A model generated the notes under the pieces. It saw only the letters and a list, made by a program, of their open reading frames with translations, ran no database searches and was not told the DNA's origin. A DNA stretch of 37,257 nt from Candidatus Zixiibacteriota bacterium. Lineage in GTDB: Bacteria; Zixibacteria; MSB-5A5; SM23-73-2. The translations under genes were made by a program, and so were the position numbers. The stretch lies in contig JAUWYR010000024.1 in the NCBI GenBank assembly GCA_030615745.1, positions 1 through 37,257 on the forward strand, read 5' to 3'. Positions 1 to 37,257 of this stretch are shown piece after piece (the stretch's first letter is position 1; each line of letters opens with the position of its first letter).

Positions 1-2229
1 ATCTGTAAGATAGCAGCTCCCTGAGCCATCGAAATCTGTTGGTGGGTCACCACGATCGCCACCGCCAACAGGAACGCCGCGTTCCCAGGCGCCATCAGTA
101 AGAGAAGTGCTATTTTCCACAATCCAGCCAAGATCAGTTTCAAAGTTGTCGGAGAATTCGATCTCGACAGTGTTGGCAGCCACGGTATAGAACGGCTCGT
201 CCGGTGCACCCGCGGGCCAAAGCTGTATCTGTCCTTCCGTAGTCTGGGCCTGGAAGTAAAAAGAGACTCGGCTAACGCACTCGGCTTCGGGGAAAACGGC
301 GTCGTAGACGTTCGGCTCGATCTCGGTCATGGGGATTTGGTCCCAGCCGGATCCGTCGTTGAAATACATCATGCCGGTGCCGGGCTCAGGCTCGGCGGTC
401 ACTCCACTGACAATTACTCGCAGAGCGGTTCCGCCGGCGGGCGAGATTATCTCAGGTAAACTGTCCGGGAAAAAGAAGGCGATCAGCACCAGCTCAGGCG
501 CATCCATGTTATGTGCGCCGAATCCAGCGGCGATTTCGCTGTAGTGCGGCGTGCCGTCGTAGATGTTGCCGTTGTCGTCGTCCAGCGTAAGGTAATCGAT
601 GGTGATGCTTGGGTCGATCCACGAGCCGGTGTGCAGAAACATGGCGTTGATCGCGAGATTGGAGATGATGTCGCGGTAGGTGAAAGGATTGGTGATCAAC
701 AGCTCGTTGCGGCTACTCCAGACGCATCCGGAGAGGAGCTGACCGCAGTAGTGGATATCACCGCTGCAGGGATACTGCATGTCATTGTCGGCATCGCGTA
801 ACGGCTCTTTACAATCGCCGAAAAAGCCGTAGCCAGTGCCCGGGTCGTCCAGGATGAGCACGCCCATCACATCGCCCATGCCCTCGCCATAGGCGCCCTG
901 GCCGCTGCCAGCCATTTCCACGAGGTGATGGCCGTACTCGTGATGGATCACACTTGACCATGCGGTGTTGGGATACCCGCCGCCAGCGCGGCAGAAGGTG
1001 ATCGAGCTACCGTCATACCAGGCATTACCCGGACAGTAGCCGCCGCTTTCGTTGACATTCACCGGGAACTCACTCTCTTGCAGACCCGGATAGTCCGGGT
1101 TATAGATAAGCGTGAAATCGCGGACGATGTTGGACTGGAGGTAACCATTGACCTGGGCCCGGTAGTACTCATCGATGTTAAGATCGTTGTGCATGAAGTT
1201 GGCCGGACCAGGCGGTGTGACTGTCTGGAACAGCAGCGCATCCGAACCCGCCTCGTTGTACACCCGGAACCACAGGCCCCGGAGCCGCGATTCAACGGTC
1301 ACCAGCGAAGAACCCTCGTTGGGAATCACGAAGTCGCCGTTCGAATCGGCGTAGGTGATCGTGCCGCTGATATTGACACGGGCCCACCTCATAGCTTCCG
1401 GCAACTCGTCCTCGCAGAAATCGGCAGCCATGCCTTGCGTCGCCTTACCCTGCACGTTGCCTATCACATCCTCGAATATAATAAGATCCTCCTGGTACAG
1501 AATTGTGCCGGTCTCTGCGTCGGTAATGAATAAGTATTTCTCCGGCTTGCTGCCGTCGGTCGGACGGCCGTTGTCGCCAATGAAGCTGTATGCCAACGCC
1601 GGATAAACGATCATGTCATCCACGCCGGCCCAGATCACTATTTCCGGCTCCGTGAAGTTAATCAGACTCGGCGAGGCCCTCAAGGCGTTGGCAATCCCCT
1701 CGCGGGGATTCAGCAAGCGCGTCTCGATCTGCGGCTTGAACCCACCGAGATTCCGGAGGTCGGCCGAGACCAGCACGAGCGGATACTCCTCCTCGTTCCG
1801 CACCAGCAGAATGAGGCGCGAGCGGAAGACGGGAATGCCATCCTTGTACTGGGCGTAGTAGACGCCGGTGAACTTATACTTGCCGGTCTCACGGTCATAC
1901 ATGATCGGCTGGAGGTACCGGTCGCCTAAGTCCGCAGGATCCACGCCGAACAGGTGAGCGTTGGCCTGAAGGAAATTCTCGGCACTCTGCTCTGGGTTGG
2001 CACCGGAAGAGAAGGTCTCGCCGTAAAGGTGCTTGATTCGCCCCGCTCGCGTGTACGCACCCACTCGAGTGTTGGTGTTGCTGAGCTGAATCAGTGAGTG
2101 ACCCTCAACCTCTCGCAAATCCAAAGGACTGGGTGGATCTGCCAAGGTTGTCCCGGGCGCGGTGCCGAAGATTGACGCTACAATTGAAATGATTAATATA
2201 AAGTTTACAACTGATTTCTTTTCTTTCAT
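1..2229 (-). CDS. Secreted FTP/fungalysin-like zinc metallopeptidase, C-terminus cut by window edge
   Basis: The minus frame is open from ATG at 2229 to base 1 (743 codons, no stop), so the gene runs past the window. Residues 1-30 form a signal peptide (lysines, hydrophobic run, then an Ala-Asp cleavage-like site near 'TTLADP'). Residues about 35-190 resemble the FTP/PepSY propeptide of M4/M36 peptidases. The catalytic region holds HEYGH at residues 430-434 (zinc ligands H430 and H434, catalytic E431) and GEGMGD with E449 as the likely third ligand, the gluzincin arrangement. A beta-sandwich-like region follows from about residue 575. It probably acts outside the cell as an endopeptidase activated by loss of the propeptide. 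Base composition is odd: the gene body is clearly GC-rich while the first ~25 codons and all flanking DNA are AT-rich, which suggests transfer. Family assignment is firm; M36 versus M4 is not. Confidence 0.85.
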   Translation of the reverse strand, partial: MKEKKSVVNFILIISIVASIFGTAPGTTLADPPSPLDLREVEGHSLIQLSNTNTRVGAYTRAGRIKHLYGETFSSGANPEQSAENFLQANAHLFGVDPADLGDRYLQPIMYDRETGKYKFTGVYYAQYKDGIPVFRSRLILLVRNEEEYPLVLVSADLRNLGGFKPQIETRLLNPREGIANALRASPSLINFTEPEIVIWAGVDDMIVYPALAYSFIGDNGRPTDGSKPEKYLFITDAETGTILYQEDLIIFEDVIGNVQGKATQGMAADFCEDELPEAMRWARVNISGTITYADSNGDFVIPNEGSSLVTVESRLRGLWFRVYNEAGSDALLFQTVTPPGPANFMHNDLNIDEYYRAQVNGYLQSNIVRDFTLIYNPDYPGLQESEFPVNVNESGGYCPGNAWYDGSSITFCRAGGGYPNTAWSSVIHHEYGHHLVEMAGSGQGAYGEGMGDVMGVLILDDPGTGYGFFGDCKEPLRDADNDMQYPCSGDIHYCGQLLSGCVWSSRNELLITNPFTYRDIISNLAINAMFLHTGSWIDPSITIDYLTLDDDNGNIYDGTPHYSEIAAGFGAHNMDAPELVLIAFFFPDSLPEIISPAGGTALRVIVSGVTAEPEPGTGMMYFNDGSGWDQIPMTEIEPNVYDAVFPEAECVSRVSFYFQAQTTEGQIQLWPAGAPDEPFYTVAANTVEIEFSDNFETDLGWIVENSTSLTDGAWERGVPVGGGDRGDPPTDFDGSGSCYLTD

Positions 2230-2323
2230 TGTATCCCTCTCCATTGTTAGTTGAAAAGCGGTTATACTCCATGCCGAAGCAACTTCGGCAAAAAAGAGAT
2301 TGATCGTCTCTTCAATGCAACTC

Positions 2324-2358
2324 CGGAATGCAACTCAAAAGTTTTGAGTTACGTTCCG
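2324..2358. other. Hairpin in the 5' leader of the metallopeptidase gene
   Basis: The arms CGGAA (2324-2328) and TTCCG (2354-2358) flank an inner perfect palindrome, AACTCAAAAGTTTTGAGTT, with matching 3-base bulges. On the plus strand it is followed by ATTTTT, so it could act as a terminator in that direction. On the minus strand it would sit near the start of the metallopeptidase mRNA. A smaller hairpin, GCCGAAGCAACTTCGGC, lies nearer the gene at about 2273-2289. Confidence 0.55.
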
Positions 2359-2373
2359 ATTTTTCTGCTGCTA

Positions 2374-2403
2374 CGAATATGCTTGCTTTTATGAATTTGT
2401 CAA
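2374..2403 (-). promoter_or_regulatory. Candidate promoter of the metallopeptidase gene
   Basis: The minus strand has a perfect -35 box TTGACA (2403-2398), and a weaker -10 (ATATTC or TATTCG) follows after 17-18 bases. This predicts a leader of about 135 bases containing the hairpins. The weak -10 limits confidence. Confidence 0.35.
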
Positions 2404-2636
2404 GTTTTTAAAAAGAGAGGTAGTTGCGGAGGCGAATAATACCCATGAGGTCCTTTAATAACTCCAAAAGCGTTGTGAGAATCATATATGGCTTGATAGC
2501 TTATGTCTTAAACCAAAAAAAGGATATGCCCAAATACAAATTTACACAATTATTTTGACATAATTAGTGTCAAGAATTTTGTGCAAAAATTTTTTTAGGC
2601 AAAGGTATCCTCCAAATCTGATTATTTATTCCTTTC

Positions 2637-2665
2637 TTGACAAAATCAAAAAATTTCTTAATTTA
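2637..2665 (+). promoter_or_regulatory. Candidate promoter of the C25 peptidase gene
   Basis: TTGACA at 2637-2642 is followed after 16-17 bases by a TAATTT/AATTTA -10-like box. A better TATAAT lies slightly further on but at a 21-base spacing. The leader to the ATG at 2776 would be about 105 bases. Confidence 0.35.
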
Positions 2666-2775
2666 TAATTGAAAGTTAGTAATTTAAGCAATTTATAAAA
2701 TCTATCTTTAATTAGTAGAAATTCTTAATATTTCAAACGGAATAAAGTAACTATAAACGATTCACGGAGTCTAAA

Positions 2776-4638
2776 ATGACAATGACTAAAAAATTAATGA
2801 TAGTTTATTGTATGTGCGGGTTGATTTTATCTGGCTTAAACTATGACCCTGATGATTCATATCTTAATACAGCATATGGGCAGAATTTCGAGAAGGACTC
2901 TGAAAATAGAAAACCTAAAGCTTTTAGTGAAAAAGAGGGCATAGCCAAGAAAGTGAATTTTAAGGAGGTTACCGTAACCAGATGGAAGGATTCTCAAGAT
3001 AGGAAACCCATAAGCTATGTGGAATGGAGGAACAGAGTCGGGGAAAGGGGTCTATTTAAGATAGAACTTTCTAAGAAAAGTCTGAAACTTAAAAGAAAAG
3101 GAAACGGGGCAAAGTTCTGTGTGATAGTGAATTCTACTCTTTATGATGATATCCAATCTTCTGTAGATCAATATGTGATGGATCTTACAAAAGAAGGATA
3201 TGATGTTGAAGTTTATACCACCTCTGGTGGCACTCCAGAGGATCTCCGTGCTTTCCTTCAGGGAAGATACTCTTTGGGTCTCGTGGGATGCATCTTTATT
3301 GGAGATCTTCCTGTTGCCTGGTATGAGACCGAGTGCTGGGATCCTCCAGAGCATGAGGAGTTTCCCATTGATTTATATTATATGGATTTAGATGGAACCT
3401 TCGGAGATTCAGACTTAGATGGAATCTATGATTCTCATACTGGTGACATTTCACCTGAGATATGGATTGGTAGACTAACAGCCTCCACTCTTACTTTAGG
3501 CGGAGCTAATGAAGTCTCTTTGGTTCAAAATTATTTTTATAAAAATCATCTGTACAGAAGTGGGCTACTTTCTCTTAATAATCGTGCCTTAGTGTATATT
3601 GATGACGACTGGGTTTACTGGGCAGATGAGTGGGATACCGATGTTGGAGAAGCATATAGTGAAAGAACCCTAATTAAAGATGAGTTGACAACCATACACA
3701 CTGATTACGAAAGCAGACTCCCGCAAAACTATGAGTTTATCCAGATATGTGCTCATTCAAGCCCCTTTGAGCATTGGTTCAAAATCCCTCCTGATGAATG
3801 GGACGGATATACCAGCAATTCTGAGGTGAAAGCCATTGATCCTTTAGCCTTTTTCTATAATCTTTTTGCCTGTTCCAATGCAAGATACGTGGAGGCAAAT
3901 TATATGGGAGGCTGGTACATTTTCTGTCAGACTTATGGACTTGGAGCCCTGGGCAGTGCCAAGACCGGTTCTATGCTTAACTTTGGTAATTTCTACCAAC
4001 CTTTCGGAGAGGGAAAAACAATAGGAGAAGCTTTCTGCGATTGGTTTTCCAGTATAGCCTCTGGTGGGTTTGAGGAATGGGAAGTATGCTGGTTTTATGG
4101 AATGACATTATTAGGCGATCCAACTCTTACCCTTAAGAATAAACCTACACTTTATGCTCCTGCTGACTCGACCATAATATATGATATTACTCCTACATTT
4201 AAATGGTCTCATACTGCTGGAACTGGAGGCACATATACTTTAGAATATGACACTAACAGCCTATTCTCAGCTCCGGAAGTATTTGACAGCTTGACAGATA
4301 CCGTGTTCACTGTTCCTGATACCCTTCCCTTATCTTATTTTACTTATTACTGGAGGGTGCAAGCTATAGATGAAGCTCAAAATCCATCTGGTTATCAATC
4401 CCATCCTTTCTCTTTCACTGTATATATGTGTGGAGATGCTAACAATGACTACACATTAGACCTTGCTGATGTTATCTGGATAGCAAATTATAAATTAAAA
4501 TCAGGTCCTCAGCCTATTCCCACTGAGTTAGCAGGTGATGCAAATGGAGACTGCGCAGTAGATTTATCCGATGTCGTCTATTTGGCAAATTACCTGCTCA
4601 AAGGAGGTCCAGACCCTGTTCCCTGTGAGGAATATTAA
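2776..4638 (+). CDS. Secreted C25 (gingipain-like) cysteine peptidase with FN3-like and dockerin domains
   Basis: The 620-residue protein has an N-terminal signal-like hydrophobic segment (MTMTKKLMIVYCMCGLILSG). The C25 catalytic core spans about residues 110-450. The catalytic His is H327 in 'ICAHSS' and the nucleophile C366 in 'FACSNARY'; the family hallmarks 'GCIFIGDLP' and 'MTLLGDPTLTL' are also present. An Ig/FN3-like domain follows (about 455-550). A two-repeat dockerin-like C-terminus comes last, with Ca-loop patterns GDANNDYTLDL and GDANGDCAVDL, each ending in (K/L)xGGPxP or similar. C25 enzymes are secreted endopeptidases. The C-terminal module suggests anchoring to a surface or partner protein. 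The start is the first ATG after CACGGAG; a second ATG two codons on is possible. It is a lone gene with a strong terminator at 4709. Confidence 0.9.
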   Translation: MTMTKKLMIVYCMCGLILSGLNYDPDDSYLNTAYGQNFEKDSENRKPKAFSEKEGIAKKVNFKEVTVTRWKDSQDRKPISYVEWRNRVGERGLFKIELSKKSLKLKRKGNGAKFCVIVNSTLYDDIQSSVDQYVMDLTKEGYDVEVYTTSGGTPEDLRAFLQGRYSLGLVGCIFIGDLPVAWYETECWDPPEHEEFPIDLYYMDLDGTFGDSDLDGIYDSHTGDISPEIWIGRLTASTLTLGGANEVSLVQNYFYKNHLYRSGLLSLNNRALVYIDDDWVYWADEWDTDVGEAYSERTLIKDELTTIHTDYESRLPQNYEFIQICAHSSPFEHWFKIPPDEWDGYTSNSEVKAIDPLAFFYNLFACSNARYVEANYMGGWYIFCQTYGLGALGSAKTGSMLNFGNFYQPFGEGKTIGEAFCDWFSSIASGGFEEWEVCWFYGMTLLGDPTLTLKNKPTLYAPADSTIIYDITPTFKWSHTAGTGGTYTLEYDTNSLFSAPEVFDSLTDTVFTVPDTLPLSYFTYYWRVQAIDEAQNPSGYQSHPFSFTVYMCGDANNDYTLDLADVIWIANYKLKSGPQPIPTELAGDANGDCAVDLSDVVYLANYLLKGGPDPVPCEEY

Positions 4639-4708
4639 GAGATAAGACAATATGAGTTTAAAAGTAAACATAAATGTTTACACTCCAATTACTACACCAA
4701 TTTATGTG

Positions 4709-4741
4709 CTCGGCAGGTCCCCGACCTGCCGAGAGTTTTTT
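4709..4741 (+). terminator. Rho-independent terminator of the C25 peptidase gene
   Basis: The stem CTCGGCAGGTC (4709-4719) pairs perfectly with GACCTGCCGAG (4723-4733) across a CCC loop. It is followed by AG and six Ts. Confidence 0.85.
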
Positions 4742-4766
4742 GCTGACGGGTCAGGGACCCGTCAGC
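4742..4766. repeat. Perfect 11-bp-stem hairpin
   Basis: GCTGACGGGTC pairs with GACCCGTCAGC across an AGG loop, directly after the terminator T-run. Like its neighbours it has a GGTC-N3-GACC centre with different outer arms. Confidence 0.7.
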
Positions 4767-4809
4767 CACTGAAAGTCAGTTGAGTTAGGAGAAAGTTAAA
4801 AGCGTAACT

Positions 4810-4835
4810 CACTGTTGGTCTTAAGACCAACAGTG
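4810..4835. repeat. Palindromic repeat A, copy 1 (core GTTGGTCTTAAGACCAAC)
   Basis: This is a perfect 26-base palindrome with outer arms CACT/AGTG. Copies 2-4 share the 18-base core or most of it but have different, still complementary, outer arms. Confidence 0.85.
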
Positions 4836-4843
4836 AACAAAAC

Positions 4844-4882
4844 CCTCTGCTACGCGTAGCGGAGCCTTTATGGCTCCGCTAC
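4844..4882. repeat. Repeat B, copy 1 (GCTACGCGTAGC plus GGAGCC-TTTAT-GGCTCC)
   Basis: It consists of two overlapping palindromes: GCTACGCGTAGC at 4849-4860, and an 11-bp stem GTAGCGGAGCC/GGCTCCGCTAC with a TTTAT loop at 4856-4882. A closely similar copy lies at 27455-27489. Confidence 0.8.
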
Positions 4883-4946
4883 CTTAATTGTAGACCCCCT
4901 CTGCCCCGGCTTTTTGCCCGCTTTTTCTTGTTTAAGATAGACTTTT

Positions 4947-5333
4947 TTAAAGATAAGCTATCGCCTCAATTTCAACATCCACATCCTTGGGTAATCTTTT
5001 TACCTCAATAGTTGAGCGAGCTGGCGGGTCCAATTCAAAATACTTTTGATAAGCCTGATTCATCTTAGGAAAATCATCCATATTTTTCAAAAAAACAGTG
5101 GTCTTGACCACCTTATCCAAATCTGAACCAGCCTCCTCTAAGATTGCTTTAAGATTCTCAAGAACTCTTTGAGTCTTTTTTTCAATTTCTCCTGAGACCA
5201 ACTCACCTGTTTTCGGGTCTGCAGGTATCTGACCTGAGATAAATATAAGTCCTAATTTATCGAGCTTTATTCCCTGACTATAAGGACCGATCGCACCAGG
5301 AGCCTTATCTGTTTTAATTACAGTTTTAGCCAT
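4947..5333 (-). CDS. ridA: RidA/YjgF family 2-iminobutanoate/2-iminopropanoate deaminase
   Basis: The 128-residue protein has the family's usual length. It carries the signature '[11 protein letters not shown]' near the N-terminus, '[14 protein letters not shown]', the substrate-carboxylate-binding arginine in 'PPARSTIEV', and the C-terminal 'DVEIEAIA'. RidA trimers hydrolyse reactive enamine/imine products of PLP enzymes such as threonine dehydratase to 2-oxoacids in the cytosol. The ATG is preceded by AGGAGG at good spacing. A PLP-dependent desulfhydrase-like gene lies two genes upstream on the same strand, which fits a shared theme of PLP-derived intermediates, but an operon is not shown. 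Confidence 0.93.
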
Positions 5334-5359
5334 AAAACCTCCTTTTTTATCTTTATCCT

Positions 5360-5389
5360 AAAATAAAACAATTAAAATTTCAGTGTCAA
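5360..5389 (-). promoter_or_regulatory. Candidate ridA promoter
   Basis: The minus strand has TTGACA (5389-5384), an 18-base spacer and TATTTT (5365-5360), about 27 bases ahead of the ridA start codon. Confidence 0.4.
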
Positions 5390-5412
5390 TTTTAAAATTT
5401 GCTTTCTGGGGT

Positions 5413-5460
5413 GTTCACTGTTGGTCTTAAGACCAACAGTAAACGCAAACAACAGTGAAC
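5413..5460. repeat. Palindromic repeat A, copy 2, with an extra right arm
   Basis: ACTGTTGGTCTTAAGACCAACAGT forms a 24-base palindrome at 5417-5440. A second right arm, AACAGTGAAC, at 5451-5460 can pair with GTTCACTGTT at 5413-5422, so two alternative hairpins are possible. This looks like a partial duplication of the arm. It lies between the unknown gene (ends 5487) and ridA. Confidence 0.75.
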
Positions 5461-5486
5461 AAAAGCTAAAACTTAGTGGAAAACTT

Positions 5487-6110
5487 TTAAGCTGACGCAG
5501 AACCTTTTAGAAATAAAAGGATTGTTTCTAATCCACAGATCACATTAGACAAAAGCCTTGAGTAGCGTTTTAGAAGCTCGGTGTATTGCCACTTAACTCG
5601 AAAAGCTTTCTGAGGGAGATCGAATATCTCTAAAAGTGTTTTTTTATAGATTTCATCCAAATATTTCAAAACAAAGTAGGGGTTATCTCTAAGATTTGGG
5701 TCTTCGATTTCACCTCCAGCGATTATCTCCTTATAGGTCTCCACTTTTTCTAAGATAACAGTGCCCAAGCACCAAGGGGTCATAATAACTGCAAGGTTTT
5801 GTGAATCTCCATAGAAGCTATGGATGATTTTCAGAACAAGTTCAACAATGATTTTCCTTGCTCTGTAGTAAGATAAAGTTTCGATCCTCTCAGGGTCACA
5901 CTCACAAATTCTTTTATCCAGCTCTTCTTTTTCCCTCAGACATCTTTTCTCAGCAGATTCTAAAAATTTGTAATAATCCTCAAAGTAAACTTTTGCATTC
6001 TCATTTATAGTGTGAATATAATATCCACCTTCATCTTTATGAATCTTAGGCTCTTTAATCTTTTTTAATCTCTCAGGGGGAAATCCTCTTTTAATACCGT
6101 TAGAAAGCAT
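5487..6110 (-). CDS. Unknown protein, about 207 residues
   Basis: I do not recognise this protein. The frame opens further upstream (6179), but ATG at 6110 is preceded by AGGAGAAAAG, a good ribosome site, so I start there (MLSNGIKRGFPPERL). The product is mostly helical, charged and without a signal peptide or membrane segment. Seen features are a 'YYIHTINENAKVYFEDYYKF' region, four cysteines, two of them close together in 'RICECDPERIETLSYYRA', and a long C-terminal helical bundle rich in Tyr and Leu. It is likely cytosolic. The neighbours (desulfhydrase upstream, ridA downstream) give no clear role. Confidence 0.7.
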   Translation of the reverse strand: MLSNGIKRGFPPERLKKIKEPKIHKDEGGYYIHTINENAKVYFEDYYKFLESAEKRCLREKEELDKRICECDPERIETLSYYRARKIIVELVLKIIHSFYGDSQNLAVIMTPWCLGTVILEKVETYKEIIAGGEIEDPNLRDNPYFVLKYLDEIYKKTLLEIFDLPQKAFRVKWQYTELLKRYSRLLSNVICGLETILLFLKGSASA

Positions 6111-6377
6111 CTTTTCTCCTTTTACAATCTGTAAAAAGAGCAAAAAATATGCCCCTGAAAACCCTCTTAAAGCTTGCAAAAACGCTTTCTCAGGATGCTT
6201 CTAATCCTTTTAGGTAAATATACTTAGAAAAAAGATTCTGATTTTAAAAGGATTTAAAGAAGAACAAATTGCAAAGAGTGAATTTATAAATATGCAACCC
6301 ACTTCATACTTGGTGCAAAGGCAAGCTTAAAAAAATATCAGAAAATATCGGTTTTTCTGATCAACCAGACCAAGCAT

Positions 6378-6450
6378 AGTAGGTCAACCATGGCGAAGCC
6401 TGGTTGGCAACTCTTTTTTGTCAAGCACCCTTCGGGATGCTTGACCTACT
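6378..6450. repeat. Inverted-repeat element overlapping the 3' end of the desulfhydrase gene
   Basis: AGTAGGTCA (about 6378-6387) and TGACCTACT (about 6442-6450) bracket two hairpins: CAACCATGGCGAAGCCTGGTTG and TCAAGCACCC-TTC-GGGATGCTTGA. The second hairpin supplies the last codons and the stop of the gene to its right. Confidence 0.55.
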
Positions 6451-7428
6451 AAAAAATTTCTCCTTTATCGGAAAAAGGCCAAATCCACCCCCAGTATGCA
6501 GAAACAAAATCTTTTCCTTTTTGGAAAAATTTCCCAAATTTATCTGGTCAACCAGACCAAGCATAGCCTTTCCTGTATATACCGGGTCCAATATTATACC
6601 AGTATTTTTCGAAACAGATTTTATCAAGTCAAGCTCTATTTTCCTTGATTTTCCATAACCTTTGCCAACATAACCATCAATAACCTTTATTTCATCTTCT
6701 TTAAAAGAAAATTTTTGTTTAAAGTTTTCTTTATAAGATTGAACCAAGCTTTTAATCCTTTGTGTGGCAATCTTAGAGGTCTCCCTGATGTTAAATCCGA
6801 TGATTTCGACTTTCCAGTTCAAAAGTTTTTTGCCGATATAAAGTCCGGAATATGTTCCTCCAGAGCTAACTGCGGTAATTATCTTATCGATTCTCAAACC
6901 CAAAGAATCTATTTGAGATTTGACCTCTAAACAGGCTTTAATATATCCCCAGATCCCCAAGGCATTAGAACCGCCCTCAGGAATAACATATCCATTTTGA
7001 CCTTTTCTTTTTAAATTCTTTTTCAATTTTTCCATTATCTCATCAACATATTCATATTCCTCAGAGCTAATATATTTTATCTTTGCATTAGTCATTTTAT
7101 CTAAAAAAAGGTTACCATCAAGTTTTGGCACCTCTTCTTTAAATAAGACCAAATGTGATTTTAATCCGAGCTGAGCGGAAATGATCGCAGTTGCTCTGGC
7201 ATGATTTGACTGAACCCCTCCACAGGTAATAAGGGTATCACACCCTTTCTTTATGGCATCATAAGCTAAAAACTCGAGCTTTCTTACCTTGTTACCTGAT
7301 AGTCCGAATCCAGTTAAATCATCTCTTTTGATAAAGATATTATAATCATCTGAGACATGAGGAATTCTTCTCCATTTCTCGACAGGGGTTGGAAGCATTG
7401 CTAATTTTATGGTTTTAGGAAATAGCAT
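6421..7428 (-). CDS. D-cysteine desulfhydrase / ACC deaminase-family PLP enzyme
   Basis: The 335-residue protein belongs to the fold-type II PLP family. The PLP lysine lies in 'GLSGNKVRKLEFL', the ring-stacking/active-site region in 'CGGVQSNHARATA', the phosphate-binding loop in 'SSGGTYSGLY' and the C-terminal 'LHTGGGFGLF'. Family members convert D-cysteine to pyruvate, H2S and ammonia, or open ACC to 2-oxobutyrate; sequence alone cannot settle the substrate. The length and N-terminus (LPTPVEKWRRI) favour the DcyD type. The last residues (about 'SSIPKGA') are encoded by a palindromic element, suggesting the original tail was replaced. ATG at 7428 lies about 10 bases after a GGAG. It is divergent from ruvX. 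Confidence 0.85.
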   Translation of the reverse strand: MLFPKTIKLAMLPTPVEKWRRIPHVSDDYNIFIKRDDLTGFGLSGNKVRKLEFLAYDAIKKGCDTLITCGGVQSNHARATAIISAQLGLKSHLVLFKEEVPKLDGNLFLDKMTNAKIKYISSEEYEYVDEIMEKLKKNLKRKGQNGYVIPEGGSNALGIWGYIKACLEVKSQIDSLGLRIDKIITAVSSGGTYSGLYIGKKLLNWKVEIIGFNIRETSKIATQRIKSLVQSYKENFKQKFSFKEDEIKVIDGYVGKGYGKSRKIELDLIKSVSKNTGIILDPVYTGKAMLGLVDQINLGNFSKKEKILFLHTGGGFGLFPIKEKFFSRSSIPKGA

Positions 7429-7545
7429 TGATATATAACTCCTTTCTACCTTTTATTTAATAATTTCAATTTTATTAAAAAAGCAAGTGAAATTTTTTTA
7501 TTACCTGAAAAAAAACTTAAAATATCACATAATAACTTTTTTTAT

Positions 7546-7573
7546 TTGACAAAAATTTTAAGTTAGCTAAATT
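7546..7573 (+). promoter_or_regulatory. ruvX-mltG promoter, predicting an almost leaderless mRNA
   Basis: TTGACA (7546-7551), a 16-base spacer and TAAATT (7568-7573) are present. The ATG of ruvX is at 7583, so initiation 6-8 bases after the -10 would leave only a few bases before the start codon. No Shine-Dalgarno sequence precedes that ATG. Confidence 0.55.
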
Positions 7574-7582
7574 AATTTTGTC

Positions 7583-8029
7583 ATGTCCAGAATCTTAGGA
7601 ATCGACTATGGAGAAAGAAGGATTGGCTTAGCAATATCTGACCCTCTGGGTATAATTGCTCAAACTCTTACAACTTTAGACACTAAAAAGATAAAAGACC
7701 CTTTTTTTGAGATTAAAAATATCGTCAAAGAAAAAAAGGTGAAAAAAATAGTTGTTGGTTTGCCTAAAAATATGGATGGAACAATCGGAGAACAAGGGAA
7801 AAAAGTTTTAGAGTTTGCAAAAAATCTCTCCAAAGAAGTTAATATGAAAATAGATTTCTGGGATGAGAGGCTCTCGTCTGTTGAATCACAAAAGATTTTA
7901 AAAGAGACGAAAAGAAAAATCAAACAGGATAAAAAAATTGTGGATAGAATCTCCGCATCCTTGATTTTACAAGGATATTTAGAAAGTTTGAAATCAAATT
8001 CTATGAATCCTTCCAAAAAAGATGAGTGA
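7583..8029 (+). CDS. ruvX: RuvX/YqgF RNase-H-fold nuclease (Holliday junction resolvase-like)
   Basis: The 148-residue protein has the usual length. N-terminal 'GIDYGERRIGLAISDP' carries the first catalytic Asp, 'VVGLPKNMDGTIGEQG' the Glu region, 'WDERLSSVES' the third acidic motif and 'DRISASLILQGYLES' the C-terminal Asp. The family is essential in many bacteria; it is linked to 16S pre-rRNA maturation and was first described as a Holliday junction resolvase. The start codon has no SD and sits just after a -10 box. The stop overlaps the mltG start by 8 bases, so the two are translationally coupled. The C-terminal tail contains ATTCTATGAATCCTTC, which recurs at about 17703. Confidence 0.93.
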   Translation: MSRILGIDYGERRIGLAISDPLGIIAQTLTTLDTKKIKDPFFEIKNIVKEKKVKKIVVGLPKNMDGTIGEQGKKVLEFAKNLSKEVNMKIDFWDERLSSVESQKILKETKRKIKQDKKIVDRISASLILQGYLESLKSNSMNPSKKDE

Positions 8030-9206
8030 GAAAAAGATAAGATTCGGGATTTCAGAATGGATTTTATTCTTTTCATCCACTGTTGCTATATTTTTGTCCT
8101 CTGTAATACTGGTAATAGCCACTTTGATAATATTTTCTGGGAAAAAGATTATTTGGCTTTTTGGCTTTGTAAAAAGAAAATGCGTATGCATCAAGAGACC
8201 GATCACCTTTATTTTAATAGGAGTCGGGATATTTTTTTTGATAAATATCCTCTACTGGAGGGTCCTTCCAGTTAGATGGAAAAGCAAAGAAAAAAAAGCA
8301 TCGATTTTAGTTAAGGAGGGTGAGAGTCTATATCAGGTTGTAAAAAAGCTGAAAGAAAAAGGAATAGATTTCAACCCAACCATTTTTTTAGAATACTCCA
8401 AATTTTTGGGAATTGATAAGCATATTCATATCGGAAGATACGATTTCAAAAAGGGGGTCACCTTGTATCATATCTTAAGCAGGCTAAAAAAAGGAAAGGT
8501 TACCGCATTCGATGTTACCATCCCCGAGGGATTAAATTTTAAACAGATTGCAGGGATTTTGCAAGTTAGGTGTGGAACGGATTCCTCTCAATTTGTAACT
8601 GCGGTAACTGACACCGATTTTTTAAAAAAATTAAAAATTTCAGCCCAGAGCTTAGAAGGACACCTTTTCCCGGACACTTATAAATTATATTGGGGAATAA
8701 AGCCTTACGATATCGCGCAAATAATGGTAGCTCAGTTGAGGCGAAATTTCGTTGACAGCTTGAAACAAAGGGCTGAAAAAATAGGTTTTTCGATCCTTGA
8801 AGTTTTAATTTTGGCATCTTTAATCGAAGCGGAGGCAAAAAAACCAGAGGAAAGAGCCACCATATCAGCAGTCTATCACAACAGGCTAAAAAAAGGGATG
8901 CTTCTACAATGTGACCCAACAGTGATATATGCCATTTCCTGGCCGGACAGGCCCAACTTAGCCCGCCCTCTGGTCTTAAAAGATTTAGAGTTTGATTCCC
9001 CTTATAATACCTACATATATTCAGGTCTTCCACCTGGACCTATAAACAATCCTGGGAAAAAATCGATCTTAGCCGCACTTTATCCAGCAAACGTAGACTT
9101 TTTATACTTCGTAGCTAAAGGTGATGGTTCTCATGTGTTCTCCTCTACTTTAGAGCAACATCACCGTGCCATAAGAGAAATCAAAAAGGAGAACAAAAAA
9201 AGTTAA
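8022..9206 (+). CDS. mltG: Endolytic murein transglycosylase MltG (YceG family)
   Basis: The 394-residue protein has two N-terminal hydrophobic segments (about residues 14-38 and 60-80), one more than the single anchor usual in E. coli MltG. A LysM-like stretch follows ('VKEGESLYQVVKKL'), then the YceG core. The catalytic Glu is in 'LASLIEAEAKKPEE', followed by 'YHNRLKKGMLLQCDPTVIYA' and the C-terminal 'NPGKKSILAALYPA', all family hallmarks. MltG cuts nascent peptidoglycan glycan strands at the membrane to set strand length. The ruvX-mltG pairing is seen in many bacteria. The gene overlaps ruvX by 8 bases. Confidence 0.93.
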   Translation: MSEKKIRFGISEWILFFSSTVAIFLSSVILVIATLIIFSGKKIIWLFGFVKRKCVCIKRPITFILIGVGIFFLINILYWRVLPVRWKSKEKKASILVKEGESLYQVVKKLKEKGIDFNPTIFLEYSKFLGIDKHIHIGRYDFKKGVTLYHILSRLKKGKVTAFDVTIPEGLNFKQIAGILQVRCGTDSSQFVTAVTDTDFLKKLKISAQSLEGHLFPDTYKLYWGIKPYDIAQIMVAQLRRNFVDSLKQRAEKIGFSILEVLILASLIEAEAKKPEERATISAVYHNRLKKGMLLQCDPTVIYAISWPDRPNLARPLVLKDLEFDSPYNTYIYSGLPPGPINNPGKKSILAALYPANVDFLYFVAKGDGSHVFSSTLEQHHRAIREIKKENKKS

Positions 9207-9215
9207 AAGGAATTG

Positions 9216-9260
9216 CTGGAGTGTAAAGCCCCGCTTGAGGCGGGATCTATGACTTTAGCT
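9216..9260. repeat. Repeat D, copy 1 (GGAGTGT-AAGCCCCGCTT...GCGGGATCTA)
   Basis: This is a roughly 45-base element with a CCCGC-TTGAG-GCGGG hairpin after mltG. A copy in reverse orientation at about 14146-14188 differs at only a few positions. Possible related pieces are at 15558-15596 and 27350-27384. Confidence 0.75.
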
Positions 9261-9294
9261 TTACCACTTTTTCAAAAGATAAAGTTAAAAACAC

Positions 9295-9322
9295 TTGACA
9301 AAAACTTTTTAGGCTATAAATT
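9295..9322 (+). promoter_or_regulatory. Initiator tRNA promoter
   Basis: TTGACA (9295-9300) and TAAATT (9317-9322) are 16 bases apart, with an overlapping TATAAA. They lie about 10 bases before the tRNA 5' end. Confidence 0.6.
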
Positions 9323-9332
9323 AAAAGTTGAT

Positions 9333-9406
<74 letters not shown>

Positions 9407-9419
9407 TTTTTTTCTGTTG

Positions 9420-9450
9420 TTGCCGAATTTACAATTCGGCAATTTTTTTT
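9420..9450 (+). terminator. Terminator after tRNA-fMet (repeat C, copy 1)
   Basis: TTGCCGAATT (9420-9429) pairs with AATTCGGCAA (9433-9442) across TAC and is followed by eight Ts. The same hairpin, with one loop change and one arm change, recurs at 24711-24733 without a clean T-run. Confidence 0.85.
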
Positions 9451-9587
9451 ATTTATAAAAAATGCAGGAATAACATAAAAAACGTTAAGGATAATAGGAG
9501 GTAGCCACAGGCTTCAGTCTAAGCGAAAATGTTACATTGATTTTCAACGAATAACGCCCATATGGGCGCCTACCGATGCAAATTATG

Positions 9588-9953
9588 TTAAAGACGCAAG
9601 TTATCCAGTTTTTGCCTCAAAGGGTTCAAAGGTAATAATCCTATGATAATATCCACAGGTTTCCCATTGCGAAATAAGATAACAGTGGGGATACTTCTCA
9701 CCTGATATTTTTGAGTTATCTTTGGATTTTGCTCCACGTTCAATTTGAAAATTCTCACCCGTCCATCGTAATCCGGACCAATCTCATCCAAAAGCCCTCC
9801 CATAACCTGGCAGGGTGGACAACGAGGCGACCAAAAATCGACCACCGCAGGAATTTCAGACTCTAAGACTTCCTCTTGGAAAGAATCGTCTGTTACCGGA
9901 ATGGGTTTGCCCGGTTTAGGTGGTCTGTGAAACAGGTCTTTTAAAAATCCCAT
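9588..9953 (-). CDS. Thioredoxin-family protein with CPPC active site
   Basis: The 121-residue protein is thioredoxin-sized with an extra 20-residue N-terminus (MGFLKDLFHRPPKPGKPIPV). The redox motif is C45-P-P-C48 in 'FWSPRCPPC', in place of the usual WCGPC; the Trp before Cys is replaced by Arg. The cis-proline loop 'RSIPTVILF' and C-terminal 'GKPVDIIIG' are present. There is no signal peptide, so it is probably a cytosolic disulfide reductase or a co-factor thioredoxin. The CPPC motif would be expected to shift the redox potential relative to CGPC. No clear SD is seen at this ATG. Confidence 0.88.
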   Translation of the reverse strand: MGFLKDLFHRPPKPGKPIPVTDDSFQEEVLESEIPAVVDFWSPRCPPCQVMGGLLDEIGPDYDGRVRIFKLNVEQNPKITQKYQVRSIPTVILFRNGKPVDIIIGLLPLNPLRQKLDNLRL

Positions 9954-10038
9954 ATAATCTTGTGCAATAATTGATTTTAGAATTTTAAGACCAAATACAA
10001 AAAGCCTACTTTAACACTTACACAAAAATATTAAAAGA

Positions 10039-10572
10039 CTAACAAATGAGGTCCTCCTTAAGTTGCTCAAGATAAAAGTTAAGATATCTTTCTCCTTTGG
10101 GAGTGATTCGGTAATAGGTATGATTGCGATGTTTGACCCATTTATTATCGACAATATTTTTCCGGTATTGAATCATCACTTTGGCAACTCTTTCCAAAAG
10201 TTTCAAATATCGCAATTTCTTATGGTGTTCAAATGCTTGCTCAGGTTTGATCTTCAACATCTTAGACACCATTAAAGAGTAATCAACTCCCATCACCCTG
10301 TGGTGCTTTAAAATACGGAAATCAAGCTCATCCAATTGAAAATAATCTCTATCAGGTTTCTCTTTTCTTTTTTCCAATATCTCATCCCAGGATAAAGCCA
10401 AAAGGCGTTTGGATTCAACTTTTTTTAGCTCACGACATGTGGTTTTATGTACCACAATCATTTTATTGTAGCTTGAGAATCCAGTGATCAAATCTTTCGG
10501 TGATTTTGGAGAACAGCACCTGGCTATAACATAACCTTCTTTTAATTCTGTTTCATCAATTGGCATCGACAC
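10039..10572 (-). CDS. RelA/SpoT-type zinc-finger domain fused to a winged-helix domain; putative regulator
   Basis: I start at GTG 10572, which lies 7 bases after GAGG; an in-frame TTG at 10578 is too close to that site. The product is about 177 residues. Residues about 10-60 match the conserved-cysteine/zinc-finger region that precedes the ACT domain in long RelA/SpoT proteins. Adjacent C19-C20, then H42 and C46, with 'GYVIARCC', 'DLITGFSS' and 'VVHKTTCREL', reproduce the CC-x21-H-x3-C pattern. Residues about 85-175 look like a winged helix: 'DFRILKHHRVMGVDYSLMVSKML', then a YRITPKGERYLNFYLEQ wing typical of archaeal-type DUF2250/PadR-like regulators. No synthetase or hydrolase domain is present. 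In RelA this region contacts rRNA/tRNA or regulates the enzyme; its use here is unknown. Domain calls are from pattern only. Confidence 0.65.
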   Translation of the reverse strand: MSMPIDETELKEGYVIARCCSPKSPKDLITGFSSYNKMIVVHKTTCRELKKVESKRLLALSWDEILEKRKEKPDRDYFQLDELDFRILKHHRVMGVDYSLMVSKMLKIKPEQAFEHHKKLRYLKLLERVAKVMIQYRKNIVDNKWVKHRNHTYYRITPKGERYLNFYLEQLKEDLIC

Positions 10573-10743
10573 ATTCAATCCTCTACTAAAAATAAGATAA
10601 CCAAAATTTTGACATTGTCAAGCCTTTCCCGATCAGGTCGCAATAGCAAGGGATTGCTCGCCGGGTTATCAAAAGCGCTAAAGTCAGGGTAAAAGACTTA
10701 TTTATCGGGAATGAAATTATTTTATTTCGGTCACTTTTTTTAC

Positions 10744-10771
10744 TTGACAAAAATTGTGGTTGTATTATATT
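10744..10771 (+). promoter_or_regulatory. Strong promoter of the cohesin-like protein gene
   Basis: A perfect TTGACA (10744-10749), a 16-base spacer and TATATT (10766-10771) are present. Transcription would start near 10778. Confidence 0.7.
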
Positions 10772-10877
10772 TTTAAAAAAGATGCAAAGGGTTTTTTACA
10801 CTTTACGTTTTAGCTCAACTATTAATCAAAGAACTACCGTATTGATAATAGAAATAGCAGAAGTTCATCCGCGAAAG

Positions 10878-11024
10878 TGGGGAGTCGTTAATATTTAACT
10901 TCCCTCCACAAGGAGGTGATGCGATAAAGTCTATCAATTTCTTACCAAACTGAGAGAGAAGTTTGTAGAAAGTTGATCCGGGAAGGAGAGTTAAAATTAT
11001 CTGAACCTGTGGCCAAGGTTCAGA
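10878..11024 (+). promoter_or_regulatory. Structured 5' leader with competing pairings
   Basis: Three hairpins can be drawn: CCTCC-ACAA-GGAGG (10904-10917); a long stem from ATCAATTTCTTAC to GTAGAAAGTTGAT (10933-10977) enclosing AAACT/AGTTT; and a perfect 9-bp stem TCTGAACCT/AGGTTCAGA (11000-11024). The CTTCCCTCCAC segment can instead pair upstream with GTGGGGAG (10878-10885), giving two exclusive folds around AAGGAGGTGAT. That 11-mer matches the complement of the 16S 3' end and is followed by the mini-frame ATG CGA TAA. It is possibly a cis-regulatory RNA; no known riboswitch class is recognised. Confidence 0.4.
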
Positions 11025-11065
11025 TTGAAATGTAAACCTTTAACCCAAGTACTTGGAGGTAAGTT

Positions 11066-11872
11066 ATGAACAAGTGTTTAACTGTTGTTTTGGTGCTTTT
11101 GGTAGCGGTTTTTGCTTCTTCTGTCTGGGCAGCTACCAATGAGATGGCGATTAACCCAACTCAAAAAGGAGATATACTTACTGTGCCAGTATACTTCAGC
11201 AACAATGAGCCGATGGCTGGTATTGTTCTATTTCTGAAAATTACTGACTTGAAACTCATTACTACTATTGAGGAAGCATTTGATAAATCGCGAGCGAAAG
11301 ACCTCAGTTTTAAAGTTGTCTATTATATTGGGGAACAGAATATTGTCTCAGTCGGTGCGCTGGCAATAGGTAAAAATGATATCCCTGTAGAACCTGGCGC
11401 TGGATTATTAGCCAACTTAAAATTTAAGGTTATTGGTCCTAATCCCAGAGTGGAACAGAGTTCCTTAAAGCTTAGTGATGGAAATTTCAGTGAGATGCAG
11501 ATGGTTGATAAGGATGCAGAAGATATGCCATTTGAATTCAAAATCGGTGAAATTATCGGTATAGAAGAATTGGAGACAGGAGAAAATAATATCCCAAAGG
11601 AGTTTGCTTTATTTGGCAACTATCCTAATCCGTTCAACCCTCAGACTACCATCGCCTTTGCTCTGCCGGAGAGAGCCCAGGTAAATCTAAAAATTTACAA
11701 TATCGCTGGTCAATTGGTTTGGAGTCACGATAAAGAATTTGAAGCTGGCAATCATTCTATCACCTGGAATAGCCAGAATAACAATGGCGAGATTGTGGCT
11801 TCCGGCATTTACCTTTACAAGTTAGTGGCAGGCAAGCACAGCTCTACCCAGAAGATGGTCTTGGTGAAGTAA
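11066..11872 (+). CDS. Secreted protein with cohesin-like domain and FlgD-Ig/T9SS-type C-terminal domain
   Basis: The 268-residue protein has a clear signal peptide ending 'SSVWA-AT'. Residues about 25-165 resemble a cohesin-like beta-sandwich: 'GDILTVPVYFSNNEPMAGI' near its start and 'PVEPGAGLLANLKFKV' further on, the same phrases as in the protein at 36031. Residues about 180-268 form a FlgD-Ig-like domain with 'YPNPFNPQTTIAFALP', 'VNLKIYNIAGQLV' and the terminal 'KMVLVK', the usual type IX secretion sorting domain of Bacteroidetes-like and FCB lineages. The function is probably structural or scaffolding on the cell surface. GGAGG lies 7 bases before the ATG. It is monocistronic, with its own promoter, leader and terminator. 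Confidence 0.85.
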   Translation: MNKCLTVVLVLLVAVFASSVWAATNEMAINPTQKGDILTVPVYFSNNEPMAGIVLFLKITDLKLITTIEEAFDKSRAKDLSFKVVYYIGEQNIVSVGALAIGKNDIPVEPGAGLLANLKFKVIGPNPRVEQSSLKLSDGNFSEMQMVDKDAEDMPFEFKIGEIIGIEELETGENNIPKEFALFGNYPNPFNPQTTIAFALPERAQVNLKIYNIAGQLVWSHDKEFEAGNHSITWNSQNNNGEIVASGIYLYKLVAGKHSSTQKMVLVK

Positions 11873-11910
11873 AGTTTTGTTTGAAAAAGGAGCTTCAACC
11901 CTACTTCTCC

Positions 11911-11942
11911 CCCGGGGAATTTTTCTTATTCCCCGGGTTTTA
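11911..11942 (+). terminator. Rho-independent terminator
   Basis: CCCGGGGAAT (11911-11920) pairs with ATTCCCCGGG (11928-11937) and is followed by TTTTATTT. Confidence 0.9.
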
Positions 11943-12144
11943 TTTAATTCTGACATTCATTGGCTTATTATTATTAAGGTAGATAATACCTAAAATAAGA
12001 TAAAAAGTGTAAATTGAAGATTTAGAGGAGAATAATTAGATTCAATCAAAAACTTCTATCGACTCTGTCCAGGAAGGTAAACCACAGAAGGTCTTTATCT
12101 AAGATAAAAAAAGATAAAATTCTTTCAATGCCACTTTGCAGGAG

Positions 12145-12275
12145 CTCTGAAAAAGTATGTATTTTGTCATTGCGAGCCCGAAGGGCGTGGTCCCGCCATT
12201 GGCGGGGCTTCGTTGTCCCACCAAAGACGTGACTCCTCGCAATGACAAAGCGTTGATGATACGAATTTTTCAGAG
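12145..12275. repeat. MITE-like inverted-repeat element of the 'CATTGCGAG' kind
   Basis: The outer arms CTCTGAAAAA (12145-12154) and TTTTTCAGAG (12266-12275) enclose perfect inner arms TTTGTCATTGCGAG (12163-12176) and CTCGCAATGACAAA (12236-12249). A central CCCGCCATTGGCGGG hairpin lies inside. 'GTCATTGCGAG...' elements are widespread intergenic repeats in bacteria and metagenomes. No transposase is encoded, so it is non-autonomous or a REP-type sequence. Confidence 0.75.
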
Positions 12276-12314
12276 ACCTCTACGCAATTGGGAAAAATTA
12301 TCATTAGAAATAAG

Positions 12315-13484
12315 TCACCCAACTAAATAACAGAGCCAGGCAGTGACAAAGGCACAGTAGTTGCCAATTGCATAACCTATCAAAGCCATGAGGATGCTGA
12401 CCGGGACTAAAAATTCGTGGTGATAAGCGGCAACTACAGGAGCAGAAGCAGCTCCGCCGATATTAGCAGCGCTGGCAATAGCGGTGGTATGCACATCCAC
12501 TTTGAAAATCTTTGCCCCTAAAACGCAAAAAAATCCATGAATAAATATCCAGACAAAAGCCCCCATCACAAACCATACTGCCTTCTGGGCTAATCCGCCT
12601 ATCTGTGCTTTTGCTCCCATATTAGCAACGAAAAGATAGACCAGAGCCATTGCCAAAGCATGGCTACCAGGGATTTTTTTGGCAGGTGTAAAAGATAAGC
12701 TGATCCCAAAGGTTGTCACCAGAAGAATTTTCCAGGTCCCTGATGTGAGCACCGGAGGAACCTTAGGCAAAAAATCTGAGAGAAAAGAAGAGACCCAGGC
12801 ATTTAAAAGACCTAAAAACAGAAGATAGAGAATATGGCGCATCTCCATTTTACCCTTTTCCATATCCAAAGCCTTTGCTTCTACTTCCATCTGCTTTAAC
12901 CTTTTGTCGCTGACTTTTGTGAACTTGTTAAACCACCTTGCCAAATTCTTTGAACCAAGCATTATCGGAAGCCAGACGATGTAAACCAGATTGTCAGCCA
13001 GAACCGCCAACCCGAAATCTGAACCAGAGGTCTTAAGCCCTTCGCTCACAGCTGCCATATTGCCGGTTCCACCGATCCAGCTCCCGGCCAGAGCTCCGAA
13101 CCCTTTCCAGGTTTCAGGTCCCAGCCCTCCTTTTACCAAAAAGTAAGCTATGGGTGCTCCAATGACCACTCCTAAAGTTCCAAATAGAAGCACAAATATC
13201 CCCTTGCCCATAGTTTTAAAAGCTTTTCCAACATTCACATCAAGTAACATCACTGTCAGAAATAAAGGTAAAATCACATCTCCCATCCACCCATAGACAA
13301 CTGATTTGCCAGCAATGATTTTTGTGTTGGACAAAATCAAAGGGACTGCATAGATAAAAAGAAGTGGTGGGAAGTAATTGAAAAGTTTCCATTTAGTCTG
13401 TTTCTCAAGAAAAAAGAAAAATGCTGACACCCCGGTCAAAACAGTTAGAATGCCAACCGGATTGGTAATAAATGCTTCAGTCAT
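12315..13484 (-). CDS. DUF819 family integral membrane protein
   Basis: The 389-residue, very hydrophobic protein has about 10-11 predicted membrane segments. The DUF819 (YjcL-like) signatures are visible: 'GWMGDVILPLFLTVMLLDVN', the glycine-rich 'GALAGSWIGGTGNMAAVSEGL', 'ADNLVYIVWLP', and near the C-terminus 'TTAIASAANIGGAASAPVVAAYH'. The two glycine/alanine-rich re-entrant-like stretches in related halves are typical of secondary transporters. The substrate is unknown. A cytosolic charged loop lies at about residues 185-215. It stands alone; the ATG is at 13484 with only a weak ribosome site. Confidence 0.85.
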   Translation of the reverse strand: MTEAFITNPVGILTVLTGVSAFFFFLEKQTKWKLFNYFPPLLFIYAVPLILSNTKIIAGKSVVYGWMGDVILPLFLTVMLLDVNVGKAFKTMGKGIFVLLFGTLGVVIGAPIAYFLVKGGLGPETWKGFGALAGSWIGGTGNMAAVSEGLKTSGSDFGLAVLADNLVYIVWLPIMLGSKNLARWFNKFTKVSDKRLKQMEVEAKALDMEKGKMEMRHILYLLFLGLLNAWVSSFLSDFLPKVPPVLTSGTWKILLVTTFGISLSFTPAKKIPGSHALAMALVYLFVANMGAKAQIGGLAQKAVWFVMGAFVWIFIHGFFCVLGAKIFKVDVHTTAIASAANIGGAASAPVVAAYHHEFLVPVSILMALIGYAIGNYCAFVTAWLCYLVG

Positions 13485-13651
13485 TGAACCTTTATAGACT
13501 ATTTATATTTTTCAACTGAACGTAAGAACAATTTTCTTTGGATATAATAAAATTTTAAGGGAAAATCAAGAACAATCCAAAAACATTAGTTTTTCTCTAT
13601 CTTTCTGTGTGGTAGAATCTCCTTGACAAACGTTGGTTTTAAGATAAATCA

Positions 13652-14010
13652 CTTATAAAGTCTTAATACTGGGACAAAACATCGAATTTTTCATAATAGA
13701 ACTTAATTCTAAAAAAGGAGTTTTCTATGCATTCACTCTTGGTGCTGGCGAATCTCGGACCATTGTTACTTTAACTGGTCCAGCATATGATTATGCTCTG
13801 TGTGGTGCTCTGAAGTTCGCAGGCTTCTACAGAGGAGATGTGAACAACAATGGCGTGCTGGATCTTTCTGAGGTAACCTTTATCGCTAATTACTATTTCG
13901 GAAAAGGATGAGCGCCGTTCGACTACACATGCTTCCCTGCTGAGATTCCGTTCCCGGATATGGCTCCTTGTATGTTCGAAGTGGCTGGATATCAGGATCT
14001 GGGCAAGTAA
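13652..14010 (+). pseudogene. Remnant of a secreted dockerin protein with an in-frame TGA
   Basis: The frame is open from just after a TAA near 13651 to a TAA at 14008-14010 except for TGA at 13909-13911. It reads GVFYAFTLGAGESRTIVTLTG, then 'FYRGDVNNNGVLDLSEVTFIANYYFGKG', then the TGA, then APFDYTC and on to 'VAGYQDLGK'. The Ca-loop and helix pattern is a single dockerin-type repeat. The position of the stop equals the GGPxP motif elsewhere in the window, so a GGA-to-TGA change would explain it. No signal peptide or good start lies upstream, so the 5' part is missing. Recoding or assembly error is possible. Confidence 0.65.
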
Positions 14011-14032
14011 TCTGAGCCTCTTACGGGGATAG

Positions 14033-14064
14033 AAACCCTTCCCACCTGTGAGGGGGAGGGTTTT
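14033..14064 (+). terminator. Terminator after the dockerin remnant
   Basis: AAACCCTTCCC (14033-14043) pairs with GGGAGGGTTT (14054-14063) with one bulged T, and Ts continue. It supports the view that the remnant was once a gene end. Confidence 0.6.
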
Positions 14065-14145
14065 CATTTACCAGGTCGTGCATCACTTTGAAAGGAGTCT
14101 GTCAATTATAGAATGATTTTTTGTTTTTAATTATGTTTAGATCAA

Positions 14146-14188
14146 GCTGAAGTCGTAGATCCCGCTTAAGCGGGGCTTGACACTCCAT
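14146..14188. repeat. Repeat D, copy 2 (inverted relative to 9216-9260)
   Basis: It reads GCTGAAGTCGTAGATCCCGC, then TTAAGCGGGGCTTGACACTCC. Its reverse complement matches the 9216 copy with few changes, including a changed hairpin tip (CCCGCTTAAGCGGG). Confidence 0.75.
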
Positions 14189-14222
14189 TCTTTTTTGGAG
14201 AATATAAAAATCTGGATGGATA

Positions 14223-14621
14223 CTATTTATTGATACTCATCAGAACGATCTTCACGATCTCCAAAAGTCTCTCACAGCTGAAAGGTTTTTTCACATAAAG
14301 ATCGCCTCCGGACCTGAAAGCACGCCCCTCATCTGATCTTGGATCCTTTCCAGTCAGAAATATCACCGGGATCTTCTCAGTATGTCGGTTTTTTTTTAAC
14401 TCCTCACATATCTCATAGCCGTCCATAAAGGGCATCATAATATCTAAGATCACAAGATCCGGCTTAAAACTTTTGACTTTCTCCACCCCCATAGCACCTG
14501 AGTTCTCAGTCAAAACCTCATACCCTGCATCTTTAAGAAATGTAGCGACGATATCTGTTATCTCCGGCTCATCGTCTATAACCAAAATCTTGGCTGTTTT
14601 TAATTTCTTATTTAAAAACAT
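14223..14621 (-). CDS. Stand-alone response-regulator receiver (CheY-like)
   Basis: The 132-residue protein is a single receiver domain with no output domain. The acidic pocket D16-D17 ('VIDDEP'), phospho-acceptor D60 ('VILDIMMPFMDG'), switch T90 ('IFLTGKDP') and conserved lysine K111/K112 ('YVKKPF') are all present, so it should be phosphorylatable. It lies 21 bases downstream of the nitrilase-family gene on the same strand and is probably co-transcribed. No histidine kinase is in the window. The loop 'GKDPRSDEGRAFRSGGDLY' is slightly longer than in CheY. It acts by protein-protein contact when phosphorylated; the partner is unknown. Confidence 0.93.
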   Translation of the reverse strand: MFLNKKLKTAKILVIDDEPEITDIVATFLKDAGYEVLTENSGAMGVEKVKSFKPDLVILDIMMPFMDGYEICEELKKNRHTEKIPVIFLTGKDPRSDEGRAFRSGGDLYVKKPFSCERLLEIVKIVLMSINK

Positions 14622-14642
14622 ATTCGAACAACCCTTGAAAAC

Positions 14643-15443
14643 TTATTTTGTTAATATCTCAGAATAAAAATCTATCCTTCTATCTTCCCATAGGTCATTT
14701 TGTGGAGTGAACTTTTTGTCTTTAGCTAAATCCGGATCTATTTTAACTACCCTTGCCTCCTCGTGGTCTGAACTTGCTTTGGTAATGACATTTCCAGAAG
14801 GGTCAATAACCTGTGAACTTCCAATAAAATGAAGCTCTTTTTCATTCCTTCTCTCTTTTCCTGTGCGATTTGTAGTTATAGCAAAAACTCTGTTCTCAAG
14901 ACATCTGGTCACCATTGCATTCTGACAATAGGGCAAAATCAAATTGGATGGATGACAGATAATCTGTGCTCCTTTTAAAGAGAGTATCCTCACCACCTCA
15001 GGGAAGATCCAGTCAAAGCATATCATCAAACCAATTTTTGTTCCTTTGAAATCAATCACAAAAAGCTTTTTATCACCACTTTTAAAAAGATCTTTCTCCT
15101 CCATAAAAAGATGAAGCTTTCTGTAAAGAAAAAGTTCTCCTTCAGGTGTAACCATGCAAGCCGAGTTGTAAAAATTGTTTTCGCACCTTTCTGCTATTCC
15201 AAAGACTATCCCAACATTCCTTTTTTTAGCTAAATTTAAAAAATGCTCAACTGTTGGTCCATCTGGAATCTTCTCAGCCAAGTTTTCTAATTCATCTTTA
15301 TCCTTAAAAAGATAACCGGTAAAACATAGCTCTGGTAAGACCAGAAGGTCTGCATCAATTTTATCAATCATCTGGGTTGCTTTTTTAATATTCGCATCTT
15401 TTTGCCCGAAAACAGGCTCAAGCTGAACAAATCCTACCCTCAC
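14643..15443 (-). CDS. Nitrilase-superfamily C-N hydrolase (amidohydrolase)
   Basis: The 266-residue protein carries the Glu-Lys-Cys triad: E38 in 'LVLPELCFTGY', K109 in 'YRKLHLF' and C142 in 'LMICFDWIFPE'. The start is GTG at 15443, set by TTAGGAGG seven bases upstream. Superfamily members hydrolyse amides or nitriles such as omega-amides, N-carbamoyl compounds or beta-ureidopropionate. The 'ICFDWIFPE' context and C-terminal 'DPSGNVITKAS' resemble branches of uncertain substrate, so I leave it generic. It is cytosolic. It probably forms a two-gene operon with the receiver protein downstream, a pairing whose meaning is unclear. Confidence 0.9.
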   Translation of the reverse strand: MRVGFVQLEPVFGQKDANIKKATQMIDKIDADLLVLPELCFTGYLFKDKDELENLAEKIPDGPTVEHFLNLAKKRNVGIVFGIAERCENNFYNSACMVTPEGELFLYRKLHLFMEEKDLFKSGDKKLFVIDFKGTKIGLMICFDWIFPEVVRILSLKGAQIICHPSNLILPYCQNAMVTRCLENRVFAITTNRTGKERRNEKELHFIGSSQVIDPSGNVITKASSDHEEARVVKIDPDLAKDKKFTPQNDLWEDRRIDFYSEILTK

Positions 15444-15561
15444 TCCAAATCCTCCTAATTTAGTTTTCGACCTATATAAGTTTTGCCTTTAGCCATATTT
15501 ATATCTATATCTTTTCCTAAGGATAAAAAGTTTAGGTCATCTTTGTCAAGCTCTATTGGAG

Positions 15562-15596
15562 TGTAAACCTTTCCTGACCGGACAGGTAGGTTTACA
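15562..15596. repeat. Compound hairpin between the nitrilase gene and rlmN
   Basis: TGTAAACCT (15562-15570) pairs with AGGTTTACA (15588-15596), and inside it CCTG pairs with CAGG around ACCGGA. It is preceded by GGAG as in repeat D. This 279-base divergent gap otherwise shows nothing clear. Confidence 0.6.
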
Positions 15597-15722
15597 TTAT
15601 TTCTTTAAGTCCAGAACCTTCTGCCCAGATATGGCTTGATTTCGTTAGCAAATCTGGTATTTTTTATCAAAAGAAAATTCGAAGATAACTTTTAAAAAAG
15701 TTAAAAGCTTGATTTAGACTAT

Positions 15723-16817
15723 ATGAAAAAAGAAAAGTTAAATCTCAAAGGCCTCTCTTTAGAAGAGTTAGAAGAATTTGTTCTCGAAACCAATGAGAAA
15801 AAATATAAAGCTAAACAACTATTTATTTGGGTCTATAAAAAAGGGGAAACAGATTTTTTAAAGATGACCGACCTATCAAAAGAGTTTCGAAAAAGACTAA
15901 AAGAAAACTTCTGGATTAGCCAGATAAAAAAAGTGAAAACCGAAAAATCGAAAGATGGCTCAATAGAAAAGTTTTTATTCGAGTTAGAGGACAAAGAAAA
16001 AATCGAATCGGTATTGATAAGGGAGGGGAAAAGGGTAACTGTGTGCCTATCCACTCAGGTTGGATGTGCTTTGAATTGCTCTTTTTGCGCAACCGGGAAG
16101 ATGGGATTTAAAAGAAATCTGAGCACTGGTGAAATAGTTGACCAGATAATTCAGATAAAAAAGTATCTTTCAGATCGTCAGGATGTCGTCAAGTCCGAAG
16201 GATTCTTCGAAACTCTTCGAGCTTCGCATAAAGAAAAAATCACTCACATTGTTATCATGGGAATGGGAGAACCACTTTTAAATTATAAAAATACTCTAAA
16301 GGCGATAAAAGTTATTCATTCTAAACTCGGATTGGGGTTTTCTGTAAAAAAGATAACCCTATCCACTTCTGGAATCGTCCCTGAAATCTATAAATTAGCT
16401 GAGGAAGGCTTAAAAATAAAGTTATCTTTATCTTTGAACTCCCCTTTTGACCACAAAAGAGAGCTTTTGATGCCGATAAACAAAAAATATCCCATAAAAG
16501 AGATATTAAAAGCGGTGAAACATTATGCCAAAAAAACCGATCAGCGAATAACAATCGAATATGTCTTGATCAAAGATATAAATGATTCCAAAGAGGATGC
16601 TTTAAAGCTTTCAGAAATAGGTCGGGGTATACCCTGTAAAATTAATTTAATAGCCTATAATGAAGTAGAAGGTTTGGGGTTTGAAAAACCTGATGAAAAA
16701 AAAGTTACAGATTTCAAAGATATTTTATATCCGAGATGCCCTGCGGTTACAGTTAGAAAAAGCAAAGGTGAGGACATAAAAGCCGCCTGCGGTCAGCTAA
16801 AAGTTGAATCAAAATAA
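15723..16817 (+). CDS. rlmN: Dual-specificity RNA methyltransferase RlmN
   Basis: The 364-residue radical-SAM enzyme methylates C2 of A2503 in 23S rRNA and A37 of some tRNAs. The cluster motif is C115-ALN-C119-SF-C122. The methyl-carrying cysteine is C356 ('DIKAACGQL') and the resolving-type cysteine C108 ('VCLSTQVGC'). 'MGMGEPLLNYKNT', 'ITLSTSGIVPEI' and 'PINKKYPI' complete the signature. Residues about 150-171 ('DRQDVVKSEGFF...ASHKEK') form a roughly 16-residue insert, absent from Bacillus-type RlmN, between the 'GEIVDQI' helix and 'ITHIVIMG'. It is encoded by hairpin-forming DNA and may be an inserted repeat. The gene stands alone, with a weak ribosome site. Confidence 0.95.
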   Translation: MKKEKLNLKGLSLEELEEFVLETNEKKYKAKQLFIWVYKKGETDFLKMTDLSKEFRKRLKENFWISQIKKVKTEKSKDGSIEKFLFELEDKEKIESVLIREGKRVTVCLSTQVGCALNCSFCATGKMGFKRNLSTGEIVDQIIQIKKYLSDRQDVVKSEGFFETLRASHKEKITHIVIMGMGEPLLNYKNTLKAIKVIHSKLGLGFSVKKITLSTSGIVPEIYKLAEEGLKIKLSLSLNSPFDHKRELLMPINKKYPIKEILKAVKHYAKKTDQRITIEYVLIKDINDSKEDALKLSEIGRGIPCKINLIAYNEVEGLGFEKPDEKKVTDFKDILYPRCPAVTVRKSKGEDIKAACGQLKVESK

Positions 16818-16842
16818 GTTAAATAAAAGGCTTTTTTGTGTT

Positions 16843-16894
16843 CCGGCTGGATGTTATCATCCAGCCGGACGGGAAAACGGATGATAACATCCGT
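16843..16894. repeat. Two related hairpins after rlmN
   Basis: CCGGCTGGATG-TTAT-CATCCAGCCGG (16843-16868) is a perfect 11-bp stem. Just after it ACGGATG-ATAA-CATCCGT (16877-16894) repeats the GGATG...CATCC heart with the loop inverted (TTAT versus ATAA) and different, self-complementary arms. Confidence 0.7.
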
Positions 16895-17035
16895 CCAAGA
16901 GCAACATTTCTATCTGAAACTATTGGTGCGGGAAATCCCTGGCCGGGCAGGCAACCTGTGTTACTAATGATAAAATTACTATCACAACTTGTGCAAAAAT
17001 GTTAAAATAGTTCTATAAATGGGGGTCTTTATCTC

Positions 17036-17515
17036 CTAAAATCCTAAATAAGGGAAGGCTTTATTCAACTTTTGGTCCGAGCTAAAAGTTTTTTGTATAT
17101 TATCATAATCAAGCTGAAGGTCGAAACCCACAGAAGGAAGATTTTCCAGACTTAAGTTTGCCTTGTTATGCTTTTCTGGTATCCAATTCAAAAAGAAAGA
17201 TAGCCTTCTTTTATAAAGCACTGCCATATCTTTCAAAACTCGAGCTTCTTTCTCGCAGAAAACATTTTTATTTATCTGGTAAACGATTAAAGGGATATTA
17301 GTGTAAATCTCGATTTTTTGATTTGAAAAAATCTCAGGATTTTTCTCAATAAAGCTCAACAAAGCTAAAAGGCTTATATATCCACATTCAACCAAGCTAC
17401 CAGAGTATTGGGAGCGGAAAACAACTCCTAAATCAGGTATGACAAAAGATACCACCCGTCTTTGTTTTCTCAATCTATCTTCCGAATCTGGTTGAGCTGA
17501 AAAATAGCATCTCAT
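17036..17515 (-). CDS. Unknown protein, possibly a degenerate RNase-H-fold protein
   Basis: I start at ATG 17515 (MRCYFSAQPD), which has AGAGG about 10 bases upstream; a TTG at 17551 would extend it by 12 residues. The product is 159 residues, without signal or membrane segments. The order of elements resembles RNase HI: a beta hairpin 'VVSFVIPDLGVVFRSQYSG', a helix 'VECGYISLLALLSFIEKN', 'IEIYTNIPLIVYQINKNV' (compare the usual 'IYSDSxLVVxQI'), and 'FLNWIPEKHNKANLSL' (compare 'WVPxxxNxxAD'). Several catalytic acids appear missing, for example Asn in place of Asp in 'IYTN'. It may be a non-catalytic relative. This is an inference from weak similarity. Confidence 0.5.
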   Translation of the reverse strand: MRCYFSAQPDSEDRLRKQRRVVSFVIPDLGVVFRSQYSGSLVECGYISLLALLSFIEKNPEIFSNQKIEIYTNIPLIVYQINKNVFCEKEARVLKDMAVLYKRRLSFFLNWIPEKHNKANLSLENLPSVGFDLQLDYDNIQKTFSSDQKLNKAFPYLGF

Positions 17516-17753
17516 ATCTCTTGATCCTCTAAAAAAACCTCTTTTTTCCAAACTGTAATAAAAGCAAAAATTATACCGCTAAAAAACAATGAAAAATGAG
17601 GTTTGGTATTTTAAACGAAGCTCTAATCAGAAGAAAACCAACAGATTAAAGGAGGAACGGAAAAAGGATAAAAGTTAAAAGCTTTTTTATGTGAAATTTA
17701 ATTCACATTCTATGAATCCTTCGGATCTTCTGCAAGTCAAACAATTTGAGTTT

Positions 17754-18185
17754 TTATTCCAAGTTTTCCTTTAAAAGATCTCTCATCCTTTGGGAAGCAA
17801 CGACATATTTTCCGGACCCCCAAGCAACCAAAGCACTACCCTCATTTGTGATTTTTCCCTCAGTGAGAAAAATCCTCCCTTTTTTCTCCTTTATCACACC
17901 CTCCATAAAGAGCTTTTCCCCAACTTTAACCGGCTTTTTAAACTTCACCTCGATCTGAGCGGTCACCACCAAAATATTTCTTGCTAAAACAGCTTTTATC
18001 ATCACCTCATCTAAAAGGGCAGAAATTATCCCACCATGTAGAATATCCTTATAACCTTGAAATCTTTGGTCAACTATAAACTCAGCTTTAGCCACCTCAT
18101 CTTCCTCAAAAAATTTAACTTTTAATCCACACTCATTTTCATCTCCGCACACGAAACACTTGCCGTATTTTAAAATCTCTCTCAT
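17754..18185 (-). CDS. Hotdog-fold thioesterase (PaaI/4HBT type)
   Basis: ATG at 18185 is preferred because AGAGG lies about 9 bases upstream; ATG 18194 overlaps the SD. The 143-residue product has 'GYKDILHGGIISALLDEVM', the hotdog central helix with the PaaI-type HGG motif, and strand 'VVTAQIEVKFKKPVKVGEKL'. The N-terminus carries CFVCGDENECGL, a CxxC motif found in a subset of these enzymes. Members hydrolyse acyl- or aryl-CoA thioesters; the substrate cannot be told. The gene follows the TPR-peptidase gene by 12 bases and is probably the last gene of the argF transcription unit. Confidence 0.85.
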   Translation of the reverse strand: MREILKYGKCFVCGDENECGLKVKFFEEDEVAKAEFIVDQRFQGYKDILHGGIISALLDEVMIKAVLARNILVVTAQIEVKFKKPVKVGEKLFMEGVIKEKKGRIFLTEGKITNEGSALVAWGSGKYVVASQRMRDLLKENLE

Positions 18186-18197
18186 TTTAATCATCCT

Positions 18198-20675
18198 CTA
18201 TTGACCAATAAGTGGCAAGACCACATACTTTCCTTTTTTTTCATCATAACCACTTAAAATCTCTTTTTGGTCTTCTCCTTTGGGAACCAATATATCATAG
18301 ACATTTGGGCTGAGTTCTGAGTCAGTTGCTTTTTCCCCAATCTCAAAATTCTTCAATTTTTTTATCTTGCTGTATGTTCCAACTCCAAAATAATCTTTTA
18401 AACTTCCTTTGTGGCAACCGCAAGCCAAACCGAATTTCCAATCTTTTTGAAAATCCCCCAATAAAGATTTCGGAACTGAAAATTGTATGGTATTTTCTTG
18501 AAAATCGACTAAAGACTGTTCATAAACGTCTCTTTTAAGACAAGCCAAAACCTCCCCATCCTCCCAGAGCTCCACACCACCACCTGAGCAATTGATCATC
18601 CAATAACTGTAATCTTTGCTTAAAGATAATCCGTTTTTTTCCAATAGATCATAATAATAAGGTGGTTTGTATTTCCCCTTCTTTGCGATAAAAATAGAGA
18701 TTATAGGACCATAAAAACCGAAATCAGATAATGTATCATTTGCCAAGATATTTTTTAATTTAACTTGAAAATAAAACCTATCTGAATCCTCAAATACTTT
18801 GAAATTCAAAATATCACATACTCCTGATTGAAATAATTTTGAATCAGGGTAGATGTAATCTCCATCCCCATAATCATCTCCCTCTGGATCATCATAAGAA
18901 AATATCTTCTTTGCTTTCTTATTTATCCCTAATTCTATCTCCGGTATAGTTAAATCCAGAATATATGAGTGCCAATCCTTTTCAATATCAGAAACAGATA
19001 AACCGTAAATCTCAATAAGTATAGAATCCCACAAAGAGATTTTAGGATCATATTTTTCAAAAAGAATTTTCAACTTTTCAATTCCATATTCATTTGTCAG
19101 AAATCTTATAAAAGACCCAGCGATTGGATAAAAATTATTAGGATGTATTCGAGCCTTGTTAGCTAACAGAACATTTAGATGAGGAATCTCTTTTGATAAA
19201 AGAAGTTGTTTGACCCGGCTTAAAGTGGCTTTTTCAGAAAGGTCTCCACATCCTCCATAACAAACAGCGAATCCTTCGCTAAAAAAAGAGCCGGTGAATC
19301 TTTTCATGAACTTATACTGGACTATATGAACAAATTCATGGGTCAAAGCATTGATCTGGGGACCAATCATAAAGATAAGTTCACCGGGTGCAAAATTTAC
19401 CCCGCCCCATCTTCCCAAATATGAAAGCTTGCTTATCTCTTCACCGGTGGAGCACACATACACCTCAATAGGATTTTTAAAGCTCACGTTATAAAGCTCG
19501 CATAAATTATTGTATAGGTTTTCAGCTTCATCTATTTTCCTTTTCAAAACTCTCTGTCCCGGCTTAATAAAAAAGTCGAAGTGAGCAGATGATTCCCTCT
19601 CCCAATCTTTGGAGAAGGTTATGTATGGATTGCATAAAACCATCCTGTTTTTCTCTTCAACCAAATAATAAATAAAAGGAAAGGGTTGATACCTTTTATC
19701 GATTATTTTCAATTCGATCTTAACATAATCTTTTTCTTCTTCAAAACTTATAGGATACCATCCAATTATATTTTTTTTGAAATCATTTTGGAATTTGTAA
19801 TATTCTAAGCTTTCGGAGTTTCCAAGCCATTTTGCTCTGAGGTCGAAGATTTCATCCCCATCTGTGAATCTTTTTTTTTCTTTTTCATTCCAGTATTCTA
19901 AAGCTATCTTTTTTGTTGAATCCTTAAGTGAGCTCAAGTAAGAATTTAAAGTTACGACCGCATCCAGTCCCTTTTTATTCAAAAAAGATTCTAATGAATC
20001 GGTTTTTTGTAAAGCTATATTTTGCCAGATTCCATCTGGAGATTTAAAAAGATAATCTTTAAGTTGAGAAAAGGCGGAATAATCTAAATTTTGAAAATGA
20101 AAAATCGAAGCCAAGATAAAATAGACCTCAGCTAACTCTTTTTTTTCATTAAGGAGTATAAAAAGGTCTTTTATTCCATTCTCTAAGATTTTTGAGTTCT
20201 TTTCATCTTTTAACCCTTTCTGGTAAGTGCTCAAAGCATCTTCTAAATCTCCCTTTGCCAATTTAGCTAAGCCCAAATTAAATCTTATAAGAGAACGGGT
20301 GGAATCGATCTCCAAAGCTTTTTTGGTATATTCTGTCGATTCTTCATATCTCCCTAAAAGATAATATTCCCATCCAATACTCTCCCAACACTTGACTTTA
20401 TCTTTATCATCGGTGAACAACAAAACCGCTTTTTTGAATTCCTCCAAAGCATTTTCATGTTGATCTAAAAGACCATAAAGCATTCCAAGATTATAATGAA
20501 GTTTTGGATTCTGAGGGTCTTTTTGAATTTCTTTTTGACTCCTCTCTACTGCTTCTTCATATTGGTTTTTTTTCACTAAATCCTGGTCTATATTTAATTC
20601 AATTTTCTGAGAGAAAGTGATATTTGAAAAAAGAAAAAAGATAGATAGATTAAAAAAAATCAAAAAAGCTTTCAT
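18198..20675 (-). CDS. Secreted TPR - MA-clan metallopeptidase - glucodextranase-C-like (DOMON) fusion protein
   Basis: The 825-residue protein has a signal peptide (MKAFLIFFNLSIFFLFSNITFS-Q). TPRs lie at about residues 35-170 ('PKLHYNLGMLYGLLDQHENALEEF', 'SLIRFNLGLAKLAKGDLEDAL'). A peptidase_MA-like domain lies at about 345-580, with zinc motif HEFVH in 'ALTHEFVHIVQYKF' and a third-ligand candidate in 'FFSEGFAVCYGG'. A C-terminal domain from about 590 starts 'DPEGDDYGDGDYIYPDS', the hallmark of the glucodextranase C-terminal/DOMON-like module. It should be extracytoplasmic. The substrate is unknown; the sugar-binding-like module suggests a cell-envelope target. The gene lies 9 bases after argF, so an amino-acid gene and an envelope peptidase share a transcript. 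Confidence 0.8.
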   Translation of the reverse strand: MKAFLIFFNLSIFFLFSNITFSQKIELNIDQDLVKKNQYEEAVERSQKEIQKDPQNPKLHYNLGMLYGLLDQHENALEEFKKAVLLFTDDKDKVKCWESIGWEYYLLGRYEESTEYTKKALEIDSTRSLIRFNLGLAKLAKGDLEDALSTYQKGLKDEKNSKILENGIKDLFILLNEKKELAEVYFILASIFHFQNLDYSAFSQLKDYLFKSPDGIWQNIALQKTDSLESFLNKKGLDAVVTLNSYLSSLKDSTKKIALEYWNEKEKKRFTDGDEIFDLRAKWLGNSESLEYYKFQNDFKKNIIGWYPISFEEEKDYVKIELKIIDKRYQPFPFIYYLVEEKNRMVLCNPYITFSKDWERESSAHFDFFIKPGQRVLKRKIDEAENLYNNLCELYNVSFKNPIEVYVCSTGEEISKLSYLGRWGGVNFAPGELIFMIGPQINALTHEFVHIVQYKFMKRFTGSFFSEGFAVCYGGCGDLSEKATLSRVKQLLLSKEIPHLNVLLANKARIHPNNFYPIAGSFIRFLTNEYGIEKLKILFEKYDPKISLWDSILIEIYGLSVSDIEKDWHSYILDLTIPEIELGINKKAKKIFSYDDPEGDDYGDGDYIYPDSKLFQSGVCDILNFKVFEDSDRFYFQVKLKNILANDTLSDFGFYGPIISIFIAKKGKYKPPYYYDLLEKNGLSLSKDYSYWMINCSGGGVELWEDGEVLACLKRDVYEQSLVDFQENTIQFSVPKSLLGDFQKDWKFGLACGCHKGSLKDYFGVGTYSKIKKLKNFEIGEKATDSELSPNVYDILVPKGEDQKEILSGYDEKKGKYVVLPLIGQ

Positions 20676-20684
20676 AGATCTTTT

Positions 20685-21590
20685 TTATGAACCTAAGAGT
20701 TTAGCCATTATAGCCTTCTGAATATGCAATCTATTTTCAGCCTGGTCAAAGATAACAGAATTTGGACCATCCATAACCTCATCAGTTATCTCCTTCCCCC
20801 TTTCAGCTGGCAAACAGTGCATAACAACACAATCCTTTTTAGCAAAAGATAGGAGCTTTTTGTTCACCTGAAAATCTTTTAAAAGTTTTTCTTTTTGCAA
20901 AACTAAATTCTTTTGACCCATCGATGCCCAGACATCAGTATAGACAACATCTGCATCCTTTACTGCTTCTTCAGGATCATAAGTTAAAACTATCTTGCTC
21001 AAGTCAACTCTTTTTGCATTTTCAAATATTTTTTTGTCAGGCTCAGTTACAGAAGCAGTTCCAATTCTAAGCTCAAATGAGAATCTTGTGGATGCATTAA
21101 GCCAGGAGTTACAGACGTTGTTTCCATCACCTAAATATGATATAATTAAATTTTCGATTCCACCTTTTTTTTCAATAATAGAAAACAGATCTCCCATAAC
21201 CTGACAGGGATGCAAAAGATCGGTCAAACCATTAACAACTGGAACATCCGCATATTTTGCTAAATCCTCCACACCCTTATGGGAGAAGGTTCTTATCACT
21301 ATCATATCCACATATCTGGATAAAACCTTAGCCGCATCGTGGATCGATTCCCTTTTACCCAGCTCGATCTCCTTTTCAGTTATATATAAAGACCTTCCAC
21401 CTAATTGTGCTATGCCAACTTCAAAGCTTACTCGTGTTCTTAAAGATGGCTTATGAAAAATGCAAGCTACAACTTTATCCTCCAAAGGTTTTGGCTCTAT
21501 TTTTTTATTTTTCATATCAAAAGCTAATTTAAAGACCTGGTTCATCTCTTCAGTTGAAAAATCTGTAATAGCCAAAAAATCTCTTTTCAT
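20685..21590 (-). CDS. argF: Ornithine carbamoyltransferase
   Basis: The 301-residue protein has the usual length. The carbamoyl-phosphate motif is S49-L-R-T-R53 ('HKPSLRTRVSFEVG'; many homologues have STRTR). 'GLTDLLHPCQVMGD' and 'YLGDGNNVCNSW' follow, and the catalytic cysteine motif 'HCLPAERGKEI' is near the C-terminus. It makes citrulline from ornithine and carbamoyl phosphate in arginine synthesis. GGAG precedes the ATG. No other arg gene is in the window, and no clear ARG box was recognised upstream. It is first in a probable three-gene unit with the TPR-peptidase and thioesterase genes. Confidence 0.95.
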   Translation of the reverse strand: MKRDFLAITDFSTEEMNQVFKLAFDMKNKKIEPKPLEDKVVACIFHKPSLRTRVSFEVGIAQLGGRSLYITEKEIELGKRESIHDAAKVLSRYVDMIVIRTFSHKGVEDLAKYADVPVVNGLTDLLHPCQVMGDLFSIIEKKGGIENLIISYLGDGNNVCNSWLNASTRFSFELRIGTASVTEPDKKIFENAKRVDLSKIVLTYDPEEAVKDADVVYTDVWASMGQKNLVLQKEKLLKDFQVNKKLLSFAKKDCVVMHCLPAERGKEITDEVMDGPNSVIFDQAENRLHIQKAIMAKLLGS

Positions 21591-21624
21591 CTTTGCTCCT
21601 TTTTAACTTTTTTTAACCTCGATA

Positions 21625-21652
21625 AATTTAATAGAGTAACAGAATAAGTCAA
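21625..21652 (-). promoter_or_regulatory. argF promoter
   Basis: The minus strand has TTGACT (21652-21647), a 16-base spacer and TAAATT (21630-21625), with about 35 bases to the ATG. Confidence 0.55.
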
Positions 21653-21780
21653 CAGAAACCTGCTTGAAATATCTTGATTTTCATGCTAAAGCTAAAAAGA
21701 TTCTCTAAAGAAAATGATTGATTCGAGTTAATAAATAAAATATCTTAGAATAAAAAGCATATCCAAAACCAGGAGGTCTT

Positions 21781-23049
21781 ATGAAAAACCAGATTAAGAT
21801 TTTTATTTATCTTCTTCTAATGATTTTCACACTCTTTGTAGTTCAAAACTCACCCCGTGCTAAAACCATATTTGTTGATGATTTAAATGATGGGAAAGCT
21901 GGTTCAGGAAGTGCTTTTGACCCTTTCAGAGACCTACAAAATGCAATTGAGGTCGCCAAAGATTGTGACACCATAATCATTCACCCGGGGGTGTATCTTT
22001 CGCATCCACAAGATTATGTAGAAAAATTATGCGGAAACTGTGAAAACCATCAAACTGAGGTTAAAGCAAGCAGGGGCTTTTATATCCATAATAAAACCTT
22101 GAGTTTAATCGGAAAAGACCCGAAGATCACAGTTTTAATCACTCAAGCAGGATATGGAGTTTTGTTCGAGAGTAGTTTTGGGTCTTTGATTAAAAACTTA
22201 AAAGTTACCGGGGGCAAAAGAGACCCTGATGGAAATGCCACAGATGCTGGCATAGTTGCTAAGTATAGCTCTGTTACAATTACAAATGTGGAAATAGTGG
22301 AAAATACCCACCAAATAGATGGGGTTGTCGTGGGGATAGGAGGAATATTCGGAAGAGAGAACTCCGAGCTTATTATAATAGGAAATTTAATTATGGATAA
22401 TGGCTGGGATGGAATAGCCCTGTATCGGGGAGCAACTGCCTATATCGCTGATAATGTCATATCAAAGGGAAGAGGTGCTGGAATAGGTATCACCTGGGAT
22501 GCGGTGGCAACAGTTTATCGAAACAGAATCTCAGAATACTGGAAGGGAATAGGAACTTTCGGAGACTCAAAAGCTGTGGTTAGAAATAATTTGGTCTCAG
22601 GTAATTTAGGCTGGGGGATAATCGCCACTGGAACATCCTTTTTGGATGCTTCCAATAATGTTATTTATAATAATGGAAATTGCGGATTTGCTGTTTGGAG
22701 CAAAGACGTGGTAGGTCGATGCGCTAATAATATAATCTCAAAAAATGGCTGGCGAAAAGAGTGGGTCTGCCCTTGTGTGGGAATATGGATGGCTGAGGAG
22801 AATAAAAATTTTGAGATAAGCTACAACGATGTATGGAATAACCAAGAAGGGAATTACAAGGATATGCCTGATCTGGCAGGTAAGTATGGTAATATCTCAA
22901 AAGACCCGGAATTTGAAAAGGATAAAAACTTCGAGTTGAAAAAAGATTCCCCCTTGATAGATTCAGGCAACCCTCTTCTCACCGATCCAGATGGCACTGT
23001 ATCAGATATAGGACTTTATGGTGGACCTAACTTTAGAAAAACCAATTAA
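21781..23049 (+). CDS. Secreted right-handed parallel beta-helix protein
   Basis: The 422-residue protein has a signal peptide (hydrophobic 'FIYLLLMIFTLFVV') and then 'TIFVDDLNDGKAGSGSAFDPFRDLQNAIEVAKDCDTIIIHPGVY' (quoted in parts as the DUF1565-like N-cap: 'GSAFDPFRDLQNAI', 'DTIIIHPGVY'). About ten beta-helix coils follow, seen as repeating NxI/NxV ladders ('ITNVEIVEN', 'IIIGNLIMDNGWDGIALY', 'AYIADNVISKGRGAGIG', 'AVVRNNLVSGNLGWGI'). The C-terminus has 'SPLIDSGNPL...DIGLYGGP', the usual end of this family. No catalytic residues for a lyase are obvious. It is likely a surface polysaccharide-binding or structural protein. It has no dockerin. GGAGG lies 7 bases before the ATG. Confidence 0.85.
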   Translation: MKNQIKIFIYLLLMIFTLFVVQNSPRAKTIFVDDLNDGKAGSGSAFDPFRDLQNAIEVAKDCDTIIIHPGVYLSHPQDYVEKLCGNCENHQTEVKASRGFYIHNKTLSLIGKDPKITVLITQAGYGVLFESSFGSLIKNLKVTGGKRDPDGNATDAGIVAKYSSVTITNVEIVENTHQIDGVVVGIGGIFGRENSELIIIGNLIMDNGWDGIALYRGATAYIADNVISKGRGAGIGITWDAVATVYRNRISEYWKGIGTFGDSKAVVRNNLVSGNLGWGIIATGTSFLDASNNVIYNNGNCGFAVWSKDVVGRCANNIISKNGWRKEWVCPCVGIWMAEENKNFEISYNDVWNNQEGNYKDMPDLAGKYGNISKDPEFEKDKNFELKKDSPLIDSGNPLLTDPDGTVSDIGLYGGPNFRKTN

Positions 23050-23096
23050 TAATAAGAAAATAAATGAAGTTTTAAATAACTTTTTATAATCTTTGT

Positions 23097-23155
23097 AATC
23101 CGTTTCATCTGTTGGGATAATCTGTTTCATCTGCTGGGAAATCTGTTGGGATTAA
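23097..23155. repeat. Short tandem repeat, 22-base unit, about 2.6 copies
   Basis: Units at 23097-23118 and 23119-23140 share AATCYGTTTCATCTGYTGGG; a third partial unit, ATCTGTTGGGATTAA, follows. It lies between the beta-helix and PilZ-PilT genes. Confidence 0.7.
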
Positions 23156-23238
23156 ATTCAACCTAAGGACACACCTATAGTTTTTTCAGCCCTTTCCGAT
23201 TCATTAAATAGACTTTCTTTAAAAACAAGGAGAAAAAA

Positions 23239-24666
23239 ATGAACGATTTTGAGGGTCCTGAGAGAAGAATATCCAGAAGGATAAGAACCAAGTTTTATTT
23301 CAAATATCGAGTAAAAAAAGGCAAGTTTGCAAAAGAGGAATTAGAAACTACAAAAACAAATGATATTTCCTCTGTAGGTTTGCAATTCACCTCGGAAATT
23401 CCTTTTCCAATCGGCACAAGCTTAGAGCTTAAACTGAAAATTCCTAAGTTTGATCATTTGATAGATGTGGAAGGAAGAGTTGTGAGGATAAGCGAATTGG
23501 ATAAAAAGAGATACTATATTGGAGTGGCATTTGTTCATATAGATGAGGCTGATCAAAAAAAGCTGAAAAAACAAATTGATTTAATCGACATAGCCAAACT
23601 TTTAGAATTAATGGTAGAAAAAGGTGCATCCGATCTTCACCTCACAGTGAATAAGCCTCCATATTTAAGGATCAACAAAGAGCTTATTCCTATAAACATC
23701 GAAAGCCTTTGCTCAGACGATATGAAAAGGATGATCTATTCGGTGATGGATCAATCCCAACAAGAACAATTCGAGAAAGAAAAAGAGTTAAACTATGCTT
23801 TTCAACTCCCTAATTCAGGTCGGTTTAGAGTAAATGTTCATCTTCAGAGAGGGAACGTTGAGGCTACTTATAGATATATTCAGCGAAAGATAAAATCGAT
23901 ACCAGAATTAGGTTTACCCCCGGTATTAGATGATTTAGCTCGTTATCCCAATGGATTGATTATAATAACAGGACCTACTGGTGTGGGCAAAAGCACCACT
24001 TTAGCTGCAATGCTTGAGTTGATCAACAAAGAGTTTCGGAAAGTAATAGTAACCCTTGAGGACCCAATAGAATTTGTTCATGAGAGCAGAAATTGTGTTA
24101 TCAAACAGAGGGAGATAGGGTTGGACACCAAAAACTTTGCCAGCGCTTTAAAACATGTTCTTCGCCAGGACCCTAATGTGATATTTATTGGAGAGGTGAG
24201 AGACAAAGAGACTATGTCAGTTGCCTTAGAAGCCGCAGAGACCGGGCATTTAGTTTTGACAACCCTGCATACCTCAGATGCGGCACAGACAATAAACAGA
24301 GTTTTAGGGATATTTCCTCATGACCAGCGTGAATCAGCAGCAGCCCAGCTTTCTTCCTGTTTAAGAGGGGTTGTATGTCAGAGGCTCTTCCCGAGAAAAG
24401 ATAACAAGGGTTTGATAGTAGCAACAGAAGTATTAATTGCTACACCTGCGGTAAGGGTGGTTATAAAAGATGACAGAATCGAACAGATACCCAATTTCAT
24501 CCTAACTGGTCAAGCCGAAAAGATGCATTCAATGGATTCCTCGATTCTGAATCTCTATAACAGGGAAAAGATAACTTTCGAGACAGCGATCGAAGCTGTA
24601 GTGGATAAAAGAAGATTCGTAGCAGTTGCCAGCGAAGAAGAGGCAAAACTACATTCATATATATAA
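23239..24666 (+). CDS. PilZ-PilT fusion: type IV pilus retraction-type ATPase with N-terminal c-di-GMP-binding domain
   Basis: The 475-residue protein starts with a PilZ domain (about 1-115). It has the c-di-GMP motif RxxxR (R9/R10-R13/R14 in 'PERRISRRIR') and [D/N]xSxxG as D42-I-S-S-V-G47. A complete PilT-like secretion ATPase follows: the N-terminal 'LLELMVEKGASDLHL' typical of PilT, Walker A GPTGVGKST at 245-253, the Asp box, 'IGEVRDKETMSVALEAAETGHLVLTTLHT' (Walker B and His box; here cited as 'GEVRDKETM' and 'LTTLHTSDAA'), and 'RVLGIFP'. Free-standing PilT retracts pili. Fusion would let c-di-GMP act directly on the motor. No other pilus gene is adjacent. CAAGGAG lies at good spacing before the ATG. 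Confidence 0.92.
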   Translation: MNDFEGPERRISRRIRTKFYFKYRVKKGKFAKEELETTKTNDISSVGLQFTSEIPFPIGTSLELKLKIPKFDHLIDVEGRVVRISELDKKRYYIGVAFVHIDEADQKKLKKQIDLIDIAKLLELMVEKGASDLHLTVNKPPYLRINKELIPINIESLCSDDMKRMIYSVMDQSQQEQFEKEKELNYAFQLPNSGRFRVNVHLQRGNVEATYRYIQRKIKSIPELGLPPVLDDLARYPNGLIIITGPTGVGKSTTLAAMLELINKEFRKVIVTLEDPIEFVHESRNCVIKQREIGLDTKNFASALKHVLRQDPNVIFIGEVRDKETMSVALEAAETGHLVLTTLHTSDAAQTINRVLGIFPHDQRESAAAQLSSCLRGVVCQRLFPRKDNKGLIVATEVLIATPAVRVVIKDDRIEQIPNFILTGQAEKMHSMDSSILNLYNREKITFETAIEAVVDKRRFVAVASEEEAKLHSYI

Positions 24667-24710
24667 TTATAAAATCTCCTCCCTAAAAAATGCATGATGT
24701 TTCTTTGTTG

Positions 24711-24733
24711 TTGCCGAATTTATAATTCGGTAA
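24711..24733. repeat. Repeat C, copy 2
   Basis: TTGCCGAATT-TAT-AATTCGGTAA is preceded by the same GTTG as the copy after tRNA-fMet at 9416. The pairing is G:T at one position. Confidence 0.7.
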
Positions 24734-24787
24734 TATTGTTAGGGCAAGGGTTTAACCCCTGCCCCAGCTTTTGTGACCACACTCGTT

Positions 24788-24813
24788 CTCGGTTGGTCTT
24801 AAGACCAACCGAG
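24788..24813. repeat. Palindromic repeat A, copy 3
   Basis: The GTTGGTCTTAAGACCAAC core has outer arms CTCG/CGAG. Relative to copy 1 (CACT/AGTG) both arms changed together, keeping a perfect 26-base palindrome. Confidence 0.85.
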
Positions 24814-24896
24814 AGCAATGTAGATTTCACACTGAGTCCAAAGTGCTTCTAACACTACCTCTTTTGCAAATATATGGAAAAAAGCCTGAAATCTCC

Positions 24897-24925
24897 TTGA
24901 CAAAATGGTAAAAAAGGCTTATATT
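24897..24925 (+). promoter_or_regulatory. Strong promoter of the LVIVD-propeller gene
   Basis: A perfect TTGACA (24897-24902), a 17-base spacer and TATATT (24920-24925) are present. It is preceded by ATCTCC, as is TTGACA at 13623 upstream of the dockerin remnant. Confidence 0.75.
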
Positions 24926-25163
24926 TTGTTTATAAATAAGCCCACTATTACATCATCTGTCCGTGATATTTAAGATGAATTCACTGTTGGAAAAATTTGT
25001 TTCTGTTCATTTTTCATACTTCAAAAATAAACAATTTGGGCTTTCTCAGCTTAAAGCAGGTTTACTAAGAGTTATTTTTTAAATGCGATACTTTTCTTTT
25101 ACATTAAGTTTAAATGATTCTGTTGAAATATGAAATTAACCTTTTCATTTAAAAGGAGGTATT

Positions 25164-27299
25164 ATGCGTAAGATTTCAGTTTTTCTTCTGATTTTGGGGG
25201 TGTTGTTTCTTTCAGCAACTTCCCTTTCACATGCTCAGATTCATAAGGTTAAGATTTCGGAATTGGAGAAGAGTTTTCCTGATGAGTTGCGGAAATTACC
25301 TGAGTCAACCCGACCAAGAATAAAGGGTTTGGATCTCCTTAAGCTCACCGAGGGTGATATCGAATACCTCTCCAGTATCCTCTGGTCCGGAGTATTTGGC
25401 GTCCAGGTTGTTGGTGATTACGCCTATTGTGCTTTTGCAAATGGTCTGGTTATTCTTGATGTTTCCGATCCTGGTAGTCCAGCTTTTGTAAGCAGACTAT
25501 ATTTCCAGGGTGGAGGGGAGGAAATTCTCGTATTGGGGAATTATGCTTACTTAGCTGACGGTCACTCAGGCTTGCTGATAATCGACATCTCTGATCCCTT
25601 TAACCCATATCTATTGGGAAGCTATGACACACCAGGAGGTGCTCATGATGTTTTTGTCCGGGATAGCTTAGCCTGTGTTGCGGATGATTGGGGGTTACAG
25701 ATAATTTCTGTTGCTGATCCTTCAAATCCTTATCTTTTAGGAAGCTATAACACGCCAGGAAGGGCTTTAGGTGTTTTTGTGCAGGATTCCTTAGCCTATG
25801 TGGCGGATGGAGATAATGGCTTACAGATAATATCTGTTTCTGATCCTTCAGCTCCATATCTATTGGGAAGCCATGTTACATGGTCTGCTCAGGATATTTT
25901 TGTCCAGGATAGCTTAGCTTATGTGGCAGATCGAGATAGTGGCTTACAGATAATTTCTGTTTCTGATCCTTCAGATCCTTATCTATTGGGAAACTATGAC
26001 ACACCAGGATGGGGTGACGATATTTTTGTTCAAGATACCTTTGCATATGTTGCGGACGATCATAGTGGCTTACATATAATTTCTGTGTCTGATCCTTCAA
26101 TTCCTTATCTTTTGGGAAGCTATTACACACCAGGATATGCTTCAGGTGTTTTTGTCCAGGATAGCTTAGCCTATGTGGCGGATCATTGGAGTGGGTTACA
26201 GATAATCTCTATCTCTGCTCCTTCAATTCCTTATCTTTTGGGAAGCTACGACACACCAGGGTTGGCTCGCAGTGTTTTTGCCCGGGATAGCTTAGCCTAT
26301 GTGGCGGTTCAGTATGGTGGCTTACAGATAACTTCTGTGTCTGATCCTTTAAATCCATATCTATTGGGAAACTATGGCGCACCCGGATGGGCTTGGGATA
26401 TTTTTCTCCGGGATAGCTTGGCCTATGTGGCGGATTTTTGGAAAGGCTTACAGATAATCTCTGTCTCTGATCCTTCAAATCCATATTTAGTGGGAAGCTG
26501 TGAGACACCAGGATTAGCTTTGGGTGTTTTTGTCCAGAATAACTTTGCCTATGTAGCGAGTGAAGATAGAGGCTTACATATAATCTTTATTTCTGATCCT
26601 TCAAATCCATATCGTGTAGAAAGCTATGACACACCAGGATATGCTTTGAATATTTTTGTGCAAGACAGCTTAGCCTATGTGGCGGATAGAGATAGTGGCT
26701 TGCAGATAATCTCTGTTTCTGATCCTCTAAATCCTTATCTATTGGGAAACTATGACACACCAGGATTTGCTAATGATGTGTTTGTGCAGGATAGCTTAGC
26801 CTATGTGGCGGATGAGTATGGTAGCTTACAGATAATTTCTGTTTCTGATCCTTCAAATCCATATCTTCTGGGAAGCTATAACATATTAGGATGGCCTCGT
26901 GGTGTTTTTGTCCGGGATAGCTTAGCCTATGTGACGGATGGTAATGGCTTACAGATAATTTCTGTGTCTGGTCCTTCAAATCCATATCTTTTGGCAAACT
27001 ATGACACACCAGGAAATGCTGAGGGCGTTTATGTTTCAGACAATTATTATCACATAGTCGACTCGTATTCCCTTTTGATTCTGGGTCAGTTTTTGTGCGG
27101 AAATGTCAATGGAGAGGGAACAATAAATTTATCTGATCCCATTTATCTGGCAAATTACCTTCTCAAAAGTGGACCTGCACCGGTCTCCTTATGGGCTTCG
27201 GATGTCAACTGCGATTCAAAAATCAACCTTGCTGATGTCCTGATAATAGCCAAGTATTTTTTCAACATTCCAGGATTTGATTTGAACTGCTGCGATTGA
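25164..27299 (+). CDS. Secreted LVIVD-repeat (14-blade) beta-propeller protein with dockerin
   Basis: The 711-residue protein has a signal peptide (MRKISVFLLILGVLFLSATSLSHA). After about 60 residues, two divergent and twelve highly alike units of about 42-43 residues follow, each of the form 'SNPYLLGSYDTPGxAxxVFVQDSLAYVADxxxGLQIISVSDP'-like (shown here as 'NPYLLGSYDTPG', 'VFVQDSLAYVAD', 'GLQIISVSDP'). These are LVIVD propeller blades. Fourteen units would make two seven-blade propellers. The C-terminus (about 650-711) has two dockerin-like repeats: '[27 protein letters not shown]' and 'SDVNCDSKINLADVLIIAKYFF'. It probably mediates extracellular protein or surface binding. The blades are near-identical at DNA level, implying recent expansion. 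AAGGAGG precedes the ATG. Confidence 0.88.
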   Translation: MRKISVFLLILGVLFLSATSLSHAQIHKVKISELEKSFPDELRKLPESTRPRIKGLDLLKLTEGDIEYLSSILWSGVFGVQVVGDYAYCAFANGLVILDVSDPGSPAFVSRLYFQGGGEEILVLGNYAYLADGHSGLLIIDISDPFNPYLLGSYDTPGGAHDVFVRDSLACVADDWGLQIISVADPSNPYLLGSYNTPGRALGVFVQDSLAYVADGDNGLQIISVSDPSAPYLLGSHVTWSAQDIFVQDSLAYVADRDSGLQIISVSDPSDPYLLGNYDTPGWGDDIFVQDTFAYVADDHSGLHIISVSDPSIPYLLGSYYTPGYASGVFVQDSLAYVADHWSGLQIISISAPSIPYLLGSYDTPGLARSVFARDSLAYVAVQYGGLQITSVSDPLNPYLLGNYGAPGWAWDIFLRDSLAYVADFWKGLQIISVSDPSNPYLVGSCETPGLALGVFVQNNFAYVASEDRGLHIIFISDPSNPYRVESYDTPGYALNIFVQDSLAYVADRDSGLQIISVSDPLNPYLLGNYDTPGFANDVFVQDSLAYVADEYGSLQIISVSDPSNPYLLGSYNILGWPRGVFVRDSLAYVTDGNGLQIISVSGPSNPYLLANYDTPGNAEGVYVSDNYYHIVDSYSLLILGQFLCGNVNGEGTINLSDPIYLANYLLKSGPAPVSLWASDVNCDSKINLADVLIIAKYFFNIPGFDLNCCD
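25573..27050 (+). repeat. Coding tandem repeat, about 126-132-base unit, 12 near-identical copies
   Basis: Each unit repeats phrases such as TATCTATTGGGAA, ACACCAGGA, GATAGCTTAGCCTATGTGGC and TTACAGATAAT with few changes. Divergence is concentrated in a few codons between 'TPG' and 'VFV' and between 'VAD' and 'GLQ'. Confidence 0.9.
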
Positions 27300-27357
27300 T
27301 CATCAAATACTAAGGACAACTGCAAAACCCTATTCTTTACTGGATACATAAAATCGT

Positions 27358-27394
27358 AGACCCACCTTGCCTCAAGGTGGGTCTTAATTTTTAA
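27358..27394 (+). terminator. Terminator of the LVIVD-propeller gene
   Basis: AGACCCACCTTG (27358-27369) pairs with CAAGGTGGGTCT (27373-27384), followed by TAATTTTTA. The preceding TCGTAGA is shared with repeat D. Confidence 0.8.
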
Positions 27395-27454
27395 ATGGTG
27401 TCATCAGGAGTTTCCTTCTGACGCCTTGTTGTTCAATTTCGCAGAGGTATAAAA

Positions 27455-27489
27455 CCTCTGCTACGCGTAGAGGAGCCTTTATGGCTCCG
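27455..27489. repeat. Repeat B, copy 2
   Basis: CCTCTGCTACGCGTAGAGG then GAGCC-TTTAT-GGCTC matches 4844-4882. The C-to-A change in GTAGC/GTAGA alters the first palindrome to CCTCT-GCTACGCGTAG-AGG, so pairing is kept on the left side. Confidence 0.8.
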
Positions 27490-27590
27490 ATATCATAGAA
27501 ACTGAATGAGAACATTCTGCCGGAAGGTAACTCCCCACAGCACTGAAATCTATCTCTACACCTTTTTTCATTAATTAAATCTTTTACGTT

Positions 27591-27616
27591 CTCTGTTGGT
27601 CTTAAGACCAACAGAG
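27591..27616. repeat. Palindromic repeat A, copy 4
   Basis: The core GTTGGTCTTAAGACCAAC has outer arms CTCT/AGAG, again a perfect 26-base palindrome with compensated arm changes. Repeat B lies just before it; at 4810-4882 the order is reversed (A then B). Confidence 0.85.
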
Positions 27617-27824
27617 AGCAAAATAAAAAAAAGTCGGGAAATCCCCGGAACGGGTCTTGACACAATTCCCGACCTAACAAAAAAAAGGCGGACCCCCCCG
27701 CCAGAGGCGGGGGGATTTCGCCAAGCTCAACAAGCTCCGCCACTACTCTTATTTGCGGATTATCAGAGCAATGGGCGGACATAAAGTCCGCTCCTACTTT
27801 TTCTCAAATCTCAACTCTCAAATC

Positions 27825-29219
27825 TCACAAAATATACCTGCTCAAATCCTCATCCTCCACAATACCTTTTAATTTCTCCTCAACCAATTTTTTTGTAACC
27901 TCAATCTTTTTGGTCTCAGAGTCTGGGATGGAAAACATTATTTCCTCTAAAAGGGTTGTCAGCACCGTATGAAGCCTTCTTGCACCTATGTTCTCAGTGC
28001 GTTCATTAACCAGATTTGCGGTCTTGGCGATCTCCTCTATAGCATCATCGGTAAAAGTTATCTCCACCCCCTCTGTGGCTAAAAGTGCAGTGTATTGCTT
28101 GATCAAAGCATTCTTTGGCTCGGTCAGAATCCTTTTGAAGTCCTCTGTGGTGAGGCTATCTAATTCAACCCTTATCGGGAATCTTCCCTGAAGCTCAGGG
28201 ATAAGATCAGAGGGCTTGGACGCGTGAAATGCTCCTGCAGCTATAAAAAGTATATGGTCTGTTTTTACCATCCCATATTTGGTCATAACTGATGTCCCCT
28301 CAACAATAGGGAGAAGGTCTCTCTGAACACCTTCTCTTGAAACATCCGGACCATTCTTGACTTTTTCACCAGCGACCTTATCCAACTCATCCACAAATAT
28401 TATACCGGAGTTCTCCATCCGGTAGATCGCCCCAGAGATCACCTCATCCATATCAAGTAATTTCTGAGTCTCCTCCTGGGTCAAAAGCTTTCTTGCTTCT
28501 CCAATCGTGACCTTCCTTCTTTTGGTCTTTTTTGGAAGCATTCCGCCCAGCATCTCCTGAAAATTCATCCCTAACTCCTCTATACCCTGAGATGAAAAGA
28601 CCTCGATAATAGGAAATCTATCATTTGGACGCTCGACTTCAATCTGTCTTTTTTCCAATTTTCCCTGATGCAATTTTGCTCTGAGCTTTTCACGTGTGCT
28701 CTCTCTTTTAGCTAAAGCTTCTTCCTGAGCTCTTGGTGCATACGCATTTATTGAATGGGATGATGTGGTCAGTTGTCTTTTTTTGGGAGGACGAGGTAAA
28801 AGAAGGTCTAAAATCCTTTCCTCAGCTAATTTTTCAGCTTTCTGGGCGACCTGGATCGATTTTTCTCTTTTAACCATATTTACTCCAAGATCCACCAAAT
28901 CCCTTACCATCGACTCAACATCCCTTCCCACATATCCAACCTCAGTATACTTGGAGGCTTCCACCTTCAAAAAAGGGGCATTGGCTAAATTAGCTAATCT
29001 TCTTGCGATCTCAGTTTTGCCTACTCCAGTAGGACCTATCATAATTATATTATTGGGCATAATCTCATCTTTTAAATCATCTTTAACCTGTTGTCGTCGC
29101 CACCTGTTTCTTAAAGCAATAGCTACCGACTTTTTTGCCTTATTTTGCCCAATTATATACTTATCTAATTCCTCCACAATCTGTTTTGGAGTAAGTTCTT
29201 CCATTTTTAAATGTGCCAA
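27825..29219 (-). CDS. hslU: ATP-dependent protease ATPase subunit HslU (ClpY)
   Basis: The 464-residue AAA+ unfoldase has Walker A at residues 62-69 (GPTGVGKT), Walker B '[10 protein letters not shown]', the inserted I-domain (about 110-240) and '[18 protein letters not shown]' (sensor 2 region). It ends 'EDLSRYIL', the tail that docks into HslV. The start is TTG at 29219: GAGGAG lies 8 bases upstream inside the end of hslV, whereas the later ATG at codon 6 has no SD. HslU hexamers feed unfolded substrates into the HslV chamber. It is last in the topA-xer-hslV-hslU run. Confidence 0.97.
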
Positions 29220-29221
29220 AA

Positions 29222-29749
29222 TTAAAGCTCCTCTATGAAAAATTTATCATTGGTGTAGACGCAGATGGATGCTGCTATCTCTAAAGATTTTTTCACAATC
29301 TCTTTAGCATCTAAATCAGAGTATTCTTTCAAAGCTTTTGCAGCTGCCAAAGCATAGGGACCGCCTGAGCCAATAGCCACGATTCCATCCTCAGGCTCTA
29401 TAACATCTCCATTACCTGATATTATCATAGAGTGGTCTTTGTCCAAAACTGCCAAAAGTGCTTCTAAGCGTCTTAAGAATCTATCAGTCCTCCATTCCTT
29501 AGCTAATTCAACTGCAGCCCGGGGTAGATTCCCTCTGAACTTCTCGATATTCCTCTCAAACCTCTCAAAAAGGGTGAAAGCATCAGCAGAAGTTCCAGCA
29601 AAACCAGCAAGTATCTTGTTGTCATATAACCTACGTAGTTTGTTAGCACTATGTTTTAAAATAGTATTCTCAAAACTAACCTGCCCGTCCCCTCCAACAG
29701 CCACCTTCCCCTTATGCCTTATCCCAATAATAGTGGTCGATCTAATCAT
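29222..29749 (-). CDS. hslV: ATP-dependent protease proteolytic subunit HslV (ClpQ)
   Basis: ATG at 29749 is chosen (AAGGGATGTGAG upstream), giving 175 residues like E. coli HslV; an ATG at 29773 would add eight. The catalytic N-terminal threonine is in '[14 protein letters not shown]', so processing would remove about four residues (MIRS). '[11 protein letters not shown]' with the conserved Asp-Gly follows, then '[15 protein letters not shown]' and '[13 protein letters not shown]'. It forms the two-hexamer peptidase chamber with HslU. The next start (hslU TTG) comes right after its stop codon. Confidence 0.97.
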
Positions 29750-29775
29750 CTCACATCCCTTTTTTTCTTTCATTT

Positions 29776-29838
29776 CACCTACTACCTACCACCTACTACC
29801 TACTACCTATTACCTATTACCTATCACCTCTCACCTAT
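29776..29838. repeat. Heptanucleotide tandem repeat (YACCTAY), nine copies
   Basis: Nine in-register 7-base units (CACCTAC, TACCTAC, TACCTAT and one CACCTCT) run from the last codons of the recombinase gene across its stop to the ribosome-site region of hslV. Heptamer arrays are prone to slippage, and a change of one unit would shift the recombinase tail frame. Confidence 0.9.
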
Positions 29839-30744
29839 CTTTTCCGCCCTCGGATGAGCCTGTTTGTAAATCTTTTTCAATCTTTCCACTGAAACATGGG
29901 TATAGATTTGAGTGGTGGAGAGGTTTTTATGACCCAGAAGCTCCTTTACCGCCATAAGGTCTGCGCCCTCATCTAAAAGATGTGTGGCGAATGTATGCCT
30001 TATAATATGAGGGCTTTTCTTTTTAACCTCTGAAACTTGACTTAAATTCTTTTTTACGATTCTCGCAATACTTCTTTCAGAGAGCCTTTGTTTTTGCCTG
30101 TTAATAAACAGAGCTTTTGTTTTTATATCAGATAATAATTTACGAAGAAAAAGATAATCTTTTATAGCCAAAATTGCTTTTTTACCCACAGGGACAATTC
30201 TTTCTTTTTTACCCTTTCCTAAGACTCTAATCGTCTCTCCAGTGTAATCAATAGACGCAAAATCCAATCCAGCTAACTCGGAAAGCCTGATCCCTGTTGA
30301 ATAGAAAAGCTCTAAGATAGCTTTATCTCTTCGTGCCCAGACATTCTCCTTTTCCGGCTTTTCTAAAATCTTTATCATCTGTTCGACTGATAACACCTCA
30401 GGAAGTCTTTTTTCTTTTTTTGGGGTTATAAGATATGACGCAGGATTTTTTCTAATTATATTTTTCCTTTTCAAAAATTTAAAAAATGACCTTATAGATG
30501 ATATTTTACGAGCAATTGTTATAAAACTTTTCTTTTTTAAATTCAAATCTATTACAAAATCACGCAAGATATTTCTATCTATTTCTTTAAAATTGACCTT
30601 CCCTTTCTTTTTCTCTAAAAAAGTCTCCAGCTCTTTTAGGTCGGTTTCATAGGAGATCAGGGTGTTTTTGGAGAAATTCTTTTCTTTTTTTAAGTGAACC
30701 AAAAAACTTTTAATCTGCGAAGATAAACTACTCATTTTTAACAT
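29824..30744 (-). CDS. xerC: Xer-type tyrosine recombinase
   Basis: The 306-residue protein has an N-terminal SAM-like core-binding domain (about 8-95) and a C-terminal catalytic domain. The full catalytic set is present: R153 ('STGIRLSEL'), K177 ('GKGKKER'), H246 and R249 ('[10 protein letters not shown]'), H272 ('[12 protein letters not shown]') and nucleophile Y281. With a partner or alone it resolves chromosome dimers at dif. Position between topA and hslV matches the Bacillus codV/xerC context, hence the symbol; XerD/XerA type is not excluded. The start overlaps the topA end by 17 bases (or 8 from ATG 30735). The last four residues (IGER) are encoded by a heptamer array. Confidence 0.93.
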
Positions 30745-33106
30745 CTATTTTTTCGACTTTTTCACAACCGCATTTCAAACATTTCAAAAACTCCCCCTTG
30801 GATTTACTTGTTTTCAAAACCATAAATTCCGCCCCGCATTCTGGACAAATTTGAGCAATGGGTTTGTCCCAGGTCGCAAAATCACATCTGGGATAGTTAG
30901 AGCACCCGAAAAATACTTTGCCTCTTCTTGTCTTTCTTTCAACCAGAAATCCATCACATCCTTTTTCAGGGCATTTTATCCCTAAAGATAAGGGTCTGGA
31001 ATATTTACATTCTGGGTATTTTGAACAGGCTAAAAATCTTCCGAATTTTCCAGTTTTTATAACTATAGGGGAGCCGCAAAGTTCACATTTTTGGTTATTT
31101 ACGATTTTCTCTTCCTCCTTTGAGACCAGAGGCTTGGTATTTTTACATTCAGGATATTTAGAACAGGCTAAAAATCTTCCAAATTTCCCTGTTTTTATAA
31201 CCATAGGGGAACCGCAAAGCTCACATTTTTGGTTATTTGCTATCTTTTCTTCCTCCTTTGAGACCAGAGGCTTGGTGTTTTTACATTCAGGATAATTAGA
31301 ACAGGCTAAAAATCTTCCATTTTTACTCCATTTGATAATCATTGGTTTTCCACATTTCTCGCATATTTCATCTGTTTTCTCCTCAAGCCGATTTTTTATT
31401 TTGATTTTCTCCTTTTCGACCTTTTTCAGAGTGGTTTCAAAAGGGAGATAAAAATCTTTCAACACTTTTACCCATTCATCCTTACCCTCTTCTATTTTAT
31501 CCAGTTCAGACTCCATATTAGCAGTGAATTTCACATTAAAAATTTGGGGGAAGTTCTCCACTAAGATTTTGTTCACAGTAATACCCAATTCAGTCGGAAC
31601 CAGCTTTCTTTTCTCAGAAGTCACATATTTTCTTTGCTTAATTGTAGTTACTATCTGAGCATAGGTGGAGGGTCTTCCAATTCCGTTAGTTTCAAGTTCC
31701 TTTATCAAACTTGCCTCAGTAAATCTGGGCGGAGGCTTGGTGAAGTGCTGTTGTGGTTTCAATTCCAAAAGCTTTAAAATTTCACCCTCTTTCAAGTCAG
31801 GTAGTTTTTCTTCCTCTTTATCCTCTGAATTCTCCTCCTTTATCTCCTGATAAACTTTAAGAAATCCATCAAAGATTAATTTAGAACTTGAAGCTCGAAA
31901 AAGATATTTCTCCGCTTCAATTTCAACTGTTTTAGTATCGTAGGAAGCCTGACTCATCTGCGACGCCACAAAACGGGACCAAATTAACTGATAGAGTCTG
32001 AATTGCTCATCTGATAAAAAATCTTTTATAGAATCCGGAGTATATTCCAGATAAGTGGGTCTGATAGCCTCATGGGCTTCCTGTGCACCTTTTTTCGATC
32101 GGTATTCTCTTGGTTTTTCTGAAAGATATTTTTCTCCGAAGTTTTTTGAGATAAAATCTCTGAGACCTTTTTTTGCTTGTTCCGATACCCTAACCGAGTC
32201 AGTCCTCATATAGGTGATCAACCCAACACTACCTTTTGACCCTAATTCTACACCCTCGTATAACTGTTGAGCTATCCCCATAGTTTTCCGTGACGGAAAG
32301 AAAAGCCTTCTGGCTGCATCCTGTTGAAGGGTGCTGGTGATAAAAGGAGGATAAGGATTGCGATGTTTCTTCTCCTTTTTAAACTCAACTACTACAAATG
32401 TTTTACTTTTAATATCATCAACTATTGTTTGAGCTTGGGTCTTTTTTCCGATTTTGAAATCTTTACCATCGATTTTAAAAAGTTTAGCATAAAACGATTG
32501 CTTTCCAAAAGTTCCTAAAAGTGCGGTTATGCTCCAGTATTCCTCAGGTATGAAATCTTCTATTTGTTTTTCCCTTTCAGATAAAATCCTCAATGCAACC
32601 GATTGAACCCTTCCTGCGCTCAGACCCCAGTAGATAGTTTCCCACAAAAATGGGCTAACTTTATACCCTACTAAACGGTCTAAAATCCTTCTTGCCTGCT
32701 GGGCATTGACTTTGTTCATATCTAAAGGACCAGCATCATTTATTCCCTTTAAGACCGCCTCTTTAGTTATCTCATTGAAACAAGCTCTGTAGATAGAGGA
32801 ATTGACTTCGTCGATCTCTTGAGCTATATGCCAGGCAATAGCCTCACCTTCCCTATCCGGATCAGGCGCTAAATAAACCTTAGAAACTTTTTTAGCCTCA
32901 TCCTTAAGCTTCGAAATAACCTTCTCTTTTCCTTTTATCACTTCATATTCTGGGCGAAAACCTTTTTTTATCTCAATGCCCAAACTCTTCTCAGGCAAAT
33001 TCCATATATGACCTTTAGTAGCCTCGACCTCCCAATTTTTACCTAAAAATTTCTTGATGGTTCTTGTTTTGGCAGGTGATTCAACTATGATCAGATTTTT
33101 TTCCAT
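30728..33106 (-). CDS. topA: DNA topoisomerase I with five C-terminal zinc ribbons
   Basis: The 792-residue type IA topoisomerase has an N-terminal Toprim domain ('[18 protein letters not shown]', '[14 protein letters not shown]') and active-site Y299 in '[13 protein letters not shown]'. 'EAHEAIRPT' and '[14 protein letters not shown]' also match the family. Five Cys4-type ribbons lie between about residues 575 and 785. Ribbons 2 and 3 are almost identical and derive from a 138-base tandem duplication. It relaxes negative supercoils. It overlaps xer downstream and follows rpoZ by 7 bases. Confidence 0.97.
31020..31296 (-). repeat. 138-base tandem duplication within topA zinc-ribbon region
   Basis: TTTGAGACCAGAGGCTTGGT recurs at exactly 138 bases (31121 and 31259), as do the surrounding GAACAGGCTAAAAATCTTCC and CCGCAAAG-TCACATTTTTGG stretches. 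The unit is 46 codons, in frame. Confidence 0.85.
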
Positions 33107-33113
33107 AAAAATA

Positions 33114-33356
33114 TTATTTTCGTGGGAACTCGAACTTGATCTTCCCCTCTAAAAGATCCTTCAATGCCTTTCTTACAACTTTTGTGGAACTATCAATCTC
33201 CATCTCCTGTTCACCCTCTTCTTCAGATGAATCTAATTTCTCTTTCTCAGTCAGTCTCTCGCTGTTTAATTTTCTGGCGTGTTTTGCTGCGATCAAAACC
33301 GCAGCATACCTGTTTTTTGCTATTTTCTCTAATTTATCAATAGGTATACTTTCCAT
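33114..33356 (-). CDS. rpoZ: RNA polymerase omega subunit
   Basis: The 80-residue product starts at ATG 33356 with GAGAGGAGA just upstream; an upstream in-frame start would overlap gmk and lacks a ribosome site. The family motif 'NRYAAVLIAAKHARKLN' follows 'MESIPIDKLEKIAK'. An acidic linker ('SSEEEGEQEMEID') then leads to 'KVVRKALKDLLEGKIKFEF', the typical omega C-terminus. It promotes beta-prime folding and RNA polymerase assembly. The order yicC-gmk-rpoZ is classic. Confidence 0.95.
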   Translation of the reverse strand: MESIPIDKLEKIAKNRYAAVLIAAKHARKLNSERLTEKEKLDSSEEEGEQEMEIDSSTKVVRKALKDLLEGKIKFEFPRK

Positions 33357-33370
33357 TTTCTCTCCTCTAT

Positions 33371-33991
33371 TTATAAGCCCTTGCCCCACAGATTAAAATC
33401 AAATCTTTTAGACTTATTTTTTTCAACTGAAATTATATTCTCCACCTCTTTCACTGTCTGATTTAGGTTTTCGTTCACCAGGACATAATCATAATTCGAC
33501 CAGAAAGAGATTTCCTTTACAGCACTTTTAAGCCTTTTTTTCATATCTTCCCTTTTATCAGTAGCTCTTTTTTTAAGTCTTTTTTTAAGTTCCTCTAATG
33601 ATGGGGGTAACATAAATATCAATACGCTTTCAGGATATAACCGTTTGATTGCAAAAGCTCCCTGAACATCAAGCACCATAATTAAGGTCTTTTTTTCTTT
33701 TTTTGCCCACTCAATTACCTTTTTAGAAGTCCCATAGTAATCGCCGTATACACAAGCCCACTCAGCAAACTCTTTTCTTTTTATCATTTTTTCGAACTCT
33801 TTTCCCCCCACGAAATGATAGTCTTTTCCATCTACCTCTCCTTTCCTTTTCTCTCGGGTGGTAAAAGATACAGAATAAAGATATTCAGGATGCCTTTTTA
33901 AAACTTTTTTGCAGACAGTTGTTTTCCCCGCTCCCGATGGCGATGATATTACAACAAGTAAAGGCTTTCTCTTCACTGCGATTTTAGCCAT
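33371..33991 (-). CDS. gmk: Guanylate kinase
   Basis: The 206-residue protein has a P-loop in 'SSPSGAGKTT' (about 16-25) and the GMP-binding segment 'SVSFTTREKRKGEVDGKDYHFV'. 'GDYYGTSKKVIE' (GMP lid), 'VLDVQGAFAIK' and the LID 'KKRATDKREDMKKRL' follow. It phosphorylates GMP to GDP. It is 14 bases upstream of rpoZ. In many bacteria gmk, rpoZ and relA-type genes are linked; here no spoT follows. Confidence 0.96.
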   Translation of the reverse strand: MAKIAVKRKPLLVVISSPSGAGKTTVCKKVLKRHPEYLYSVSFTTREKRKGEVDGKDYHFVGGKEFEKMIKRKEFAEWACVYGDYYGTSKKVIEWAKKEKKTLIMVLDVQGAFAIKRLYPESVLIFMLPPSLEELKKRLKKRATDKREDMKKRLKSAVKEISFWSNYDYVLVNENLNQTVKEVENIISVEKNKSKRFDFNLWGKGL

Positions 33992-34172
33992 GGATTTAAT
34001 ATATTGAAAAACCTAAAAGTGTTCATCTGAACCGAAAAAGAAACGACAAGTACTTTTTGGAATCGATTAACCTCTTTGCTTATGACCTTTTTCCTAAGTT
34101 TTTAAATATAAAAATAAACCCAAAAAGATTTATCTAAATACAAGTTTTATCGGGATAAAAAAGGCTTTAAAC

Positions 34173-35051
34173 TCATTCTATATTCTGAACCTGTTCCCTT
34201 AACTTCTCTATCTCCTCTTTTAAGAGTATAACCTTTTGTAATATCTCTGGATGAATAGCTTTAGATCCTATAGTATTAGCTTCCCTATTCATCTCCTGAA
34301 GAAGAAAAGTTAACCTTTTCCCTACAGCTTCATTCTCCTTCAAAGCAGAAAGGAATTGTTGGTTATGGGATCTGAACCTGACACACTCCTCAGTCACATC
34401 AGATCTCTCAGCCAAAATACCTGCCTCCATTGCGATCCTTTGCTGGCCCAGTTCGAAATCATCCAAAATCTCAGATATCCTTTTTTTCAATCTCTTTTGA
34501 TACCATTCAAAATTTAGCTGGGATAATTTCTCAATCTCATCTATGGTATTCTCAAGTTTTTCCACCCTTCTTTTTAAATCCTCAGCCAATTTCTCACCCT
34601 CGAACCTTCTCATCTTATCTATCTGTTCAAGGGCAGAGAGGGTGACTTCCTTTATAATCCTCCAAGCCTTTTCTTGCTCATATTCCTCCTTCTCAATTTT
34701 TAAAATGTCTGGAAGATTGACAAAATCTTTGAGTTCTATTTCTCCTTTCAGATTATATTTTTTTTTCATCTCTTTAAAAATAGAATAGTAGACATCCGCT
34801 ACCTCAGTATTGAGCTTAACAAAAGAAGATGGTGGGAGTTCCTCCTCCCAGCCTAAAATGAAGTTGATTTTCCCCCTTTTTATTTTAGTTAAAATAAGTT
34901 TTTTGATTTCACTCTCAAGCTCAGATAAAAACTTTGGCAATCTGAATTGGATATCACAGAAGCGATTATTAACCGATGTTATCTCCACTGTCACTCCTAC
35001 CCCCTCTTTCGAAACCTCAGCTTTGCCAAATCCGGTCATACTTGCGACCAT
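34173..35051 (-). CDS. yicC: YicC/YloC-family endoribonuclease-like protein
   Basis: The 292-residue protein opens with the hallmark 'MTGFGKAE' and 'VNNRFCDIQFRLP'. A charged helical middle and the C-terminal 'ERSDVTEECVRFRSHNQQF', 'LTFLLQEMNREANTIGSKA' (DUF1732) and 'LKEEIEKLREQVQNIE' follow. Members have been reported as endoribonucleases. It heads the yicC-gmk-rpoZ unit; a 180-base gap to gmk holds no remA-like gene and may contain a second promoter. A GAGAGGTAGAAA ribosome site precedes the ATG. Confidence 0.95.
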   Translation of the reverse strand: MVASMTGFGKAEVSKEGVGVTVEITSVNNRFCDIQFRLPKFLSELESEIKKLILTKIKRGKINFILGWEEELPPSSFVKLNTEVADVYYSIFKEMKKKYNLKGEIELKDFVNLPDILKIEKEEYEQEKAWRIIKEVTLSALEQIDKMRRFEGEKLAEDLKRRVEKLENTIDEIEKLSQLNFEWYQKRLKKRISEILDDFELGQQRIAMEAGILAERSDVTEECVRFRSHNQQFLSALKENEAVGKRLTFLLQEMNREANTIGSKAIHPEILQKVILLKEEIEKLREQVQNIE

Positions 35052-35073
35052 TTTCTACCTCTCAAAAAGCAAT

Positions 35074-35101
35074 ATTATAACTTATAAGAAAAATTTGTCA
35101 A
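35074..35101 (-). promoter_or_regulatory. yicC operon promoter
   Basis: The minus strand has TTGACA (35101-35096), a 16-base spacer and a perfect TATAAT (35079-35074), about 23 bases ahead of the yicC ATG. It is the best consensus promoter in the window. Confidence 0.8.
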
Positions 35102-35380
35102 CTTTAATATTTCAGTTATCTTGCCCTCTGCAAGTATATTATATCTTTATATTTTATTAACATAACTATCAGAAAACTCAGGAACAAGTTAAAAAATTCA
35201 AAATCTATGCCAATATTACAACTGTTTTGTGTTTAAAAATGTTTGAGAATAATTATAATTTCAAAAGGGTTATAAAATAGCTGGAAGGATAAAATATTTT
35301 TTGAGTGGGTTCAGATTAAGAGATAAACTCAGAGATAGGCGCGGGAATTTATCCCCCCACGGTAGAGTTTTAACTTACTA

Positions 35381-35490
35381 ACAGGGTGGGGGACCACCTT
35401 TGAGTAAATAGTTTGCTAAGTAGATTACATCGCTGAGGTTGATACTTCCATCATCATTGGCATCGCCGCGCGGGCCTGCAAATTTATTTT
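35381..35490 (-). pseudogene. Orphan single dockerin repeat
   Basis: The minus frame reads '[19 protein letters not shown]', then '[15 protein letters not shown]' and a TAG stop. It is preceded in frame by a TAA within a few codons, so there is no room for a gene. It is almost the same as the second repeat of the dockerin just upstream. It looks like a left-over from duplication or deletion of a dockerin gene. Confidence 0.75.
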
Positions 35491-35759
35491 AATATAATTA
35501 CCAAAATATACGAGGACAAGTTAAAAATTCGAAAAAAAATCTACGTCTTTTGATTTTAATAGCTTATAGGCTTAACCAGAAAAGACTTTTTTTAGCTTTG
35601 TTTGGAAAAATATCTAACTAAAGACTTTGCTATAAACATTTTGTATTTTTTCATCTAAAGAAAACCTAAAAGGAGCGCTACTTTCTACCTGTTTAGTTAC
35701 AAATAAACCTTATGTATATTATCGATTCAAGCCTAACCGATTTATCTAGATAAAATGAA

Positions 35760-35782
35760 AAGCCCTCAAAATATGAGGGCTT
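35760..35782 (-). terminator. Terminator after the dockerin segment
   Basis: AAGCCCTC-(7)-GAGGGCTT forms a perfect 8-bp stem. On the minus strand it is followed by TTCATTTT. It lies about 27 bases past the stop of the dockerin frame, so the dockerin is still within a normal gene end. Confidence 0.75.
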
Positions 35783-35808
35783 CATTCGATTTATCTGTTC
35801 AAAGAATC

Positions 35809-36030
35809 TCAGCCTAATGGAGGTGGCCCACCTTTGAACAAGTACCTTGCTAAATAGATTACATCTTCTAAGTTCACCGTGTTATCGCAATTAACATCAC
35901 CTGAATAATAGTGATGAGGCGGTGGTCCTCCTTTAAACAGATAGTTCGCTAAGTAAACCACATCGCCGAGAGAAAGATAGTGATCATTATCAGCATCCCC
36001 GCACATCATATCTCCGATCACTACATGACC
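35809..36030 (-). CDS. Two-repeat dockerin domain in frame behind an amber codon
   Basis: This frame is the direct continuation of the protein at 36031-37257: after TAG (36033-36031) it reads GHVVIGDMMCGDADND, 'LSLGDVVYLANYLFKGGPPP', then 'GDVNCDNTVNLEDVIYLARY', FKGGPPPLG and TGA. Both Ca-loops are complete, so the domain itself is undamaged. A GTG (36021) exists, but no convincing ribosome site precedes it, so independent translation is doubtful. Likely it is the C-terminus of the upstream protein, split by one nonsense codon or reached by readthrough. Confidence 0.75.
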   Translation of the reverse strand, partial: GHVVIGDMMCGDADNDHYLSLGDVVYLANYLFKGGPPPHHYYSGDVNCDNTVNLEDVIYLARYLFKGGPPPLG

Positions 36031-37257
36031 CTAGATAAACTCGAGCTCGACTTCCATAGCGTTTTCATCCCAGAAACCTAAATGATTTTCTGGAGGGATC
36101 ATACAAGTGTCAATATCCACAGTCTGCTCTGGAGCGTTTTCATCAATGCTGAAATATAGATTGGCCAGAAGTCCTTCACCAGAGGGGATAGATGGTTCGG
36201 CTAAAACTACCACGCCAATTAAGATAGTCTTCTCTAATTCATTAATATTACCAACCTTTAGCCCAACATAATCTACCCGAGAACCTACAAAGGAAACCGA
36301 ATCACAAACTAAATCTGAGCTGCTATATTTCAAGGGAACATCAATTCCTGCCAAGGGGACAGTATTGTGAAAGTAAACCGGAACCACGACCTGAGTACCA
36401 GGAAACCCAGCTACCGTTGCTACGCTCACCGAGTTTTCGGTCGGAGGGGTAGAGGAGTTCACAGTTAAAATAACCAATACACTCTCAGGTGAATTAGTAG
36501 CCTCTTCGCATGAAATGACTATATAATCATAATAACTATTCGCTACCAATCCGGTTATATCCACAATCAGTTCAACATCAGATGGAGCTGTACTTTGATA
36601 ACTGCTTAAACTGAGCCAATCAGCATTTTCGGTGGCAGTCCAGTTAAGGGCACCTCCCCCACCATTGCTTATATTTAAAATTTGAGGAGTAGGATTATCT
36701 TCTCCTTCAACTGCGCTGAAGCTGAATCTTTTGGAACTCAAAACAATTGTTGGCACATTCGATTTAACGGTCAAAGTCACTGGAATAGTTTTTGGACTGT
36801 TCCAGGCACCCTCAGCCTCTATAATAATAGAGGTAGAATACACTCCAATCTCCAGTCCAGTAATGTCCACTGATAAAGTGACCTCAGAAGGGGCTGTGCC
36901 TGAAGTTGGATTCAGTGTCAACCAACCAGCATCCTCAACTGCTGTCCAGTTCAAATCGCCAACACCAATATTGCTAATTGAAAGGATTTGATCAGAAGGG
37001 TTTTCACCTCCAATCTCGGCTGTGAAGTTGAAGTAAGAAGGAAAAGCAGAGATGATTGGTACAGTATCTGGAGGAGCACCAGTTAGATCGAGTTGGTAGA
37101 TATGGTCGGTTACGGCATCTGAGACCCAGAGATATTGACCATCCCACTCTAACTCCGTAGCATTAGTCCCTGGACCAGGAAATGCCCACAAAAGCTCACC
37201 TTGGCGAGTCAACTTGTAAATCATACCATCATAACAATCACATATAAAGAAACTCTC
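36031..37257 (-). CDS. Secreted propeller - BACON x2 - cohesin-like protein, N-terminus cut by window edge
   Basis: The frame is open to the right edge, so the 408 visible residues are a C-terminal part. First comes the end of a beta-propeller ('GMIYKLTRQGELLWAFPGPG', 'DGQYLWVSDAVTDHIYQLD'). Two BACON-type Ig-like domains follow (about 75-160 and 170-255), each with 'ISNxGxGxLNWTAxExAxWLxL' reduced here to 'LNWTAVEDAGWLTL' and 'LNWTATENADWLSL'. A cohesin-like domain (about 260-400) has 'GTQVVVPVYFHNTVPLAGIDVPL' (21+ residues; key part 'VPVYFHNTVPLAGI') and 'PSGEGLLANLYFSI', as in the 11066 protein. TAG ends the frame just before a dockerin. It is probably an extracellular binding protein. Confidence 0.8.
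   Translation of the reverse strand, partial: ESFFICDCYDGMIYKLTRQGELLWAFPGPGTNATELEWDGQYLWVSDAVTDHIYQLDLTGAPPDTVPIISAFPSYFNFTAEIGGENPSDQILSISNIGVGDLNWTAVEDAGWLTLNPTSGTAPSEVTLSVDITGLEIGVYSTSIIIEAEGAWNSPKTIPVTLTVKSNVPTIVLSSKRFSFSAVEGEDNPTPQILNISNGGGGALNWTATENADWLSLSSYQSTAPSDVELIVDITGLVANSYYDYIVISCEEATNSPESVLVILTVNSSTPPTENSVSVATVAGFPGTQVVVPVYFHNTVPLAGIDVPLKYSSSDLVCDSVSFVGSRVDYVGLKVGNINELEKTILIGVVVLAEPSIPSGEGLLANLYFSIDENAPEQTVDIDTCMIPPENHLGFWDENAMEVELEFI

Follow-up and report, generated by a model that had tools for sequence, protein, structure and literature searches.

A PilZ domain fused to a PilT-type ATPase in the Zixibacteria: a candidate c-di-GMP-responsive pilus retraction motor

The window analyzed here, a stretch of 37,257 nucleotides from a Candidatus Zixiibacteriota bacterium, carries a gene whose product joins an N-terminal PilZ domain to a PilT/PilU-family ATPase. 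The gene and its parts are located as follows.

23239..24666, + strand: PilZ-PilT fusion gene, 475 aa, with Pfam and NCBIfam matches; 7 other genomes in the phylum carry orthologues
23227..23232, + strand: ribosome-binding site AAGGAG, read directly from the sequence
23263..23574, + strand: PilZ domain, aa 9-112 (PF07238, 51.9 bits; 8/8 members match; barrel in the AlphaFold2 model)
23266..23280, + strand: RxxxR motif, R10-R14, invariant in 8/8 orthologues
23362..23379, + strand: DxSxxG motif, D42-G47, invariant in 8/8 orthologues
23545..23619, + strand: junction of the PilZ C-terminal helix (aa 103-115) and the first PilT helix (aa 118-127), from AlphaFold2 secondary structure
23590..24606, + strand: PilT/PilU-family ATPase, aa 118-456 (TIGR01420, 429 bits; best Foldseek match Geobacter PilT4)
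23971..23997, + strand: Walker A GPTGVGKST, aa 245-253, sequence motif
24052..24072, + strand: Asp box TLEDPIE, sequence motif
24178..24195, + strand: Walker B VIFIGE with the catalytic Glu, aa 314-319, sequence motif
24244..24273, + strand: His box GHLVLTTLHT, aa 336-345, sequence motif
24448..24471, + strand: AIRNLIRE-like motif AVRVVIKD, diverged, sequence motif

The reading frame starts with ATG behind the AAGGAG, and neither a promoter nor a terminator signal exceeding chance was found at the gene. It stands alone, with a beta-helix protein gene upstream and, about 500 bases downstream, the gene of an LVIVD-repeat/dockerin protein. The latter (25164-27299, + strand) encodes a secreted, strongly repetitive protein of 711 aa with 13 LVIVD repeats by Pfam and a C-terminal dockerin. 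Elsewhere in the window, the genes at 2776-4638 and 11066-11872 (+ strand) show a match to Peptidase C25 (gingipain-type) and a type IX secretion sorting tail, which suggests T9SS-like secretion in the organism. On the opposite strand, 27825-33106 holds in a row the genes of an AAA_2 ATPase and a proteasome subunit (HslU/HslV-like), a tyrosine recombinase (XerC-like) and topoisomerase I.

The original prediction, of a PilZ domain fused to a PilT-type ATPase, is borne out by curated models, since both domains score above their cut-offs: PF07238 matches aa 9-112 with 51.9 bits (gathering cut-off 22.5), and the pilT_fam model TIGR01420 is matched over positions 2-340 of 343 with 429 bits (cut-off 319). 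Solved PilT proteins match with E down to 6e-99, and a sequence search of the PilZ part against the PDB gives only weak matches. The c-di-GMP motifs are intact as described, with R10-R14 forming RxxxR and D42-I-S44-S-V-G47 forming DxSxxG. A second RxxxR overlaps the first at R9-R13; R10/R14 is the pair kept by the orthologues. On the ATPase side, the predicted Walker A, Walker B and His boxes are all present, together with an Asp box, and the segment aligned to AIRNLIRE (AVRVVIKD / AVKGTIRQ) retains the motif in part. The protein has no MshEN match in Pfam and therefore differs from the MshE-type ATPases, as had also been proposed.

The AlphaFold2 model of the protein (63 rows; mean pLDDT 90, pTM 0.78) consists of a six-strand PilZ-like barrel (pLDDT about 90) and a PilT fold. 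Its best Foldseek matches are Geobacter PilT4 chains, with TMt values mostly above 0.9 and up to 0.96 at 44% identity. The barrel ends in the helix of residues 103-115, and the PilT helix 118-127 begins two residues later, suggesting that the putative receptor is joined to the motor with hardly any slack. No long flexible linker between PilZ and PilT occurs in any of the 8 orthologues.

To delineate the distribution of the fusion within the phylum, 98 relatives were searched first and then all 133 genomes. It is found at full length in 8 of the 133, distributed over three families: f1 contributes the present genome and another of its genus, f2, of the same order, contributes four genomes, and f16, placed elsewhere in the class, contributes two. 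In f3, another family of the same order, none of the 5 genomes has it. The fusions are clearly set apart by bit score (at least 751, against at most 419 for the plain PilTs). This patchy distribution fits a single origin with losses, or transfer inside the phylum. An assembly chimera was rejected because the same fusion, with its junction conserved, recurs in eight different genomes.

Outside the phylum, none was seen in the 80 best-matching loci of a collection of 84,980 species. Likewise, none occurs among the genomes sampled from four other phyla (about 1,150 in all), where scoring covered the best 4-8 candidates of each genome in the runs of 395, 331 and 347 genomes and all candidates in the run of 80. 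The long N-terminal extensions of PilTs in other phyla were read and are not PilZ. The PilT of L166:382-1848 (genome G137) has an N-terminal extension that resembles a second, degenerate PilT N-domain more than a PilZ. The PilZ-PilT fusion is so far confined to one phylum, and no published example was found in the open-access literature, where most subscription journals and architectures listed solely in databases are absent.

The genome, 98.6% complete, encodes one PilB-type and three PilT-type ATPases. The search for a separate plain PilT, recommended with the original prediction, found two: one lies with PilB and PilC in the pil cluster on contig C8 and the other on C56, the fusion being on C48. 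A tree built from 82 PilT sequences unites the eight fusions in a single clade, supported at 100/100 and set on a long stem. This clade branches outside both the phylum's pil-cluster PilT and its other plain PilT, and is also distinct from proteobacterial PilU. The genome's own PilT is placed near those of Gemmatimonadota and Krumholzibacteriota, which, together with the gene content of the window, suggests an FCB-type phylum and perhaps Zixibacteria. The fusion is therefore an old, separate paralogue, and its derivation from a recent fusion to the housekeeping PilT of the pil cluster is ruled out. Identity with PilU is likewise ruled out by the separate 100/100 clade, and the gene does not adjoin pilT. 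Thirteen positions kept by the plain PilTs, a set made up mostly of the main PilT type, differ in the fusions (e.g. D185N, N289K, R368A).

The same tree contains two ORFs that each encode two PilT domains in tandem, L087:4879-7059 (Lentisphaeria, 727 aa) and L061:5140-8256 (Myxococcota, 1039 aa). Each domain of the first pairs with one of the second on long branches, as if this tandem fusion were common to both.

In close pairs of orthologues, dN/dS is about 0.11-0.13 for the PilZ part and about 0.09 for the ATPase, and selection therefore keeps both halves. The window protein and 6 of its 7 orthologues, thus 7 of the 8 fusions, keep the Walker A, Asp box, Walker B Glu and His box intact. The eighth, in genome G054 (L178:8178-9599), is an open frame with intact PilZ motifs and a degenerate ATPase site. 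In place of GPTGVGKSTT its Walker A has AGG---GDSTT, so that the Walker A Lys is lost, and both His-box histidines are gone along with neighbouring residues; by homology to PilT, the second of these histidines faces the nucleotide (PMC6858323). Since the ATPase site is lost in one orthologue, being a motor is not essential everywhere. The G054 lineage seems to have retained the sensor without the motor, suggesting that its fusion serves as a partner of the plain PilT; this protein is possibly a pseudo-ATPase regulator.

It can be argued from the G054 protein, which keeps an open frame and all PilZ motifs despite the loss of the Walker A Lys and the nucleotide-facing His, that the fusions in general are PilU-like regulatory subunits. 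They would respond to c-di-GMP and work only with a plain PilT, which a PilZ-bearing ring or mixed complex would adjust, and their own ATP hydrolysis would be dispensable. PilU itself acts only together with PilT (PMC6762196), and the fusion is likewise an extra paralogue beside a plain PilT. However, the other seven members retain every catalytic motif under strong purifying selection, and the fusion does not group with PilU. We consider a purely regulatory role unlikely.

The motif pair in the PilZ domain is by itself weak evidence of c-di-GMP binding, as shuffling this Arg/Lys-rich domain 200,000 times produces it in 635 cases, but its invariance over the 8 orthologues is strong evidence. 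The original prediction depended on the arginines and DxSxxG being kept among orthologues, and R10, R14, D42, S44 and G47 are constant in 8/8 while PilZ identity to the window protein drops to 24%. Only 13 PilZ columns besides Met1 are invariant, and all five putative c-di-GMP residues are included (P about 1e-5). A chance motif is ruled out by this constancy.

The same residues bear on whether the PilZ domain could be a protein-docking module, for the PilB N-domain or for a GGDEF or HD-GYP protein, that no longer needs c-di-GMP. The precedent is that PilZ of Xanthomonas and Pseudomonas acts on PilB without binding c-di-GMP (PMC11656802). In the present case, however, the five ligand residues are invariant while most of the domain has changed. 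The look of a degenerate PilZ is illustrated by the only other PilZ of the genome (C70, L182:3485-3862), in which both RxxxR and DxSxxG are absent. A docking role that no longer needs c-di-GMP appears less probable still than a purely regulatory role. Because that other PilZ has neither motif, the fusion is the genome's sole PilZ predicted to read c-di-GMP; other types of c-di-GMP receptor, MshEN included, are possible in the same genome. The C70 gene is near what look, by eye, like sigma-factor and response-regulator genes.

Enzymes of c-di-GMP turnover are encoded in the genome as well, namely two GGDEF proteins with GGEEF and two HD-domain proteins (HD-GYP) with HDIGK/HDLGK and GYP. Its PilB (L179:11627-13318, C8) has an MshEN-type N-terminus with ELGxxLVxxG, where Glu stands in place of the Arg of the c-di-GMP motif. 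A loss of c-di-GMP sensing by PilB special to the fusion genomes was ruled out: this Glu in the first MshEN-type motif is common to nearly all PilBs read across the phylum, including L219-L234, and is therefore unlinked to the fusion. Directly upstream of pilB (L179:13332-14779, C8) are a Roadblock-like gene and a putative small-GTPase gene, MglA-like by eye, which suggest polarity control of the pilus.

In none of the genomes read is the fusion gene part of the pil cluster, and the genes around it differ between families. An HD-GYP gene is found two genes upstream in G006, an exopolysaccharide-type epimerase gene adjoins the fusion in G040 and G054, and an EpsI (exosortase-associated) gene in G006 and G008; the HD-GYP and exopolysaccharide-related neighbours are weak hints to its role. 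That the fusion drives or brakes another type-IV-pilus-like machine or an exopolysaccharide-linked system instead of T4aP, as its absence from every pil cluster in the loci read and the adjoining epimerase and EpsI genes might suggest, is very improbable, given that the ATPase falls above cut-off in the PilT/PilU T4aP family and that no second assembly ATPase was found beside the genome's one PilB-type.

We conclude, with a probability of about 0.62, that the fusion is a c-di-GMP-responsive accessory retraction motor of T4aP, a third PilT paralogue that would carry its own receptor. In this mechanism, the cell's GGDEF enzymes would synthesize c-di-GMP and its HD-GYP enzymes would degrade it, and the PilZ barrel would bind it through R10/R14 and D42-S44-G47. 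Binding would then alter either ATP hydrolysis by the ring or its docking on the pilus platform. The fusion ring might act alone or beside the plain PilT, and retraction would be tuned by c-di-GMP without an intermediary protein. Considering that the binding residues are intact in eight genomes, the signal could act directly on the retraction motor; we infer c-di-GMP binding, its coupling to the motor and the partnership with plain PilT. A more specific version, in which the retraction ATPase is gated allosterically in cis by c-di-GMP and the G054 descendant has become a c-di-GMP-reading regulator of plain PilT, is tentative, and we would place it slightly below even odds. As for the sign of the effect, our guess, hardly better than a coin toss, is that c-di-GMP lowers retraction and favours attachment.

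Several observations count against a c-di-GMP-responsive motor, namely the location outside the pil cluster, the variable neighbours and the dead site of G054. Another is provided by XC_2249 of X. campestris, a PilZ protein that contacts PilT and PilU and is able to bind c-di-GMP, yet whose control of motility is independent of this binding (PMC3749722). Whereas PilZ and motor form one chain in the fusion, XC_2249 works in trans as part of a complex with GGDEF and HD-GYP proteins, and its ligand binding is not required.

Among known systems, the fusion shares the ATPase, catalytic motifs and predicted fold of the PilT/PilU family (TIGR01420; Geobacter PilT4, 6OJX), from which it differs by the added N-terminal PilZ and its distinct deep clade. 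The known PilT and PilU were argued to be unlikely targets of c-di-GMP regulation because they are without an N-terminal domain (PMC4624772). In MshE of V. cholerae, MshEN couples c-di-GMP to an extension ATPase (PMC5013675). Like MshE, the fusion combines a pilus/secretion ATPase in cis with an N-terminal c-di-GMP receptor, in its case a predicted one, but it has a PilZ fold in place of MshEN and a retraction-type in place of an assembly-type ATPase. In the PilB-PilZ-FimX complex of X. citri, too, a PilZ fold is positioned N-terminally on a pilus ATPase (PMC11656802). Unlike the fusion, however, that complex consists of separate proteins, its motor is an extension motor, and its PilZ does not bind c-di-GMP.

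Judging from the sequences, this conserved, lineage-restricted fusion most likely subjects a retraction-type pilus motor to the direct influence of c-di-GMP. It is established that c-di-GMP controls type IV pili at extension motors such as MshE and via adaptor proteins, whereas PilT and PilU had been reasoned to be beyond its direct reach. If our reading is true, the fusion would be the retraction-side counterpart to MshE on the extension side. With motor and putative receptor in one chain, signal-gating of retraction would become directly testable with a single purified protein, and the fusion would also serve as a ready tool for tuning retraction chemically.
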